A stretch of DNA of 64,000 nucleotides from Deltaproteobacteria bacterium (GTDB taxonomy: Bacteria > Myxococcota_A > Polyangia > HGW-17). The position numbers were made by a program, and so were the translations under genes. Below, in pieces: positions 1 to 64,000 of the stretch. The DNA is taken from the NCBI GenBank assembly GCA_016937155.1, contig JAFGWM010000032.1, forward strand, positions 233,422 to 297,421. The letters are read 5' to 3'. Numbering within the stretch: position 1 is the stretch's first letter; each line of letters starts with the position of its first letter. The notes below the pieces were generated by a model that worked only from the letters and a program-made list of their open reading frames with translations, did not search any database and had not been told where the DNA came from.

Positions 1-2
1 GT

Positions 3-470
3 GAAGATATTGTTTTTTTCACTGACAGAAATATAGAAGAGGATCTCCGGAGTATGGGGAAAAAAATTATTGATAAAGTCGGGTTAAAAAGAAAATTTTT
101 TCATATTGAGTTTTTTCAGACTGATGAAGGTTTTATTCCAATTGAGATAAATGCGAGACCACCAGGGGGGATAATTCTGGATATGATGAATTATTCATCT
201 GATATTGATCTCTACAGTTTATACAGTGACATTGCAGTTGAGGGCAGTGCAGAAATTTCCCAACATAAAAAATATTACTGTGCCTATGTCAGTCCCAGAA
301 GTAAATTTATTGATCCGGAAATTTTTTCAAAAGAATATCCTGAGGAATTTATTTCATTTGAGGAGAATCCTCCTCTTTATCATGAAGCTATGGGTAGATA
401 CAGATTTTTGATCAGGACACCGGAACAATCCACTATGATGAGTCTTATTGAAAAAATACTAATTTTATAA
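3..470 (+). CDS. ATP-grasp family protein, C-terminal part (5' end outside window)
   Basis: The reading frame is open from the left edge and ends at TAA 468-470, so only about 155 C-terminal residues are present. The stretch HIEFFQTDEGFIPIEINARP followed by PGG matches the end of an ATP-grasp fold, where the Glu and Asn of the E-I-N-A-R-P motif bind Mg-ATP in carboxylate-amine ligases. An internal ATG at 54 lies inside the conserved domain and is not the start. The substrate cannot be told from this fragment; ATP-grasp enzymes include biotin carboxylase-like, D-Ala-D-Ala ligase-like and peptide ligase members. Family call good, function open. Confidence 0.75.
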   Translation, partial: EDIVFFTDRNIEEDLRSMGKKIIDKVGLKRKFFHIEFFQTDEGFIPIEINARPPGGIILDMMNYSSDIDLYSLYSDIAVEGSAEISQHKKYYCAYVSPRSKFIDPEIFSKEYPEEFISFEENPPLYHEAMGRYRFLIRTPEQSTMMSLIEKILIL

Positions 471-546
471 CCTCATTAAAAATATACAGAATTATTGTAA
501 TATAGGAAAAAAAGTAACTTAATACCAAAATAATCAGCATACATGG

Positions 547-574
547 TTGACCAGGGAAAAGGGGTGATTATACT
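547..574 (+). promoter_or_regulatory. sigma-70-type promoter of the peroxiredoxin gene
   Basis: TTGACC (547-552) and TATACT (569-574) are separated by 16 bp. They lie just upstream of the AAAGGAG ribosome site (588-594) of the peroxiredoxin gene. No obvious oxidative-stress operator palindrome is visible around it. Confidence 0.6.
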
Positions 575-601
575 GGCATAAGCTAACAAAGGAGTTTTGA
601 A

Positions 602-1294
602 ATGGAACAGAATGAAAACACAGAAAATGCAGTAAGAATACCTCTGATCGGTGAAAAGGCACCATCCTTTAAAGCCGCTACCACCCAGGGACCAATAAAT
701 TTTCCGGATGATTACAAAGGAAAATGGGTAATTCTTTTTTCTCATCCTGCTGATTTTACCCCTGTATGCACTACAGAGTTTATGACTTTTGCAAAAATGG
801 AAGATGAATTTAAGGCTCTTAACACAGAGTTGATTGGTTTAAGTATTGATAGTCATTACAGTCATATTGCATGGCTCAGAACAATTAAAGAAAAGGGTAA
901 ATTCCGGGATATGCAGAATATGGAAGTTAAGTTTCCAGTAATTGCAGATCTTAAAATGGATGTAGCCAAGGCTTTTGGTATGGTGCAGCCGGGAGCAAGT
1001 GATACTCAGGCTGTCAGGGCAGTCTTCTTTATTGATCCTGAATCAAAAATTCGTGCCCTTGTTTATTATCCATTATCAAACGGAAGAAATTTCCAGGAAA
1101 TAAAACGCTTGCTTATGGCTATGCAGACAAGTGATAAGCATGGTGTTGCCACTCCGGCTGACTGGGTACCCGGTGAAGAAGTTATAGTTCCTCCCCCAGG
1201 ATCATGTGGGCAGGCAAAGGACAGAGTTGATAATGCCGGTGAAAAGTATCGCTGTGTTGACTGGTTCCTTTGTTTTAAGGATCTTAAGGAATAG
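602..1294 (+). CDS. Peroxiredoxin, Prx6/archaeal-type (AhpC-TSA family)
   Basis: Cytoplasmic thiol peroxidase of 230 residues that would reduce H2O2 and organic peroxides. The peroxidatic cysteine C56 sits in the motif SHPADFTPVCTTEF. The long C-terminal arm carries C202, C218 and C224; the C-x5-C pair at 218/224 matches the arrangement in archaeal decameric peroxiredoxins, where one of these acts as the resolving cysteine. AAAGGAG lies 7 nt before the ATG and a TTGACC/TATACT promoter lies upstream. It is monocistronic, ending in a hairpin terminator. No reductase gene is adjacent, but the same window encodes other oxygen-defence proteins (35058-40652). Confident family call. Confidence 0.93.
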   Translation: MEQNENTENAVRIPLIGEKAPSFKAATTQGPINFPDDYKGKWVILFSHPADFTPVCTTEFMTFAKMEDEFKALNTELIGLSIDSHYSHIAWLRTIKEKGKFRDMQNMEVKFPVIADLKMDVAKAFGMVQPGASDTQAVRAVFFIDPESKIRALVYYPLSNGRNFQEIKRLLMAMQTSDKHGVATPADWVPGEEVIVPPPGSCGQAKDRVDNAGEKYRCVDWFLCFKDLKE

Positions 1295-1302
1295 TTTTTG
1301 AC

Positions 1303-1359
1303 AATCCCTTCACTTCTTTTATTTTGCATACAATAAAAAACTTTTTAAGGGATTTTTTT
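1303..1359 (+). terminator. Rho-independent terminator after the peroxiredoxin gene
   Basis: AATCCCTT (1303-1310) pairs with AAGGGATT (1347-1354), with an inner A/T-rich arm (TTTTATT...CAATAAAA), and runs straight into T7. It lies between the peroxiredoxin stop and the promoter region of the next lipoprotein gene. Confidence 0.6.
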
Positions 1360-1398
1360 GTGATATACTTTCCTTTATGACAAAAAAGGGAGGTCATC

Positions 1399-2745
1399 AT
1401 GAAAAATATTAAAAGAATTCTTTTATCCGCTGTTTTGATCGTCTCATTTTCCGCTGTGATGAGCGGATGTGATGACGATACATCTTCTTCAAACAATACT
1501 GTTAATAACGCCACCAATAACACAACAAATAATATGACCAACAACGCCACCAATAACACAAACTGTTTTGATGTTGGTATGGAATGCGAACTTCCTGAAG
1601 ATTGTTGCAGTGAAAGATGTGAAGACGGAATCTGTCTTGGAAACACTGGCCTCTGTTATGACATTGGTGAGGAATGCCTTGTTTCTTCAGAATGCTGTAG
1701 TGGCAGATGTGAACTGACTCCTTCAGGAATAAGAGAATGTGTTGCAGGTGGATGTGCAGGGGCAGGTGAGGAATGTAACCTTGGGGTTGACTGTTGCAGT
1801 ATGGGATGTGTGGATGGATACTGTGTTGAAGATGTAATGTGTTTTGTCGCATATAGTGAGTGTGAAAATGATTCTGACTGCTGTTCAAACAGCTGTTCTG
1901 ATGGAAGTTGCGATGAAAGTATTTCCATGTGTACAGTGGCGGGAGAGTTATGTGGAGATGACAGCAGTTGCTGCAGTAACAACTGTGAGGCCATTGGTGA
2001 TGAATTCAGATGCACTATTGTGAACACGTGCCGGGCAGGTGGAGAATTGTGTACTGAAGGGGCTGATTGTTGCAGTGGAGTATGTGGTGAGGATGGACTC
2101 TGCCCCGTAATGAGTGAGTGCCAGACTGTTGGAGAGCCATGCAGTGGATTTCATGAATGCTGTAGTGGAGTATGTGCTGATCCTGGAACAGGAGTTGCTG
2201 TTTGCCAGTTTGTAAGTGGTTGTCGTCCATGGGGGGAAGTTTGTCTGGAGGGTGCTGATTGCTGCAGTGGAATTTGTGAGGCTGAGGAAGATACCGGCGT
2301 GCTGAGATGTGAGAAATTCTCGACATGTATGCCGGCAGGAGAAGTATGTCAGATGGGGCAGTCCACGATGTGTTGTCCAAATGGTACAGAGGGTGGACCT
2401 GATTTATGTATGGAAACCCTCATGGGAGTGACCAGATGTTATGCTCCGGAAACCATTGACGAGTGTCTTGATGATACAGAGGTATGCAGTTTTGCCGATG
2501 AGTGTTGCAGCGGAATCTGTGTTCCTGATGCTGAAGGAATTTATCATTGCAGTGAATCTTGTATTCCTCTTGGAGATGACTGTACTGCTAATTCTGATTG
2601 CTGTGATGATGCACTCTGTGTAGATGGCAGCTGTGAACCTAATACAACCGGATGTATTCCCTTCGGAGATGAATGCACCAGCAATGCTGAATGCTGCAGT
2701 GGGATCTGCTCTGAGAGTGGTTACTGCATTGGATATATTGAATAA
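1399..2745 (+). CDS. Surface lipoprotein with twelve tandem knottin-like six-cysteine units
   Basis: A 448-residue lipoprotein. Signal peptide 1-24 ends in the lipobox MSGC, followed by DDD, which favours an outer-membrane location. A low-complexity Asn/Thr linker (about residues 31-54) precedes twelve units of the pattern C-x5/6-C-x4/5-C-C-x3/4-C-x4/10-C; unit 9 is expanded and irregular. The last unit, CIPFGDECTSNAECC and following, is C-x6-C-x5-CC-x3-C-x5-C, which is the cysteine order of inhibitor-cystine-knot peptides. That would give about 36 disulfides if all form. AGGGAGG precedes the ATG. No enzyme domain is visible; binding or a protective surface role is guesswork. The disulfide pairing is inferred from spacing only. 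Confidence 0.85.
   Translation: MKNIKRILLSAVLIVSFSAVMSGCDDDTSSSNNTVNNATNNTTNNMTNNATNNTNCFDVGMECELPEDCCSERCEDGICLGNTGLCYDIGEECLVSSECCSGRCELTPSGIRECVAGGCAGAGEECNLGVDCCSMGCVDGYCVEDVMCFVAYSECENDSDCCSNSCSDGSCDESISMCTVAGELCGDDSSCCSNNCEAIGDEFRCTIVNTCRAGGELCTEGADCCSGVCGEDGLCPVMSECQTVGEPCSGFHECCSGVCADPGTGVAVCQFVSGCRPWGEVCLEGADCCSGICEAEEDTGVLRCEKFSTCMPAGEVCQMGQSTMCCPNGTEGGPDLCMETLMGVTRCYAPETIDECLDDTEVCSFADECCSGICVPDAEGIYHCSESCIPLGDDCTANSDCCDDALCVDGSCEPNTTGCIPFGDECTSNAECCSGICSESGYCIGYIE
1492..1563 (+). repeat. AAY-AAY-ACN codon repeat encoding the Asn/Thr linker
   Basis: Low-complexity direct repeats within the lipoprotein gene. The 19-mer AACGCCACCAATAACACAA occurs exactly at 1507-1525 and 1543-1561, 36 bp apart. 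Slippage in whole codons would alter linker length without shifting frame. A similar tract occurs on the minus strand at about 13367-13461. Confidence 0.8.
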
Positions 2746-2780
2746 GTAAAATAATAATATCGATAGTTTTACTTTATTTT
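2745..2780 (+). terminator. Possible terminator after the knottin-like lipoprotein gene
   Basis: AGTAAAA (2745-2751) can pair with TTTTACT (2767-2773), followed by TTATTTT. The stem is only 7 bp and A/T-rich, so this is weak. Confidence 0.35.
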
Positions 2781-2882
2781 CAACTTTATCCTGTTATCTA
2801 TATAAAATTCAAACATAATTAAGAAACAGGATTATCTGACCACCAGGAAAATTGCCCGATGATTTAATGAATTAGGCATCAT

Positions 2883-3125
2883 ATGGGTCTTTACAGCAAA
2901 GCGCAAGATAGTAGATCTAAAGGAAAAGCAAAAAAGGGGATCGACCAGGAAAATAAATGATCCAGTGGTAAAGAAAGAGAGAAAGAAAGATACCTGACCA
3001 TTGCCATTAGAACTGAGATAACGAGCAGTAAAAGCGAATTACAGGAAGGAATGACGATAGAAAATACCTCAGAAATATTCCAGATAGGCAAAGCGACGTT
3101 AAAAAGATTGCGGAGGAAACACTAA
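2883..3125 (+). pseudogene. Decayed transposase N-terminal fragment (IS630-like helix-turn-helix)
   Basis: In one frame the sequence reads MGLYSKAQD..., a TGA stop near 2955, then continues to YLTIAIRTEITSSKSELQEG and TSEIFQIGKATLKRLRRK before TAA at 3123-3125. The second part resembles the N-terminal HTH of IS630-type transposases (pattern G-x-S/T-x-x-E-I/V-A-x-x-F-x-I/V-x-x-x-T-L/V-x-R-W). No catalytic DDE domain follows, and I see no terminal inverted repeats. The rest of the gene-free stretch to 3377 holds only two copies of CTGACTACCTG (about 3196-3222). Best read as a transposase relic; the match is short. Confidence 0.5.
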
Positions 3126-3377
3126 TGCCGGTTTTGAATTGAAAGCGGTATTATCGCCACAAAAACACTTACCTTCAAAGTAAATACCCCTGTCCCCTGA
3201 CTACCTGTTTTGCTGACTACCTGAAATAGATTGTTTATATAACAGCACTTTGGCTCAACTAACGTGGGCACCACTGTAGACTTTTAGTAAGGTCCCGTTC
3301 TGAATAAAGAAATGGTGGATGGTCACAAAATAGTGTTTAAAGATTATTATATGTAAAAAGAAGTGTGGGAAGGAAAA

Positions 3378-5807
3378 TTATTTCATTGGAGCAGTTGGAG
3401 GAGCAACTACTTTCCTTTTCACCGGGGGAATAATTCCGCGGTTGGGAGGTAATTTACCGTTCAGGCCAGGTCTTCTGGGGATTCTGCGGATTGCAGGATT
3501 TGCTCCAGGAGCTCCGGTATCTTTTGGCTGAATCCATACTGCTTCAGGGGTAGCTGTTTTCATGATTTCTTCATAATATTTATCAGCGGTGATTTTCTTT
3601 TCAGTCATCATTTTTTTGGCTGCTTCCAGTTCACCGTCGATTAACTTGCGATATACCTGAACACTACGACCGCGTGCAAATTTACCGTTTATGAATACAC
3701 TGGGTGTTCCCATAACGCCGATTTTTCTAGCTTCAGCCATTGTTTTCTTGATGAGTTCCTTGTGGGTTCCCTTATCCATAGCAGTTTTGAATTTGGCCAT
3801 GTCAGCGCCAATAGCGGTTGCTGCAGCATCAAGAGTTTCTCTTTTGAGGTTTTTAGGGTTAGCATATGCTTTTTCTATGAAAGCGAGGAGACCCTTGGGT
3901 CCTTTCTGTACGAATATTTCCTGCATTGCTTCATGAGCGCCCATTGCATCTTTGTGGAATGGAAGGGGATAATGGAGAAATACAATTTTTACACCCTTTT
4001 TGTAACCTGTGAAAGTAGCAGGTTTACCATCTTTAGGTTTTTCTCCATTGAGGAGTTCTTGAAGCATCGGGAAAATACGACGACAGAAGGGACACTGGAT
4101 ATCAAAACCAACAGCGATAACGACTTCAGCTTTGGGGTCACCAATAAATGGAAGTCCTTCAATTGGCCAAATTTTGTAGGTTTTTGTATGATCAAGTCTT
4201 GGACGTGGTTTTCTTTTTGGACGTTCTGGAGCTGCCTGCATAATGTATTTTGCAGTAGGCTGTGCACTTGACAGTACATATTTGTAATAATCTGCTCTGG
4301 TCGATTTCTTTTCTTCAATAGCTTTCTTGGCTTTTGCTATTTCACGATCAACTATTGTTTTAAACTGTTCATAGGGACGAGCGCCACTCAGGAAATATCC
4401 GTTTATGAAGAATGCCGGGGTACCACGAGCACCAAATTTTGCTGCCATAGCCTGCTGGACTTTAATGGCTGCAAGATGGGTCTGTCCAGTCATAGCGGCT
4501 TTGAATTTTGTTACATCAACGCTAGCCACTTCCTGAGCCCATTTTTCAAGGTTTGCAGGATTAATATCTTTTCTGTTTGCGAAAAGATGCTTGTGGAAAC
4601 TCCAGTATGCATCAAGACCCTTTTGGTTAAGAACCTCAACAGCTGCCATGGAAGCAGGAAGAGCCTGCTTGTGGAAGGGCAGTGGATTATGAAGATAAAC
4701 TAATTTTACGTCATCCTTATAGTTATCAACAACCTTCATAACTGTTTCGTCAGCTCTGCCACAGAAAGGACACTGATAATCACTGAACTCAATAATTGTT
4801 ACCAGAGGTTCTTTTGCACCTTTCCATGCATCTTTTTCAGTATATTCCACTTTGTAAGGAACATTGGGATCAAGTACTTTACGTGGTGGACGTTTACGGG
4901 CATTTTTCTTATTGTCAGCTTTACGGTTGGGTTTTCCACTGAGTCCGGCCAGATTACGTACTCCACCACGAGTCAGCATGGCATAAGCTTTTGTTCTGGG
5001 ATATTTTTTCTGCTTTATGATTTTAAGTTCTTCTGCAATCAGTGAACTGAGATCTTTAGCTGCCTTGTTGAGATCTCTCTGCATATTGAACTTACGGCCA
5101 TTAACGAGAATAGTGGGAGTTCCACGAACGCCAATAAATTTACCGGCAGCCATCTGCTTGTCAACAGCAGCTTTGTGTTTGTTGCTATCTAAAGCAGCTT
5201 TGAGATTCTGAACATTCATTCCAACTTCACCGGCCCACTTAAGAACATTTTCTTTACTGATTGTTCTTGGAGCAGCAAACATTTTGTCATGAAGTTCCAT
5301 GAATTTTCCCTGCTGATGTGCTTCCATTCCAGCCATAGCTGCGAGCTCAGCAGATTTATGAATTCTTGTAAGGGGGAAGTTCATCATAACAAAACGAGCA
5401 TCATTTTTGTGATCTTTGATGGCGTTATGAATAACTTCGGCTGCTTTTTTACACCAAGGGCACTGGAAATCATCAAAAACTACGATGGAAACCGGCGCAT
5501 CTTTGGGGCCATAAAAAGGAGCATCCGCAGGAATTCTGAGATTAACTCTGAGGATTTCACCACTTTTTGCAGCTTTTTTATCGTTACCTTTTTGTGCTAC
5601 GCGTCCTTTTGCATTATCAGCACATTTGCTTTCGCCTCTTTTTCCCAGTGGAAGGAAGAATCCTCCTAAGATGAGACCAAGGGCAAAAATAAAAATCATT
5701 ATGGGTACAGCTGCAGGAACGGGAATTCCGGCACCCACTGTTTCCTCGGATTTAGCTTTAACATCCTCGGAAAATTTATCAGTTTTCTTTTCCTTATCAG
5801 AACTCAT
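3378..5807 (-). CDS. Membrane-anchored protein with three fused DsbA-like thioredoxin domains
   Basis: An 809-residue protein. A charged N-terminus is followed by one membrane segment (about 31-55), then three consecutive DsbA/DsbG-type domains in the periplasm. Redox motifs: CPWC at 116-119, CPFC at 346-349, CPFC at 572-575. Each domain keeps the cis-Pro loop G-T-P-x-x-x-x-N-G (Pro at 231, 464, 702). Lys/Pro/Arg-rich linkers separate the domains (about 285-312 and 528-540), and a Pro-rich tail ends the protein. Known DsbA enzymes oxidise cysteine pairs or, with a reductant, isomerise them. GAAAGGAG lies before the ATG. All three active sites look intact, so this is a triplication and not decay. 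Likely clients are the cysteine-rich lipoproteins of this window (inference). Confidence 0.92.
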   Translation of the reverse strand: MSSDKEKKTDKFSEDVKAKSEETVGAGIPVPAAVPIMIFIFALGLILGGFFLPLGKRGESKCADNAKGRVAQKGNDKKAAKSGEILRVNLRIPADAPFYGPKDAPVSIVVFDDFQCPWCKKAAEVIHNAIKDHKNDARFVMMNFPLTRIHKSAELAAMAGMEAHQQGKFMELHDKMFAAPRTISKENVLKWAGEVGMNVQNLKAALDSNKHKAAVDKQMAAGKFIGVRGTPTILVNGRKFNMQRDLNKAAKDLSSLIAEELKIIKQKKYPRTKAYAMLTRGGVRNLAGLSGKPNRKADNKKNARKRPPRKVLDPNVPYKVEYTEKDAWKGAKEPLVTIIEFSDYQCPFCGRADETVMKVVDNYKDDVKLVYLHNPLPFHKQALPASMAAVEVLNQKGLDAYWSFHKHLFANRKDINPANLEKWAQEVASVDVTKFKAAMTGQTHLAAIKVQQAMAAKFGARGTPAFFINGYFLSGARPYEQFKTIVDREIAKAKKAIEEKKSTRADYYKYVLSSAQPTAKYIMQAAPERPKRKPRPRLDHTKTYKIWPIEGLPFIGDPKAEVVIAVGFDIQCPFCRRIFPMLQELLNGEKPKDGKPATFTGYKKGVKIVFLHYPLPFHKDAMGAHEAMQEIFVQKGPKGLLAFIEKAYANPKNLKRETLDAAATAIGADMAKFKTAMDKGTHKELIKKTMAEARKIGVMGTPSVFINGKFARGRSVQVYRKLIDGELEAAKKMMTEKKITADKYYEEIMKTATPEAVWIQPKDTGAPGANPAIRRIPRRPGLNGKLPPNRGIIPPVKRKVVAPPTAPMK

Positions 5808-5991
5808 ATGAAATTACTCCTTTCTAATTAATCAATAATCTCAGTAAGTTTTTTTTAGTTTTCAAAATAAAGAAATCCTCACAGTTTCAAGGTGACATAT
5901 ACTAACCATTTTAATGTTCTAGGCAAGTATAAAGTTGCTTTAACTCCTATGGATAAAAAACTATTCCCCGAAAAAATAAAGAAAAAATTAC

Positions 5992-6020
5992 TTGCAACTA
6001 AAATATTCGGAGTCTACTAT
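5992..6020 (+). promoter_or_regulatory. sigma-70-type promoter of the 6S-like RNA
   Basis: TTGCAA (5992-5997), a 17-bp spacer and TACTAT (6015-6020) place the transcription start at about 6027. That is exactly where the terminal stem of the structured RNA begins. Confidence 0.65.
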
Positions 6021-6026
6021 TGTAAT

Positions 6027-6219
6027 GGCCCGTCTGCCGGGTTCGACAGAAGAACAATATTTTCTTCCTACGTTTCAGCCCCGGGATTTGCCGCTGTCTC
6101 AGGTTCGCGCAAGCCCCTCGTTAAGGTTGGAGGGGAAGCAGTTCACAGACATGTGAAGCCCACCTAACAAGGACGCGGGTTGGAAAAGTTCTTCATCGGC
6201 CCAGCGGACGGTTTTTTTT
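6027..6219 (+). ncRNA. ssrS: Probable 6S RNA
   Basis: A GC-rich island in AT-rich DNA. The 5' end CCGTCTGCCGGG (from 6030) pairs with the 3' end CCCAGCGGACGG (ending 6211) with 11 of 12 pairs possible, directly followed by T8. The RNA is about 190 nt, the usual 6S length. The 5' segment CTGCCGGGTTCGAC resembles the CTGCCGTGTTCG start of proteobacterial 6S RNAs, and the segment AAGCCCACCTAACAAGG on the 3' side also looks familiar from that family. 6S RNA mimics an open promoter and sequesters sigma-70 RNA polymerase. It lies upstream of clpB. No SRP or tmRNA motifs are present. The call rests on recognition of stem, length and motifs; a covariance-model search was not possible here. Confidence 0.7.
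6197..6219 (+). terminator. Terminator formed by the RNA's own closing stem
   Basis: The 3' strand of the terminal stem (6200-6211) is followed at once by eight T residues (6212-6219), so the closing helix of the RNA can also serve as an intrinsic terminator. Confidence 0.55.
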
Positions 6220-6235
6220 AATAAATTCCCCCCCC

Positions 6236-6264
6236 TTGACGACTTACTTCACAATAATTACTTT
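6236..6264 (+). promoter_or_regulatory. Candidate promoter of clpB
   Basis: TTGACG (6236-6241), 17 bp, TACTTT (6259-6264). A run of C residues just before the -35 (CCCCCCCTTGAC) is reminiscent of heat-shock promoters with CCCTTGA, but no matching CCCCAT-type -10 is seen. No CIRCE element is visible. Confidence 0.45.
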
Positions 6265-6330
6265 AAAAAATGTCCTTTCGGACAAAGTTCAGTAATGTTC
6301 CCCCATTGGGGAAGAAATGAGAATTGTGAA

Positions 6331-8922
6331 ATGAACAACGAAAAATTTACACTGAAAACCTCTGAATCCCTGAAGAATGCAAGAGAATTAGCAGCTCATC
6401 GTGGAAATCAGGAATTGGATCCACTTCATGTCTTTTTTTCACTTCTTGAAATGGGGGAAGAGACATCGGTAGTTCCAGTTCTGGAGAAGATTGGTACTGA
6501 TGTAAACCTTTTAAAAAAGGCCGCAGATGATGAAATTGGAAATCTGGTTTCTGTATCCGGTTCGAATATAGATATATACGGTGGAAAGAGACTTTCCTTC
6601 CTGCTGGAAGAGAGTGAACGGGTAATGGCCCATCTGGGTGATGAATATATTTCAACTGAACACCTTCTGATGGCGATGACAGAAAATAAATGTGGCCCGG
6701 TAAGTGAGCTATTGTCAAAAACCGGGATAAGAAGAGAAACCATTCTTGAAGCTCTGATGGTTCTGAGAGGAGATACCAGTGTAACGGATGATAATCCTGA
6801 ACAGAAGTTTGATATTCTGAAAAAATACTGTAGAGATTTCACTGAACTGGCAAAAAGAGGAAAACTTGATCCGGTGATAGGGAGAGATGATGAAATAAGG
6901 AGGGCTCTTCAGGTTCTCTCCAGAAGAACGAAAAATAATCCAATTCTTATCGGTGAAGCAGGTGTGGGAAAAACAGCAATAGTGGAAGGGATTGCATTAA
7001 GAATAATCCGTGGAGATATTCCTGAAAGTTTACAGGGGAGAACTCTGCTTTCTCTGGATCTTGCAGCCCTTGTTGCCGGTGCAAAATACAGGGGTGAATT
7101 TGAAGAGAGACTTAAGAATGTGCTGAAACAGGTGGAATCTTCAAATGGACAGATAATTCTGTTCATAGATGAAATACATACACTGGTGGGTGCAGGGGCA
7201 GTTGCTGGTGGGATGGATGCATCAAATATGTTGAAACCTGCACTTTCCAGAGGTGAGTTACACTGTATAGGTGCAACAACCACTAAAGAATATGTGAAAT
7301 ATTTTGAAAAGGACAAAGCTCTGGAAAGACGTTTTCAGGTAGTAACCATTCAGGAACCAACTCTTGAGGATTCAATTCACATACTCAGAGGCATTAAGGA
7401 AAAATATGAAGCTCATCATGGTATAAGGATAAGTGATGGTGCAATAATCAGTGCGGTCAGACTTTCGGATCGATATATTACCCAAAGACATCTCCCTGAT
7501 AAAGCAATTGATTTGATGGATGAAGCTGCGTCCAGATTGAAAATGGAAATCGAATCAGTTCCAACTGAAATCGATACTATGATGAGATCCAGAATCAGGC
7601 TGGAAATAGAAAAGCAGGCTCTGATTAATGAGAAAAACTCAGATTCTTCAGCAAGGCTGAAGATTCTGAGTAAAGAACTGAAGGATCTTGACCGGGAAAT
7701 TGATGAATCAAAAAAATCATGGAAGGCAGAAAAGGATATTATCAATAGCCTCAGGGAAATTAAGATTCGCAAGGACAGACTTAATACCATGGCTCAGGTG
7801 GCACAAAGAGAAGGAGATCTCAGAAGAGCCAGCGAGATCATGTATGGAGAATTACCCGGTATTGAATCTGAAAGCATAAGACTTGAACAGCAGCTTAAAT
7901 CGATCACTAAAAACGGTTCATATCTCAGGGAAGTTGTGACACAGGAAGATATTGCAGGTGTTGTATCCAAATGGACTGGAATTCCAGTGGAAAAAATGCT
8001 TGAAGGAGAACTGACCAAGCTTCTAAATCTGGAAAGTCGTCTTGAACAGAGGGTTGTAGGCCAAAAAGAGGCTGTTGTCGCTGTAAGTAATACAATAAGA
8101 AGATCCAGAGCCGGATTGAATGAACCTACAAAACCATTGGGAAGTTTTCTTTTTGCAGGACCGACAGGTGTTGGAAAAACAGAACTGGCAAAGGCCATTA
8201 CTGTGCTTTTATTTGATGACGAAAAACAGATGATAAGGCTTGATATGAGTGAATATATGGAAAAGCACAGTGTTTCCAGACTGATCGGGGCTCCTCCGGG
8301 ATATGTGGGTTATGATGAAGGTGGTCAACTTACAGAAGCAGTGAGAAAGCATCCATACAGTTTGATTCTTTTTGATGAAATAGAAAAAGCTCATCCGGAT
8401 GTATGGAACTCCTTATTGCAAATCCTTGATGATGGCCGAATGACTGATGGTCAGGGGAGGCTTGTGGACTTTAAAAATACCGTACTTATAATGACCACAA
8501 ATCTTGGAAGTTCATATGACGAAATTTATGATCAGGAAAAGAGTGTTTCCAGAGTTAATGAAGCACTAAAAAGGGAATTTAAACCGGAATTTCTTAATAG
8601 AATCGATGAAGTGGTGGTGTTTCATCATTTGACAAGAGAAAATATGTCTGAAATTGTGGGTATACAACTTAATGAGTTAAAAACTATTGCATTAATTAGA
8701 GGAATAGAACTTGTTTTTACAGAAAAATTGAAGAATTTTATTGGAAATACCGGTTATGATAAGATTTTCGGAGCAAGGCCTGTAAAACGTGTAATTCAGA
8801 CTTATATAACAAATCCCCTGAGTACCGGGATTATTTCCGGAAAATTTGGAGAATCAATGAAAATTCAGGTCGATTTAGATGATGAGGAAAAAGTGATTTT
8901 CACTGGTACCCTGAGCAGATAA
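6331..8922 (+). CDS. clpB: ATP-dependent protein disaggregase ClpB
   Basis: An AAA+ unfoldase that, with DnaK, pulls proteins out of aggregates. The start at 6331 (MNNEKFTL) gives 863 residues, the normal ClpB length; an upstream ATG at 6295 would add 12 unrelated residues. Order: N-terminal repeat domain (to about 150), first AAA+ with Walker A GEAGVGKT (about 208-215) and Walker B LFIDEIHTLVGAG, coiled-coil middle domain rich in Glu/Lys/Arg (about 400-520, the feature separating ClpB from ClpA/ClpC), second AAA+ with GPTGVGKTE (from about 610) and ILFDEIEKAHPDV, then the small C-terminal domain with GARPVKR. No ClpP-binding IGF/L loop is apparent. Neither candidate start has a strong ribosome site. 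Confidence 0.96.
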   Translation: MNNEKFTLKTSESLKNARELAAHRGNQELDPLHVFFSLLEMGEETSVVPVLEKIGTDVNLLKKAADDEIGNLVSVSGSNIDIYGGKRLSFLLEESERVMAHLGDEYISTEHLLMAMTENKCGPVSELLSKTGIRRETILEALMVLRGDTSVTDDNPEQKFDILKKYCRDFTELAKRGKLDPVIGRDDEIRRALQVLSRRTKNNPILIGEAGVGKTAIVEGIALRIIRGDIPESLQGRTLLSLDLAALVAGAKYRGEFEERLKNVLKQVESSNGQIILFIDEIHTLVGAGAVAGGMDASNMLKPALSRGELHCIGATTTKEYVKYFEKDKALERRFQVVTIQEPTLEDSIHILRGIKEKYEAHHGIRISDGAIISAVRLSDRYITQRHLPDKAIDLMDEAASRLKMEIESVPTEIDTMMRSRIRLEIEKQALINEKNSDSSARLKILSKELKDLDREIDESKKSWKAEKDIINSLREIKIRKDRLNTMAQVAQREGDLRRASEIMYGELPGIESESIRLEQQLKSITKNGSYLREVVTQEDIAGVVSKWTGIPVEKMLEGELTKLLNLESRLEQRVVGQKEAVVAVSNTIRRSRAGLNEPTKPLGSFLFAGPTGVGKTELAKAITVLLFDDEKQMIRLDMSEYMEKHSVSRLIGAPPGYVGYDEGGQLTEAVRKHPYSLILFDEIEKAHPDVWNSLLQILDDGRMTDGQGRLVDFKNTVLIMTTNLGSSYDEIYDQEKSVSRVNEALKREFKPEFLNRIDEVVVFHHLTRENMSEIVGIQLNELKTIALIRGIELVFTEKLKNFIGNTGYDKIFGARPVKRVIQTYITNPLSTGIISGKFGESMKIQVDLDDEEKVIFTGTLSR

Positions 8923-8925
8923 TAT

Positions 8926-9615
8926 TCAGACAATCATTCTTTTCACAGCACCTGAGAATGCCAGTAAAAAGGTGGCCGGTGCACAAATCATTGAAATGAA
9001 GAAGGGAAACATAAATTCGAACCCTTCAGGAAGTCCTCGAAGTTTCAAATACATAACAATTGAGGAACTGATAAATAAAAGGAACAGGTGAAGAAGCGAT
9101 GCCCATAAACCAAGTCTCAGACCGGCCTTAAGAAGAAGGGTAATGCCACCGCCAAGACCTGTGAGTGCCACCCACAGACCCATGTGTTCAAATCCCGATG
9201 TAACTATTAGAGTTGAAGTATTTCTTATCCATGGGGCAAAACTGAGTAGAATAAAAACAGTTGAAATCCAGAGTGAACCCTTTTCAAGAAAATTTAACCT
9301 GTTATAAGCATACTTGAAATTATACACAAGTTTGGATATCTCATCCATATCCTCCCGTTCATCTCTGGTGGTTGCACTTTTATCCCGTTCCCTCGCTCTT
9401 TTTCTGGATGAACCCTCGATCATTGGGTTTGAAACAATTCTGGTCCCCTTCTGGAACTCTGGATCGAGAGCGACAATTGATGTGTGCTGTGAAGGTCCTT
9501 CTGAAAAACCCTCTGCCTGGTCATCATATGGTTGTTGATAAAATTCACCGCCACAGGCAGGGCATACTTCATATCCCTGTTCTACAGCTTCACCACAGTG
9601 TGGACAAATATACAT
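8926..9615 (-). CDS. Zinc-ribbon membrane protein of unknown function
   Basis: 229 residues. The N-terminus carries a zinc ribbon, C4-x2-C7 and C18-x2-C21, of the kind that opens many short bacterial membrane proteins. A polar, Arg/Asp/Glu-rich cytoplasmic stretch (about 30-95) follows, then about four hydrophobic segments (roughly 112-130, 140-165, 170-190, 200-222) with short loops. AGGAG precedes the ATG. The gene converges on clpB with 3 bp between the stops. No catalytic motif is visible. A zinc-ribbon membrane protein of different sequence is encoded at 30981. Existence is well supported; the role is unknown. Confidence 0.8.
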   Translation of the reverse strand: MYICPHCGEAVEQGYEVCPACGGEFYQQPYDDQAEGFSEGPSQHTSIVALDPEFQKGTRIVSNPMIEGSSRKRARERDKSATTRDEREDMDEISKLVYNFKYAYNRLNFLEKGSLWISTVFILLSFAPWIRNTSTLIVTSGFEHMGLWVALTGLGGGITLLLKAGLRLGLWASLLHLFLLFISSSIVMYLKLRGLPEGFEFMFPFFISMICAPATFLLAFSGAVKRMIV

Positions 9616-9804
9616 TTAATTCTCCTGATCACGCATAAATATATGACTCAGCTACGGGAATAATCACACTTTTCAGTGAAAATTACAAGATTCTGTTTTA
9701 AATGGAAAACAGATAATCCCAATGTTTCTGGTTGAACATAAAAAACCAGTATTTGATGCAATGTTTTTTTGGACAGTTATAGAGCAGTTGAAGGAAAATC
9801 AGTT

Positions 9805-10746
9805 TCAGGGGGTCTCATCTTCGGTAAAGATTTCCAGATCATCTTCACCCAGTTCTTCAATTTCATCTTCTGATGGTTTTGTACCGATGAAGCATCCGGC
9901 TCTGACGGTTACCGAAAAAATAAGTCCGCTGAACAGCGTATCAATGCTGTCCTTAATGTCCACGAAAATTTCCTTCATTTCTTCAACATCTGGTACGATG
10001 GATTTCCACTCTTTCAGAGGACCATACTCAATAACCGGATCAAAGAAGAATTCCTTGGCTGACTTAAACAGCAATTCAAAAGATTCAATTTCGTATTTGA
10101 CATCCTTGAGGCCTGCAGATTCCATCCACTGGACGACAGTTTCAGGGAATGGAACACGTTTTTCTTCATAGTCTGTGAGGGAATTAAGTATTTCATACTT
10201 GTCACGTTTGGTTAGAACATCTCTGAAGATATCAAAAAACTCAGCCCATGAACCGGACACCGGGAGAGTGACAGCAACCTGACCATTAAAATTGGTGACT
10301 CTTGAAAATTCCGTAAGGTTGCCCAGAGGATCCCCTAGTTCCATCAATGCGAGATTACTGTATGTTAAATCATACACATCATCCGCAAAAGACAGTCTCT
10401 CGAACGCATTTTCCGTTCTGAAAAAAATTTTTTTCCCTGAAAGTTCTCCGGCTTTCTTTCTGGCTATTTCCATCATTGGAGATGCATTATCGATGGCTAT
10501 AATCCGTATACCATCAGGCTGTTTGGATAGAATGTCAAGTGCCGGATAACCCGTTCCGCAGCCAACATCTAAAAGCATGCCTTTTTCTGGAATCTCAAGA
10601 TTTTTCAGAAGGAGTTTCCCGAACTTCATTGCCCAAACAGGTAGTATCTCGGCATCATACTTTTTTGCCATTTTTTCTATCATATTTCCAGATGCCACAA
10701 AGACTCTCCCTGATTCAGAACTGACCCTTGGATCCCGGAGGACCAT
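9805..10746 (-). CDS. SAM-dependent methyltransferase (class I)
   Basis: 313 residues with a Rossmann-type methyltransferase core. Motif I is LLDVGCGTGYP (58-68), followed by an acidic loop at IIAIDNASPMM (motif II region) and SFADDVYDLTYSNLALMEL (motifs III-IV), as in UbiE/Methyltransf_11 enzymes. The C-terminal 120 residues are acidic and not recognised. The first Met has no clear ribosome site; a start at the Met of residue 22 (NMIEKMAKKYD) is also possible, giving about 292 residues. The substrate cannot be told. It lies 189 bp from the zinc-ribbon gene on the same strand. Confidence 0.82.
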   Translation of the reverse strand: MVLRDPRVSSESGRVFVASGNMIEKMAKKYDAEILPVWAMKFGKLLLKNLEIPEKGMLLDVGCGTGYPALDILSKQPDGIRIIAIDNASPMMEIARKKAGELSGKKIFFRTENAFERLSFADDVYDLTYSNLALMELGDPLGNLTEFSRVTNFNGQVAVTLPVSGSWAEFFDIFRDVLTKRDKYEILNSLTDYEEKRVPFPETVVQWMESAGLKDVKYEIESFELLFKSAKEFFFDPVIEYGPLKEWKSIVPDVEEMKEIFVDIKDSIDTLFSGLIFSVTVRAGCFIGTKPSEDEIEELGEDDLEIFTEDETP

Positions 10747-10972
10747 TCAGATCATCGGAGTATTCACAAATTAGGATAAAAAATAATTTCTCAATTATCG
10801 ACAAGTATTTATATCAAAACTTAAACAAATCGCAAATATTTCCGTCATGGTATGCTATTTTCAATATTTTTTCCAAATAATTCTTACTCCATATTGTATT
10901 TGTGCATCATTGTGATTAAGCTGTATGCGTATCTGCTGGCTAAATCAAAACTGCCACCATGGAGATTTCAAA

Positions 10973-11593
10973 ATGGAAGATAGCAGGGCTGAAAAATTAC
11001 TTGATATTGTTATTGACACTGCAGGCTCAGGAATTACTCCCCTTCGTTCTGCTAAAGAACTGGTTGAAATATATAAGTTTAAATATCCTGAATTGACTCC
11101 TCATCAACTTTCAGAAAAACTGATTCATAAAGAGAGTATTAAAAATTTCAGTACAGGATTTATGACAGGAATTTCCGGTTTTGTTACTCTTCCTATCAGT
11201 GTTGGTACTGCAGGTATTTCCTCCTGGCTTTTACAGGCCAGACTTGTAACTGCCGTTGCTTTATTAAACGGGTATGATGAAGATGATGAAAAAGTAAGAT
11301 CTCTAATAAAACTTTCTCTGATGGGGGATGCAGCAAAGGAAATTTTGAAGGGAGCAGGAGTGGGAGCATTTAATAAACTTACTGCATCAATGATAATAAA
11401 GCTTCCGGCTGCAGTATTTATACAGATAAACAGGATGATCGGTTTGAAAGTTATGCAGAAGATTACGCAGAGGGGAAGTGCTGTATTGCTCAGAACAGTT
11501 CCACTAAGTGGGGGTGTGATTGCAGGCGGAATAGATTATTATTCCACAAAACGTATTGGTAAAACGGCACTGACTTTGTTTTCAGGTCACTAG
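10973..11593 (+). CDS. EcsC-family protein
   Basis: 206 residues from the ATG at 10973, chosen because GGAG lies 8 nt upstream; an earlier in-frame ATG at 10925 has no ribosome site and adds an atypical Cys/His segment. The body shows the EcsC family pattern: a central Gly-rich hydrophobic region (TGFMTGISGFVTLPISVGT), then a helical segment ending in VPLSGGVIAGGIDYYSTKRIG, a typical C-terminal family signature. In Bacillus EcsC sits beside an ABC exporter, but most family members stand alone and have no known activity. It is divergent from the methyltransferase gene, with about 225 bp of AT-rich DNA between. Confidence 0.75.
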   Translation: MEDSRAEKLLDIVIDTAGSGITPLRSAKELVEIYKFKYPELTPHQLSEKLIHKESIKNFSTGFMTGISGFVTLPISVGTAGISSWLLQARLVTAVALLNGYDEDDEKVRSLIKLSLMGDAAKEILKGAGVGAFNKLTASMIIKLPAAVFIQINRMIGLKVMQKITQRGSAVLLRTVPLSGGVIAGGIDYYSTKRIGKTALTLFSGH

Positions 11594-11648
11594 AATTTCT
11601 GCCTGATGATTCATTAGTGCGTTATTTACGGTATGATAAAAAAAATAG

Positions 11649-11677
11649 TTGACTTGAAAAAGTTGATAAACTATATG
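11649..11677 (+). promoter_or_regulatory. sigma-70-type promoter of the small zinc-ribbon gene
   Basis: TTGACT (11649-11654), 17 bp, TATATG (11672-11677), about 50 bp before the start codon. Confidence 0.6.
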
Positions 11678-11727
11678 TTCCACGGTCCGGATCATTGGTT
11701 CGGTTAATTTATAGATGGAGGTTCACC

Positions 11728-11925
11728 ATGGGTGTATCAAAAAACAATCCTAATGCTCGTGATAATCAGAGGCTGGTTGTAAGTTGTCCGGAATGTGGCA
11801 CAGAGATGGCTCTTATCAAGAGAGTTCCAGGTGGAATGATTTATTTGTGTCCAAAAGACAATAATTCTTATCCGGTTTTCAGAAAATCCTATATGGATCT
11901 TCCTCACCAGTGGGTAAGAAAATAG
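11728..11925 (+). CDS. Small cytoplasmic zinc-ribbon-like protein
   Basis: 65 residues from the ATG at 11728, which has GGAGG 6 nt upstream; a longer frame from 11695 lacks such a site. Motifs: SCPECGTEM near residue 21, then IYLCPKDN around residue 43, so three cysteines of a ribbon-like fold are present and the fourth ligand is replaced (C-P-K-D). There is no membrane segment. It has its own promoter and is probably monocistronic. Function unknown. Confidence 0.75.
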   Translation: MGVSKNNPNARDNQRLVVSCPECGTEMALIKRVPGGMIYLCPKDNNSYPVFRKSYMDLPHQWVRK

Positions 11926-12003
11926 GTAGAAATTCCTGGTTTCAGGAAAGATCTCATCATAGTCAGTTTTAAACAATCAGATAAAAAGGGTGGAGTGTAG
12001 TTT

Positions 12004-12038
12004 GTGCAGGCTGTTTATTTCCTGCATGAAGGTTTTTT
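12004..12038 (+). terminator. Possible terminator
   Basis: TGCAGG (12005-12010) pairs with CCTGCA (12021-12026) across a 10-nt loop. A T6 run follows 6 nt after the stem. It lies between the zinc-ribbon gene and the convergent lipoprotein gene. Confidence 0.35.
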
Positions 12039-12125
12039 GTCTGGTTTTTGCTTTTATCTAATACAATTTCAAAAATATTGACTCAAACGATTTTGAAAAC
12101 AGGATAAGGCAGTGATAAGGCAGTA

Positions 12126-13535
12126 TTACTCAACAATATACGGCTTGGTGCAGGTCTGGATCTCCATGATGAGATACATCATTATTTTTTCCTGAATCAG
12201 AAGATCATATTCTTTTGGATCATCAGAATATCCTTCGGAATGAGTGTGGTAAACAGTATATAAAACCTTTCCACAGTAATGGTTCCAGCTTACTGTCATA
12301 GGTGCATTGTCATGGTTATCCGGTGCATTTCCCCTCATCCATACCTTGGGAGGAAGGTAGTACACATCATTCTGGCAATTGGGAGCACCTTCAGGACACT
12401 CACCAACAGGTCCAGGGGATATTTCGTGTATTATATCCCATGCCGCCTCCAGTTGAATTGCACTTCCCCTGTTTACTTCATATAATGCGAGCCAGTCATT
12501 CAAACCATCATCGTCGCTGTATCCTGCACTACTATATTCGCTCCAGTTGTTGCATTCACCACTGCTTGAGGAACCACTGTCCCCACATACTCCTGTGGTG
12601 CCATATTCATCTTCAGGAGAAGATACATAATAAGTCAGAAATTCAGGCCATGCCTGTTCAACCCAGTCATAACTGAAATCATCCACATAGAGTTTTCCTC
12701 CATTTTTAACCCAGTTTACTAGATTATTGCGTTCAGTGGAATCAAACAGCCCGTTTATTGTTCCTCCGCAGGTTACAATTATAAGGTTGTATTTCGCCAG
12801 TTCATCGGGATCTTCTACCAGGAGATCTGCTTCAGTGGGATCAAACGGATGCATAATATCTCCAGAGGTATCTATTTCTACAAGTCTATCATTGTCATAT
12901 TCAAAACCCAGGGCCTCAAACATTACGTTCATATTCTTCTCGTATGCACCAACCACTATAGCAATTCTTGGTGTCCATGTGCCATTTTCCGGATCGTGAT
13001 GGTTAGGAAGGGTCAGAGCGCTGTTTGTAGGCATTCCATCAGGGGCGTCCAGATCAATCAGTTCACCTGAAGAAGGTGAAGTAATTTGGGTTACTCTTCT
13101 GAACTCACCCTTTTGTACCAGAAGGTTAAAATTAACATTTGGAGCAACATGAATTTCAAAGTATCCATCAACATCAGTAAATACATGAGGAACACCTTCA
13201 GGAAGTTCTACACATTCATTACAGTAGTTTCCGTCCTGAGGAGCATCAACTCCTGAAGTATACAGGGCCACCAGTGCCCCGGGAACCGGGAACTGATTAT
13301 TCGTTTTAATGGAAATATCATCGGCTCCGGGTGACCAGACTCTACCGGTGATAATTGCCAGTTGTGAGTTATTGGTAGTGTTGTTGGTAATATTATTTAC
13401 AGTGTTATTCGTGCTTGTTGAATTGTTAGTGGCATTGTTAAAAGTGTTATTGGATGAATTAAATTTTTCCGTTTCTGAAGAATCATCACATCCCAAAAGT
13501 ACCAGCAACATAAAAAGTGCATATAGCTGTTTCAT
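12126..13535 (-). CDS. Lipoprotein with Asn/Thr linker, carboxypeptidase-like beta domain and amidotransferase-like domain
   Basis: 469 residues. Signal peptide with lipobox LLGC (Cys 16), DDSSE behind it, then an Asn/Thr-rich linker (about 27-58). Residues about 60-150 read as a carboxypeptidase regulatory-like beta-sandwich (GRV...VPGALVALYTSG...TDVDGYFEIHV). Residues about 190-460 begin with a Rossmann-like strand (RIAIVVGAYEKN) and contain KYNLIIVTCGGTIN and LVNWVKNGGKLYVDDFSYDW, the pattern of ThuA/DUF4159-type class I amidotransferase-like folds. No catalytic Cys-His-Glu triad is obvious. AGGAGA precedes the ATG. It lies 36 bp downstream of the ankyrin gene, probably in its operon. Likely a surface protein; role unknown. 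Confidence 0.75.
   Translation of the reverse strand: MKQLYALFMLLVLLGCDDSSETEKFNSSNNTFNNATNNSTSTNNTVNNITNNTTNNSQLAIITGRVWSPGADDISIKTNNQFPVPGALVALYTSGVDAPQDGNYCNECVELPEGVPHVFTDVDGYFEIHVAPNVNFNLLVQKGEFRRVTQITSPSSGELIDLDAPDGMPTNSALTLPNHHDPENGTWTPRIAIVVGAYEKNMNVMFEALGFEYDNDRLVEIDTSGDIMHPFDPTEADLLVEDPDELAKYNLIIVTCGGTINGLFDSTERNNLVNWVKNGGKLYVDDFSYDWVEQAWPEFLTYYVSSPEDEYGTTGVCGDSGSSSSGECNNWSEYSSAGYSDDDGLNDWLALYEVNRGSAIQLEAAWDIIHEISPGPVGECPEGAPNCQNDVYYLPPKVWMRGNAPDNHDNAPMTVSWNHYCGKVLYTVYHTHSEGYSDDPKEYDLLIQEKIMMYLIMEIQTCTKPYIVE
13367..13461 (-). repeat. Asn/Thr codon repeat in the second linker lipoprotein gene
   Basis: Tandem Asn-Asn-Thr/Ser codons (read on the minus strand) after the lipobox. It has the same design as the tract at 1492-1563 but is not identical in sequence. 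Confidence 0.7.
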
Positions 13536-13571
13536 AATTTTCTCCTGTATTGTGAATCATACCCTTCAATA

Positions 13572-16500
13572 TTATGGTTTCAAGTTTTTTATATGATTTT
13601 TCCTTAAAAGAGCAGTTAAGTGAGGAAAATCCTGAACACATTCTGCAGTGCAGTAATTTCCTGGGAATTTTCCTTTATTATCTTCAATTTCAGTATTAGC
13701 TCCTTTTTTTATCAGCCACTTTACTGCTTTATAATTACCGTGAATTACCGCTACATGAAGAGGGGTCAGGCCTTTTTTGTTTTTAGAGTTAATCTCCAGT
13801 GGAATATCAGAAAAAAGATCCAGATTTGGTTTAAGATTACTTTTACAGGCAGAGAAAAAAGGAGTTTCTCCTTCGTTATTTTTAATTATGAATGAAATTT
13901 TATTTTTCAATTCAGAGATAATTTTAGCGTTTCCACCTTCAGATGCATAATGAGCCAGAGTATTTCCGCTTTTGTCTTTTGCAGCATTTATGATTTTGGA
14001 TATTGATGGTTTATAAAAAAATTTGAAAGCTTTATATTTACCGGATCCGGCAGAGAAAAATGCTCCACCTGTTTCTCCATCTTTATAATCAGTATCCCTA
14101 TAGCCATTTTTATATAACATACTGATTATTTTTATGTTTCCTCCAATGGCAGCCAGATGCATTACAGATTTTTGGTTTTTAATATCCTTCAAAGACCCCC
14201 CATTTTCAATTACAAGCTTAAAAATTTCATAATTTCCGCGTGTTAAAGATACTGTCATGGGAGACTGATTTAGTTTGTTTGTAATTTTTAAATCGGGTTT
14301 CTTCCGTAGAAGTTCGTTTATAATTCTAAAATCACCATTTTTACAGGCCAGAATAACAGAGGTGTTGCCATAACTGTTTTGAGCGTTTATATCTCTGATG
14401 CTTTTAACTATTTTCAGAAAAATCCTGTAGCCTTCTGGAGGAATCAGTTTTTCAGGGGATAATCCTTCCAGAAATGCATGCAGTGCGTAATTTCCTTTGG
14501 AATCTTTTTTTGCCGGGTCAGTTCCATTATCCAAAAAAAAGGCTGCAATGTCATAAAAACCTTTTTTTAAGGCAGAATTCAACAACGTATTTGAGGATTT
14601 ATTTTCCGAGAAATGAATTCCCTGCTTTTGTAGCATTCTGAAGACCGGAAAAAAATCAATTTTCATAAGATCTGATAGCAGATGAGATTTTTGAACATTT
14701 TTCAATACAGAAGATTTATCAAGTAATGAATGAATAAATCTGATTTTTTTATAAAATTTCCATAAACTAACTTCAGAAATAAAATCAACCGGGGCATTAA
14801 TGAGCTCACGAATTTTATAATCAATCAGAGGATCAAAGGAATATCTTAAATTATTTATGGAATCTTTAAGTAATTCAGGTGGTTGAACTATTTTTTTAAC
14901 CAGTGATAAAGCTCCTTTGGATCTCAGGTATTTTGCCGTATCAGTTGAATTCAGTAGTGAGGATAAGAAAAGTGGTGTAAAACCTTTTATAGATAAATGG
15001 TTGATTTTATTACTTTGGGATAATAAAAATTTCACAACTTCCAGTCTATTGTATCTGGCCGCAAGATGAATTGGAGACAGTACGTTGTCCTTTTTTGATG
15101 GAATATTCATTTTGTAAACAGCCTTAATTATGTCTGTATTTCCCCCTATGGCACTGTGGTGAGTAAGGCTGAAGCCTTTTTTATCAGTTATATTTTCAGA
15201 AATATTCCTTTTCCTCAGTATATCGAATAATTCTCTGGATCCACTAATTGCTGCCAGTGAAAGAACACTTCGCCCCAAATGATTTTTGATACGCAGATTG
15301 GCTTTTTTTCTGATCAGATATTTTGCAATGGAAAATTTTCCCTTCCTTTTGGCCCTGTCGAGATTAATCCTATTTTTTATATATGTGATTGTTTTTTTTA
15401 GAGCTTTTGCAGTTCTGCCTGATTTGTTTTTTATACTTTTTTGAATTGAAATAATGAAATCCAAATCAGTTTTCATGCTAACGGGAATATCAGACATGGC
15501 CAGATGAAGTGGTGTATCACCTATGTTGTTTTTTTTGTTTATCTCCGCATTATTTTCAAGAAGTAATTTTGCGATTTCAAAATGACCTTCCGCAGCTGCA
15601 GTGTGAAGGGGTGAATTACCAGCTTCTCCAGGTAATTCCAGAGATGTTTTGTTTTGAATCAATAGTTTTACAAGAAGTGTATTCCCTGATTTGACGGCGT
15701 AATGCAGTGTTCGATTGCCATTATTATCCACCATATTGATGGTTGCATTTGCGTCGATAAGAAATTTTGCTGATGAAAATTTATTATTTTCAACTGCGAG
15801 CATCAATGGTGTTTTCTTCTGATAATCAGGGGTGTCAAGCCATACTCTGGTTTTGGAGAGAATTTTAAGTGCTTTGATATTTCCATTTAGTGCCGCAAGG
15901 TGAAGTGCGATCCGTCCTTTTTTATCCCTTGAGCCAATATACACATTTTGTTTAAGGAGAAATTCAATTATATCTGATTTTCCATAAAGGGCAGCTGTAT
16001 GTAGTGGAGTGTAGCCATGGGAATCAGTATGGCTTAAATTCTTAGAATCGTTCGTTATAAGCCATCTGGTGATTGGCAAATCTCCTTCCTTAACAGCAAG
16101 GTGAATAACTTCAGGTGTATTCAGAGTATCTGAAAAACATGACTTTGATAGAATCTTAATGGCTTCAAGATGGTGAGATTTTACAGCGGCCGAAGCCACC
16201 GAGTTGTGGTCTGGATAATCTATTTTGCAATCATTATAATTAGTTAAGAGTAGTTTGAGTATATCCGGATTGTATTCAGATGCTGCCAAATGAAGTGGAG
16301 TCTCATTAATCATGTTCCGAAAGTTTATTGCAGCACCGTTTTCAAGCAGTAATTTAACTGTTCTGATACTTTTTTTGAATTTTACAGCGTAATGAAGTGG
16401 AGTATTCCCGTTTTGATCTTCAGTGTTTGAAGAAATACCTCTTTTTATAAGTATTTGTAATGCTATATCATTACCTGTTTCAGAGGATAAATGAATAAGT

Positions 16501-16745
16501 TGAATTCCGTTTTTGAGTTTTTTCTCAAGAACATCGGGTTTCACAGAGTTCAGTATTGAACTAAGATTTTTCTGAGATGTGTTCTGACGAATCAGGGATG
16601 CAATTCGCTCAGTTGTATAAGTTTTTTCATCCCCAGAGGCATTTTCAGAATGAGTATTTTTTTTAACAGCCCGATTATTTTTTTTTCCACATGAGAAAAA
16701 AAGTCCCGAGATTATACAAACGAGTAAAACAAACCTGTAATTCAT
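13572..16745 (-). CDS. Giant ankyrin-repeat lipoprotein
   Basis: About 1057 residues from the ATG at 16745 (an in-frame TTG 12 nt upstream is the alternative). Signal peptide MNYRFVLLVCIISGLFFSC with lipobox LFFSC, so the repeats would lie in the periplasm or on the surface. A polar segment to about residue 80 precedes some 22-23 ankyrin repeats (G-N-T-P-L-H-x-A-A type) covering most of the chain; a less regular stretch near 600-690 may be a spacer. Ankyrin repeats bind proteins. The gene starts 46 bp after the pyrG stop on the same strand and is followed by the 12126-13535 lipoprotein, so the three may be cotranscribed. No enzyme domain seen. Confidence 0.9.
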   Translation of the reverse strand: MNYRFVLLVCIISGLFFSCGKKNNRAVKKNTHSENASGDEKTYTTERIASLIRQNTSQKNLSSILNSVKPDVLEKKLKNGIQLIHLSSETGNDIALQILIKRGISSNTEDQNGNTPLHYAVKFKKSIRTVKLLLENGAAINFRNMINETPLHLAASEYNPDILKLLLTNYNDCKIDYPDHNSVASAAVKSHHLEAIKILSKSCFSDTLNTPEVIHLAVKEGDLPITRWLITNDSKNLSHTDSHGYTPLHTAALYGKSDIIEFLLKQNVYIGSRDKKGRIALHLAALNGNIKALKILSKTRVWLDTPDYQKKTPLMLAVENNKFSSAKFLIDANATINMVDNNGNRTLHYAVKSGNTLLVKLLIQNKTSLELPGEAGNSPLHTAAAEGHFEIAKLLLENNAEINKKNNIGDTPLHLAMSDIPVSMKTDLDFIISIQKSIKNKSGRTAKALKKTITYIKNRINLDRAKRKGKFSIAKYLIRKKANLRIKNHLGRSVLSLAAISGSRELFDILRKRNISENITDKKGFSLTHHSAIGGNTDIIKAVYKMNIPSKKDNVLSPIHLAARYNRLEVVKFLLSQSNKINHLSIKGFTPLFLSSLLNSTDTAKYLRSKGALSLVKKIVQPPELLKDSINNLRYSFDPLIDYKIRELINAPVDFISEVSLWKFYKKIRFIHSLLDKSSVLKNVQKSHLLSDLMKIDFFPVFRMLQKQGIHFSENKSSNTLLNSALKKGFYDIAAFFLDNGTDPAKKDSKGNYALHAFLEGLSPEKLIPPEGYRIFLKIVKSIRDINAQNSYGNTSVILACKNGDFRIINELLRKKPDLKITNKLNQSPMTVSLTRGNYEIFKLVIENGGSLKDIKNQKSVMHLAAIGGNIKIISMLYKNGYRDTDYKDGETGGAFFSAGSGKYKAFKFFYKPSISKIINAAKDKSGNTLAHYASEGGNAKIISELKNKISFIIKNNEGETPFFSACKSNLKPNLDLFSDIPLEINSKNKKGLTPLHVAVIHGNYKAVKWLIKKGANTEIEDNKGKFPGNYCTAECVQDFPHLTALLRKNHIKNLKP

Positions 16746-16791
16746 ACTGTTTTCCAATACTCCCTACCTGAAAAAAGTTACCGAGGTATTT

Positions 16792-18453
<1,662 letters not shown>

Positions 18454-18617
18454 TCAAATATCCAGAATTATGTTGAAAGATAACCTGTTATTTGTTTCAT
18501 CGGGAAATTCTGAACTTTCATTGATTTGTTCAGATTACTGCCATTGTGATTCCATTTCCCGGGTAAAAGTAATAGTAGAAATGTGAAATATTAATTTAAG
18601 GAGAATGAATTACTAAC

Positions 18618-20291
18618 ATGATTTTAGAGGGAATTTTCAGAAGAAAATCCAGTATAAATCTCACATCCATTTATCTGTGGATGAGTGCTGTTGTTTTTGT
18701 GTTTTGTTTTTCCTGTGGAAGAAATAAAAATAATAATAACAGGGCGGAAATTGATTACTCATCTGTTGAGAGCTTACGGACTGAATACAAAAACCTGATT
18801 GATTCAAATGATGAAGAAAAGATTTGTGATCTTGTAAAGCTTGAATTGCGCTGGATGCTTCTTGGAATTGTCCAACCAGAAGAAATTGTTCTTGATGAAT
18901 TGTTTAAAATTACTGGAAGTGGTTGTGTGGGACAGAAAAAATCATCAGGGTGTGCTTCTGATTTATTCAACACTTTAAAATCCGGTATAAAAAAATGCAG
19001 GATCCATTCTCAGAAGAAATCTGATGATTATATGACTTTTCTGATCTGGCAGGGTCAGTTGAAACAGAAATGGGATAAGGATTTTTTTGAAATTGGAAAA
19101 AAATTACTGAACACTGCCATGGAAATCGAAACAAGGATTGTTATGGCTCAGGCACTTAAATTTTCACTGGGGATTCTTGAAAAAGTGTCACCAACCGAGA
19201 AAATGAATTTTTTCATAAGAGCTGTAGGCTTTCAATGTCCAGAATCAGGAGGAATATGGGGTTCATCCACTGGAGGAATTTATTCAAATCTGAAGGGTGA
19301 TATTTCATGGTGTATTCCTGACTGTAAACAAAATCCAATAAGTAGGGAAATTTTCAGTTATTCATCCAGAAGGAAATTATTTATGCTCAGATGTTCCCAT
19401 CTGGATCTTGGGCTTAAATCGTCTGAATATCTGAAATATATTTCCCCTGATAATTATCTGTTTTTTAAAACTGTTCAGTTTCACAGAAAAAATCTTTCAA
19501 TACTCCTAAAAAGTAATGATAAATTCGTGAAATCAAACAAAAAGTGGTTGTCTGAAACCCTTGATAAACTCAACAGTCAGGTATTTATTCTTTCCTTTCC
19601 GGTAATGGAGGCATCTGAAAAAGGTTCTGTTTCAGTTCCACTTTCAAGAGCTGCTTCACATACTCCTGATAGTTTTCATTTTGTCCAGATTGACAGATTT
19701 GGTGAAATGAGAGCTGGTATCAGACCTGAATTAAATGTAAAAGATATGAATATAAAGCATGATTATCCTGGAGTTGAATATCCTGGGGGATTCAGAAAAG
19801 CACTGAGAGAATATATTTACAGAAACAATCTTAAGGTTTCCCCGGTGTTTATTCTTGACGAAAAAATGCCAGTTGGTTTTTTAGTGGAAATTGCACAGAT
19901 ACTCAGTGAACTAAAAATTAATTTAATTGAACTGGCCTTCAGGGACAATTCCGGAATGATAAGAACTTTTACTGCTGGAATTAAAAAGTCCTATGATCCG
20001 TCAAAAACAATACTTGTGAGCATTGGAAAGGGATTTATCACTGCAACGAGTGATATGGAATATGTTAAAGCTCATCCTTTCACCTCTGGAAGTACTCATG
20101 ATTTTTCCAGTTTACGTATGTATCTGGAAAAATTGAAATGGAAAAAAAGAGTTAGAAGCGAAATTATTCTGAAGCTGGAAAATGGAGTGTCTTGGGATAA
20201 TGCCGGAAGAATAATCGGATATATTTTCACCAATACCAGTGGACGAAAATTGTTTTCACAAATATCAGTTTTAATAAAATCGAAAGAATAA
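18618..20291 (+). CDS. Lipoprotein with an ExbD-like C-terminal segment, first gene of an envelope operon
   Basis: 557 residues. An Arg/Lys-rich start, a hydrophobic segment (about 17-32) and the lipobox CFSC point to an exported lipoprotein. AAGGAG lies 13 nt before the ATG, rather far. Most of the chain is not recognised; cysteines at several positions could form disulfides. Around residues 395-450, FRKALREYIYRN, VSPVFILDEKMPVGFLVEI and LSELKINLIELAF resemble the periplasmic domain of ExbD/TolR (strand, helix, strand with a conserved Asp). An ExbB/ExbD pair is encoded at 27559-28613. The following gene begins 5 bp after the stop. Role unknown; the ExbD likeness is tentative. Confidence 0.7.
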   Translation: MILEGIFRRKSSINLTSIYLWMSAVVFVFCFSCGRNKNNNNRAEIDYSSVESLRTEYKNLIDSNDEEKICDLVKLELRWMLLGIVQPEEIVLDELFKITGSGCVGQKKSSGCASDLFNTLKSGIKKCRIHSQKKSDDYMTFLIWQGQLKQKWDKDFFEIGKKLLNTAMEIETRIVMAQALKFSLGILEKVSPTEKMNFFIRAVGFQCPESGGIWGSSTGGIYSNLKGDISWCIPDCKQNPISREIFSYSSRRKLFMLRCSHLDLGLKSSEYLKYISPDNYLFFKTVQFHRKNLSILLKSNDKFVKSNKKWLSETLDKLNSQVFILSFPVMEASEKGSVSVPLSRAASHTPDSFHFVQIDRFGEMRAGIRPELNVKDMNIKHDYPGVEYPGGFRKALREYIYRNNLKVSPVFILDEKMPVGFLVEIAQILSELKINLIELAFRDNSGMIRTFTAGIKKSYDPSKTILVSIGKGFITATSDMEYVKAHPFTSGSTHDFSSLRMYLEKLKWKKRVRSEIILKLENGVSWDNAGRIIGYIFTNTSGRKLFSQISVLIKSKE

Positions 20292-20296
20292 TATTT

Positions 20297-22657
20297 ATGC
20301 TATATAAAAAAAAATCCCACAATCTTATGTTGTTATTGATTCCGTTAATGGGTTTTTTTCTACTGTTCCCTGGTATTAAAAATCAGGGTTTTCTTGAAGC
20401 TGATTCACTGAATCATTCACCTGATACGGATAAAAAAAAGAAAAAAGAATCAGGACCACTTATAAGAAGAGAACATAATATTGGTGTATCAACAGAGTTA
20501 AGTTTCGTGATGAATCTGGAGGAAAAAAAGAGTTCAGAGTTGCCATGGGCTGTTCAATTCATCTGGAGAGGTGTAACAAGACTGAATATTGCAAAGGAGT
20601 TATCTGCAAGACTGCCATCAATAGTATTTTCAGTTTTTCTCCTTTTGATTATTTTTGTAACACTTCGTAAATATCTTCCTTCCGGAGCAGTTTATACTTC
20701 AATAATCGTAGTGGCCACATCTCCGCTTTTTATTTCCGGAGGAAGAACTGTTTTTCAGCAGATTCCATGGTTTTTCTTCTCGACATTATCTATATTGTTT
20801 TTGTTTATAAGTAGTGAGATCCAAACTAAAAACTGGAAGTTTTTTTCATCAGTTTTATTGTCTGGCATTTTCCTGTTTCTGTCGTTTACATCAGGAGGAA
20901 TTGTTCTTGGTGTTTCATTTCCACTGATGACTGCAGGAGCGTATTTTATTGCTTCCCGATCAGATATTAAAGTCTATAAAAATACAGGTTTTTATTTAAG
21001 CATTATTGCGTCACTGATTATTGCATATACTTTATTTACCATTGGGAGCGGGAAATACAGTCTGTTACTTTTTGAAACGGTTAATCCCGCAAGAGTTACA
21101 CCCACAGGAAAACTTCCTCATGCGGTATTTTTTACTCAGTTGTCAAGAATTGCTTTCAGTATGCTTTTCTGGTTCGGTTTTTTTGTGGTTTCAATAATTT
21201 CCATAGGTACAAAACCAGAAGAATATAATTCAGGAAAGCCTGAAGGCAGGATCAGCCTTTTAATGATATGGTGGTCTGTGATCAGTTTCTTTTTTGCTGC
21301 CTATTACGAGATGAGAACCGGTGATGTTGTGGCTCCGTTTTTTATTCCAGCAGGAATACTCACCGGGACTGTGCTGTGGAAGACTCCAAAAGTATTTTTT
21401 ACAGGTAAAGGAGCTCTGGTTCTCGCTGCAGTAAGTATTTTAATTCTCAGGGATATTAGGCAATACCCCGAAACTCTTGTGGAAACATCTTTGTTCATTG
21501 AATTGAACAAAATGACTTCAGGTCCGGGGAGACTTATTTATCTTCCATTTTTGGTAACTCTTTTTCCCATTATTTATATTCTGTTTGCAGGCAGAAAGAG
21601 TATGTTAAACGGAATTTATGAACTTTTTAGAAAAATTCCTGATCAGAGTCATCTTGGATGGCTTTTAAAATGGTTATTCTGGCCATTGAATTTTCTTCTT
21701 AAACTGCTTAATAAGTATATGATTTCAAGATTGTTCTTGTTTTTCGAACGCAAAATTCAAAGTTTTAGTGTTTTCTGGAAAAAATATGTTCCGGTTCATT
21801 TTCTGACTTTCAGTATTGTCATCGGGATGGCTGTTTTTGGAGTTTATTACTCTTTTAAGGTTATTCCATCTGTTCATTACGAGTTTTCTTCAAGATCGAT
21901 ATACAATAAATTCAATATGTTGAATTCAGGTGACGAATCCCTTGGTGTCTGGAACATGTCAGGTCTTGCATCAACAGTTTACACTGGAAAAAAATCAAAA
22001 GTAATTCTCAATGATGATGATCTGGATTCATTTATGAAAAGTGAAAAAAATGTCTATCTTGGGGCTCCATTAAATGAACTTGGAAAATTTGATTATCTTT
22101 CCAGAAAAAGGAAATTCCCCTACATTATGGTTTCAAAGCCTGCACCAAGGTATATGCTTCTATCCAACCGAAAAGACAGTAAAAATTTTAATCCACTTTC
22201 CAGTTGGGTTTTTGATAAGCCCCAGAAATCAAAGTTTCAGATTGATACTGTCTTTGAAAAGAAAGTGAAATTGATTGGCTATGATCTTCCAAGGAAAATA
22301 AACAGAGGAGATGATTTTAATATTCGGCTTCAGTTTGAGGTTAATGGTCATATTTCAACGGAATATAAAATTTTTATTCATCTGGATCCTCCATACGGAA
22401 CGAGAATAACTGGAGATCATAATCCGATTAAAGGACTTTTACCCACCAGATACTGGTCTTCGGGGACATTTGTAATTGACGATTATACAATTAAAATACC
22501 AAGGTATGGTTTTCCAAAAGGCAATTATCGTGTATTTGCAGGGCTTTTCCATAGTTCCAAAAGAATGAAAATTACTTCCGGGAAAAATGGTGGAGAGAAT
22601 AGAGCCCCATTGGGGTACATTGAAATCGGGGATTCCAGTTTTTTTTCATGCAGGTGA
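20297..22657 (+). CDS. Polytopic membrane protein, GT-C (family 39-like) glycosyltransferase candidate
   Basis: 786 residues with about a dozen hydrophobic segments. One segment starts at residue 10, a soluble loop follows (about 35-100), then a membrane block including RLPSIVFSVFLLLI and SPLFISGGRTVFQ. This matches the R-L-P...S-P-L-F...G-R pattern of ArnT/PMT-type enzymes that move sugars from polyprenyl phosphate. The first loop has LEADS where the family usually has the catalytic acidic pair. A large C-terminal soluble domain (about 560-786) is beta-rich and not recognised. It sits tightly between a lipoprotein and a barrel-like protein gene, suggesting envelope glycan or protein glycosylation. 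Activity unproven. Confidence 0.7.
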   Translation: MLYKKKSHNLMLLLIPLMGFFLLFPGIKNQGFLEADSLNHSPDTDKKKKKESGPLIRREHNIGVSTELSFVMNLEEKKSSELPWAVQFIWRGVTRLNIAKELSARLPSIVFSVFLLLIIFVTLRKYLPSGAVYTSIIVVATSPLFISGGRTVFQQIPWFFFSTLSILFLFISSEIQTKNWKFFSSVLLSGIFLFLSFTSGGIVLGVSFPLMTAGAYFIASRSDIKVYKNTGFYLSIIASLIIAYTLFTIGSGKYSLLLFETVNPARVTPTGKLPHAVFFTQLSRIAFSMLFWFGFFVVSIISIGTKPEEYNSGKPEGRISLLMIWWSVISFFFAAYYEMRTGDVVAPFFIPAGILTGTVLWKTPKVFFTGKGALVLAAVSILILRDIRQYPETLVETSLFIELNKMTSGPGRLIYLPFLVTLFPIIYILFAGRKSMLNGIYELFRKIPDQSHLGWLLKWLFWPLNFLLKLLNKYMISRLFLFFERKIQSFSVFWKKYVPVHFLTFSIVIGMAVFGVYYSFKVIPSVHYEFSSRSIYNKFNMLNSGDESLGVWNMSGLASTVYTGKKSKVILNDDDLDSFMKSEKNVYLGAPLNELGKFDYLSRKRKFPYIMVSKPAPRYMLLSNRKDSKNFNPLSSWVFDKPQKSKFQIDTVFEKKVKLIGYDLPRKINRGDDFNIRLQFEVNGHISTEYKIFIHLDPPYGTRITGDHNPIKGLLPTRYWSSGTFVIDDYTIKIPRYGFPKGNYRVFAGLFHSSKRMKITSGKNGGENRAPLGYIEIGDSSFFSCR

Positions 22658-22711
22658 AAAAATAGGGTCTCTTTTTTGTTGTTTCTGTGAAAATTGTGTA
22701 ATCTCTGCTTC

Positions 22712-23932
22712 ATGTTTCTGGATCTTATCTTCAGTGTTTTTATCAGTTTGCTGCCATCCCAGTCTCAATTTGAAATTTTAGGAGGAGGTGGACTGCACTC
22801 CGGTAATCCTTCATTTTCAGGGGAAATTGGCTTTGATACAGTTGAAAAAAATCTTGGTCTGGGAATTACAGTTCCATTTACTTGGTCTTACTATGATAAA
22901 GAAGTTAATTTTAGAAAAAGAATGTGGGATGAACCCGGAGATTTTGCAGCTGCAATAAGATATTTGTCCTGGAGAGGGGTAAGTAAGGATGTTCGGGCAG
23001 CTATAAGGCTTGGTTATGAATCTGATATAACAATCGGTTACATGGTAAGGCATTTGAACAATTTGATAATGATGGATCATCTTGTAAGTGGTTTAAGAAC
23101 AGAAGTTGTGGGGGATTATTTCGATTTCAGTGGTTTTTTGAATAATTTTGTTTCTCCTGAATGGGGTGGATTATCTGCAGGGACTAAATTTTACGATTTT
23201 TCATTGAAAGTAAATTTTTTCATGGATAGTGCAGCTGTTAAACGGATGGCTAATCCCCTAGGAGTTGTTTCTATGGATTATGAGAAAGGTTTTATTGTCC
23301 CATGGGAAACATCAAATTTATATATCTATTCAACATCATTAGGTTATAAACTGACTCAATGGCTGGAAATCGGAGTGGAAGGATCAACATTTGAACCAGG
23401 AGATCCGGAGTCATATGGTGGAACAGTTTTTGCTGAGTTTAAAGGGAAGAAGGGAAAATTTGCATTCAGGGGAAATATTTTTGGTGGAAAAGGCGGGAAT
23501 GGGTTTATTCCTGTAGCGGTTGGACCTTTTTACATGATGAGGCGAAATTTCCATAATTTGGAGGATGGAGATTCAATTTTAGTGACATCCAGACAGCATA
23601 ACACTTCTGCCCAAAGTGCAGGGTGTGATTTTTCGATAGGTTATGGAGAAAAATTCAATATATCTGCAGGTGTTAAAACATATAATTCTTCTTATGTTGC
23701 ACAATTAAGCACTTTGTTTTTTGTTGAAAACAGTTTTCAGATTTCGTTTTATGGTGCATTTTCTGATTCCTACAACTGGGTTTCGGGCCTTGAAATGAGA
23801 TATTCAGTATCAAAGCCGGTTTTTGTATACTTAAGAGCCAGTAGACAGTATACCCTACTGGTTGATGATGAAAATTACTCGATGCAGACGGCGGTTTTTG
23901 CGGGCATTGGAGGAAATCTCAGACTGGAGTAA
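22712..23932 (+). CDS. Barrel-like outer-membrane protein candidate
   Basis: About 406 residues from the ATG at 22712, which gives a neat signal peptide (MFLDLIFSVFISLLPSQS then QFE); a TTG at 22694 in the same frame is an alternative, and neither has a good ribosome site. The mature part is made of alternating hydrophobic/aromatic strands with Gly and short turns (LGLGITVPFTWSYY, LYIYSTSLGYKL, VFVYLRASRQYTLL) and ends in IGGNLRLE, as expected for a beta-barrel. Two bp separate it from the next gene, so it belongs to the 18618-26613 operon. Ligand unknown. Confidence 0.65.
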   Translation: MFLDLIFSVFISLLPSQSQFEILGGGGLHSGNPSFSGEIGFDTVEKNLGLGITVPFTWSYYDKEVNFRKRMWDEPGDFAAAIRYLSWRGVSKDVRAAIRLGYESDITIGYMVRHLNNLIMMDHLVSGLRTEVVGDYFDFSGFLNNFVSPEWGGLSAGTKFYDFSLKVNFFMDSAAVKRMANPLGVVSMDYEKGFIVPWETSNLYIYSTSLGYKLTQWLEIGVEGSTFEPGDPESYGGTVFAEFKGKKGKFAFRGNIFGGKGGNGFIPVAVGPFYMMRRNFHNLEDGDSILVTSRQHNTSAQSAGCDFSIGYGEKFNISAGVKTYNSSYVAQLSTLFFVENSFQISFYGAFSDSYNWVSGLEMRYSVSKPVFVYLRASRQYTLLVDDENYSMQTAVFAGIGGNLRLE

Positions 23933-23934
23933 AA

Positions 23935-25044
23935 ATGAGAATAGTATCACCGCTGCATATCCCATTAACAGAAGATGAACTTGGTTTCAGACTTTCCAAA
24001 GTGACATCTGAATCCACTCCTGAAAAACTCCGTGTAGCTTTTTCCAAGGGACTGGCACCGGGTTTTGATCAGGTTTCTCTCCTTACTGGTTTGTATCAGT
24101 TGGCTGTTTGCTACGGAGAACTGGTTGATAATGTAGAAAAAACAATTAAAGGGCTTCCTGAAAATTCAGTTTTGAGTGCAGCCACAGGAGATATTCATCC
24201 CAGAGTTCTTGACTTTCTTATTTCATATAACTTTGGGAAAAATCTGACTGAAACTGTTATAAACAACAAAAGAACCTATGGCGAAACTATTTCTAAAATA
24301 GCCAAAACCGCCAATGAAAAAATATGCTGTATTATCGCCGATAATCAGGAGCGTCTTTTTCTTCATCCCCCCATTATTGAGGCACTTTATCTGAACCGAA
24401 ATACTCCTATGAGTGTTGCAGGACGCATTATTGAGCTTGCTGTCAGAAATAATCTGAATCTTTCACTGGATGCCTATGATGAAATGGCTAAGGCATTGGA
24501 GATGGATCCCCCCAAAGAGGAAGATCCAATTGATGCATATCTGAAAGATGAAGAGCTGGATCAGAAATTCAGGGCTATCGAAAAAGAACTTGAAGAAACT
24601 GTTGAATTTGAAGATGAATCTGAAAAAGAAAAGGATGCGGAAAAAAAAGTTTTTATGCTTAGTCAGTTACCTATAAGTGCCCGAATTCGTCTGGCTCAGT
24701 TGGGTACAAAGTTCCACAGAGCTCAACTGATCAGAGACTCAAATAAGGTTGTGAGTATGGCTGTTATTAAGAGTCCTGCAATTACTGATGCGGAGGTTGA
24801 GGAATTTTCAAAAAACCGACAGATAAGTGAAGAAATAATTAGATATATATGTAGGCGTAAAGACTGGTTAAAAAGTTATCGTGTAAAAGTAAATCTGGTG
24901 AATAACCCTAAAACACCTATTCCTACTGCAATTTCTCTTTTAAGTTCATTAAGGATGGCGGATATAAAATCCATTGCCAGATCAAGGAATATTGCTCAGG
25001 TAGTCAGGCAGGCTGCTGCAAACAGAATGCGGGGGAATAAGTAA
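23935..25044 (+). CDS. Cytoplasmic protein of unknown family, likely alpha-helical
   Basis: 369 residues with no signal peptide or membrane segment. GGAG precedes the ATG. The chain is mostly helical and amphipathic. An acidic Lys/Glu insert (about 195-240) divides it; the flanks resemble short helical repeats in which each unit starts near H-P/S-P (IHPRVLDFLISYN, LHPPIIEALYLNRN, SPAITDAEVEEFSKN, NPKTPIPTAISLL). That spacing is similar to leucine-rich or DUF2336-like bacterial helical repeats. I do not recognise a named family. Position between a barrel-like protein and thiol-redox genes in one operon suggests an envelope-related job, perhaps as a regulatory or scaffold protein. Confidence 0.75.
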   Translation: MRIVSPLHIPLTEDELGFRLSKVTSESTPEKLRVAFSKGLAPGFDQVSLLTGLYQLAVCYGELVDNVEKTIKGLPENSVLSAATGDIHPRVLDFLISYNFGKNLTETVINNKRTYGETISKIAKTANEKICCIIADNQERLFLHPPIIEALYLNRNTPMSVAGRIIELAVRNNLNLSLDAYDEMAKALEMDPPKEEDPIDAYLKDEELDQKFRAIEKELEETVEFEDESEKEKDAEKKVFMLSQLPISARIRLAQLGTKFHRAQLIRDSNKVVSMAVIKSPAITDAEVEEFSKNRQISEEIIRYICRRKDWLKSYRVKVNLVNNPKTPIPTAISLLSSLRMADIKSIARSRNIAQVVRQAAANRMRGNK

Positions 25045-25055
25045 ACTGGTGAATT

Positions 25056-26111
25056 ATGTTAAAAAAATATTGTATTAGCTTTCTGAATTCATGTTTTATA
25101 CTTCCTCGTAAACTTGTTGAAGTTGATAGTAAGGAATCATCCCTTGTTCCATGCATTATAATGTTTCTGGTGACATTACTTTTAGGTGCGTATACATTTG
25201 ATTTCATACGGACAACTGAGTTATTTATGAAATTTGGCGCTTCAGTTGGATTATCTGAAATTGTTTTTATAATTAAATCAATGCTGATAAAGGATTTTAT
25301 TCCAGTTCTGATTATTTTTGCTGCTCTGATAAAAGTTAAAAAACTAAGTATTTCAGAAAAAATTGAAGTTGCCATGTCAAGTTGGCTTAGTGCAATGCTT
25401 ATCAGAACATTTCTGGAAGCTGTTCCCAGATTATTTACGAAAATTGCCTTTTATCCGCTCCCATTCGTTGAGATTCCTCAGTTGGTAGCTTATGGCCAGG
25501 GACTCATTTCTCTTTCTGTTCTTCTCAACTATTACTATGGAAAAGGAAAAAGAAAAATTGAGGATAAAAAGGAAAACTCCACTTTCGGTATAATATGGGC
25601 AGTAGTTGTTGTGGTGGCATTTATAGCTGTTGTCTGGGTTCCTTCAATTAAAATGATGCCCTATTTCATCAAGGCACCCTCTTTTGTAATTCCAAGTGAT
25701 CCTGATAAGGATGGAAAACCTACAAATTGTGTTCTTGAGGATTATAGGGGAAAAACAGTTCTCCTTGAGTTCTGGAGGACAACCTGCCCCCATTGCAGAA
25801 AGCAGGCTGCCGAGCTTGAAAAAGTAAAAAAAGAATTTGGAGATAAAGTTGCTTTTCTGAGTATTCATACAAGTGGCGGAATAAGTGTTGCCCGAAGAGC
25901 CAGAAATATTATAAAGGATCCTGGAATAAAGCTCTGTTATGACAACGGCAGTGTTTCAAGAAAGTATTCGGAATTACCACAGTATCACCGTCTAAGAGGT
26001 GTTCCTCATATGCTTATTATTGATTCACATGGAATAATCAGAGGTGTTATCCGAGGTTATAAAACATCGGATTTTATCAAACATGAACTTTCCAAGGTAG
26101 TTGGAAGGTAG
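25056..26111 (+). CDS. Membrane protein with C-terminal TlpA/thioredoxin-like domain
   Basis: 351 residues. The N-terminal half has about five hydrophobic segments (roughly 32-50, 70-93, 103-118, 140-160, 178-200), possibly a Yip1-like block. The C-terminal half is an extracytoplasmic TlpA-like thiol-disulfide domain with the CPHC redox motif at 244-247 in FWRTTCPHCRKQA, and the cis-Pro loop RGVPHMLIID. TlpA/ResA proteins usually reduce disulfides in the periplasm. Its partner gene begins 10 bp after the stop, and the two redox domains are clearly related (R-G-x-P-H-M-x-I-I-D in both). Confidence 0.85.
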   Translation: MLKKYCISFLNSCFILPRKLVEVDSKESSLVPCIIMFLVTLLLGAYTFDFIRTTELFMKFGASVGLSEIVFIIKSMLIKDFIPVLIIFAALIKVKKLSISEKIEVAMSSWLSAMLIRTFLEAVPRLFTKIAFYPLPFVEIPQLVAYGQGLISLSVLLNYYYGKGKRKIEDKKENSTFGIIWAVVVVVAFIAVVWVPSIKMMPYFIKAPSFVIPSDPDKDGKPTNCVLEDYRGKTVLLEFWRTTCPHCRKQAAELEKVKKEFGDKVAFLSIHTSGGISVARRARNIIKDPGIKLCYDNGSVSRKYSELPQYHRLRGVPHMLIIDSHGIIRGVIRGYKTSDFIKHELSKVVGR

Positions 26112-26121
26112 GGAGTCAGCA

Positions 26122-26613
26122 ATGAAAAAAATATTATCAGTTTTATTACTTATTTCAGTTTTATCAGGATGTAAGAACAATAAGCCTTTCAAGGCTCCTG
26201 ATTTCAATATTCCTGCTGCCGATGGAACAAATTGTTCCCTAAAGGCGGAAAAAGGAAAAGTGATTCTTGTTGAACTTTGGGCTGTAACCTGTCCATACTG
26301 TCTCAAACAGGCAAAAGAACTAGAAGAACTGGCAGGAAAGATTGACCCCTCAAAAATATCTATTTTGAGTGTTCATGCAAGGGGTGGCAAGGATGTGGCA
26401 GACAGAGTGAACAAGAAAATTAGTCATAAGAATATAAAAGTATGCCTCGATGAAAAAACACTGTGGAAAAAAATGAAGGATCTTCCCGAAAGATTTCAAC
26501 CCAGAGGGATTCCACACATGATGATAATTGATAAGGATGGAATGATAAGACAGGTGTATAGAGGTCTTACAAAAGCTGCTGTTCTCGAGAAAAATCTCAA
26601 ATCATTTCTTTAA
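26122..26613 (+). CDS. TlpA-like thiol-disulfide lipoprotein
   Basis: 163 residues from the ATG at 26122, which follows GGGAG. The signal peptide ends in lipobox VLSGC (Cys about 17) with KNN behind it. A single thioredoxin-fold domain follows, with CPYC at 57-60 in LWAVTCPYCLKQA and the cis-Pro loop RGIPHMMIID. It closely resembles the redox domain of the preceding gene, so the pair likely arose by duplication: one copy membrane-fused, one lipid-anchored. The gene ends the operon; its last 17 bp overlap the convergent gene. Confidence 0.9.
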   Translation: MKKILSVLLLISVLSGCKNNKPFKAPDFNIPAADGTNCSLKAEKGKVILVELWAVTCPYCLKQAKELEELAGKIDPSKISILSVHARGGKDVADRVNKKISHKNIKVCLDEKTLWKKMKDLPERFQPRGIPHMMIIDKDGMIRQVYRGLTKAAVLEKNLKSFL

Positions 26614-27364
26614 ACACATTTTTATTTTTCATTATCATGCTTTCAGGGAGAATTTGAAATTTACTGTTTATGTAAATTTCCGGAGGTATTTTTTCTATCA
26701 GTACATCAGCTTTCAGGAAATGATCTCTTGAATAATCATTTTTTCCGGATAGTTTCCAGAATATTCCCAGAAAAAGGTATGACTGACCAAGCAAAGTGAT
26801 ATCACCGGATTCACTGGAAAGTACCCGGCAGTGCTCCATACTTCTCAGGGCATGTTTGAGGTTACCCATTAGAGCCTGAGAAATACCTCTTAAATACCAA
26901 CCTCTTGGTGAGTCTTCAATAGATATGGATTGTTCTGCCATATCGAGAATTCTTTCGGGTGGACTTCCACCACATAATAACAATCTCGCCATGGAGATTG
27001 ACTCTGCGTGCAGCATCTCTGAATCTTTCTGGTGAATTGAGGAAAGAAGGGATCCCGCTTCAGTAATTTCACCTGAATCCATATGTATCCATGCCATCTC
27101 AGATACAATTTCTTTTCTGCGGTTAAGAACCGGAAGTAAAATCAGATACCAGTAAAACAGGATCAGTGCATAAAGTGGCAATCCCTTTTTATTATAATAT
27201 GATGCTCGTTTAGGAATTGTAACGTAATCCCATATCATAAGAACAGAAAAAATCAGGAACAGTGCAACTGGTGGAATTTCGATTTTTATGGAAGGAAGAA
27301 AAACAAAAATTCCTATAAGCAGATAAAACATTAAAGCTCTTAATATGGCAATAAATTGAAGCAT
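26597..27364 (-). CDS. Membrane protein with TPR-like C-terminal region
   Basis: 255 residues from the ATG at 27364, which starts directly before the first membrane segment; a TTG 36 nt upstream would add a Cys-rich leader. Three hydrophobic segments lie in the first 95 residues. The rest is helical with TPR-like pairs (for example GWYLRGISQALMGNLKHALRS and GQSYLFLGIFWKLSGKNDYSRD), a fold for protein contacts. The 3' end overlaps the convergent thiol lipoprotein gene by 17 bp. No clear ribosome site. Function unknown. Confidence 0.68.
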   Translation of the reverse strand: MLQFIAILRALMFYLLIGIFVFLPSIKIEIPPVALFLIFSVLMIWDYVTIPKRASYYNKKGLPLYALILFYWYLILLPVLNRRKEIVSEMAWIHMDSGEITEAGSLLSSIHQKDSEMLHAESISMARLLLCGGSPPERILDMAEQSISIEDSPRGWYLRGISQALMGNLKHALRSMEHCRVLSSESGDITLLGQSYLFLGIFWKLSGKNDYSRDHFLKADVLIEKIPPEIYINSKFQILPESMIMKNKNVFKEMI

Positions 27365-27558
27365 CTTTGTGATGTTGCCACAACAACTGAGTATTAACAA
27401 TCAATTTGACGGATAATGTTTTGAGATAACTGCGAAATAGTTCTGATTGTAATTCACTTGTGGCAATTTTTTTCATCTGGTATTAACTGTTCTGAAAAAT
27501 TTCTATAAATTTTGGAAGTTTTTTGAAATATGTTGGTTTTATCAACGAGGAGTTAATT

Positions 27559-28194
27559 ATGAGTCTGTATGATTTACTTTCCAGAGGTGGATTACTGATG
27601 ATTCCCATCGGGATATCCTCAATTCTGGGACTTGCCCTGGTTATTGAGAGACTGTTTTCTCTCAGACGGAGCCGCATTATTCCTCTGGAGTTAAAAAAAA
27701 GAATAAATAAAAGTATTGAATCAGGTGATCTGAAAATTGCTCTTAAAATTACTACAAATCACGCAAGCCCATATGCAAGACTCACCAACCGTCTTTTATC
27801 CGGTTTAAATTCGACTTCTCCAAGAAAGATTTCAGAAATTCTAGAGGAACAGGGCAGAAGAGAAGTGCACTATCTTAACAGAAATGTTGAGATTATAGGG
27901 GTTCTTGCAGCAGTAACACCTTTGATGGGGTTGCTTGGTACTGTTACGGGAATGATAAGTGTTTTTCGTGAAGTCATGAATCAATCTGGCATCAAGGGAA
28001 TCAACCCTGCCATGCTTGCCAGTGGTATCTGGGAAGCACTTGTGACAACTGCAGCCGGTTTAAGTGTGGCTATTCCTTTGTACATAGCATACAGGTATCT
28101 GGGCAGCAAAATGGAAGGTCTTACACTTGATCTTGAAGAGGAAATTCAAAAACTTTTTGAGATGTTTCATGTTTCTGGTGGGGAAGATAAATGA
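27559..28194 (+). CDS. exbB: ExbB/TolQ/MotA-family proton channel protein
   Basis: 211 residues from the ATG at 27559, chosen for GAGGAG upstream. Three membrane segments: residues about 12-30, then about 103-130 (IGVLAAVTPLMGLLGTVTGM, the family signature), then about 150-175 (LVTTAAGLSVAIPLYIAYR). Such proteins form a pentameric channel around ExbD/TolR and use the proton gradient to energise outer-membrane work. The next gene, an ExbD, overlaps it by 4 bp (ATGA), so the two are translationally coupled. No TonB is in the window, so ExbB versus TolQ cannot be decided. Confidence 0.93.
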   Translation: MSLYDLLSRGGLLMIPIGISSILGLALVIERLFSLRRSRIIPLELKKRINKSIESGDLKIALKITTNHASPYARLTNRLLSGLNSTSPRKISEILEEQGRREVHYLNRNVEIIGVLAAVTPLMGLLGTVTGMISVFREVMNQSGIKGINPAMLASGIWEALVTTAAGLSVAIPLYIAYRYLGSKMEGLTLDLEEEIQKLFEMFHVSGGEDK

Positions 28195-28613
28195 ATTTTT
28201 CCGGTGGAAAAAGCAGAAAATTCACAAATGTGGTTATAGATCTTACACCACTGATTGATGTGGTTTTTCTGCTGCTTCTGTTTTTCCTGCTGACTGCAGC
28301 CCCTTCTCCAGATCCTTCAATGGCAGTGAATCTCCCAAAATCAACTCAGGGTACCATAGACAGGGTGTCACCTGTGGTGGAGATAACACTCAAGGCAGAT
28401 GGATCTGTTTTTGTGCAAAAACAAAGTGTTGATATATCCCAGCTTGGAAGGCATCTGAAACGCCTTGTGGATGCGGGGAAAAATATCAAGGTTGTTCTAA
28501 GGGGTGATTCAAAAGCTCATTATGAAAAATTTATTACAGTGCTGGAAACAGTGAACAGTCTAAATATTCCCCTTGCTGTCAGTGTCAGGGAGCAAAAAAG
28601 CTCTAAAAAGTAA
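28191..28613 (+). CDS. exbD: ExbD/TolR-family biopolymer transport protein
   Basis: 140 residues. A short cytoplasmic N-terminus, one membrane segment with the conserved proton-carrying Asp (D23, in IDLTPLIDVVFLLLLFF), then a periplasmic domain (VVLRGDSKAHYEKFITVLE) of the ExbD fold. It partners with the overlapping ExbB gene. The end overlaps the convergent gene at 28603 by 11 bp. Confidence 0.93.
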   Translation: MNFSGGKSRKFTNVVIDLTPLIDVVFLLLLFFLLTAAPSPDPSMAVNLPKSTQGTIDRVSPVVEITLKADGSVFVQKQSVDISQLGRHLKRLVDAGKNIKVVLRGDSKAHYEKFITVLETVNSLNIPLAVSVREQKSSKK

Positions 28614-29805
28614 GGTTTGCAAAAAGAGCGCTTTCATCAAGACCATACAGTTTTCTGATTGCGTGACTTACTGTTTCCGGAAGATAGTGCCCTGATAGTT
28701 TTACAGGTATGAAATTAATGTCGATTTTGGGAGAGAATGCCACACTCAAAAGATATTCAATTATAAACTCAGCGTTTTTAGCAATTCTTCCGGTGTACTC
28801 TCTTTGCTTTCTCTGTTTGAGAGTTCTTTCTTCATGAATGCTTCTGCCTATTTCAGATTCTATCAGTTCAGGGTAGGTAGTGAGAATAATTTCCAGCCTG
28901 ATGGTTCTTGCTCCGGATTCAACATATCCAGGAAACCCTTCTATGAGATTCTCAAGACTTATCCCTCTCGATAGTGGGAATGGAGGAACTATTCTGTTAA
29001 GGACTCTATCGACGATCTGTTGAGGCGGAGGGAGTTTGAGATCCACCTGAACATTGACTGCATTATATGAACCCGAATGAATTTCCCGCTCTACCCACGC
29101 CAGATCAGGATGGTTAATTAAAAGTTCTTCAGCTTTTTTCAGGATCTCAGGTGTTCCTATCACCTTGATACCTATGGTGTCATGAATCGCAATATCATCC
29201 TGAGCAAAAGGAATTTCCCCTGAGGTAAATTGTTCCGCCAGTCTCCGTTCTGCAATTTCAAACTCATTGACCATTTCTTCTCCGGTTGAAAGAAGTGTGT
29301 CAAATGGGATTCCAAGCATACTTGCTCTACCCTGAGCAAGGCGTTTTGCATGATTACGGATGTTATCCAGAATAAGATCTGCCATTCGTCTGCTGACTTT
29401 TTCTGCAACTCTTCTGGCTCTTTTTATTCTGTACATACCAACGAGATCGTTAGTTTCTGTATACATCATCAGACCATTGAACGGAGCTCTCGGAAAATAT
29501 TCTTCAGGGCGTGATTTAAAATTTTTAACGAGAAAGTCCATTCTGGAGTCAGGATCAGGTATGTGCCGTACCACCGCTTCTTTGACCTGATGCTTATAGG
29601 AAACATATCTGTTTTCAATTTTCTGTCCGTGAAGTTCCTCCAGAAATGAAGTGATAAAACTTTTTATGGGGTTTCCCGATACAAAACCCTCATAGGCAAA
29701 AATTTCACTTACATTCCATGCGTCATCAGGTTCCAGTTGATCACCCAGCCAGCGCATGGCTATCTGGAAAAGTTTGTCCCGATGAATAAAACCTCCAAGA
29801 TACAT
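28603..29805 (-). CDS. Conserved-looking cytoplasmic protein, unknown function
   Basis: 400 residues with no signal peptide or membrane segment and a regular mixed alpha/beta look. The middle (about 200-255) contains AIHDTIGIKVIGTPEILKKA and a later SGSYNAVNVQV. This faintly recalls the D-x-x-G-x-R-V and Y-x-S/A-x-H/N blocks of RelA/SpoT-type nucleotidyltransferase folds, but the catalytic residues are not convincing, so I do not assign that function. It lies 3 bp after the lspA stop on the same strand, so it is probably cotranscribed with lspA. Its end overlaps exbD by 11 bp. Confidence 0.7.
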   Translation of the reverse strand: MYLGGFIHRDKLFQIAMRWLGDQLEPDDAWNVSEIFAYEGFVSGNPIKSFITSFLEELHGQKIENRYVSYKHQVKEAVVRHIPDPDSRMDFLVKNFKSRPEEYFPRAPFNGLMMYTETNDLVGMYRIKRARRVAEKVSRRMADLILDNIRNHAKRLAQGRASMLGIPFDTLLSTGEEMVNEFEIAERRLAEQFTSGEIPFAQDDIAIHDTIGIKVIGTPEILKKAEELLINHPDLAWVEREIHSGSYNAVNVQVDLKLPPPQQIVDRVLNRIVPPFPLSRGISLENLIEGFPGYVESGARTIRLEIILTTYPELIESEIGRSIHEERTLKQRKQREYTGRIAKNAEFIIEYLLSVAFSPKIDINFIPVKLSGHYLPETVSHAIRKLYGLDESALFANLTF

Positions 29806-29808
29806 TAT

Positions 29809-30339
29809 TTACACAGCAGCTTTCTTGTTTTTTTTCTTTTTTCCGGTTTCAATCATAAAGGAATAAATTATCATCAATCCTACACCGATAACCAGAACTA
29901 TATCAGCTATATTGAATGTCGGCCATGGCCATGTTATTTTTAGAGATTTAAATCCCCAGAATTGAATAAAATCAGTAACAACCCCGAAAATTATTCTATC
30001 CACCAGATTGCCAAGAGCACCACCGGTAATAAGAGCCAGTCCGATGAGGTAGATTTTATTATTCGACTCTTCTCTCCTGTAAAGCCAGTATATAAAGCCA
30101 AGAGCAATAATCCCTATAAAAATAAGAAGATATTTTCCCGATGACATCCCGGTAAAAATTCCAAATGCCGCACCCTTGTTGAAAGCCAGATTAAAATTGA
30201 GTGAAAATGAAGTCTGAGACTCTGGATTCACAAATGCTCTGGTCACATTTTTCTGAGCCCAGATCTTAGTACCAATGTCCAGAGCAAAGCTGGAAACTGC
30301 TATTGTCAGAAAAATAATTAATTTACGCTTTTTATCCAC
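29809..30339 (-). CDS. lspA: Lipoprotein signal peptidase II
   Basis: Cleaves prolipoproteins before the lipidated cysteine; many lipoproteins in this window depend on it. About 176 residues from the GTG at 30339, which has GGAGG 5 nt upstream; the ATG at 30351 overlaps that site and is the alternative (180 residues). Four membrane segments. Conserved blocks: NLAFNKGAAFGIF, GGALGNLVDRI (first catalytic Asp) and WPTFNIADIVLVIGVGLM (second catalytic Asp). A Lys-rich tail follows. The length is typical. Confidence 0.97.
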   Translation of the reverse strand: MDKKRKLIIFLTIAVSSFALDIGTKIWAQKNVTRAFVNPESQTSFSLNFNLAFNKGAAFGIFTGMSSGKYLLIFIGIIALGFIYWLYRREESNNKIYLIGLALITGGALGNLVDRIIFGVVTDFIQFWGFKSLKITWPWPTFNIADIVLVIGVGLMIIYSFMIETGKKKKNKKAAV

Positions 30340-30440
30340 CACATCCTCCATTCCGGAAATCTACATCAAACTGAATAATCAGCTTCATTTTTTTAGCGCT
30401 GTATCTTATATCAGAAAAACAGTCAGGAGGAAGAAAAAAA

Positions 30441-30881
30441 ATGGAGAATACTGGAAGAGTGAGCTGGGACGAATATTTCATGAATATTGCGCAGGTTGTT
30501 GCAAGTCGTTCAACCTGTGGACGAAAGTATGTTGGGGCTGTCATTGTAAGGGATAATACTATACTTTCCACGGGCTATAACGGGTCCATAAGGGGTGCTC
30601 CTCACTGTATCGATGTGGGCTGCATGATTGAAAATGATCACTGTGTTGCCACTATACATGCTGAAGCAAATGCGATTATTCATGCTGCCAGACATGGTGT
30701 CAGTACAGATGATGCCACTATTTATGTTACGGCTTCTCCATGCTGGAACTGTTTTAAGATGATTGTTAATGCTGGTATCAAAAGAATCTGCTATGGCGAA
30801 TTCTACAGAGATGAAAGAACTCTTGAGTGGTCCTCAAAACTGGGAATAAGCCTTTCTCATGTTCCATTGCAAAAACCCTGA
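30441..30881 (+). CDS. dCMP deaminase (ComEB-type)
   Basis: 146 residues. Converts dCMP to dUMP for thymidylate synthesis. Zinc ligands and catalytic Glu: H73-A-E75 and P-C101-x2-C104. The extra Cys/His residues near 56-68 (PHCIDVGCMIENDHC) match the second metal-binding insert typical of dCMP deaminases and distinguish it from cytidine or tRNA deaminases. AGGAGG precedes the ATG. It is divergent from lspA. Confidence 0.95.
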   Translation: MENTGRVSWDEYFMNIAQVVASRSTCGRKYVGAVIVRDNTILSTGYNGSIRGAPHCIDVGCMIENDHCVATIHAEANAIIHAARHGVSTDDATIYVTASPCWNCFKMIVNAGIKRICYGEFYRDERTLEWSSKLGISLSHVPLQKP

Positions 30882-30980
30882 TATGTTTTTCGACCGATAT
30901 AAGGGTTTCAGATGAAAACTTTTTGCTTGAATAAATTATAAGTTTCAGGCAGTTTCTACGTTCCGGCAAGGAGGATATCT

Positions 30981-31487
30981 ATGGCGGAAGAAAATCTCAG
31001 GTGTACTTGTGGCACCAAACTTATGGAAGAAAATACCTACAGTTATGCAGGTATACCAAAATGTAAAACCTGTTTTTTTGAAGAGGGCAAGGACGGCCCC
31101 ATGCAAAAACAGTACAAAAAATGCCCATCATGTTCACATAATGTTCATACCTTTACCATAAAATGTCCGAAGTGTGGGGTTCTGATTCATGAAACAGGTA
31201 CCATAACTGTTCGCAGAACGATAAAGAGTTCTTTTGTTATAGCCTACGGACTCATTTTGCTCATTTTATTTGTGAGTGCTATGGTTATTCCAGGGTACAG
31301 TGACAAAGGCTGGGTGGCATGGCCAATGACAATAGGCGGATTTGCCCTTGCCGGCCACGGACTTTTAGGTCTGGTTTTCTTTCTGCTTCCGTTTGGTTTC
31401 AAAACTCTTAATAATTTGAGTGCGTTTTTACTGGGGTTGTCAGAGACAGCAATTGGGCTGTTTTTGCTTATCCTTCCCCAGTTATGA
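30981..31487 (+). CDS. Multi-cysteine zinc-ribbon membrane protein
   Basis: 168 residues. The N-terminal 70 residues carry four CxC/CxxC pairs (C8/C10, C28/C31, C48/C51, C62/C65), enough for two zinc ribbons. Three hydrophobic segments follow (about 82-103, 112-130, 138-165). AAGGAGG precedes the ATG. Function unknown; its design is like the protein at 8926-9615. Confidence 0.8.
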   Translation: MAEENLRCTCGTKLMEENTYSYAGIPKCKTCFFEEGKDGPMQKQYKKCPSCSHNVHTFTIKCPKCGVLIHETGTITVRRTIKSSFVIAYGLILLILFVSAMVIPGYSDKGWVAWPMTIGGFALAGHGLLGLVFFLLPFGFKTLNNLSAFLLGLSETAIGLFLLILPQL

Positions 31488-31612
31488 AGAATTTTCTCAA
31501 TTACTTGATTTGTTTGTCTTCCCCTGATAATCTCACAGATGTTCGAAATTCCGGTATACCACTAAAGAATTTTCGTGCTATTCTCTCCGGGATTGATTAT
31601 TGAGGAGAATTT

Positions 31613-32542
31613 ATGCGGACTATTTTCAGTTTTATCACAGCAGCTTTTATATTGATGTTTTCGGTTTCAGGTGTGAGTGCCAAGTACAGGTATGATACAA
31701 ATCTGTCAAAGTTGTGGAATTCAGTTTCTTCCAGTTCTCAGACGGAAAATCAGGCTATAAGCACGAGAAACACACTTTTCAGGCAACTGATGAGTGAAAT
31801 GGGTGTAATTTTTGCTCCATCCTTTATGGCTCCTGCTGAAACTCTGGGTTACATGGGTTTTGCGCTCGATCTTAATTATGGCATAACAACAATAAGTTCC
31901 GGTGAAGATTTCTGGCAAAATGGTATTGTTGGAACACCTCAGGGTGCCGTACAAACCATAGGAATGCAGATTAGAAAAGGTATGTGGTTTCCTCTACCGG
32001 GGTTTGAAATTGGAGGAGGTGTTAAGTATCTGCTTCAGAGTCATATGTATGCGCCTCATGTTTTTGCGAAATTCTCTTTGAATGAGGGTTATTTCAAATG
32101 GCCAATACCGGCTCTCAGTGTGAGAGGACATGGTATTAGAGTTATGGGAAGTACAGATGTGGATATTACACTTGCCAGTGTGGATGTAAGCATATCCAAA
32201 TCATTTGGACTTAATTCCACAGTGAATTTAACACCTTATGCTGGTTATAATGCTCTGATGATTGTAGCTGATTCAAAGGTAATTCTGGCACTTTCACCTG
32301 ATTCTCCAACGGGTTATGATGATGCAGTATTTGATGATCAGGATACAATTCTGAGACATAGACTTTTTCTTGGGGCTCGTCTGACTTATTACAAGTTAGT
32401 TGTTACTCTGGAGGGAGTATTTACTCTTCCTGGTGATAGTGAGGACGTGGTTGATGTATACAGCTCAGGTCAGACACTGAAAATTAAAGATGCCTCAAAA
32501 CTTCAGCAGAGCTATACCATAAGTCTGGGATGGGACTGGTAG
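31613..32542 (+). CDS. Outer-membrane beta-barrel-like protein
   Basis: 309 residues. Signal peptide about 1-23 (VSGVSA before KYRY). Gly- and aromatic-rich amphipathic strands run throughout (LGYMGFALDLNYGITTI, FEIGGGVKYLLQSH, LRHRLFLGARLTYYKLVVT), and the chain ends in SYTISLGWDW, with a terminal aromatic as expected for barrel insertion. GAGGAG precedes the ATG. It reads like the myxobacterial-type outer-membrane proteins of about 300 residues. Ligand unknown. Confidence 0.78.
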   Translation: MRTIFSFITAAFILMFSVSGVSAKYRYDTNLSKLWNSVSSSSQTENQAISTRNTLFRQLMSEMGVIFAPSFMAPAETLGYMGFALDLNYGITTISSGEDFWQNGIVGTPQGAVQTIGMQIRKGMWFPLPGFEIGGGVKYLLQSHMYAPHVFAKFSLNEGYFKWPIPALSVRGHGIRVMGSTDVDITLASVDVSISKSFGLNSTVNLTPYAGYNALMIVADSKVILALSPDSPTGYDDAVFDDQDTILRHRLFLGARLTYYKLVVTLEGVFTLPGDSEDVVDVYSSGQTLKIKDASKLQQSYTISLGWDW

Positions 32543-32627
32543 TAATTACTCTTTCGTTTTTTTCATACAACTTCTTATTTCCCCCGTTTTTTTGATTTTT
32601 TTTTAAACCCGTGCTTTTCTCCTGTGT

Positions 32628-34913
32628 ATGAGTAATCTGAATAAACGAACATACCAGCAACCACGTATCAGAAGAAACGAAGTTCCTCCACCTCCACCTG
32701 GATACACAAGAAAACGTATGGAATCCGGTAAAAAAAAGGGAAATTCGTTTACCGGTTTAATAGGTACACTGATAGTTATAAGTGCATTTTCGCTTTTATT
32801 TTATACACTGTTAGAAGGGAATTCCGGAAAGAAATCCAGTGGGAATTCAGTAAAGAAAAACAAAGTACTTCCAATAGAAAGTGTTAAAAATACAAATAAA
32901 AAAGAAGGAGCAGGGCTGAAAATATCCGTAGCAGCACCAGCACTTAAGGAAAATATTGCCATCCCGGAGCATAAACTTGTTTATGTGGCGGAAAAGGGTC
33001 ATCTTGAAGCGAGAAACATTGATGATGCACTCAGGTTTGGGTACAGTATAATAGATCTTAGTGATTCTTTTGTTCCATACATATTTACCGATGGTCCCTC
33101 AAGTCCTAACAGATACCGAAAAACATTTATAAATCTGTCAAATGACCGCACAGATGAAAATGGAAGAAAACTAAAGAATGGTGAACATAACTACGTCGAA
33201 CTGTTTGGGATTCCACCTTCAATGAGTGTTGTCTCAGAAAGATTCCTTAGGGATGAATCCAGAGAATGTTTTAAAAAACTCAATTATGAATACTTTAAAA
33301 GAGCAAAATTCAGTGTAACCTATGTTTCCAGAAGAGATCTCAGAAAAGAGCTGGCAGAGATCAGGCTGCAGGTAAAAAAAGCCGGTGGAAAAAAAGCTCT
33401 TAAAAAGAAAAAAAATAAATATTTATCAAAGAAGTATCGTCTACTGGCTGCCAAGTATGAAATGGTGGTGGAAGCTCAGAAAAGATTGAAATGTGAAGGT
33501 TTACTGGAAAAATATTCTCCTGGAAACATAAGCTATGCGACTATTGATGCTATACGAGACTTCGAACATAAACATATGATTTTCGGCTGGGGAATACTTG
33601 CCGGAGATACCAGAAAGGGGTTTGGCCGGACACCTCTCAAAAATAACTGGAGAACACTAAAGCGTGTTATAAGGGAAAGAATTGTCCACAGTCTTGGAAT
33701 TATTGAGGATGGAACTGTTAATCGAGTGAAGGGATTCAATGATAAATGGAAAGATTCATCCGGAAAAAAAATAAAAGTCAGGAATCTGATAAGTTCTTTC
33801 ACAGAAAAACTTATGCAGTCAATGGGAATCGAAACGCCTGAGAAGGCTCTGAAATTTTTTAAGGAAATACAGGGTAAATCGTTTGGTAAATTCAGAGTGG
33901 CAGTAAAATTTCCTCCACTTCCTGAATATTACTCAGAATTTAAATTTGATGTGGAAATAGACAGAGGTGATGTCTACTACGATGCTCCCGATGATGCTTC
34001 TGGGAAAAAACGATATCAGCCGGTTTTTAGAAGACCCCGGATTGTACTATATACAACATTCAGAGGACATAAGATTCCTCTTATAAGGTGGGGAACAACA
34101 ATAGGCGGATGGAGAACGGAATACAAGGATGGTAAGGAGTATTTTGCCTACAAAGGATCTGATACCGGTCCCAGAATATGGAAAGATATATTCAGTGCTC
34201 CTGTCTGGATTCCACCAAAAAGTGCTCCTCCAGGTGGTCTGATAAAATCAGAAAGAAAAAATGGCAGATGGATTACCAGAGTGAATACAGAAGAAATGGG
34301 TCCAAGTTATAAAAGTGCCTATGGTCTGGTTGCTGCACATCACATCAGAAACAGGACAGACAGTGGAAAAGCAATATGGTTTGATAATGGAATCAGAACT
34401 CATGGTAGTGTTGATTACATGAGCATAATGAGAAGGCACAGCCATGGGTGTCATCGTCTGCATAATCATCTGGCCGTTAGAATTTTCTCGTTTATTCTGA
34501 TGCACAGTGAGCATTCAAGAAAGGGGCAGACTTCTCTTATTTATACCAGAGGGTTTAATTATAAAAATCGTGATTACAAGCTTAAACTGGATACCAGAGG
34601 ATATCAGTTCAGTCTAAAAAAAGCAATTCAGGTAAATGTACTTCCAGGTAGAATACTTGGAAAACTTAAAGAGCCTTATAAGGGATTTTTACCCAAACCC
34701 GGTATAAAATACAGTGATGATGATCCAAATCTCCAGAACGATATTGCACCTGATGATGATAAATCCGGAGGGGGGCAGCAGAAAGTAACTGAGAAAGAAA
34801 AGCGAACTGAAGAAAAACTATCAGCAAATGAAGAAAAGCGAACCGAAGAAAAAATCATTAAGAGCAGAAAGAATCTTCCTCCACCCCCCATTGGAGTGAA
34901 ACCAATTATATAA
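32628..34913 (+). CDS. L,D-transpeptidase (YkuD-type) with N-terminal membrane anchor
   Basis: 761 residues. A cytoplasmic Pro-rich start (PPPPPGYTRKRM), one membrane segment (about 44-64), a Lys/Ser linker, then a periplasmic part. Residues about 270-330 resemble a peptidoglycan-binding repeat (AQKRLKCEGLL...ATIDAIRDFEHKHMI). The YkuD domain near 470-640 has HGSVDY and the active-site motif SHGCHRLHN with Cys at about 608. These enzymes make 3-3 crosslinks or attach proteins to peptidoglycan. A charged tail with a 36-bp DNA repeat (34797-34853, GAAAAGCGAAC) ends the chain. No clear ribosome site upstream. Confidence 0.85.
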   Translation: MSNLNKRTYQQPRIRRNEVPPPPPGYTRKRMESGKKKGNSFTGLIGTLIVISAFSLLFYTLLEGNSGKKSSGNSVKKNKVLPIESVKNTNKKEGAGLKISVAAPALKENIAIPEHKLVYVAEKGHLEARNIDDALRFGYSIIDLSDSFVPYIFTDGPSSPNRYRKTFINLSNDRTDENGRKLKNGEHNYVELFGIPPSMSVVSERFLRDESRECFKKLNYEYFKRAKFSVTYVSRRDLRKELAEIRLQVKKAGGKKALKKKKNKYLSKKYRLLAAKYEMVVEAQKRLKCEGLLEKYSPGNISYATIDAIRDFEHKHMIFGWGILAGDTRKGFGRTPLKNNWRTLKRVIRERIVHSLGIIEDGTVNRVKGFNDKWKDSSGKKIKVRNLISSFTEKLMQSMGIETPEKALKFFKEIQGKSFGKFRVAVKFPPLPEYYSEFKFDVEIDRGDVYYDAPDDASGKKRYQPVFRRPRIVLYTTFRGHKIPLIRWGTTIGGWRTEYKDGKEYFAYKGSDTGPRIWKDIFSAPVWIPPKSAPPGGLIKSERKNGRWITRVNTEEMGPSYKSAYGLVAAHHIRNRTDSGKAIWFDNGIRTHGSVDYMSIMRRHSHGCHRLHNHLAVRIFSFILMHSEHSRKGQTSLIYTRGFNYKNRDYKLKLDTRGYQFSLKKAIQVNVLPGRILGKLKEPYKGFLPKPGIKYSDDDPNLQNDIAPDDDKSGGGQQKVTEKEKRTEEKLSANEEKRTEEKIIKSRKNLPPPPIGVKPII

Positions 34914-34971
34914 AAATATTTCTAGAATCCTAAATAGTGGAATAAGGGGTGATGAATTCCTTAAATCTGTA

Positions 34972-34999
34972 TTGACAATATCTATAAGGGTATTAGGAT
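34972..34999 (+). promoter_or_regulatory. Promoter of the Rrf2-regulator / oxygen-defence operon
   Basis: TTGACA (34972-34977, perfect -35), 16 bp, TAGGAT (34994-34999). It lies about 60 bp before the Rrf2 gene and is overlapped by a palindrome (34989-35002). Confidence 0.6.
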
Positions 35000-35002
35000 A
35001 CC
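34989..35002. promoter_or_regulatory. Candidate Rrf2 operator palindrome over the -10
   Basis: GGTAT-TAGG-ATACC is a perfect 5+4+5 inverted repeat covering the -10 hexamer. A repressor bound here would block polymerase. The adjacent gene encodes an Rrf2 regulator, so self-control is the natural reading. It is short and unproven. Confidence 0.45.
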
Positions 35003-35057
35003 GATTAACTGGATTTTTCAGAATTAGTCCGAGTTTTTATTCTAGTTAAGGAGTAGC

Positions 35058-35501
35058 ATGTTCAACGCATTAAATATCAGTGAGGCATCAAATCTGGCGA
35101 TTCATGCTCTGATTGTCCTGTACAATCAGGGTGAAAAAAAGAAGCTTTCCACCCAGTACATTGCTGGATTATTGCGGGTGAGTGAATCTCATCTAGCCAA
35201 GGTAATGCAGCGTCTTGTAAAAAAAGGTTTACTGAACAGTGTTAGAGGAGCAAAGGGTGGATTCAGTCTGAAACGGAAACCGGAAGATATTACTCTTTTG
35301 GAAGTAGCTGAGATAATAGACGGAAATGTACCCACAAAAAGATGTCTGTTCAATGAGCCAAGATGCTTTCAGGGGAATTGTGTAATATCCCGGTTACAGC
35401 ATGATGTAAGTGTTATGGTTCGGGACAGATTAAGCAAACATACTGTTGCTGATTTTAAACTTGATTTCAAATATTTGGATGAAGTTGAATCAGGTAACTG
35501 A
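35058..35501 (+). CDS. Rrf2-family transcriptional regulator with three cysteines
   Basis: 147 residues. The winged-helix N-terminus (SEASNLAIHALIVL..., then HLAKVMQRLVKKGLLNSVRGAKGGFSL) is typical of IscR/NsrR/RsrR-type Rrf2 proteins. Three cysteines, C96, C103 and C108 (C-x6-C-x4-C), sit where family members bind an Fe-S cluster that senses NO, O2 or iron status. AAGGAG precedes the ATG. It heads the operon of desulfoferrodoxin, ferritin and flavodiiron genes, which are typical O2/NO-defence targets, and a palindrome overlaps its promoter. Confidence 0.93.
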   Translation: MFNALNISEASNLAIHALIVLYNQGEKKKLSTQYIAGLLRVSESHLAKVMQRLVKKGLLNSVRGAKGGFSLKRKPEDITLLEVAEIIDGNVPTKRCLFNEPRCFQGNCVISRLQHDVSVMVRDRLSKHTVADFKLDFKYLDEVESGN

Positions 35502-35524
35502 TTGTTATTTGACAGGAGATTGAA

Positions 35525-35740
35525 ATGACGGAGAAAAAAATTAATGATAATGAATCCAAAGTTCTGGAAGCATTTGCAGGAATAAATGGAAACGCGGGAA
35601 CTAAGCAAATATCAGAAATTACTGGACTGGATGCTAAAGTCGTGACAAAAGCCATTAAGGAGCTTAAGGCTCTCTCTTATATTGAGAGTCCTGTCAGATG
35701 TAAGTATACAATAACGGATTCAGGAAAAAAAATTGTGTAA
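35525..35740 (+). CDS. Small winged-helix DNA-binding protein
   Basis: 71 residues, almost entirely a winged helix-turn-helix: KVLEAFAGI...TKQISEITGLDAKVVTKAIKELKALSYIESP then a wing (CKYTITDSGKKIV), as in MarR/ArsR-like single-domain proteins. AGGAG precedes the ATG; it sits 23 bp after the Rrf2 gene and 27 bp before desulfoferrodoxin, so it is cotranscribed. There is one cysteine, in the wing (C60 region), and no effector domain. It may modulate or co-control the operon. Confidence 0.8.
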   Translation: MTEKKINDNESKVLEAFAGINGNAGTKQISEITGLDAKVVTKAIKELKALSYIESPVRCKYTITDSGKKIV

Positions 35741-35767
35741 TTACAAAACATTAAAGGAGATGAAAAA

Positions 35768-36142
35768 ATGGAAGTCAAAGTATACAGATGTGAAGCATGT
35801 GGAAATATAGTGGAAGTACTTAACGAAGGTCCGGGAGCACTGGTTTGCTGCGGAAAAGAAATGGTACTGATAAGCGAAAATACAACAGAAGCTGCTGTTG
35901 AAAAACATATCCCCGTCGTGGAAAAAATTGAAGGCGGAATTAAAGTGACCGTTGGAAGTGTTGAGCATCCAATGACAGAAAAACACTATATACAGTGGAT
36001 AGAGTTGATTTCAGAAAACAGAGTTTCCAGAGTACATTTATCCCATGAAGATAAACCAGTAGCTGAATTTATGTTAAATGATAATGAAAAGTTTTATGTG
36101 AGAGCATACTGTAATTTACATGGATTATGGAAAGGTGAATGA
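35768..36142 (+). CDS. dfx: Desulfoferrodoxin (two-iron superoxide reductase)
   Basis: 124 residues. Reduces superoxide to H2O2 without making O2. Center I rubredoxin-like ligands are C8, C11, C27, C28. Center II ligands are in EKHIPVVE (H47, preceded by the conserved Glu-Lys), H67, H73, and CNLHGLW (C115, H118). All ligands of the Dx class are present. AAAGGAG precedes the ATG. Electron supply probably comes from rubredoxin at the far end of the island. The ferritin gene starts 4 bp after the stop. Confidence 0.97.
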   Translation: MEVKVYRCEACGNIVEVLNEGPGALVCCGKEMVLISENTTEAAVEKHIPVVEKIEGGIKVTVGSVEHPMTEKHYIQWIELISENRVSRVHLSHEDKPVAEFMLNDNEKFYVRAYCNLHGLWKGE

Positions 36143-36146
36143 TATC

Positions 36147-36659
36147 ATGGAAAAAAAAATGCTTGATGAACTGAACAACCAGATAAATGAGGAAATTTTT
36201 TCTTCATATCTTTATCTTTCAATGGCTGCATATTTTGAAAATTCCAATTTTCCTGGTTTTGCAACATGGATGGAGGTACAGGCTCAGGAAGAAATGGTTC
36301 ATGCCATGAAGTTTTATGGTTATGTTATAGAGCGTGGTGGAAAAATAGACCTTAAGGCAATTGAAAAACCGCAGAGTGAATGGGAAAGCCCGGTTCATGC
36401 ATTTAAAGCTGCTCTGGAACATGAAAAACACATTACCTCAAGAATTAATTATTTATACAAAACAGCAAGGGAAGTTATTGATCCTGCAACTGAAATATTC
36501 CTTAACTGGTTTGTTACAGAGCAGGTTGAAGAGGAAGCCAACGCCAGCGAGATCGTTGCTAAAATGGAAATGATAAAGGATGCTCCATCTGCGATGTATA
36601 TGCTGGATAAGGAACTTGGCGCAAGAATACCTCTCTATACAATGCCAGTAGCGCAATAA
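36147..36659 (+). CDS. ftnA: Bacterial ferritin
   Basis: 170 residues from the ATG at 36147 (AAAGGTGA upstream); an earlier in-frame ATG at 36120 lies inside the desulfoferrodoxin gene. Four-helix ferritin with ferroxidase residues in NQINEEIFSSYLYLSMAAYFE, WMEVQAQEEMVHAMKFY (E-x-x-H) and WFVTEQVEEEANASEIV. Stores iron as ferric mineral and consumes H2O2 or O2, so it removes Fenton iron beside the superoxide reductase. Not a bacterioferritin: no haem-binding Met is evident. Confidence 0.95.
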   Translation: MEKKMLDELNNQINEEIFSSYLYLSMAAYFENSNFPGFATWMEVQAQEEMVHAMKFYGYVIERGGKIDLKAIEKPQSEWESPVHAFKAALEHEKHITSRINYLYKTAREVIDPATEIFLNWFVTEQVEEEANASEIVAKMEMIKDAPSAMYMLDKELGARIPLYTMPVAQ

Positions 36660-36686
36660 TTAATTTCACTGAATAAGGAACTGAAA

Positions 36687-37907
36687 ATGAATCAGACGGT
36701 TAGAGCGGTAAAAATAAGTGATCATGTTTACTGGGTTGGTGCAATGGACTGGAGTATCAGAGATTTTCATGGTTATGATACTTCACGTGGTACCACCTAT
36801 AATGCCTATCTTGTGACCGGTAAAAAAAATATTCTCATAGATACAGTAAAAAGAGATTATGTTGATGAACTCATCAGCAGAGTTCAAAGTGTTGTTCCTC
36901 TTGAAGATATTGATTACATAATTTCAAATCATGCTGAGCCGGATCATAGTGGTGCTCTGGATATAATGATTGAAAAGATTAAACCAGAAAAGATTTTTGC
37001 TTCAAAAATGGGAGTAAAAGCTCTCAAGGAACATTTTTTGTGGAATGTTGATGTGACACCTGTTGAAGATGGCAGCGAAATAATTCTGGGAGATCTCACT
37101 TTCAGATTTTATGAAACCAGGATGCTGCACTGGCCTGATTCCATGTTTTCTTTTCTGGTAGAGGATAATCTGCTTTTCAGTCAGGATGCGTTTGGAATGC
37201 ATCTCGCATCATCTGAGCGGTTCATAGATCAGTGTGATTCTTCGGTTGTTAAATATGAAGCCGCAAAATATTTTGCCAATATATTGCTTCCCTACGCTCC
37301 ACTTATTTCCAAACTGCTTGAGAAGATGCAGAAGTTAGGTCTTGATCCTTCAATAGTAGCTCCTGATCATGGTCCGATCTGGCGAGGAGACAGTATTGCT
37401 GATGCCGTTTCAATGTACACCGAATGGACACAGCAAAAAATGACGAGAAAAGTTGTTGTTATTTATGACACAATGTGGGGAGCTACAAAAAAAATGGCTC
37501 AATCACTGGCAGATACATTTGCAGAGAAAGGTTTGTATGTAAAAGTACTTCCTTTAAAAGGTGTTCACAGAAGCAATGTAATTACTGAGATCTTTGATGC
37601 AGGTGCAGTTCTTATAGGGTCACCTACTCTGAACAATAATCTGTTCCCAACTCTTGCGGATGTTTTGACTTATTGCAAAGGACTCAAACCCCGCAATCTG
37701 ATTGGAGCTGCATTCGGCTCATACGGGTGGAGTGGAGAAGCCGTTCCTCAATTGAAAAAGATCATGGAGGATATGGGCATCGAATTTGTGGGGTCATGTA
37801 AAGCCAAATATGGTCCTTCTGAAAATGATATTCAGTGCTGCCGTGATCTGGCGGATGATGTATACAGAGTTCTCATTGAAAAAACCAGTACTTCTGAATC
37901 CCACTGA
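36687..37907 (+). CDS. Flavodiiron protein (rubredoxin:oxygen/NO oxidoreductase, FprA-type)
   Basis: 406 residues. The metallo-beta-lactamase-like domain carries the diiron ligands H82-x-E84-x-D86-H87, the His in MLHWPDSMF, the Asp in LLFSQDAFG, and the His in APDHGPIWR. The flavodoxin domain (from about 250) begins VVVIYDTMWGATKKMAQS, an FMN-binding loop. It reduces O2 to water or NO to N2O with electrons from rubredoxin. No rubredoxin is fused, in line with a separate rubredoxin gene at 40494. AAGGA precedes the ATG; 27 bp follow the ferritin gene. Confidence 0.96.
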   Translation: MNQTVRAVKISDHVYWVGAMDWSIRDFHGYDTSRGTTYNAYLVTGKKNILIDTVKRDYVDELISRVQSVVPLEDIDYIISNHAEPDHSGALDIMIEKIKPEKIFASKMGVKALKEHFLWNVDVTPVEDGSEIILGDLTFRFYETRMLHWPDSMFSFLVEDNLLFSQDAFGMHLASSERFIDQCDSSVVKYEAAKYFANILLPYAPLISKLLEKMQKLGLDPSIVAPDHGPIWRGDSIADAVSMYTEWTQQKMTRKVVVIYDTMWGATKKMAQSLADTFAEKGLYVKVLPLKGVHRSNVITEIFDAGAVLIGSPTLNNNLFPTLADVLTYCKGLKPRNLIGAAFGSYGWSGEAVPQLKKIMEDMGIEFVGSCKAKYGPSENDIQCCRDLADDVYRVLIEKTSTSESH

Positions 37908-37978
37908 TTTCTGCCTTTTCTTTTAATCTGAAAGTATTAATTTCTTGATATTCAGGGGTAATCCATCAGGAGAAAAAC

Positions 37979-39136
37979 ATGAAAAAAATAGCAATAATCG
38001 GTTCTGGAGCGGCAGGCATAAGTGCTGCGGCAAGTGCCAGAAAAACAGATGTTGATGCAGAAATTACGATTGTCTCAGAGGAAACTGTTTATCCTTATTT
38101 CAGACCTGCTCTGACCAAATTGATAGGTCAGGTGGAAATTCCACCAGGATTTTTTTTAAAAAATGATCAGTGGTTTGAAAAAGAAAAAATAAGTTTCATT
38201 ACTGATTTTAATGTAAAAAAAATAAATTCCGGAGATCACTTGATTGAAAGTTTTAATGGCAGATCCTTAAAATGGGATTCACTGATAGTTGCCACCGGTG
38301 GTTCCCCTAGTGTTTATCCTGAACATCTGAAAAATAATTCAAAAGTTACTACCATAAGAAGTTACAGTGATATTTTAAATTTAAATAAAAAACTGAAAAA
38401 ATTAACACATGTTACTGTTTGTGGAGGGGGGTTACTTGGTCTCGAAACGGCCTGGTTTTTAAAAAAATCAGGTATGGAAGTTGAAGTGTTGGAATTTGCA
38501 AATTCACTACTTCCAAGGCAACTGGATGAGACTGGCGGTGAATTTTTACTCAGGAAAATTGAAAATTGTGGAATTAAATTTCATTCGGGAACTACTCTTA
38601 ATGAAATTTCTGATGAAGGCTGTTTGCTGTCCACAGGAAGAAGGATAAAAACGGATCACCTGATTTTTTCCATGGGAATCAGAGGCCGATGGCCTGAATT
38701 TTCCTCAGATTCGATTAATACCGTCAGATACATTGAAGTCGATAATCGTATGATGACAAAATACCCTGATGTTTATGCATGTGGTGACTGTGCTTCAATT
38801 GATGGTTTTTCCACTGGTCTCTGGATGGATGCAGTTAAGCAGGGAAATTGTGCAGGAATTAATTCAGCGGGTGGTAACTGTTTTTATTCACCTGAATCTG
38901 TTGTTGCAATGCTTTTGGCATTTGATACTCATGTGATGAGTTATGGAAATTTGAAGGGTGATTTTTTTGAAAAGCGAACTGAAAAAATACTTTCAAGGAT
39001 ATATTTTGAAGAGGAAAAAATCACCGGAGGATACTGTATAGGAGATAGTGCTTTTTCAAGTGTTGTCCTGAAAATAATAAAAAATGGAATAAAATCTGAA
39101 ATAACCGCCCCGGATTGGATCAGAGTTACAAAATAA
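37979..39136 (+). CDS. NAD(P)H:rubredoxin oxidoreductase-like flavoprotein
   Basis: 385 residues. Two Rossmann folds: the FAD site KKIAIIGSGAAGISAAASAR at the start and the NAD(P)H site VTVCGGGLLGLETAWFL near 150, with the FAD motif VYACGDCAS near 265. There is no redox-active cysteine pair, which fits the rubredoxin/ferredoxin reductase group and not the disulfide reductases. It would pass electrons from NADH to the rubredoxin at 40494 and from there to the flavodiiron protein and superoxide reductase. AGGAG precedes the ATG; 71 bp separate it from the flavodiiron gene. Confidence 0.9.
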   Translation: MKKIAIIGSGAAGISAAASARKTDVDAEITIVSEETVYPYFRPALTKLIGQVEIPPGFFLKNDQWFEKEKISFITDFNVKKINSGDHLIESFNGRSLKWDSLIVATGGSPSVYPEHLKNNSKVTTIRSYSDILNLNKKLKKLTHVTVCGGGLLGLETAWFLKKSGMEVEVLEFANSLLPRQLDETGGEFLLRKIENCGIKFHSGTTLNEISDEGCLLSTGRRIKTDHLIFSMGIRGRWPEFSSDSINTVRYIEVDNRMMTKYPDVYACGDCASIDGFSTGLWMDAVKQGNCAGINSAGGNCFYSPESVVAMLLAFDTHVMSYGNLKGDFFEKRTEKILSRIYFEEEKITGGYCIGDSAFSSVVLKIIKNGIKSEITAPDWIRVTK

Positions 39137-39920
39137 GTAAACTGAAAGCGATGACTATTATGCCCGCAATAAGACCATAAACCGACCAGTGACCTTCTCC
39201 GTATTTTTTTGCTGTGGGTATTAATTCATCAAGGCTTATAAAAACCATAATTCCTGATACAGCACCAAAAATATATCCCATAACACTGTCATTGAAAAGT
39301 GTTCTAAGTGCCACAAAAGCGACAATCGCACCTACTGGTTCTGCAATACCTGAAAGAAAACTGTACCAGAATGCTTTTTTTCTGCTTCCTGTTGCATAAA
39401 AAATGGGAACACTAACAGCGATACCTTCAGGGATATTATGAATAGCAACTGCTATGGCAATACTGACACCCAGTGTTGGAGAAGAATATGCAGCGGCAAA
39501 AGTGGCTATGCCCTCGGGGAAATTATGTATTCCAATTGCAAGTGCACTCATAATTCCAAGTCTCATCATTGCTTTTTTCTGCTCGTAATCCTCAGGTGGA
39601 ATATCCCGGGCCTCATGTGGATTTTCATAATCAGGTACGAGAAAATCGATAAATGCACTGAGGATCATACCAGATACAAAAGAAACAAGCGCCAGAGTTT
39701 TTGCAATGGATTGAGAGTGTGATTTTCCCAGATATTCCCAGGAAAGGGGATACAGTTCAACAAAAGAAATATAAATCATAACTCCGGCACTGAAACCAAG
39801 TGCTACGCTCAGGAATTTCTTATTCGTCTGTCTTGAAAAAAATGCGATTGCACTACCTACTCCGGTGGATAATCCGGCGAAGGTAGTAAGTAAAAGAGCT
39901 TGTACTATGTTGTTATTCAT
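39126..39920 (-). CDS. zupT: ZIP-family metal transporter (ZupT-like)
   Basis: 264 residues, eight membrane segments. Metal-binding motifs HNFPEGIATF (helix 4) and HNIPEGIAVSVP (helix 5) are diagnostic for ZupT, which takes up zinc and also iron and manganese. Gly-rich first helix. GAGGT precedes the ATG. It lies on the opposite strand within the oxygen-defence island, and its 3' end overlaps the flavoprotein gene by 11 bp. Import of Fe or Mn would suit the iron proteins around it (inference). Confidence 0.93.
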   Translation of the reverse strand: MNNNIVQALLLTTFAGLSTGVGSAIAFFSRQTNKKFLSVALGFSAGVMIYISFVELYPLSWEYLGKSHSQSIAKTLALVSFVSGMILSAFIDFLVPDYENPHEARDIPPEDYEQKKAMMRLGIMSALAIGIHNFPEGIATFAAAYSSPTLGVSIAIAVAIHNIPEGIAVSVPIFYATGSRKKAFWYSFLSGIAEPVGAIVAFVALRTLFNDSVMGYIFGAVSGIMVFISLDELIPTAKKYGEGHWSVYGLIAGIIVIAFSLLIL

Positions 39921-39960
39921 TATTCAGGACCTCTAATTCTAAATTTAATCTATTTCTCTC

Positions 39961-39989
39961 TTGAAAAACAGCAAATATTGAAATAATGT
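39961..39989 (+). promoter_or_regulatory. Promoter of the rubrerythrin-like/rubredoxin pair
   Basis: TTGAAA (39961-39966), 17 bp, TAATGT (39984-39989), about 40 bp before the start codon. Confidence 0.5.
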
Positions 39990-40030
39990 CATGTCTGATA
40001 ATTTCTTAACCTCGTAAGGGAGAGACAGGT

Positions 40031-40480
40031 ATGGACAATATGTTAAAAGAAGCTATTGATTTTGCAATTGAAAAAGAACAGGAAGCTGTTGACTTTTATA
40101 CAGATCTAGCCAAAAAAATAAAGCACAAAGAGATCGCAGAGGAAATTGCAAAACTGGCTGATATGGAAGCAGGACATAAGAAAAAACTTCAGGCCATTGA
40201 TATAAGTGATCCTTTCTGGACCAGAGAACACAAGAATCAGGATCTCAAAATTGCAGATTACATTGTACCTGAAGAACCCTCTGCAGAAATGAATCTGCAG
40301 GATGTACTTGCACTGGCAATGCAACGTGAACTCGCTGCAAAGAGGCTTTACACAGATTTGGCTGCAATCAGTTCCGATGAAAATGTTAAGAAAATGTTTC
40401 TGACCCTAGCTGATGAGGAAGCCGAGCATAAAAATTATTTTGAACGAATCTGGGATGATAAAGTTCTCAGTGAAAACTAA
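40031..40480 (+). CDS. Rubrerythrin-like ferritin-fold protein (no rubredoxin domain)
   Basis: 149 residues, a four-helix diiron protein. Two E-x-x-H-type half-sites: [10 protein letters not shown] in the first half and [14 protein letters not shown] in the second, with matching Glu residues in [14 protein letters not shown] and [14 protein letters not shown]. The two halves are visibly related to each other. It lacks the C-terminal rubredoxin domain of classic rubrerythrin, but a free rubredoxin gene begins 13 bp downstream, so the function may be split over two chains. Probable H2O2 reductase. Confidence 0.92.
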
Positions 40481-40493
40481 GGAGTATACGATT

Positions 40494-40652
40494 ATGGATA
40501 AATATGTATGTACAGTTTGTGGTTATGTTTACGATCCGGCAGAAGGAGATCCTGACAATGATGTTGCAGCAGGAACACCATTTGATAAAATTCCTGAAGA
40601 CTGGGTATGCCCAGTTTGTGGCGCTGGAAAAGATGTTTTTGAAGTAGAATAA
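40494..40652 (+). CDS. Rubredoxin
   Basis: 52 residues from the ATG at 40494 (AAGGAG upstream, overlapping the stop of the previous gene); an earlier start at 40413 would put 27 unrelated residues in front. The iron is bound by CTVCGY near residue 6 and CPVCGAGK near residue 39, with the typical [10 protein letters not shown] loop and WVCP. Electron carrier from NADH:rubredoxin oxidoreductase to flavodiiron protein, superoxide reductase and rubrerythrin. Confidence 0.98.
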
Positions 40653-40703
40653 ATTTCTCCTTTTATATTATTCCTGTAAATACAAATAGTTAGATGTTTT
40701 TTC

Positions 40704-40731
40704 TTGAAATTTATGTGGATTTTTGTATAAT
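40704..40731 (+). promoter_or_regulatory. Strong promoter of the Fic-fold gene
   Basis: TTGAAA (40704-40709), 16 bp, perfect TATAAT (40726-40731), 28 bp before the ATG at 40760. Confidence 0.65.
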
Positions 40732-40759
40732 TTCGCTCCAAATTTTATAAGGATGGAAT

Positions 40760-41590
40760 ATGGCTCGAAATAACTATCCCACAATAATGGATCCCAATGA
40801 ACTGGCGCAGATAGAAACACAGATAGCTGAATACAACAATCTTCTTGATAAGCTTGATGAAAAAAGTGGTTCTTCGAAAGTTGAAGGATTTGGAAGAAAT
40901 GAGAGTCCAAGATGTCAACTGGAAAATTATCTTGATATAACTTGGTGTTATCATGAATTTGCTGTTGAAGGCATTGTGCTGAATCATCTTGAGATAAAAT
41001 CTGCCCTGGATGACAGGATAATAAGTGATTCAAGTCTGATACCCCACTACGAGGATGTCAGAGCTTATTATTATGGCATTAAGAGAATTCGTCAGGACAG
41101 AACCCGGAAACGTCTGACTGTCACAATAAACACCATCAAGGAACTGCATGAGATTATTACAGTGGCTGGTGATACTAAATCCCATTCATACAGGAAGGAA
41201 ATTCCCCTTCACAGACAGTATGCTCATGATTTTTCACCCCCTGAAAAAATTCCATATCGAATGCGTAAACTGGGTGAATGGCTGCAAAGTGCAGCTTTCA
41301 GAAAGCTTCCGCCACTGATGCAGGGTGCCAGTGTACATAATAAGCTTATGGGCATTTTCCCGTGGCCGAAAAACTCAGGTAGTCTTGCAAGGCTTGTTAT
41401 GAATCAGATTCTTGTTCACAGCGGATATCCACCCATTATGATTCCTTCTGTAGAGCGCCAGACTTATTATGATAATATTCAATCAGATCTTATCCATGAC
41501 AGCGATGTCAGAATGGTTAATTTTCTTTCAGAAACACTTGTCAACTATCTGAATACTGTTATAAAAAAGCTATCGACTCCCGGAATTTAA
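40760..41590 (+). CDS. Fic-fold protein with degenerate active site
   Basis: 276 residues. The Fic scaffold is clear: helix with E70-G71 in the position of the inhibitory (S/T)xxxE(G/N) motif, TIKELHEIITVAG and SYRK (the L-H...G-x-Y-R block), and GASVHNKLMGIFPWPKNSGS ahead of LARLVMNQILVHSGYPP. A gapless match to the canonical H-P-F-x-D-G-N-G-R loop gives F200 for His, K204 for Asp/Glu, S206 for Asn and S208 for Arg. AMP transfer is therefore unlikely. AAGGA precedes the ATG, and a strong promoter lies upstream. Either a pseudoenzyme with a binding role or a different chemistry. Confidence 0.82.
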   Translation: MARNNYPTIMDPNELAQIETQIAEYNNLLDKLDEKSGSSKVEGFGRNESPRCQLENYLDITWCYHEFAVEGIVLNHLEIKSALDDRIISDSSLIPHYEDVRAYYYGIKRIRQDRTRKRLTVTINTIKELHEIITVAGDTKSHSYRKEIPLHRQYAHDFSPPEKIPYRMRKLGEWLQSAAFRKLPPLMQGASVHNKLMGIFPWPKNSGSLARLVMNQILVHSGYPPIMIPSVERQTYYDNIQSDLIHDSDVRMVNFLSETLVNYLNTVIKKLSTPGI

Positions 41591-41622
41591 ACTCACCTGA
41601 CAAACTCAGGAAAAGGGGGATT

Positions 41623-42414
41623 ATGAAAAAAAGACTGTTGTTTATACTGGTGCTGGCTTTTTCCTTTGGTTGTACAGGGTACTCGAGGGATTACTCGACT
41701 CCCGATTCTTCAGAGATTTTTAGTCATATTAACGGAAAAAATATAAAAAATATTCGTGCAAAAGGAAAAGTGGATTCAATAATGGCTGGAGGAAGAGCGA
41801 AAGTAAAAGTTTTTCTTCTGGCTGACAGTATCGGCAGATTGCGATTTGATGCAGTTACACCACCTCCAATGAATTCCACAGTATTACTTCTCACAAGTGA
41901 TGGCACAGTTTTTAGAGCTCATGACAAGGATAAAAATAAATTTTATCAGGGAAAATCTGATGCATGCTCAGTAAAGAATATGCTTGGTATTTCTCTTGAG
42001 GTTAAAATTCTTTTTCGTCTCCTGACTGGGAAACTTCCTACTGATAAATTGAAAGCATCTGTGGAGTGGGATAAAAAATGTGGATGTGAGAAGCTGCTAT
42101 GGGAAAATAACGGGAAAAAAACAGCAGTATGGATTGATGGAAAGAATGGGAAGAAACACTGGAAAATTGTAAAAGTGGAAATAGGAGAGGGGAAAAATAA
42201 AATCAGAGTTGAATACAGGGGATATAAAAAATTCGATGGAAAGCTTCTTCCATCAAGAGTTAGAATTTCCAAACCAGGAACTAAAAATGATACAATTTTT
42301 TCATGGAAAAAAGTTGAGGTGGATGTCGAGATTGATGATGAGGCCTGGAATCAGGAAATCCCTGAAAATATTCCCGTTTACAGAATGATATGTCCCCCTG
42401 GTGATTCAAGATAA
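41623..42414 (+). CDS. LolB-like / DUF4292-type outer-membrane lipoprotein
   Basis: 263 residues. Lipobox SFGC (Cys 17). The mature part has a strand pattern of lipid-carrier proteins: IKNIRAKGKVDSIMAGGRAKVKVFLLADSIGRLRFDAVTPPPMNSTVLLLT, VFRAHDKDKNKFYQG, then LLTGKLPTD, as in LolB/LolA-like half-barrels and DUF4292. LolB accepts lipoproteins from LolA and inserts them in the outer membrane; this genome clearly needs such a step. GGGGG precedes the ATG. Family assignment by pattern only. Confidence 0.65.
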   Translation: MKKRLLFILVLAFSFGCTGYSRDYSTPDSSEIFSHINGKNIKNIRAKGKVDSIMAGGRAKVKVFLLADSIGRLRFDAVTPPPMNSTVLLLTSDGTVFRAHDKDKNKFYQGKSDACSVKNMLGISLEVKILFRLLTGKLPTDKLKASVEWDKKCGCEKLLWENNGKKTAVWIDGKNGKKHWKIVKVEIGEGKNKIRVEYRGYKKFDGKLLPSRVRISKPGTKNDTIFSWKKVEVDVEIDDEAWNQEIPENIPVYRMICPPGDSR

Positions 42415-42449
42415 TAGTTCAAAAATCCAATGGATGATAAGCGTATCTT

Positions 42450-43961
42450 ATGACTGGTAAAAAAGAGAACCGGCAACAGAAAAAAGAGTCCAATCAATTG
42501 TCATTGTTTGATCCCGGTATGAATTCAACAACATCTTTAGAATCACAGGATAAGAGTAAAAAAAGTATTAATTCAGAATTAACGGTGCCTCCTGTAAGCG
42601 ATTCTTATGGAAAAGTTGGAAAATCTGAAAATTCACATGTCACTGACAAAAACTATGATTCTTCTGCGGAGGTTTACTCTGTAACCTCACTGCTGAATGC
42701 AGTTAATCTTGATCTGGATGAAAAATTCAAAACCATATTTGTTGAAGGAGAAATTGGAGGTATAGGTCAGCGAAAAAACGTATATTATTTTTCTCTTAAG
42801 GATGAAAATTCCCTAATAGAATGTGTTCTTTTTTTATGGAAAACAAAGGTTGATTTTCCACTGGAAGAAGGGTTGAAAGTCAGACTTAAGGGATATCTGA
42901 ATATCTATACTGCCAGAGGTAAATTGTCATTTAATGTGCAGAAAATTGAACCGGTGGGAACCGGCAGTTTGAATGCAGCATTTGAACGTCTAAAGAAAAA
43001 ACTGGCTGCTGAAGGTCTTTTTGATGAAAAACACAAAAAGAAAATACCTAAATTTCCTGAATGTGTTGGAATAATTACTTCACCTCAGGGTGCTGCATTC
43101 AGAGATATTGTTAAGGTTGCTTCTCGAAGAATGGGAACAAAAATAATTCTTTCAGGAGCTCAGGTTCAGGGTAGAACAGCTCCACAGGATATAATTGATG
43201 CTTTCAAAAGGCTTCAAAAGTTACCTGTGGAGGTAATAATCTGTGGTCGTGGAGGTGGAAGTGCTGAAGATTTGAGTTGCTTCAATGATGAGCAACTGGT
43301 GAGAGAAGTATTTGCTTCGGAAATTCCCATTGTCAGCGCTGTTGGACATGAAACTGATTTCACACTGATGGATTTTGTGGCCGACAAAAGAGCTGCTACT
43401 CCCACTGAAGCTGCGGAAATTGTATTCCCTGACAAACGGGAGATAAGCAGAAATCTTAAGCAGTATGAATCCAGAATAACCACTGTTGTTTCGTGGATTA
43501 TGGAATCAGGGCAGGGAAAACTTTCCAGACTTATGCTGAAACTGGGTACCCCAGAGCATCTTTTGGATACCAAGGCTCAACTGCTTGATTCAATGGAAAT
43601 ACGGATGGAAAGAGCGGCAAGAATGCTTTTGAGAAACCGTATGGAAAAACTGGATCATCTCTCCAGAAAATTCAATGCTTTTGATATAAGAGAGGTGTTG
43701 AATGACTGTAAGATAAGACATGAATCACTTACCAGTAGTCTGAACAGTGTTATAAACAGTAAGATTACTGAATCCAGAGAAAATCTGTCTCTTCTGGATA
43801 CTAAACTCAATGCTCTTGATCCTATGAAAGTACTTAACCGGGGATATGCTGTAGTGAGAAAACCTGATGGTGAAATACTCCGAGATTCGGTGGATGTATC
43901 AAAAGGTGATTTAATAAAAATTACCCTCAGTAATGGACAGTTGAATGCCAGTGTTGAATAA
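42450..43961 (+). CDS. xseA: Exodeoxyribonuclease VII large subunit
   Basis: 503 residues. A polar N-terminal extension of about 75 residues not typical of the family precedes the OB-fold domain (VYSVTSLLNAVNLDLDEKFKTIFVEGEIGG). The core has GIITSPQGAAFRDIV, ICGRGGGSAEDLSCFND, and VSAVGHETDFTLMDFVADKRAATPTEAAE, all signature blocks, then a long coiled coil and the C-terminal GYAVVRKPDGE strand. Degrades single-stranded DNA with XseB; no xseB is nearby. The following small lipoprotein gene overlaps its end by 17 bp. Confidence 0.97.
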   Translation: MTGKKENRQQKKESNQLSLFDPGMNSTTSLESQDKSKKSINSELTVPPVSDSYGKVGKSENSHVTDKNYDSSAEVYSVTSLLNAVNLDLDEKFKTIFVEGEIGGIGQRKNVYYFSLKDENSLIECVLFLWKTKVDFPLEEGLKVRLKGYLNIYTARGKLSFNVQKIEPVGTGSLNAAFERLKKKLAAEGLFDEKHKKKIPKFPECVGIITSPQGAAFRDIVKVASRRMGTKIILSGAQVQGRTAPQDIIDAFKRLQKLPVEVIICGRGGGSAEDLSCFNDEQLVREVFASEIPIVSAVGHETDFTLMDFVADKRAATPTEAAEIVFPDKREISRNLKQYESRITTVVSWIMESGQGKLSRLMLKLGTPEHLLDTKAQLLDSMEIRMERAARMLLRNRMEKLDHLSRKFNAFDIREVLNDCKIRHESLTSSLNSVINSKITESRENLSLLDTKLNALDPMKVLNRGYAVVRKPDGEILRDSVDVSKGDLIKITLSNGQLNASVE

Positions 43962-44568
43962 TATCCTTGTTGTTTTAATAATGGTGTCTTTCTCGTCGTG
44001 TACTGAAAGTGAGGCGGGAAACTTTGGTTCAGGAACAGTGAATATGGATCTTTCTCTTTTTGCCGGTAGTGGTAAAACAGAACATCAATTCATCAGGAAA
44101 AATGAAAAGAAAGTGGAATCTGTTCCCATTGAAAATATGGCAAGGAGTTTTTCTCCTCCACTTCCTGATGTTGACAGTGAGGAACATTTCAGGGTGTTTT
44201 TAAACAGTATTTCCAAAGGAAATTCGGATATTCCAGATATCAAAGTTCCGTTTAATATTTTTTCAAAAATATGGAAATTTGACGATTCGGATAATTCGAT
44301 GTCCAGAAAAATATACAGTACAATGACTGCCAAATTTAGAAAGTGGGTAACAAAAATAAGTAATACAGGAATTTTGGCAAACAGTACTTTTGAATCTTTT
44401 GAGCTTGGGAAATGCGCATGGAATAATCCCGGAGAAAATCTTGCCAGATATGGTTACTGGCTATGCAAAAACCCGGTGATATATCATCATCAGGGTGCCA
44501 CCAGAAAAGTGCTGAAGCTTCCACCGGTTCTTAACTGGGGGAAAAAATGGTATTTTTTGTTCAGATAA
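43945..44568 (+). CDS. Small lipoprotein of unknown function
   Basis: 207 residues. Signal peptide MPVLNNILVVLIMVSFSSC with lipobox FSSC. The gene starts inside the 3' end of xseA (17 bp overlap), which suggests translational coupling. The mature chain is polar with no recognised domain; two Cys in the last third (GKCAWN and YWLCKNP) could pair. A very short hairpin (TTCAG-ATAA-CTGAA) with a T-rich tail follows the stop. Confidence 0.7.
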   Translation: MPVLNNILVVLIMVSFSSCTESEAGNFGSGTVNMDLSLFAGSGKTEHQFIRKNEKKVESVPIENMARSFSPPLPDVDSEEHFRVFLNSISKGNSDIPDIKVPFNIFSKIWKFDDSDNSMSRKIYSTMTAKFRKWVTKISNTGILANSTFESFELGKCAWNNPGENLARYGYWLCKNPVIYHHQGATRKVLKLPPVLNWGKKWYFLFR

Positions 44569-44623
44569 CTGAATTTTATTCTTGAAATACATGAAAATTA
44601 TTTATACAGGAAAAACTGAAAAG

Positions 44624-44635
44624 TTGTGCTACAAT
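44624..44635 (+). promoter_or_regulatory. Extended -10 promoter element of the SRCR lipoprotein gene
   Basis: TTGTGCTACAAT holds an extended -10 (TGCTACAAT) with no good -35. The identical 12-mer is the -10 region of the promoter at 47354-47382. Confidence 0.5.
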
Positions 44636-44681
44636 GCATATCTGCAAAATGCGGAAATTATTAAAATCAGGAGAAACTCTT

Positions 44682-47300
44682 ATGAAACTGAAAAATCTTT
44701 TACTGGGATTCCTTCTTATTGGGGTATTTGTTGCCTGTGATGACGACAGTACACCTAACACCAGCTGTGGAGACGGTATAGTCACTTTCCCGGAGGAATG
44801 TGATCCTCCTTCACAACTTGCATGTAATGACTCATGTATGCGTGATGAGAGTAAATGTGGAGACGGGAGTTGTGAAGCTCCGGAGACCAATGCCAACTGT
44901 CCGGCTGATTGTCACGAGGTTGTGGAAAATTGCGGAAATAATGTGATTGATGACGGAGAAGAGTGTGATGGGGACAATCTTAATAATGAGACCTGTGAAA
45001 CTCAGGACATGGTTAGTGGTACCCTTAAATGCGATCCTGTCACATGTAAACTCGATACATCTGAGTGTGAACAGGGAATTTATTGTGGAAACAATGTTAC
45101 AGATCAGGAATCTGAAGACTGTGACGGAACAGATCTCAGTGGCCAGACATGTCTCTCTCTGGGATACAGCGGTGGTATTCTCAGATGTCTTAGTGATTGT
45201 ACATGGGATACTGAACACTGTACCAGTCCTGATTGTGGTAACCTCACAATTGAAGAAGGAGAAGAATGCGACTCTGATGATCTCAACAGTGAGACCTGTG
45301 AAACTCAGGGATTCTCCGGTGGTGATCTGAAATGCAGTGCAACATGTCAACTGGACACTTCCGACTGCTCCAGTTGCCAAAATGGTGTGAAAGAGGGTGA
45401 TGAAGCTTGTGATGGAACAGATTTTGGTGTTCAGACATGTACATCACTTGGTTTCAGTGGTGGAACACTTGGATGTTCCTCAAGTTGTACACTGATAACT
45501 GATAACTGCAGTACTTGCGGTGATGGTGTTCTTTCAGACGGTGAACAGTGTGAATTATCAGATCTTGGTGGTGCAACCTGTGAATCAAGAGGTTTCAGTG
45601 GTGGAACACTCAGTTGTACCGATACATGCCAGTTCAATACAGCAGGATGTTTTAACGAGACATGTGGCGATGGAGAGGTAAACGGTACAGAAGACTGTGA
45701 TCAGGATAATCTGAATAATCAGAGTTGTACTACACTTGGTTTTGCCGGTGGAACACTCAGTTGTTCATCTTGTACTTTCAATACCAGCGGATGCAGCAAC
45801 TGTGGCGATGGAAATCTGGATGTTGGAGAAGCCTGTGATGGCTCAAATTTAAACAGTCAGACTTGTGAGACTCAGGGTTTTGACAGTGGAACACTTGGTT
45901 GTCTGGCTAACTGTACTTTCAATACAAGTCAATGTGTTACTGATTCATGCGGAGATGGAACAGTTTCAGGTATTGAAGCTTGTGACGGTTCAAATATGAA
46001 TGGAAATACATGTGCATCAAATGGTTTTGATGGTGGGACCATCAGTTGTAATGAAAACTGTACTCTCAATACAGACCTGTGTTATTCATGTGGTGACGGG
46101 GAAGTAAACGGCACTGAAGAATGTGACAGCTGGGAGCTTAACGATGAAACTTGCGAATCCCTTGGTTATGGAGGTGGTTATCTTTCATGCACTGATTCCT
46201 GCAGTTTTGATATTACCTACTGCAGCATTTGTGGCGATGGAGAAATAGGGGAAGGAGAAGAGTGTGACGATGGGAATACGGATGACTTTGATGGTTGTAC
46301 ATCTGCATGCAGAGTCAGCGAAAATGCGTATCGTCCAATAAGACTCACCGGTGGCGAAGGTTCCAATGAAGGCCGTCTTGAAATGTATAAGGACGGTTCA
46401 TGGCACGCAATATGTGATGATAACTGGTGGGGAACAGAGCAAAATACTGCTGATGTAATATGCAGACAGCTTGGTTACACAGGAACTGGTCATACATTTA
46501 TCTCTGAATACAGTGCTATTTCTGAAGATGATTTCATTATGGATGATATAAATTGTGATGGTACTGAAGAATATCTCCATCAATGTCCCCATGAAGGTAA
46601 GGATGACTGTTTTACCTATGAAGCACTGGGTGTTGCATGTGTTCCCGGTGAGGGAGATGTCAGACTCGTTGAAGGTCCAAACGGAATGGAAGGAAAACTT
46701 CAGGTTTATCACAGTGGCAGCTGGGGTGATGTATGTGATGATATTATTCAGGATTCAGATCCGGGCTGGTATGGCCCAAGAGCAGTTTGCAGCCAGTTGG
46801 GTCATAAATTTGATTCCTATAATGGTTCTTATACAAATGATGGTAACTATCTTCTTGATAATGTAGACTGTAATGGAACTGAAAAGAGAATTGTAGATTG
46901 TGCTCACAATGACTGGGGTGATGAAAACTGTTTCTCCTGGGAAGTCACCGGTGTTAAGTGTACTGTTTGGGATGAAGGTGATATCATGCTCAAAAATGGT
47001 GACCAGTTGAATAATGGTATTATTAAAATACTTAACCAGAATGTTTGGGGTACAATCTGTAATGATGGTGTTTATGGTGATAATGCCACATATTTCTCAA
47101 GTGTAGCTTGCTACGAACTTGGATTCACCACCACCGGAAGTGTATATACTGAAAGTGACTCTGAAGAGACAGATCCCATTTGGCTTGATGAGGTTACATG
47201 TACCGGATCTGAAGCCGGACTGGAACAGTGTACTGATGATGGATGGGGTATTCATGATTGTAACCATTGGGAAGATCTTGGTCTTATCTGTACTCCATGA
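44682..47300 (+). CDS. Lipoprotein with CGDG cysteine-rich repeats and three SRCR domains
   Basis: 872 residues from the ATG at 44682 (AGGAG upstream). Lipobox VFVAC, DDDS behind it. About nine full and three partial repeats of the type CGDG...E-E/A-CD...L-N-x-x-T-C...G-G-x-L-x-C...C...C (about 45 residues, 6 Cys, related to the DUF4215/myxococcus cysteine-rich repeat group) fill residues 30-560. Three scavenger-receptor cysteine-rich (SRCR) domains follow (about 562-665, 670-775, 778-872). Each has the G-R/K-L-x-V/M-Y-x-x-x-W-x-x-V/I-C-D-D opening, a C-x-Q/E-L-G centre and an L-x-x-C-x-x-x-x-W/D end. SRCR domains bind ligands in animals. Probably surface-exposed. Confidence 0.9.
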   Translation: MKLKNLLLGFLLIGVFVACDDDSTPNTSCGDGIVTFPEECDPPSQLACNDSCMRDESKCGDGSCEAPETNANCPADCHEVVENCGNNVIDDGEECDGDNLNNETCETQDMVSGTLKCDPVTCKLDTSECEQGIYCGNNVTDQESEDCDGTDLSGQTCLSLGYSGGILRCLSDCTWDTEHCTSPDCGNLTIEEGEECDSDDLNSETCETQGFSGGDLKCSATCQLDTSDCSSCQNGVKEGDEACDGTDFGVQTCTSLGFSGGTLGCSSSCTLITDNCSTCGDGVLSDGEQCELSDLGGATCESRGFSGGTLSCTDTCQFNTAGCFNETCGDGEVNGTEDCDQDNLNNQSCTTLGFAGGTLSCSSCTFNTSGCSNCGDGNLDVGEACDGSNLNSQTCETQGFDSGTLGCLANCTFNTSQCVTDSCGDGTVSGIEACDGSNMNGNTCASNGFDGGTISCNENCTLNTDLCYSCGDGEVNGTEECDSWELNDETCESLGYGGGYLSCTDSCSFDITYCSICGDGEIGEGEECDDGNTDDFDGCTSACRVSENAYRPIRLTGGEGSNEGRLEMYKDGSWHAICDDNWWGTEQNTADVICRQLGYTGTGHTFISEYSAISEDDFIMDDINCDGTEEYLHQCPHEGKDDCFTYEALGVACVPGEGDVRLVEGPNGMEGKLQVYHSGSWGDVCDDIIQDSDPGWYGPRAVCSQLGHKFDSYNGSYTNDGNYLLDNVDCNGTEKRIVDCAHNDWGDENCFSWEVTGVKCTVWDEGDIMLKNGDQLNNGIIKILNQNVWGTICNDGVYGDNATYFSSVACYELGFTTTGSVYTESDSEETDPIWLDEVTCTGSEAGLEQCTDDGWGIHDCNHWEDLGLICTP

Positions 47301-47340
47301 CATAAATAACTCTCCCTGTTGTTCCTGATATTATTAATAA

Positions 47341-47408
47341 AAACCCCAAATATTTGAAAAAATTCTTGTTTTGTGCTACAATAGAAATAGTTCCGCCTTT
47401 TGGGGTTT
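47341..47408. repeat. 10-bp inverted repeat flanking a promoter
   Basis: AAACCCCAAA (47341-47350) and TTTGGGGTTT (47399-47408) are perfect inverted copies 48 bp apart. The promoter TTGAAA-17-TACAAT lies between them. They could be a terminator stem for the upstream gene, an operator pair, or a leader hairpin. Confidence 0.6.
47354..47382 (+). promoter_or_regulatory. Promoter of the secreted hydrolase gene
   Basis: TTGAAA (47354-47359), exactly 17 bp, TACAAT (47377-47382) with an extended TG. About 105 nt of leader precede the start codon. Confidence 0.65.
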
Positions 47409-47492
47409 AAAATCCTCTTTTTAAGGTAGTATATTCAGATTACAGATTAATGTGTTTGTTCACACTTTTACTGAAGGAGGAGTTTCACTGTA

Positions 47493-48257
47493 ATGTCTCG
47501 ATTAAAAATATTTTTTCAGGCAGTTGTCATTTTTTGTGTGTTTATGCCTGATATTTCTTTAGCTGAGACATCGCAAACTTCTTCTGGTTACTATAAACGG
47601 TTGAGAACAATTTTTGGACCTGTGCATGTATGGAAACCACCAAAATACAACCATTTAACTGCTGGAACAGTGATTTTTCTCCATGGATATTACATAGATG
47701 CAGATCGGGCGTGGAAACAATTCAATCTTCAGAAGAAATTTCAGAAATCTAATTTGAATGCAGTATTTATTGTTCCTGAAGTTCCGTCTCACTGGGAAGT
47801 TGATGTGCAGTGGAAAAATTTAAAAATGCTGAGAAAAATCCTCAACGGAAATGGAATAAAATTACCATCAGGAAAAATGTCTGTCATGGGCCACAGTGGT
47901 GCCTATAGAACTATACTTTCCTGGATTAGAAATGCAGGAAAAATTGATGAGATAATTTTGCTTGATGCACTTTATCTGGGATACAAAACTTTCTCCGGAT
48001 GGGTTAAAAATAATAAATTATCTAGGCTTATAGTTGTGGGAGAGATAACCAATAAAAATAGCCTAATATTAATGAAACAGATTCCAAAATATCGCTACAG
48101 AACTGATATCCCCGAGGAAAATGAAAATTTTACCACCATTGAAAAAAATTCTGGTGTATTATTTATGAAGTCTCAATACAGTCACAATGCCCTAGTTGAA
48201 AATATGCTTGTTATTCCCAAATTGCTTTCAATCTCAAGAGTCAGGCATCTTCGCTGA
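47493..48257 (+). CDS. Exported alpha/beta-hydrolase-like protein
   Basis: 254 residues. Signal peptide about 1-24 (ISLA before ETSQ). The fold is suggested by VIFLHGYYIDADRAW (oxyanion region H-G), the nucleophile elbow SVMGHSGAYRTIL (G-H-S-G), IILLDALYLG and a late His in KSQYSHNALVENM. The Ser is conserved; Asp and His are plausible but not certain. GAAGGAGG precedes the ATG. It lies between two cysteine-rich lipoprotein genes but has its own promoter. Periplasmic esterase or peptidase; substrate unknown. Confidence 0.78.
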   Translation: MSRLKIFFQAVVIFCVFMPDISLAETSQTSSGYYKRLRTIFGPVHVWKPPKYNHLTAGTVIFLHGYYIDADRAWKQFNLQKKFQKSNLNAVFIVPEVPSHWEVDVQWKNLKMLRKILNGNGIKLPSGKMSVMGHSGAYRTILSWIRNAGKIDEIILLDALYLGYKTFSGWVKNNKLSRLIVVGEITNKNSLILMKQIPKYRYRTDIPEENENFTTIEKNSGVLFMKSQYSHNALVENMLVIPKLLSISRVRHLR

Positions 48258-48339
48258 TCGAATTTAAATTCAAAGTGCAAAAAATCAACTTGATGTTATA
48301 TTATCTCAGTGTTCAATAGTTGTAAACCGGGAGACCATT

Positions 48340-50265
48340 ATGAAATATTTATCTCTGTTTCTTGTTTCTGCACTTTTGTTATCCTGCTCAGATGATAAAA
48401 TAAAACCCTACTGCGGTGATTTTGAAATAAATCAGGAATCTGAAGAATGTGACATGAGTAATTTTAATGGATTTTCATGTTCTGATTATGGTTTTTACGG
48501 GGGGCGATTGAATTGTACTGATTCATGCAAAATTGATATTACTATGTGTGAATCATATGGATACTGTGGTGATGGGATTATTCAGGAAGGCGCTTTTGAG
48601 GAATGTGACAGTAATGTTTTAGGTGGGAAAACATGTGAAAACCAAGGATATTACTCAGGAAATCTAACATGTGGCAGTAATTGCAGACTTGTTTATGATG
48701 AGTGCGAGGAATCAGGATATTGTGGTGATGGTGTAGTTCAATCTCAGGAGGACTGCGATGGCGAACAATTGAATGGAGAAAGTTGTGAATCTCTGGGATA
48801 TCACGGAGGTGAACTCTTATGTCGTATGGATTGCAACTATGAACTGACAGGTTGTGTTACTGCTGGTAAATGTGGAGACGGGATAATTCAGGCTGGCGCC
48901 GGTGAGAAATGCGATACGTTTAATGTTGGGGATCGAATCTGTGAGGATGAGGGGTTTTGGGGTGGTACTTTAACCTGTGATGAGTGTTCTCTGGATGACA
49001 GTCTCTGTTTTGATCCTGTAAAAGTTAGTTCAGGTTTTTTAACCACATGCGCAGTGGATTCAACTGGAGGAGCGTGGTGCTGGGGGGCTGGGATGTGTGG
49101 TCAACTGGGTGATGGCGTTACTGGAACTGAAGATTGCAATGATATTTTCGGAAGTGGTATGGAAATCACTGATGAAGACATGGTTGATAAGCCGGTAAAA
49201 GTAATTTCAGACAGATCCTTTACTGATATTTCAGTTTCCTATTTTCATACATGCGCAGTGGACTCAACTGGAGATGCATGGTGCTGGGGACATAACTTTT
49301 TCCTGGGTAACTCAACTCTGGATTCCACCGGACTATCAAATGTTCCTGTGAAAGTGGAATCTGATCCATCTATCGATTTTGTCAAGATTACCACAGGAAT
49401 AGGTCATACCTGCGCATTAACAGAAAATGGAGACATTTACTGCTGGGGAGCTAATAATTACTATCAAATTCAGGAAGGATACCCGGTTTTTTCTATGACA
49501 CCTGTTAGGGTTTCAACGGTTCAGGAGCAGATATTTACCGATGTTTCAAGTGGTCCCTATCATAACTGTGCCATAAATACGAGTCATAAACTTTTCTGCT
49601 AGGGTGATACCGGGATGGGTCAGACGGGGATAGATCCTGCAACAATTCCTGTAAATAACTGTAATTACTCTGAAACACTTGATGCATTTACAGGAAAATG
49701 TGTGGGATCTCCAACTCTTTTTCCTTTAAATAATTATTCCTTTGGTAAGATAAGCTGTGGTGGTGGAGATTTTGATGGAACTGGTGGAAGAGTGGGTATG
49801 GGATATACCTGCGCAGTGGGTGCAGATAGTATCATGGAAGTTATTGCCGGTGGAAATATCTACTGCTGGGGAGCCAACACAATGGGACAGTTAGGAGTTG
49901 ACCCTGGTTTAGTGCCATGGAGTTATGAACCCCAGATTATTGATTTTCCGTATGGAATAGATTTTATGGATAAAATATCTACTGGGTTTGGTCATGCCTG
50001 TGCTGATGGTTTGGGTTTCAGTTTATGCTGGGGAGCGAATATGGTTGGCCAATTGGGTAACAACACTTATGATACTTCTATTTCACCTGTTATTGTCGAT
50101 GTCCCTGCATATCAATCTTTTAATAATATTTCAGCAGGTTATATGCATTCATGTGCAATTGGTGCAGGGTCTTTATGGTGCTGGGGTCTTGGGCAGCAGG
50201 GGCAACTTGGTGTTGGTCTCAGAACTATTTCAAAGATACCATACAGGACTTATTCTCCTGAATGA
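48340..50265 (+). pseudogene. CGDG/RCC1-repeat lipoprotein gene interrupted by one in-frame TAG (49600-49602)
   Basis: The frame encodes a lipoprotein (lipobox LLSC) with four CGDG-type six-cysteine repeats and then seven RCC1-like repeats, each ending in C-W-G. At 49600-49602 the expected Trp of the fourth C-W-G is TAG (LFC-stop-GDTGMGQTG), a single-base change from TGG. The same frame runs on to 50265 with three more intact repeats. Without readthrough, a 420-residue product ends there; otherwise the full chain is about 641 residues. The tail has no start of its own with a ribosome site. Recent nonsense mutation, sequencing error or amber readthrough are all possible. GGGAG precedes the ATG at 48340. 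Confidence 0.85.
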
Positions 50266-50268
50266 AAA

Positions 50269-50646
50269 TCACTGTGGTGGTAAAATACCGTACAGGGGAG
50301 CACCGTATTCCACGGTTGCATCTTCCAGATCTGCATCATTATCGTCAGCATCTGAGTCAGCATCCTCACCGCCGTCGGGGGTGATATATCCATAAAGTAA
50401 ATTATTCAGGGGTACATCTGTGAAATCATCTGTATCACCATCAACCCCTGAATCAACAGGGGGGACTCCATAAAGTTCACCCTGGTCTTCAAATATCGGT
50501 GGAGTACATCCTATTGCACTCAAAGTGAAACCACCACTGATAATAGCAGTTTTAACCCACACAGGAATACGTTTACCCATTCTGGGACGCGATTTTTCCA
50601 GTCTGTTTAGTGCAGCGGATATCTTTTTGGAATGTTCATCTTTCAT
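50269..50646 (-). CDS. Small acidic exported protein with LYG motifs
   Basis: 125 residues from the ATG at 50646 (GAGG upstream); a longer frame to 50685 exists. A charged N-terminus (about 1-32) leads to a hydrophobic stretch ending SAIGC, so it is probably membrane- or lipid-anchored after an unusually long n-region. The mature part is acidic, with three L-Y-G motifs: LYGVPP, LYGYITPDGG and LYGILPPQ at the very end, the last two flanking an Asp-rich stretch (DADSDADDNDADLED). No enzyme domain. Short Tyr-Gly-Pro-repeat proteins of this type are sometimes peptide-maturation substrates, but no modifying enzyme is nearby. It is convergent with the RCC1 gene, 3 bp apart. Confidence 0.6.
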   Translation of the reverse strand: MKDEHSKKISAALNRLEKSRPRMGKRIPVWVKTAIISGGFTLSAIGCTPPIFEDQGELYGVPPVDSGVDGDTDDFTDVPLNNLLYGYITPDGGEDADSDADDNDADLEDATVEYGAPLYGILPPQ

Positions 50647-50685
50647 TGGAGCCTCATCTTTCAGGTATTGAATTGTATTTAGCAT

Positions 50686-51018
50686 GAAAGTAGAGTTAAT
50701 TCAAATCCAAGTTGTATGGACAAAAAACATTATTGATTCTTTAGTAGTGTTTTACGTGAGATCATGTTGGATAAAAGGAGCCCTTTTTATTTGGAAAAAA
50801 AGGATTTAGAAATTCCGCGATTTATAAAAAATATTAATAATTCTTAGTTTTTACGATAAGTTATAAGTTTTTTTCATCTGATTATTTGTCTAAGCTTTAT
50901 TTGTGTTTTTTACTCTTTTGGGTAATAAAGTCTTGACATTGGAGTGATTTTAATCTAAATCAGCTATCTCTAATGGATCCTTTTTGAGGTTCCTGGTTTT
51001 ACTTAAATATTGTGAGTA
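50686..51018. other. Gene-free AT-rich stretch upstream of rplM
   Basis: About 330 bp, strongly A/T-rich, with no open frame of note and no structured RNA that I can see. The only readable signal is the rplM promoter near its right end. Confidence 0.6.
50933..50961 (+). promoter_or_regulatory. Promoter of rplM-rpsI
   Basis: Perfect TTGACA (50933-50938), 17 bp, TAAATC (50956-50961), about 60 bp before the rplM start. Confidence 0.55.
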
Positions 51019-51024
51019 GTGATT

Positions 51025-51468
51025 ATGAAACAGACATACAGTGCTAAACCGAATGAAGTTGAACAAAAGTGGTACGTTGTGGATTTGGAAGGCGAAGTGC
51101 TTGGCCGGGCAGCAACAAAAATAGCAACAATTCTGAGAGGGAAGAACAAACCGACATTTACACCTCACATGGATACAGGGGATTTTGTAATTGTTCTCAA
51201 TGCTGGGAAAGTTCAACTCACGGGTAAAAAATGGACTGACAAGGTTTATTACAAACACAGTGGTTTCATCGGTGGGATGAAAGCAACAACTGCTGCAAAA
51301 ATGAGAGAAACACATCCGGAAAGACTTATTGAGTTTGCAGTTTCCGGTATGCTTCCCAAAACTAAACTTGGTCGTAAACTTATTAAAAAATTAAAAGTTT
51401 ATACTGGTACTGAGCACAATCATCAGGCACAGAAACCAGAAATTTTAAAATTATCAGAAATCAGGTAG
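51025..51468 (+). CDS. rplM: 50S ribosomal protein L13
   Basis: 147 residues from the ATG at 51025; a GTG 6 nt upstream would add two residues. Full-length L13: [21 protein letters not shown], the [16 protein letters not shown] block, and the C-terminal [17 protein letters not shown]. It is followed, as in most bacteria, by rpsI, whose ribosome site overlaps the stop. Confidence 0.98.
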
Positions 51469-51477
51469 GGCTATACT

Positions 51478-51867
51478 ATGGAAAACAGATTCTATGCAAC
51501 AGGTAGAAGAAAAACAGCAGTAGCCAGAGTATGGCTCAATGCTGGAAACGGAAATATTGTTATAAATAAACGCGAATTCAAAAACTACTTTGTCCGCGAA
51601 ACTGGTCGTATGATTGCTCTTCAGGGTCTTGAGCTTACCGGTCTTGTGGATAAAATCGATGTTTATGCCACTGTAAAGGGTGGAGGCTTAAGTGGTCAGG
51701 CTGAAGCAGTTCGTCATGCAATCACCAGAGCCCTTACAAAATTTGATTCAAATCTGAGAACTCCTCTTAAACGCGCTGGTTACATTACCCGTGATGCCCG
51801 TGAAGTTGAACGTAAAAAATACGGTCAGAAGGGTGCCCGCGGTCGCTTCCAGTTCTCCAAACGCTAG
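51478..51867 (+). CDS. rpsI: 30S ribosomal protein S9
   Basis: 129 residues. [12 protein letters not shown] at the start, [19 protein letters not shown] in the middle, and the conserved end FQFSKR that reaches the P-site tRNA. AGGTAGGG precedes the ATG. Cotranscribed with rplM (9 bp gap). Confidence 0.98.
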
Positions 51868-51917
51868 TCCGGAATTAACTTTAAATATTCCATTAGTAAA
51901 AAACTTAATTAGCAGGG

Positions 51918-51954
51918 TTGACATGTGTTATAGTTTTGTTAGAAGTATCTAACA
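51918..51954. promoter_or_regulatory. feoB promoter region with perfect DtxR-type palindrome
   Basis: A TTGACA -35 lies at 51918-51923. TGTTAGA-AGTA-TCTAACA (51937-51954) is a perfect 7+4+7 inverted repeat covering the expected -10 position. Its TTAG...CTAA core resembles known DtxR/IdeR/MntR boxes. The second gene of the operon encodes a DtxR-family repressor, so iron-dependent self-repression is the simplest reading. Confidence 0.65.
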
Positions 51955-51970
51955 GAGGTAGTGACTAAGG

Positions 51971-53860
51971 ATGTCATATAATATACTTATAGCAGGCACC
52001 TCCGGTACTGGAAAAACAGAGCTTTTCAGGCTTTTAACCGGAAAAAAACCAGATGAGGAACAATTAAGTGGGGCTGTTCATGATGGAGGTCATGCAACTC
52101 TTCTTAATGAATTTAACCCGGTTGAAAATTTAATTGAGATAATTGATACACCTGGTGTTAACAGTCTTCTTGATGAGAATCCGGATGGTTATAAGTTAAG
52201 GGATATTCTTTTAAACACAGATGTTTCACATATTATTGTGATGGCAGATGGCAGATACTTCAGGAGAACCCTTGCACTTTTAATTCAGTTTCTGATACTT
52301 CAAAAACCTGTGAGTCTTGTTTTCAATGAATACGGAAATGGTGATGATTTTACAGAAATAGAAAACGGATGTCTGGAAGGAGGTATTCCATACCAGAAGT
52401 TTCCGGAAATTGACTCCGTAAAGACTTTTATAAATAATATTATCGGATCAGATAACCATGCCATCTCTGATATAATTTTTGAAAATAATAAAGAAATTGG
52501 ATGGATACATGAATTTTCACCAGAAAATGAGTGTAGAACCCTTTTTTGTATTACTGATTTGCTACCGCCAGAGAAATGTTCAGTCATTCCTTCTGAATAT
52601 GCTGAATTGAGGACTAAAATAGAGGACTCAGGATATTTTCAGCGTGCTGATCTTAACATTGTGGACCATAGTTTTACATGTTCTGACACATTGAGAAAGA
52701 CAGATAAAGATGAAACCATAGTGCCTGATGTTTCGAAATTAGGTTTGTGGCTCCAGAGGCCACTTACCGGAATCCCTGTTGCTATAGGGATATTTTTCCT
52801 CATGTATCTGTTTGTTGGCCATTTTGGTGCTGGTATAGTCGTAGATTTTATAGATAAGAAGGTATTTTCAGCTTATCTTATTCCATTCTTCAATAGCATA
52901 GTATCGTATATACCATGGAATATAGTTCAAAGATTACTGATGGATCCCGATTTCGGACTGGTACCCACAGGAATATTTCTGGCTGTTGGAATAGTAATGC
53001 CGGTGCTGTTTCTTTTTTATCTATTTATTGGTTTTCTAGAAGAAAGTGGTTACTTTCCCCGGCTGAGTGTTCTTTTTGACAGACTTATGAGGCCTATTGG
53101 ATTGAATGGAAAGGGTATTTTCCCTATAATTATGGGATTTTCATGCATTACAATGGCTCTTGCCACCACAAGAATGCTTGAAAGCAAAAAAGAAAGAATT
53201 ATAGCTTCATTTTTACTGATGCTTGCTATTCCATGTGCTCCACTAATGGGAGCAATGTTTTTAATCCTTGGAAATTTGCATTTTACAGCTTTTATATTTG
53301 TTATATCAGTAATTTTTCTACAGATGACATTTGCAGGATATATTGCAAACAAAGTTATAAAGGGGAAACTACCGGAATTTATTATTGAACTTAGACCATT
53401 GAAATTACCGGGGTTTATGCTGCTTCTGAAGAGAACAACTCTTCGTACCTGGTATTTCATGAAGGAAGCCCTTCCAGTATTTATTATTGCAAGCGCAGTT
53501 CTTTTTCTTCTGGCTGAAATAGGAGTTCTTTTATGGCTGCAAAATGCATCTCAGGGGGTTGTTACTGATTTTTGGGGTTTACCTCCTGAGACAGTTCAGG
53601 TTTTACTAAAAACAATTATCAGAAGAGAAAATGGAATAGCTGAACTTGCAAGGATAAAACAATTGTTTACTCCCGTTCAATTGATTACCACTGTTCTTAT
53701 AATGTCTTTTCTTGTTCCCTGTGTTAACAGTATTATCATGCTTATAAAGGAACGGGGAATAAAAACATCAATGATAATTATCACAGTGGTTCTGACCTAT
53801 TCCACACTTCTGGGAGGTATTTTAAACTGGTTTTTCCGTTTGGTGCCATTGTATAGATAA
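51971..53860 (+). CDS. feoB: FeoB-type ferrous iron transporter with altered GTPase motifs
   Basis: 629 residues. The N-terminal G domain has G1 GTSGTGKT (residues 9-16, instead of the usual GNPNVGKS) and DTPG (59-62), but the base-recognition N-K-x-D motif is not evident (VFNEYG in its place). The membrane part (from about 260) keeps FeoB gate features: LQRPLTGIPVAIGIFFLMY, GFLEESGYFPRLSVLFDRLM, and GFSCITMALATTRMLESKKERI with the conserved Cys, though the usual G-C-N-V-P-A is changed. It imports Fe2+ across the inner membrane. It is followed 14 bp later by a DtxR-family gene and preceded by a palindrome. Confidence 0.93.
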   Translation: MSYNILIAGTSGTGKTELFRLLTGKKPDEEQLSGAVHDGGHATLLNEFNPVENLIEIIDTPGVNSLLDENPDGYKLRDILLNTDVSHIIVMADGRYFRRTLALLIQFLILQKPVSLVFNEYGNGDDFTEIENGCLEGGIPYQKFPEIDSVKTFINNIIGSDNHAISDIIFENNKEIGWIHEFSPENECRTLFCITDLLPPEKCSVIPSEYAELRTKIEDSGYFQRADLNIVDHSFTCSDTLRKTDKDETIVPDVSKLGLWLQRPLTGIPVAIGIFFLMYLFVGHFGAGIVVDFIDKKVFSAYLIPFFNSIVSYIPWNIVQRLLMDPDFGLVPTGIFLAVGIVMPVLFLFYLFIGFLEESGYFPRLSVLFDRLMRPIGLNGKGIFPIIMGFSCITMALATTRMLESKKERIIASFLLMLAIPCAPLMGAMFLILGNLHFTAFIFVISVIFLQMTFAGYIANKVIKGKLPEFIIELRPLKLPGFMLLLKRTTLRTWYFMKEALPVFIIASAVLFLLAEIGVLLWLQNASQGVVTDFWGLPPETVQVLLKTIIRRENGIAELARIKQLFTPVQLITTVLIMSFLVPCVNSIIMLIKERGIKTSMIIITVVLTYSTLLGGILNWFFRLVPLYR

Positions 53861-53874
53861 ATCTGGAGAAGTTA

Positions 53875-54624
53875 ATGCTTGAAAATATAGAAGAAGTACT
53901 TGAAGCAATATGGATTGCAAAGGAATCTGGAAGTTCAACTATTGAAGATATAATGGAAAAATGCAGTTACAAACTGCAACCTGAAACTCTGGACGAAATG
54001 ATAGAAGACACATTGATTGTAAAGCATGGGGACAATTATGACTTTACTCATCGTGGTAAAAATATGGCTGAAATAATAATTCGCCGGCATCGTCTTACAG
54101 ATGTTCTTCTTCAATTGGTTCTCGGAATGACTGATTCCGGGAAAAGAGAAGCTGTAGCCTGTGAGGCTGAGCATATTTTGCCCCATGAAATGGTGGATAG
54201 TATATGTACACTTTTGGGCCATCCTTTATATACGGGGGATTCTCTTCCTATACCAAGAGGAAGATGCTGCATAGCAAACAGAACAGAAGCTTCTCAGGTT
54301 ATTGTTTCTCTTGGGGAGCTGTGTGAGGGTGATGAAGCAAAAATAGTTTATATCAAACCTAAGAATCACAGTGTGTTAAAAAAACTTTTTTCCTTTGGTT
54401 TGATACCTGGGATAAAAATAAGAGTAATTCAGAAGAGTCCTGCGGTTACAATTCAGTTTGATAAAACAGAGCTTGCTCTTGATGAACAGATGGTTGAAAA
54501 CATTCATGTCAGCAGAGTAGTTAATCAGGAAAATATTGAAAATATTAAAAGAAAAAAAGAGAATCAAAAGGGAAAAGGATTATTTGGAGCATGGAGGAGA
54601 AGACGCCACAAGGGTTATGACTGA
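53875..54624 (+). CDS. DtxR-family iron/manganese-dependent repressor with C-terminal FeoA-like domain
   Basis: 249 residues. N-terminal winged helix, partly degenerate (VLEAIWIAKESGSSTIEDIMEK), then the dimerisation/metal domain with RRHRLTDVLLQLVLGM and CEAEHILPHEMVDSICTLLGHP (Cys, Glu and His ligands as in DtxR), and an SH3-like FeoA domain (VSLGELCEGDEAKIVYIKPK, FGLIPGIKIRVIQKSP). A basic Lys/Arg tail closes it. FeoA domains also activate FeoB, so no free feoA is needed. GGAG precedes the ATG; 14 bp after feoB. Likely represses its own operon when iron is plentiful. Confidence 0.92.
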   Translation: MLENIEEVLEAIWIAKESGSSTIEDIMEKCSYKLQPETLDEMIEDTLIVKHGDNYDFTHRGKNMAEIIIRRHRLTDVLLQLVLGMTDSGKREAVACEAEHILPHEMVDSICTLLGHPLYTGDSLPIPRGRCCIANRTEASQVIVSLGELCEGDEAKIVYIKPKNHSVLKKLFSFGLIPGIKIRVIQKSPAVTIQFDKTELALDEQMVENIHVSRVVNQENIENIKRKKENQKGKGLFGAWRRRRHKGYD

Positions 54625-55539
54625 TGAAATTTTCCTGATTATATCTATCCATTCTTTATTATTTTCAACGATAAAATAAAGTTTTACCCCAGGGACAACT
54701 TTCAAAAATACAAAAAAATCCTTTCCGTTCTGAGTGCATCTGTATGAATTTTTTTCCCCCACAATTTTACATTTCTTAAAAAACTGACTGAAAGGAAGCT
54801 CATTTCCACGTATTGAAAGAATTATTGCATTTAGGGGGATTTTTATGGCTTTAATAACCGAAACGGATGCACTGCTATGATTTTTAACAAGTATTTTTGT
54901 TCTTTCCTTAATTGAAAAGGGCCAGTAGATTGAATAGTTATGATAATGATTAATCATTTTCCATATTTTATTTTTCTTGAAAACACTTACTCCTGCAAGA
55001 GCTGTTAATTTTCTCCAGTCAGCGCCCTTTTCCACCAGTTTTTTCCACAACCTGCAGAAATAGTTTTTAAAAGTAATCTGATTATTTCCTGAAATTTCTA
55101 AATCCATCAGAGAAATAAATCGTTTAAAGGATTCTTCATGGTATTGCATATTATAAAGCCGGCTGGCAATAGCTGCATCAATAGAATATGTTTCCACTTG
55201 AACGGGAGTGAGTAACTCAATGGAAATTTTATCAGGAATAATCAGTTTTCCATCTTTGTCTGTTTTGAAAACCCGCCCGTTTTCGTCCTTAAATACATAA
55301 TTAGGGCATTCACTGTATGCACTGAGTTCTTCATTAATGGTACCACCAATACCCTGAGTCAGAAAGGGTTTGATGCTAAAATAACTACAGTTTTTTATAG
55401 GAGGGGATTTTGTCAGGTGAACAGCAGTTGTTTGTTTATTTCTTGATTTTTTTTCGCTACACCCAGTGTAAAGAATAAAGACAGTACTGATAGTAAATGA
55501 ATACAGTGAAATTTTCTTAACTGTGTTAATTGAAACCAT
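54580..55539 (-). CDS. Lipoprotein of unknown function
   Basis: About 319 residues from the ATG at 55539 (GGAG 8 nt upstream); a longer frame to 55566 adds nine residues. Lipobox LYTGC with SEKKS behind it. The mature part has several Cys (PIKNCSYF, SECPNYVF, KKCKIVGEKNSYRCTQ) and no recognised domain. The last 45 bp overlap the 3' end of the convergent dtxR gene, an unusually long tail overlap. Confidence 0.68.
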   Translation of the reverse strand: MVSINTVKKISLYSFTISTVFILYTGCSEKKSRNKQTTAVHLTKSPPIKNCSYFSIKPFLTQGIGGTINEELSAYSECPNYVFKDENGRVFKTDKDGKLIIPDKISIELLTPVQVETYSIDAAIASRLYNMQYHEESFKRFISLMDLEISGNNQITFKNYFCRLWKKLVEKGADWRKLTALAGVSVFKKNKIWKMINHYHNYSIYWPFSIKERTKILVKNHSSASVSVIKAIKIPLNAIILSIRGNELPFSQFFKKCKIVGEKNSYRCTQNGKDFFVFLKVVPGVKLYFIVENNKEWIDIIRKISSVITLVASSPPCSK

Positions 55540-55678
55540 TGTTAATTCTCCGAATATTCTGAGCATATATACACTTGTTTGATATTCAGATCAAAAATCG
55601 TTGATTTTCAATACCTGCTGTGAAAAAAAAGAAATAATAATTTGTGCATTTTTACAATCATGTTTAAAAATATCATCC

Positions 55679-56317
55679 ATGAATCTGTCCTCTAAAGTAC
55701 AAAAGGAAATTTTTCCAGTTTTTAAACAATATTTTCACGAAACTCTTGGAAGTGTTTCTTTCCAGAGGTTTACCAGTTTGCTTCCAGTCAGAGAAAAAAT
55801 GCTTCTCAGTATGGAGCCGGAGGATAGAGAGTGGATTAATGCTATGTCATTTGCTGTGGTTATGGCAGCTACGGATATTCATATAACCACACAAATAGAA
55901 GACTTCAGTTATGAATTTGGAAGGTATTTTATTGAAGAAAACAAAATAGTATTTATGCAGGAATATTCGCCCTCTGAGAATAAGAGAAAGGATATCTGGG
56001 GTGAAAATACAGCTTCCAGAATTCTGCAGATAGCGCTGAAACTTGAAAAGTTACTTCCTTTACTGAGTCTGTGGATGGACCCAATAGTGTTAACAGTAGA
56101 TGAAAAAATTTTTGGAAATGAAATTAGAATCAATATGACGAGTCATCCAATAAAACTTCCGATTTTCTGTGATTTTATCCTCGGTGTTATTGTGGGACTT
56201 CTGGAATTGATTGGCGTTGCTGATGCTGAAATATCAGAAGAAAAATGTATGCTTACAGGGAGTACACATTGTGTTTTTCTGATTTCATGGAGTGATGTAA
56301 AATTGGATTTTATTTAA
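55679..56317 (+). CDS. V4R / haem-NO-binding-like domain protein
   Basis: 212 residues from the ATG at 55679 (MNLSSKVQ); a longer frame from 55601 adds a Cys-rich leader without a better ribosome site. A helical N-terminal half (LPVREKMLLSMEPEDREWIN, YEFGRYFIEE) and a beta half ending in EEKCMLTGSTHCVFLISW resemble the V4R/HNOB fold, in which the closing E-x-x-C...G-x-x-x-C-x-F-x-I motif is typical. Such domains bind small hydrophobic molecules or haem, and several occur in myxobacteria as sensors. No output domain is attached. Moderate family call. Confidence 0.6.
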   Translation: MNLSSKVQKEIFPVFKQYFHETLGSVSFQRFTSLLPVREKMLLSMEPEDREWINAMSFAVVMAATDIHITTQIEDFSYEFGRYFIEENKIVFMQEYSPSENKRKDIWGENTASRILQIALKLEKLLPLLSLWMDPIVLTVDEKIFGNEIRINMTSHPIKLPIFCDFILGVIVGLLELIGVADAEISEEKCMLTGSTHCVFLISWSDVKLDFI

Positions 56318-56364
56318 TTTTCAATTCCGGTATCTGTTAAAAAAATTATCACCGGCGGGATACT

Positions 56365-57369
56365 ATGAAGTTAAAAATTCTTGATCGTGGCTATGTTTCT
56401 GAAACCGATTCTCTGATTCCGGGAAATATTGTTAGAAATAATAAAATATTCGTGAGTTTGAACACTGATGGGGATATTTCAAGTGGCCAGAGACTAAGAC
56501 TTATGGTTTCCAGAATTGACAGTATGAAATTTGAAGAAATAGAACTGAATTTTAGTAGTGTTTTCCACAATGGCGGACTTGAAGCAGGCTGTTCAATAAG
56601 TGAAGGCGATGAAAATCGCATTTTTTTACCATATTCTGATGCTCATTATATCAATAGGGAAAAAACTCTGGATAGAAAAGCTCTTGTGTTCTGTCCCTGG
56701 AGTGATGATGAAGGAAAGACATGGAATTCTTCAAAAGCACTTGATGTAGAAAATTATGAAGCGTTTGCTTATGGGAAAATTCTTAAAACAGGTAATAAGC
56801 TTAAAATGCCCATATGGGGGAGTAAATATCAGGGAGGTAAATGGGAATCGGGGTATCTTCAGAGCTATGATAATGGACAGACCTGGTGTGATTACAGAAC
56901 AATATGTAAAATGTGCAATGAGACAGTGATAGAAAATTACAGAGGTGGAATTGTTGCTCTCATCAGAGGTTATGGGATCTGGTATAGTGGACATGAAGAA
57001 GTGAGTATTAAATCTGAACACGATCCAAAACCACTTCATATGATAGTTGATTCAGGTGATGGTATATCTGTTCCTCCTACGTTTTCCGGCATAAGAGGCA
57101 CAGCTCCTTCACTTTACAGGGTCTCTGATAGTATCCTGCTTTCCGGATCAAGAAGTATCAGACCGGGAGGTGGGTGTGTACTCAGCGTATTTAGTGAGGA
57201 CACTGAAAAATTCTCAGAAATTCTTGAATTGAAAGTTCCAACGGGAGAGTGGAGATATGGAGGATATCCAGTGATATCTTCAATTGACAAATCAACACTG
57301 TTTGTGACTTTTCATCACATGCATGAAAACAGATGGTGTTGTTCGTGGAATATAGTTGAAATTTCATAG
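56365..57369 (+). CDS. Sialidase-like (Asp-box) beta-propeller protein
   Basis: 334 residues with no signal peptide. Two Asp-box motifs, SDDEGKTW (near 113) and SYDNGQTW (near 170), in a chain of short beta segments, as in bacterial sialidase/BNR-type propellers. The first strand region has IVRNNKIFVSLNTDGD, where an Arg-rich triad would be expected in true sialidases, and it is not obvious. GGCGGGA precedes the ATG. Probably a cytoplasmic glycosidase-like or sugar-binding protein. Confidence 0.7.
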   Translation: MKLKILDRGYVSETDSLIPGNIVRNNKIFVSLNTDGDISSGQRLRLMVSRIDSMKFEEIELNFSSVFHNGGLEAGCSISEGDENRIFLPYSDAHYINREKTLDRKALVFCPWSDDEGKTWNSSKALDVENYEAFAYGKILKTGNKLKMPIWGSKYQGGKWESGYLQSYDNGQTWCDYRTICKMCNETVIENYRGGIVALIRGYGIWYSGHEEVSIKSEHDPKPLHMIVDSGDGISVPPTFSGIRGTAPSLYRVSDSILLSGSRSIRPGGGCVLSVFSEDTEKFSEILELKVPTGEWRYGGYPVISSIDKSTLFVTFHHMHENRWCCSWNIVEIS

Positions 57370-57479
57370 ACGTTAATTATGAGTTAAGAGAAAAATATTC
57401 CATTTGTCCCCATGAAATAGTAATTTCATTTTTTTTCCTGAATGTTATATTGTGTCACCTGAATGTAAGGAGATGGAAT

Positions 57480-59423
57480 ATGAACAATATAAAAAAATTT
57501 ACTGCCTATGCATCCACGCTGGCGATACTTGCAGGTTGTACATCGTCTGTGAAAACAAATACCGATACCACAGAAAAAAAAGAAAAACCTGTTGAATATA
57601 TGAAGGAAAATGCAAAAGAAACTGGAAAGAATGAAGTACTGGTTTTTGCATTGAAAGATGGAAAAACTACGGGTGTTCCAGGAAAACTGAACGTTGAAGT
57701 AAAGAAAATTACTACTGGTGAATTTGTGATCACATCTGGTGGTAAAACAATACCTGGAGCGATGAAATCAAGTATTACAGTTGCTGCTTTCAATGGAGCG
57801 CTTGCTTCAGGTAAAGATCTCAATGGATTTGAAATAATTGTTTCCGGAGACATGGACAGGGCGGCATTTCCAAGTCAGGCTGGAATAGGGGCAATGATAA
57901 TGGCCGGTATGACTGGTGAAAAAGTTAAACCGGAATCTGCGATAATCGGAACAGTGAATCCTGATGGTACCATTGGACCGGTTGATGATCTCCCCGGAAT
58001 TCTGGGTGCTGCAATAAGTGCCGGTAAAAAAGAAATAGGTTATTGCGCCGGTCAGTCAAGAGCATGGTCACCTTCAAAGAATGAATTTGTTGATATTGAA
58101 GAATTTGCAAAATCATCAGGTGTGAAGGTTATTAAGGTTTCCAATATTTATGATGCGTTTAAAGTTTTAACAGGAAGTGCAATAAAACTTCCTGCTGAGA
58201 TAACTCCGGATGAAATGAAACTTTCAAGAGAACTTTCCGGGCAATTAAGCGGAATGAGTTCAAACTGGAAAAAGGTTTATTCAGGATATATTAAAAAATA
58301 TAGTAAACTTAGAAATAAGGCTGATAAAAAAACCAAGTCTTGGAATGATGTTGCAACTAGGTACATGAAAGCATCAGATGAACTGGCAAAAAAAGGTGAG
58401 ATTGCTCCGTCATATGATTACGCACAGAGAGGTGGCGGTTTTGCGTACACCTCATTCTGGTCGAGAAAATTTGATAAGTATTCAAAATCCAAAAGTCTTA
58501 AGGGAATGCTGAAGATCACGGATGAATTCAAAACGGTATCCAAAGCTGTAATTGAAACAAAAGAAAACTTTAAAAAGATAAAACCAGAAAATCTGGGTGA
58601 TCTTTTTGCACTTATGAGTGCATACGGACAGCTTGCTTCAGGAAGTGCTTATGCATATGAGGGAGATGGATTTCTTAAATTGACTCAGGAAAAAATTAAT
58701 TTCCTTCTTTCCAAAAAATTAAGTCCCTCAATGGATGGCGATCGACTGGGAAAAATTCTGGAAAAAACATTACTTAAGTTTTCAATGGCGGATCTTAAAA
58801 CTAATAAAGCTAAGGATTTTAGTAAGTTTGTTGGGTTGAAGGGTGGAAAATTTGTTATTCAACTTGATAAATTTAAAAAGATCAATTTTCTTCTCAAACA
58901 GGTGAGTTATAATCATTTCGAATATGCGAAGGACCTTCTGGTTTCACAGGTTGCAAAGAAATCAGGAAAAACTGTGGAAGAAACCGAAAAAGAACTTGCC
59001 TCAAGTTCAAACAATTATATTCAGGCTTCCACAATTCTGAATCTTATGAAAAATGAGAAGTCTACAGGAGATTTTGATCAACTTCTAAGTGAAATCGCTT
59101 CATACAGCAGTGTATATTTCAATACAAGTATGCTTTTATTGAAAAATCATATACTTGATATTCGTAAATCAGAATCCGGAAAAGTGGAAAGTGTAAAAAG
59201 GAGAGAATATCTTTCAAAACTGATTGAAGCAGCTGAGAAAAATGTAAGGGTTCAGGCTGCTCTGGCCAAAAAATATTCCGGTACAATTCCTGCCAGTGCT
59301 ATATTCAACTACAATATTGCAATGAATATGAAAGACCGGGAGTTCGGGCTTCAGATTAAGGCTCTGGAAATGTTCTGGAAGGCATCAATCGACTGTCAAC
59401 TTTCCATCCTCATTGCAAACTGA
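57480..59423 (+). CDS. Lipoprotein with Lon (S16)-like domain lacking catalytic residues
   Basis: 647 residues from the ATG at 57480 (AAGGAG upstream). Lipobox ILAGC, TSS behind it. Residues about 75-230 match the Lon protease (S16) fold: SSITVAAFNGALASG, then FPSQAGIGAMIMAGMTGEKV, AIIGTVNPDGTIGPVDD and AGKKEIGYC. In Lon the catalytic Ser lies in G-P-S-A-G and the Lys in G-G-L-K-E-K. Here the loop reads P-S-Q-A-G (Ser 132 one place off, Gln in the aligned slot) and D-D-L-P-G (Pro for Lys). Proteolysis is doubtful. The long C-terminal part (about 250-647) is helical, Lys-rich, and unrecognised. Confidence 0.8.
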   Translation: MNNIKKFTAYASTLAILAGCTSSVKTNTDTTEKKEKPVEYMKENAKETGKNEVLVFALKDGKTTGVPGKLNVEVKKITTGEFVITSGGKTIPGAMKSSITVAAFNGALASGKDLNGFEIIVSGDMDRAAFPSQAGIGAMIMAGMTGEKVKPESAIIGTVNPDGTIGPVDDLPGILGAAISAGKKEIGYCAGQSRAWSPSKNEFVDIEEFAKSSGVKVIKVSNIYDAFKVLTGSAIKLPAEITPDEMKLSRELSGQLSGMSSNWKKVYSGYIKKYSKLRNKADKKTKSWNDVATRYMKASDELAKKGEIAPSYDYAQRGGGFAYTSFWSRKFDKYSKSKSLKGMLKITDEFKTVSKAVIETKENFKKIKPENLGDLFALMSAYGQLASGSAYAYEGDGFLKLTQEKINFLLSKKLSPSMDGDRLGKILEKTLLKFSMADLKTNKAKDFSKFVGLKGGKFVIQLDKFKKINFLLKQVSYNHFEYAKDLLVSQVAKKSGKTVEETEKELASSSNNYIQASTILNLMKNEKSTGDFDQLLSEIASYSSVYFNTSMLLLKNHILDIRKSESGKVESVKRREYLSKLIEAAEKNVRVQAALAKKYSGTIPASAIFNYNIAMNMKDREFGLQIKALEMFWKASIDCQLSILIAN

Positions 59424-59452
59424 GAAAATTTTTAATTAAAAATATTTCAAAA

Positions 59453-59478
59453 GGAACTATTTTTTCCATCAGGGGGTC
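59453..59478 (+). promoter_or_regulatory. Candidate ECF-sigma promoter of the Spy-like/sigma operon
   Basis: GGAACT (59453-59458) and GGTC (59475-59478) are 17 bp apart when counted from GGAAC, which fits the GGAAC / GTC layout of ECF-sigma promoters. It lies about 35 bp before the start of the first gene, as expected for self-activation. Confidence 0.45.
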
Positions 59479-59512
59479 AAAAGAAATATTCTTTTATTCT
59501 GGAGTATAAGTC

Positions 59513-59980
59513 ATGAAAAACTTTATTTTTATTCTTTTATTTTTTATACCACTGAACACATATGGACAGATGCCCCATTCCATGGGTTATGGAAGACACT
59601 CAATGAAACATCGGGGTCAGGGAACCAGGTTTTTTATCAGGCATCTTGAGCAGGCAGCAAAGGGTTTGAATCTTTCAAAAACACAAATTAAAAAGATTCA
59701 GGCTCTCAATTTAAATTTTGAGAAAAAAGAAATTCAGGTTTTAAAGAATATGGAAATCATGAAACTGGATCTCAAAAAACTTCTTTTGGAAAAAAATGTG
59801 GATCTTAAAAAAGTCAGAGCCCAATTGGTGAAACTATCAATGCAGCATGTCGAAAAGAGAATGCTTGGAATAGAACACAGAATAAATGTTGAAAAAATCC
59901 TTACAGGTGATCAAAAAATGAAGTTAAAGTTATTCTTTAACAGCAGAAGACATAGACATGGTCACTCAATGCGTCCATAA
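59513..59980 (+). CDS. Spy/CpxP-like periplasmic protein rich in Met and His
   Basis: 155 residues. Signal peptide about 1-19 (NTYG before QMPH). The N-terminus of the mature chain (MPHSMGYGRHSMKHRG) and the tail (RRHRHGHSMRP) are Met/His-rich and could bind metal. The core is helical with the LTxxQ-type motif LNLSKTQIKKIQALN and a late LTGDQKMKLKLFF, as in Spy/CpxP/ZraP/CnrX. GGAG precedes the ATG. An ECF sigma gene follows 11 bp later, so it is likely the stress or metal sensor of this module. Confidence 0.85.
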   Translation: MKNFIFILLFFIPLNTYGQMPHSMGYGRHSMKHRGQGTRFFIRHLEQAAKGLNLSKTQIKKIQALNLNFEKKEIQVLKNMEIMKLDLKKLLLEKNVDLKKVRAQLVKLSMQHVEKRMLGIEHRINVEKILTGDQKMKLKLFFNSRRHRHGHSMRP

Positions 59981-59991
59981 GGATTCAGAAA

Positions 59992-60483
59992 ATGTGGAAA
60001 ATTGCAACAGAAAGTGAATTCGAAGAAATTGTTCACAGTACAAAAAATATAGTATTGAGTGCTATTTCAAGAAACTTGCATCCTTCCCTTTATAGATGCA
60101 TTGATGATGTTGTTCAGGAAACCTATCTGCGAGCCTATAAGAGTCTTGTTAAAGGAAAGTTTCGTGGAGACAGTACTCTGGAAACATGGATTTATACAAT
60201 CGCCCGAAATGAGTCACTAAGGATGAACAGTAAAAACCGCCGGATTTATCTTCCGGATTTTGAAATGGAAGCCGGGGTAGCTTTTGAATATGAAAGTATT
60301 GGTCTGGAAAAAGCAATGGACAAAATTCCAGATAAATACAGAGAAGTTTTATTACTGAGAATGGAAGGATTTTCAGAAGAGGAAATTTCCTCCAGACTGG
60401 AAATCAGTACAGGAACTGTTAAATCAAGAGCATTCAGAGGTCGTGAAATGCTTGGTAAAATACTGGGAGTGGAACAATTATGA
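59992..60483 (+). CDS. ECF-family sigma factor
   Basis: 163 residues, sigma-70 regions 2 and 4 only. Region 2: DDVVQETYLRAYKSLVKGKFRGDSTLETWIYTIARN; region 4: KIPDKYREVLLLRMEGFSEEEISSRLEISTGTVKSRAFRGREML. It directs RNA polymerase to envelope-stress promoters. It overlaps the next gene by 4 bp (ATGA), as sigma/anti-sigma pairs do, and a candidate GGAAC/GTC promoter lies before the operon. Confidence 0.95.
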   Translation: MWKIATESEFEEIVHSTKNIVLSAISRNLHPSLYRCIDDVVQETYLRAYKSLVKGKFRGDSTLETWIYTIARNESLRMNSKNRRIYLPDFEMEAGVAFEYESIGLEKAMDKIPDKYREVLLLRMEGFSEEEISSRLEISTGTVKSRAFRGREMLGKILGVEQL

Positions 60484-60857
60484 ATAAAGACTATGAAAAA
60501 TTCCAGGAAGCGCTGCAACAGAGGGAAATTTCGTTTGACTGGGACAGTAAAGTTGCATCAAAAGTAATAAAGGTAAAAAAGAGACAGAGAACCGTAGTTG
60601 TAGCTGGAACTTTCGCTGGTCTTGTTTTGTTTACAGCAAGCGCATTGTTTTTCAGTGATTCAGTTTTGAGGAAAAACAGTGCAGAAATTACTGAAATCCC
60701 GAGAATGGAAATTGCGTCCATAGAAGGGGTTTTTTCCAGGACATCCGAATATCTGAATCCCGTCATTGGTGGAGTTGAGTTTAGCACCGATGATGAATTG
60801 CTATTCACTGATGATGGAGTTGACGATTTGATTTCAGATACTCTGGCACAAAGATAA
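60480..60857 (+). CDS. Probable anti-sigma factor (membrane)
   Basis: 125 residues. A short cytoplasmic N-terminus (about 1-38, the part that would hold the sigma factor), one membrane segment (about 40-57, VVVAGTFAGLVLFTASALFF), and a periplasmic acidic tail. No zinc-type H-x3-C-x2-C motif. Assigned as anti-sigma by its position (ATGA overlap with the sigma gene) and topology; this resembles CnrY-type short anti-sigmas paired with a CnrX-like sensor. The sequence itself is not distinctive. Confidence 0.72.
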   Translation: MNKDYEKFQEALQQREISFDWDSKVASKVIKVKKRQRTVVVAGTFAGLVLFTASALFFSDSVLRKNSAEITEIPRMEIASIEGVFSRTSEYLNPVIGGVEFSTDDELLFTDDGVDDLISDTLAQR

Positions 60858-60899
60858 ATACTGCTTTATTTTTATTCATTCCCGAATTATAAGATTTCA

Positions 60900-62024
60900 A
60901 TGGGGTTCAGCGATATTACTTATCATTACAATCTATTGAGAGATAGCATCAGGATGGATGCATATTACAGGGCACTGGAAAAAACAATAAAGCCTGGTAT
61001 GCGAGTTCTTGATGCAGGTAGTGGGACAGGAATTCTTGGATTGATGGCGCTGAAGCTGGGTGCTCAAAGTGTCACATGTGTAGATGTTTCTTCAATTGTT
61101 AATGTATCGGAAAATTTTTTAAAGAAAAATGCTGAACCTGGCTCTTACAGAATCATTCAAAAAGAATTAAGAGAAATAAAAGGAATGGAGTTCGATGTGG
61201 TTGTGGGTGAGCTATTATCACATTTTGGATTCGAAGAAGATTCTGCCGGGATTTATTCGAGTCTTAAAAAGAATTTAGCAGGAAAACCTGTTTTTATACC
61301 TTCCGGTTTAGAATTATATTGTAATATTGCAAATATCAGCAGATTTACTGATGATTCTCTTTATAAAAGCACAACAATTGACTATACGGAGATTATAAAA
61401 GAATACTGTCAGTTTCCAGAATATATAAAATCTTCTGAGTTTCGTAATATAGCCGATGACCAGTTACTTTATTCATCCCCTCTGACAGAGTTTTCTCTTC
61501 CTTCAGTATTGAGGTGTTCTATTGAATTGCCGGAAAATACCTGTTTTAATGCGATAACCACCTTTTTTCGTGCACAACTTGCAAAAGATGTTTTTATTAC
61601 AAATTCTCCTGATTTTAACGAAACCCACTGGATGAATATTGTCTTTCCTGTTTTTCCTGCCATGATTTCCGGTGGAAGAATTGAAGTAGAACTTTATCCT
61701 AGAAGCATTGGAATGAAAAATATTTGGGCCTGGAAAGTTACAACTGGCGATCAGGTGTGTTATGCGGATTCTTTAAGCCAGTCACAAAATTCCATAGATG
61801 AAATTCTGGCTAGCTGCAACTTGATAAGGACAGAGCCTGATATATCATATTCTGGTGATATTCTGTTGAGTATACTGGATGCATTGGGTGTTGAAAATCC
61901 ATCAACTGATATTGATGTACTTGTGACAAATATTATGAATAAAAGGCCTGATTTTTTCTCCTCAAAAGAACATGCTTCTGATTATATAACAAGTATTTTG
62001 GCTGCTCTTAACAGTATTGTCTGA
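60900..62024 (+). CDS. Protein arginine methyltransferase (PRMT)-like protein
   Basis: 374 residues. PRMT landmarks occur in order: HYNLLRDSIRMDAYYRAL (as H-x-x-M-L-x-D-x-x-R-x-x-x-Y-x-x-A), SAM motif VLDAGSGTGILGLMALKLGA (37-56), acidic motif II VTCVDVSS, the double-Glu loop with E104 and E113 nine residues apart (GELLSHFGFEED), and the THW loop at T242-H243-W244 (ETHWMNIVFPVF) in the C-terminal beta part. These are the catalytic and substrate-binding parts of type I/II PRMTs. PRMTs are mainly eukaryotic, but some bacterial relatives exist. Substrate unknown. No clear ribosome site. Confidence 0.8.
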   Translation: MGFSDITYHYNLLRDSIRMDAYYRALEKTIKPGMRVLDAGSGTGILGLMALKLGAQSVTCVDVSSIVNVSENFLKKNAEPGSYRIIQKELREIKGMEFDVVVGELLSHFGFEEDSAGIYSSLKKNLAGKPVFIPSGLELYCNIANISRFTDDSLYKSTTIDYTEIIKEYCQFPEYIKSSEFRNIADDQLLYSSPLTEFSLPSVLRCSIELPENTCFNAITTFFRAQLAKDVFITNSPDFNETHWMNIVFPVFPAMISGGRIEVELYPRSIGMKNIWAWKVTTGDQVCYADSLSQSQNSIDEILASCNLIRTEPDISYSGDILLSILDALGVENPSTDIDVLVTNIMNKRPDFFSSKEHASDYITSILAALNSIV

Positions 62025-62034
62025 AAATGCAGTG

Positions 62035-63981
62035 TTACAAGGACTCAGTATTTCTATAATCATCAACCGAAATGTTGTATTTTTTTATTTTATTATACAC
62101 CGTAGCTCTACTCAACCCAAGTTTCCGTGCGGTGTGTGACAGTTTTCCATTTGTTTTTCTAAGGGTTTCCTTAAGAACCTCTTTTTCGATTACTTCCATG
62201 GATGATGATTTTTTTTCATAAATAAAATTAAGTGGTTCTATAGAATTATCAAATCCTGTTCTGAAAGTGGAGATGAATTTTTCGTTTTCGCCAAGAAGTA
62301 AACATTCTGACTCAACAAGATGTTTCAATTCACGAATATTTCCAGGCCAATGATATTGTTTGAGTATTTTCAGTAAATTACCAGTAAAACCAGAGATTTG
62401 GGTGCGGTTTTTTTTATTGAAAGAATTAATAAAAAAACTGATATATTCTTCGATATCCGATTTTCGTTCTCGCAGTGGTGGTAATTCAATATGCATCACT
62501 TTTAGTCTGTAAAGAAGATCCTGTCTGAAACGGTTTTCCTTTACAAGGTGTTCCAGATTACGGTTTGTGGTGGAGATTATTCGTCCTGAAAAAATATTCT
62601 CTCGCAAACCACCCACAGGACGAAATTTTCTTTCTTGAAGTACCCTGAGAAGTTTGACCTGCATTTCCATGGGCATATCCCCAATTTCATCAAGGAGTAG
62701 GGTGCCTCTGGCCGTTAACTGAAATTTTCCAGGTTGTCCCCCCTTTTTTGCTCCTGTAAATGCGCCTTCAACATATCCAAAAAGTTCGCTTTCAAGTAAT
62801 GATGAAGGGATTGCAGCACAGTTGATAGCGATAAATGGTTCTTCGGAGTTTCTTCCGGCATTATGAATGGATTGTGCAAAGACTTCCTTGCCTGTTCCAC
62901 TTTCACCGGTTATGAGGATATCACTGCTGGTTTGGGATATTCTTGATGCAAATTCACGTCTCTGAGTAAACAGCAGTGAAGAGCCAGCCATCGAATCAAA
63001 ACTGTATTTTGAAGGAATAGAAAATTCATTCTCCATAGGTATAACTGAAAGTGCATTGATAATAACCAAATATCCAGAATTATTATTGGGAAAATAAAAT
63101 GGTCTGATGCTGAGATAAACTTTTTTATCTCTGATATCAACTAACATTTTTTTTCCACTGGCAACAATTTTTTTAAATTCGACTTCAGGAAATATCTCTA
63201 CTAATTGAAGTCCCTTTAAGATTTTCAGTCCAAGAAATGATTTGGAAGATTTGTTGAAATACTCTATCTCAAGATTTTCATTTACGCATAAAACCGGAAA
63301 ATTAGCTGATTCAAAAATATTATTAATATTTGATGTGTAATTTTCCAGTCCGGTTCTCAGTGAAAAATTTTCGATTGATCTGGCTGCATTACCTCCGAGG
63401 GATTTAAGGATCTGGTAATCCATGAGATTGAAAACTCCACCGCTGGTATATTTTTCACAGTAAAGCATTCCATATTCAATTTCTCCGGATTTTACTGGAA
63501 ATGATATATGTGAAGGATGTTGAGTATTTTCATTTCTCATCCCGGTTTCAGACATTAACTTCAAGGTTCCTTCCATTCGAAGAATGTTGTGAGATTGGAT
63601 TTTATTTTCCCAGCCTCCGCGGATAATTCCAGATGTTACTGTGGATTTAATAAAAGAAATATCTGATGAAGGTGAAAATACTGCGCCATCTGCCCTGAGA
63701 AGTGTACAGATATTTTCGGTAAGTGTTTTAAAATACAACTCCGGGGAATTTTCAGTGGATAACAGTTGTTCAGCAATTGACAGTTGAAGTAATCGGTCTC
63801 TTTCATTCCCTGTGGAATTTGAAGCTGCTGTAAGATCATTCAGTGAAACAGTTGATTCCACAAGAGATTTTATCTCATTTACAAAGTATTCAATAAAAAT
63901 TTTTATGGATTCCAGAAGTTCACTCTGATCGTATTTTATGGTTTTTTCCCAGATTTTAATCTGATTGAGTGCGAGTCTCAT
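62035..63981 (-). CDS. Sigma-54-dependent transcriptional activator (GAF-PAS-AAA+-Fis HTH)
   Basis: 648 residues from the ATG at 63981; the frame stays open to the right edge, so the true start may lie outside the window. Order: N-terminal helical region, GAF-like domain (about 65-210), PAS-like domain (about 215-315), AAA+ domain with Walker A GESGTGKEVF and the sigma-54 contact loop GAFTGA, then a Fis-type HTH (KLSHTARKLGLSRATVYNKI). It would open sigma-54 promoters in response to a cytoplasmic signal. No receiver domain is seen, so it is not a classic response regulator. Convergent with the PRMT-like gene. Confidence 0.95.
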   Translation of the reverse strand: MRLALNQIKIWEKTIKYDQSELLESIKIFIEYFVNEIKSLVESTVSLNDLTAASNSTGNERDRLLQLSIAEQLLSTENSPELYFKTLTENICTLLRADGAVFSPSSDISFIKSTVTSGIIRGGWENKIQSHNILRMEGTLKLMSETGMRNENTQHPSHISFPVKSGEIEYGMLYCEKYTSGGVFNLMDYQILKSLGGNAARSIENFSLRTGLENYTSNINNIFESANFPVLCVNENLEIEYFNKSSKSFLGLKILKGLQLVEIFPEVEFKKIVASGKKMLVDIRDKKVYLSIRPFYFPNNNSGYLVIINALSVIPMENEFSIPSKYSFDSMAGSSLLFTQRREFASRISQTSSDILITGESGTGKEVFAQSIHNAGRNSEEPFIAINCAAIPSSLLESELFGYVEGAFTGAKKGGQPGKFQLTARGTLLLDEIGDMPMEMQVKLLRVLQERKFRPVGGLRENIFSGRIISTTNRNLEHLVKENRFRQDLLYRLKVMHIELPPLRERKSDIEEYISFFINSFNKKNRTQISGFTGNLLKILKQYHWPGNIRELKHLVESECLLLGENEKFISTFRTGFDNSIEPLNFIYEKKSSSMEVIEKEVLKETLRKTNGKLSHTARKLGLSRATVYNKIKKYNISVDDYRNTESL

Positions 63982-64000
63982 GATTTGGTTAGCAGAGCGA

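Follow-up and report, generated by a model that had tools for sequence, protein, structure and literature searches.

The literature treats scavenger receptor cysteine-rich (SRCR) domains almost exclusively as modules of animal immunity and adhesion. In DMBT1, a group B member like CD163, these domains bind ligands via two exposed cations, one held by D1019, D1020 and E1086 and the other by D1020, D1058, D1059 and N1081. With either substitution, D1019A or D1020A, DMBT1 no longer binds hydroxyapatite, heparin or a streptococcal protein (PMC7043408). On the bacterial side, the closest described proteins are the Cys-rich acidic repeat proteins of Myxococcota (TIGR02232, PF13948). A full-text literature search turned up no publication that links SRCR to Myxococcota or deals with bacterial SRCR, and the consulted portions of two sponge SRCR papers (PMC4772301, PMC10855680) concern host genes and do not describe bacterial SRCR domains. 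The window, i.e., the whole stretch of 64,000 nucleotides that was analysed, encodes a protein in which both elements are joined: a stalked bacterial lipoprotein form of the known SRCR domain, which belongs to a conserved family and is neither unique nor one-off. Its features are as follows (all on the + strand).

44682..47300, +, SRCR lipoprotein gene; best start ATG 44682, frame open from 44634
44670..44673, +, Shine-Dalgarno-like GGAG, 8 nt upstream of ATG 44682 (sequence reading)
44682..44738, +, putative signal peptide and lipobox MKLKNLLLGFLLIGVFVA-C (pattern by eye); Cys codon 44736-44738
44766..46319, +, stalk; about 12 repeats of the Cys-rich CGDG/CGNG type, most of them 46-51 aa long (sequence reading, TIGR02232, model)
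46182..46310, +, last stalk repeat, best DUF4215 (PF13948) match (Pfam); residues 517-559 of the 888-aa ORF
46350..46640, +, SRCR domain 1; 75.4 bits; 6 Cys; motif CDD; cation-site residues D D D D D E
46671..46964, +, SRCR domain 2; 62.6 bits; 6 Cys; motif CDD; cation-site residues D D D N N E
46995..47294, +, SRCR domain 3; 70.1 bits; 6 Cys; motif CND; cation-site residues N D D E D E

The open frame 44634-47300 (+) comprises 888 aa, and ATG 44682, the start used in the first-pass annotation, is the better start because of the GGAG upstream of it and the same start position in orthologs. The first-pass annotation had recognised three SRCR domains with intact Cys and C-D-D/N-D signatures and had named a profile search as the test that could overturn this. 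Each domain scored well above the curated PF00530 cut-off (75.4, 62.6 and 70.1 vs 26.1 bits; bits per domain from a six-frame genome search) and carried the expected motif (CDD, CDD and CND). Pfam reported SRCR three times in the protein (whole-protein E=1.4e-48), and these three copies are the only ones in the 4.1-Mb source genome (six-frame profile search). Exactly six Cys with group A spacing were found in every window domain, and six Cys also in 41 of the 42 family domains sampled, whereas the group B domains of CD163 have 8. Matches in the PDB reached E=6.7e-90, the best being vertebrate CD163 domains, and the AlphaFold model of the three-SRCR module had a pLDDT of 88.8. In this model, single domains adopt the SRCR fold and superpose on SCARA5, M2BP, SCARA1 and DMBT1 at 1.5-1.9 Å (Foldseek), the values for SCARA5, M2BP and DMBT1 lying at 1.5-1.7 Å. 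Therefore, a chance likeness to SRCR is excluded by the PDB matches together with a confident model that matches animal SRCR structures. Compared with the animal group A domains of SCARA5, M2BP, SCARA1 and MARCO, the window domains have the same fold (TM by target 0.87-0.89, rmsd 1.5-1.9 Å), 32-35% identity and the same Cys spacing. The protein differs from the animal SRCR proteins in being a bacterial lipoprotein with a CGDG stalk and without a transmembrane or collagenous part.

The stack of CGDG repeats described earlier ahead of the SRCR domains is real: 66 Cys lie within the 532 residues from the lipobox to SRCR1, and the TIGR02232 profile (myxo_disulf_rpt) scored 35.2 bits against a cut-off of 20.8, which places the stalk among the myxococcal repeat proteins of the same type. 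This profile recognises one stretch of the stalk, the remaining repeats being diverged copies, and Pfam assigned DUF4215 with E=1.2e-8. The stalk was modelled as beads with moderate confidence, and the global confidence was low (pTM 0.23). The source genome holds 53 DUF4215 stretches over many contigs, so the stalk is routine and the SRCR heads are special; among its CGDG-type repeat proteins, the window protein alone bears such heads.

Translated from ATG 44682, the protein begins with MKLKNLLLGFLLIGVFVAC, a pattern of the lipoprotein-type signal peptide ending in the lipobox VFVA-C. A lipobox-type Cys was found in 15/15 family members, with A, G or S at position -1 in all of them, which bears out the lipoprotein-type N-terminus claimed earlier. 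The SRCR protein is probably lipidated and membrane-anchored, to judge from its sequence pattern, and would most likely sit on the outer membrane facing outward. The residue at +2 from the lipobox Cys is Asp in the window protein (CDDD) and Ala in all orthologs but one. An Asp at this position retains lipoproteins in the inner membrane of enteric bacteria, a rule not established for Myxococcota, and therefore calls for caution on the localisation, even on which membrane is concerned.

The six DMBT1 residues D1019, D1020, D1058, D1059, N1081 and E1086 were mapped to 18 positions across the three window domains. Their equivalents (DDDDDE, DDDNNE and NDDEDE) are all D, E or N, i.e., the same residue classes as in DMBT1, which at the residue level is consistent with a dual cation site in each domain. 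Over 15 orthologs, 16/18 of these positions were always D/E/N, compared with 12 of the remaining 65 acidic or Asn positions (p=6e-8, Fisher test), and all six residues were D/E/N/Q in 40 of the 42 family domains sampled. All six were also present in 91/104 other bacterial SRCR domains, and in just 2/7 CD163 domains; the conservation seen within the family is thus in part general SRCR conservation. Since the metal and ligand sites are conserved, the suggestion of the first-pass annotation that the domains act as ligand binders gains support as the probable role of the protein. A conserved bacterial family in which all three domains and their cation-site residues are intact can serve as a natural control when the metal-bridge mechanism, proposed to be universal, is examined.

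The reading favoured here, with a probability of about 0.6, is that the window protein is anchored in the envelope and binds anionic glycans, polymers or surfaces in a cation-dependent way. A lipoprotein anchor would fix it in the cell envelope, most likely in the outer membrane and outward-facing, and a disulfide-bonded stalk of CGDG repeats would hold the three group A-type SRCR domains off the membrane. In each domain, a paired divalent-cation site would bridge to anionic groups, as in animal SRCR proteins. Binding by the three heads would be multivalent and dependent on Ca2+/Mg2+, with polyanionic glycans, extracellular polymers, DNA, mineral or the surface of a partner as ligands, and the physiological role may be adhesion, prey or particle capture, or the sensing of neighbours.

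The strongest competitor, although clearly less probable, is a structural or cell-cell use, in which the SRCR domains would bind a partner protein, the cell's own extracellular matrix or an S-layer, and no outside ligands; LOXL2-like animal extracellular-matrix enzymes offer a model for such SRCR domains. SRCR is also a protein-binding fold, complexes of CD163, CD6 and CD5L were among the fold matches, and the many DUF4215 stretches make envelope display routine in this genome. However, the cation-bridge residues are retained in all three domains while the remainder of SRCR3 is just 45% identical within the genus, and no co-conserved partner gene was seen past the genus level.

PF00530 was sought in three circles, namely 96 relatives, 318 genomes of the class and a 379-genome sample of the phylum, and in 14 control genomes. 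SRCR was present in 8 of the 96 relatives' genomes, while any SRCR was carried by 23/318 genomes of the class and, patchily, by 20/379 in the phylum sample; it was absent from all 14 controls. The domains are therefore not widespread or ordinary in this phylum, whereas the first-pass annotation had named a widespread and ordinary occurrence as a result that would count against it. The same stalk and three-SRCR architecture was found in 15/318 class genomes, all Polyangia-type Myxococcota, including Sandaracinaceae, which NCBI places within Polyangia. It comprises a lipobox, CGDG repeats, a last DUF4215 repeat, three SRCR domains and, as the last residues, CTP, CNP or CIP. The three-SRCR gene stands in two tandem copies in one genome (L053), and one family member (L028) is incomplete at a contig end. 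The three-SRCR modules of family members show 45-58% identity to that of the window. In the window genome and in G001 (Old_saline.mb.39) of the same genus, the gene order is shared: a lipoprotein, an exonuclease VII large subunit-like gene, a lipoprotein and the SRCR gene, followed downstream by a small ORF and an RCC1 lipoprotein. Between the window and its same-genus relative, the neighbours are 44-61% identical, and SRCR1, SRCR2 and SRCR3 are 69%, 56% and 45% identical, respectively. Comparison of the family loci revealed no partner gene conserved with the SRCR gene beyond the genus level. Carriage by phages or plasmids was rejected: the SRCR protein had no match in phage or plasmid sequences, and the sole IMG/VR match is a different protein, probably from a giant virus. 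The IMG/VR contig L150, giant-virus-like by its other ORFs, encodes at 3560-6061 a membrane protein of 833 aa that combines a single SRCR domain with a long polyproline tract, an arrangement that looks algal.

A tree built from 153 SRCR domains placed the SRCR1, SRCR2 and SRCR3 domains of the family in one clade each (support 100/95, 100/99 and 97/97), the SRCR1 and SRCR2 clades being sisters (96/90). A smaller tree reproduced the positional clades, with SRCR3 standing apart; a single clade uniting the 30 family domains was not recovered, yet the AU test did not reject it (p=0.40), so that the three domains may or may not stem from duplication inside this family. As each domain position forms its own clade, the architecture must be old and has been passed on as a whole. 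In the gene tree of the module, the window's family stays together with its genera within it, and the tree roughly follows taxonomy. The three-domain protein is thus older than the families of the class that carry it, and was mostly inherited, with losses or some within-class transfers. Regarding the question whether the domains were transferred or ancient, an old and mostly vertical history within the class is supported by the trees.

A recent transfer from an animal to this lineage is very improbable. SRCR is classically an animal domain, and the PDB search ranked vertebrate CD163 domains highest, but several families within the class have the whole architecture in common, the domains group by position, the gene tree roughly follows taxonomy, and SRCR also occurs in MAGs of many other bacterial phyla. 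The seven CD163 domains formed one clade outside the three positional clades, in a tree where vertebrate CD163 alone represents eukaryotes and 100 columns resolve few deep forks, and they differ from the family in Cys number (8 vs 6). Transfer as a recent event is largely refuted by the family-wide conservation and the positional clades. Eukaryotic host DNA assembled or binned into a bacterial MAG, for which only the fact that every carrier is a MAG could speak, has a negligible probability and is refuted by the gene order repeated in an independent MAG of the genus and by the in-frame fusion of SRCR to a bacterial stalk repeat and lipobox, the gene lying among bacterial genes on a contig of 299,738 bases, e.g., the exonuclease VII large subunit-like gene upstream, and the ORFs being intron-free in 15 genomes.

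The conserved bacterial three-SRCR family renders the origin of SRCR testable. It is conceivable, though we consider it unlikely, that SRCR is an old bacterial surface-binding domain that diversified in Myxococcota and was exchanged with early animals via close contact, so that the metal-bridged mechanism shared with animal scavenger receptors would have arisen before or outside animal immunity.

The named ortholog records are MAGs titled Old_saline, MM_PC_MetaG, HGW-Deltaproteobacteria, MED-G138, UWPOB, SSF7, Prado and Dive96, several of which we take to come from groundwater, marine (sea water), wastewater and sand-filter projects. By their titles these sources are non-host, in keeping with a free-living bacterium, and imply no animal host, so that the predatory-like or host-associated lineage envisaged earlier found no support, and SRCR carriage alone is no indicator of animal association. 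Other SRCR architectures occur in MAGs named as Gamma- and Alphaproteobacteria, Acidobacteria, Chloroflexi, Nitrospinota, Gemmatimonadetes, Latescibacteria and Binatia. These other bacterial SRCR proteins, e.g., those with a single SRCR in 1,200-1,800 aa, lack the three-domain C-terminus on a CGDG stalk. Gammaproteobacterial MAGs (L098, L099, L103, L105, L108, L110, L115, L124 and others) carry SRCR in proteins of 1,200-1,800 aa, and two large ones that were scanned add fn3, cadherin-like and leucine-rich-repeat domains. The isolate names COS, IRC, RHO and APA presumably match sponge projects; many of the gammaproteobacterial carriers are probably from marine sponges, and their large SRCR proteins may be involved in host contact. 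In a Candidatus Binatia MAG (L084:4096-7329), a single frame of 1,078 aa encodes seven SRCR domains in tandem, a number reminiscent of CD163. Family f49, from another class of the phylum (L038-L049, L066, L068, L072), often has multiple SRCR domains, up to 10 per genome, which lie in long Cys-rich repeat proteins. In f49, in the Binatia protein and in the fn3/cadherin/LRR giants of L098 and L099, the six cation-site residues are mostly kept, as in the window family.

Downstream of the SRCR gene, the RCC1-repeat lipoprotein gene (48340-50265) has a similar CGDG stalk, and an amber codon in frame at 49600-49602 divides it in two. Its counterpart in a relative of the genus (L022:12831-14837) is a single open frame of 669 aa, and the amber stop is either a recent nonsense change or an assembly error.
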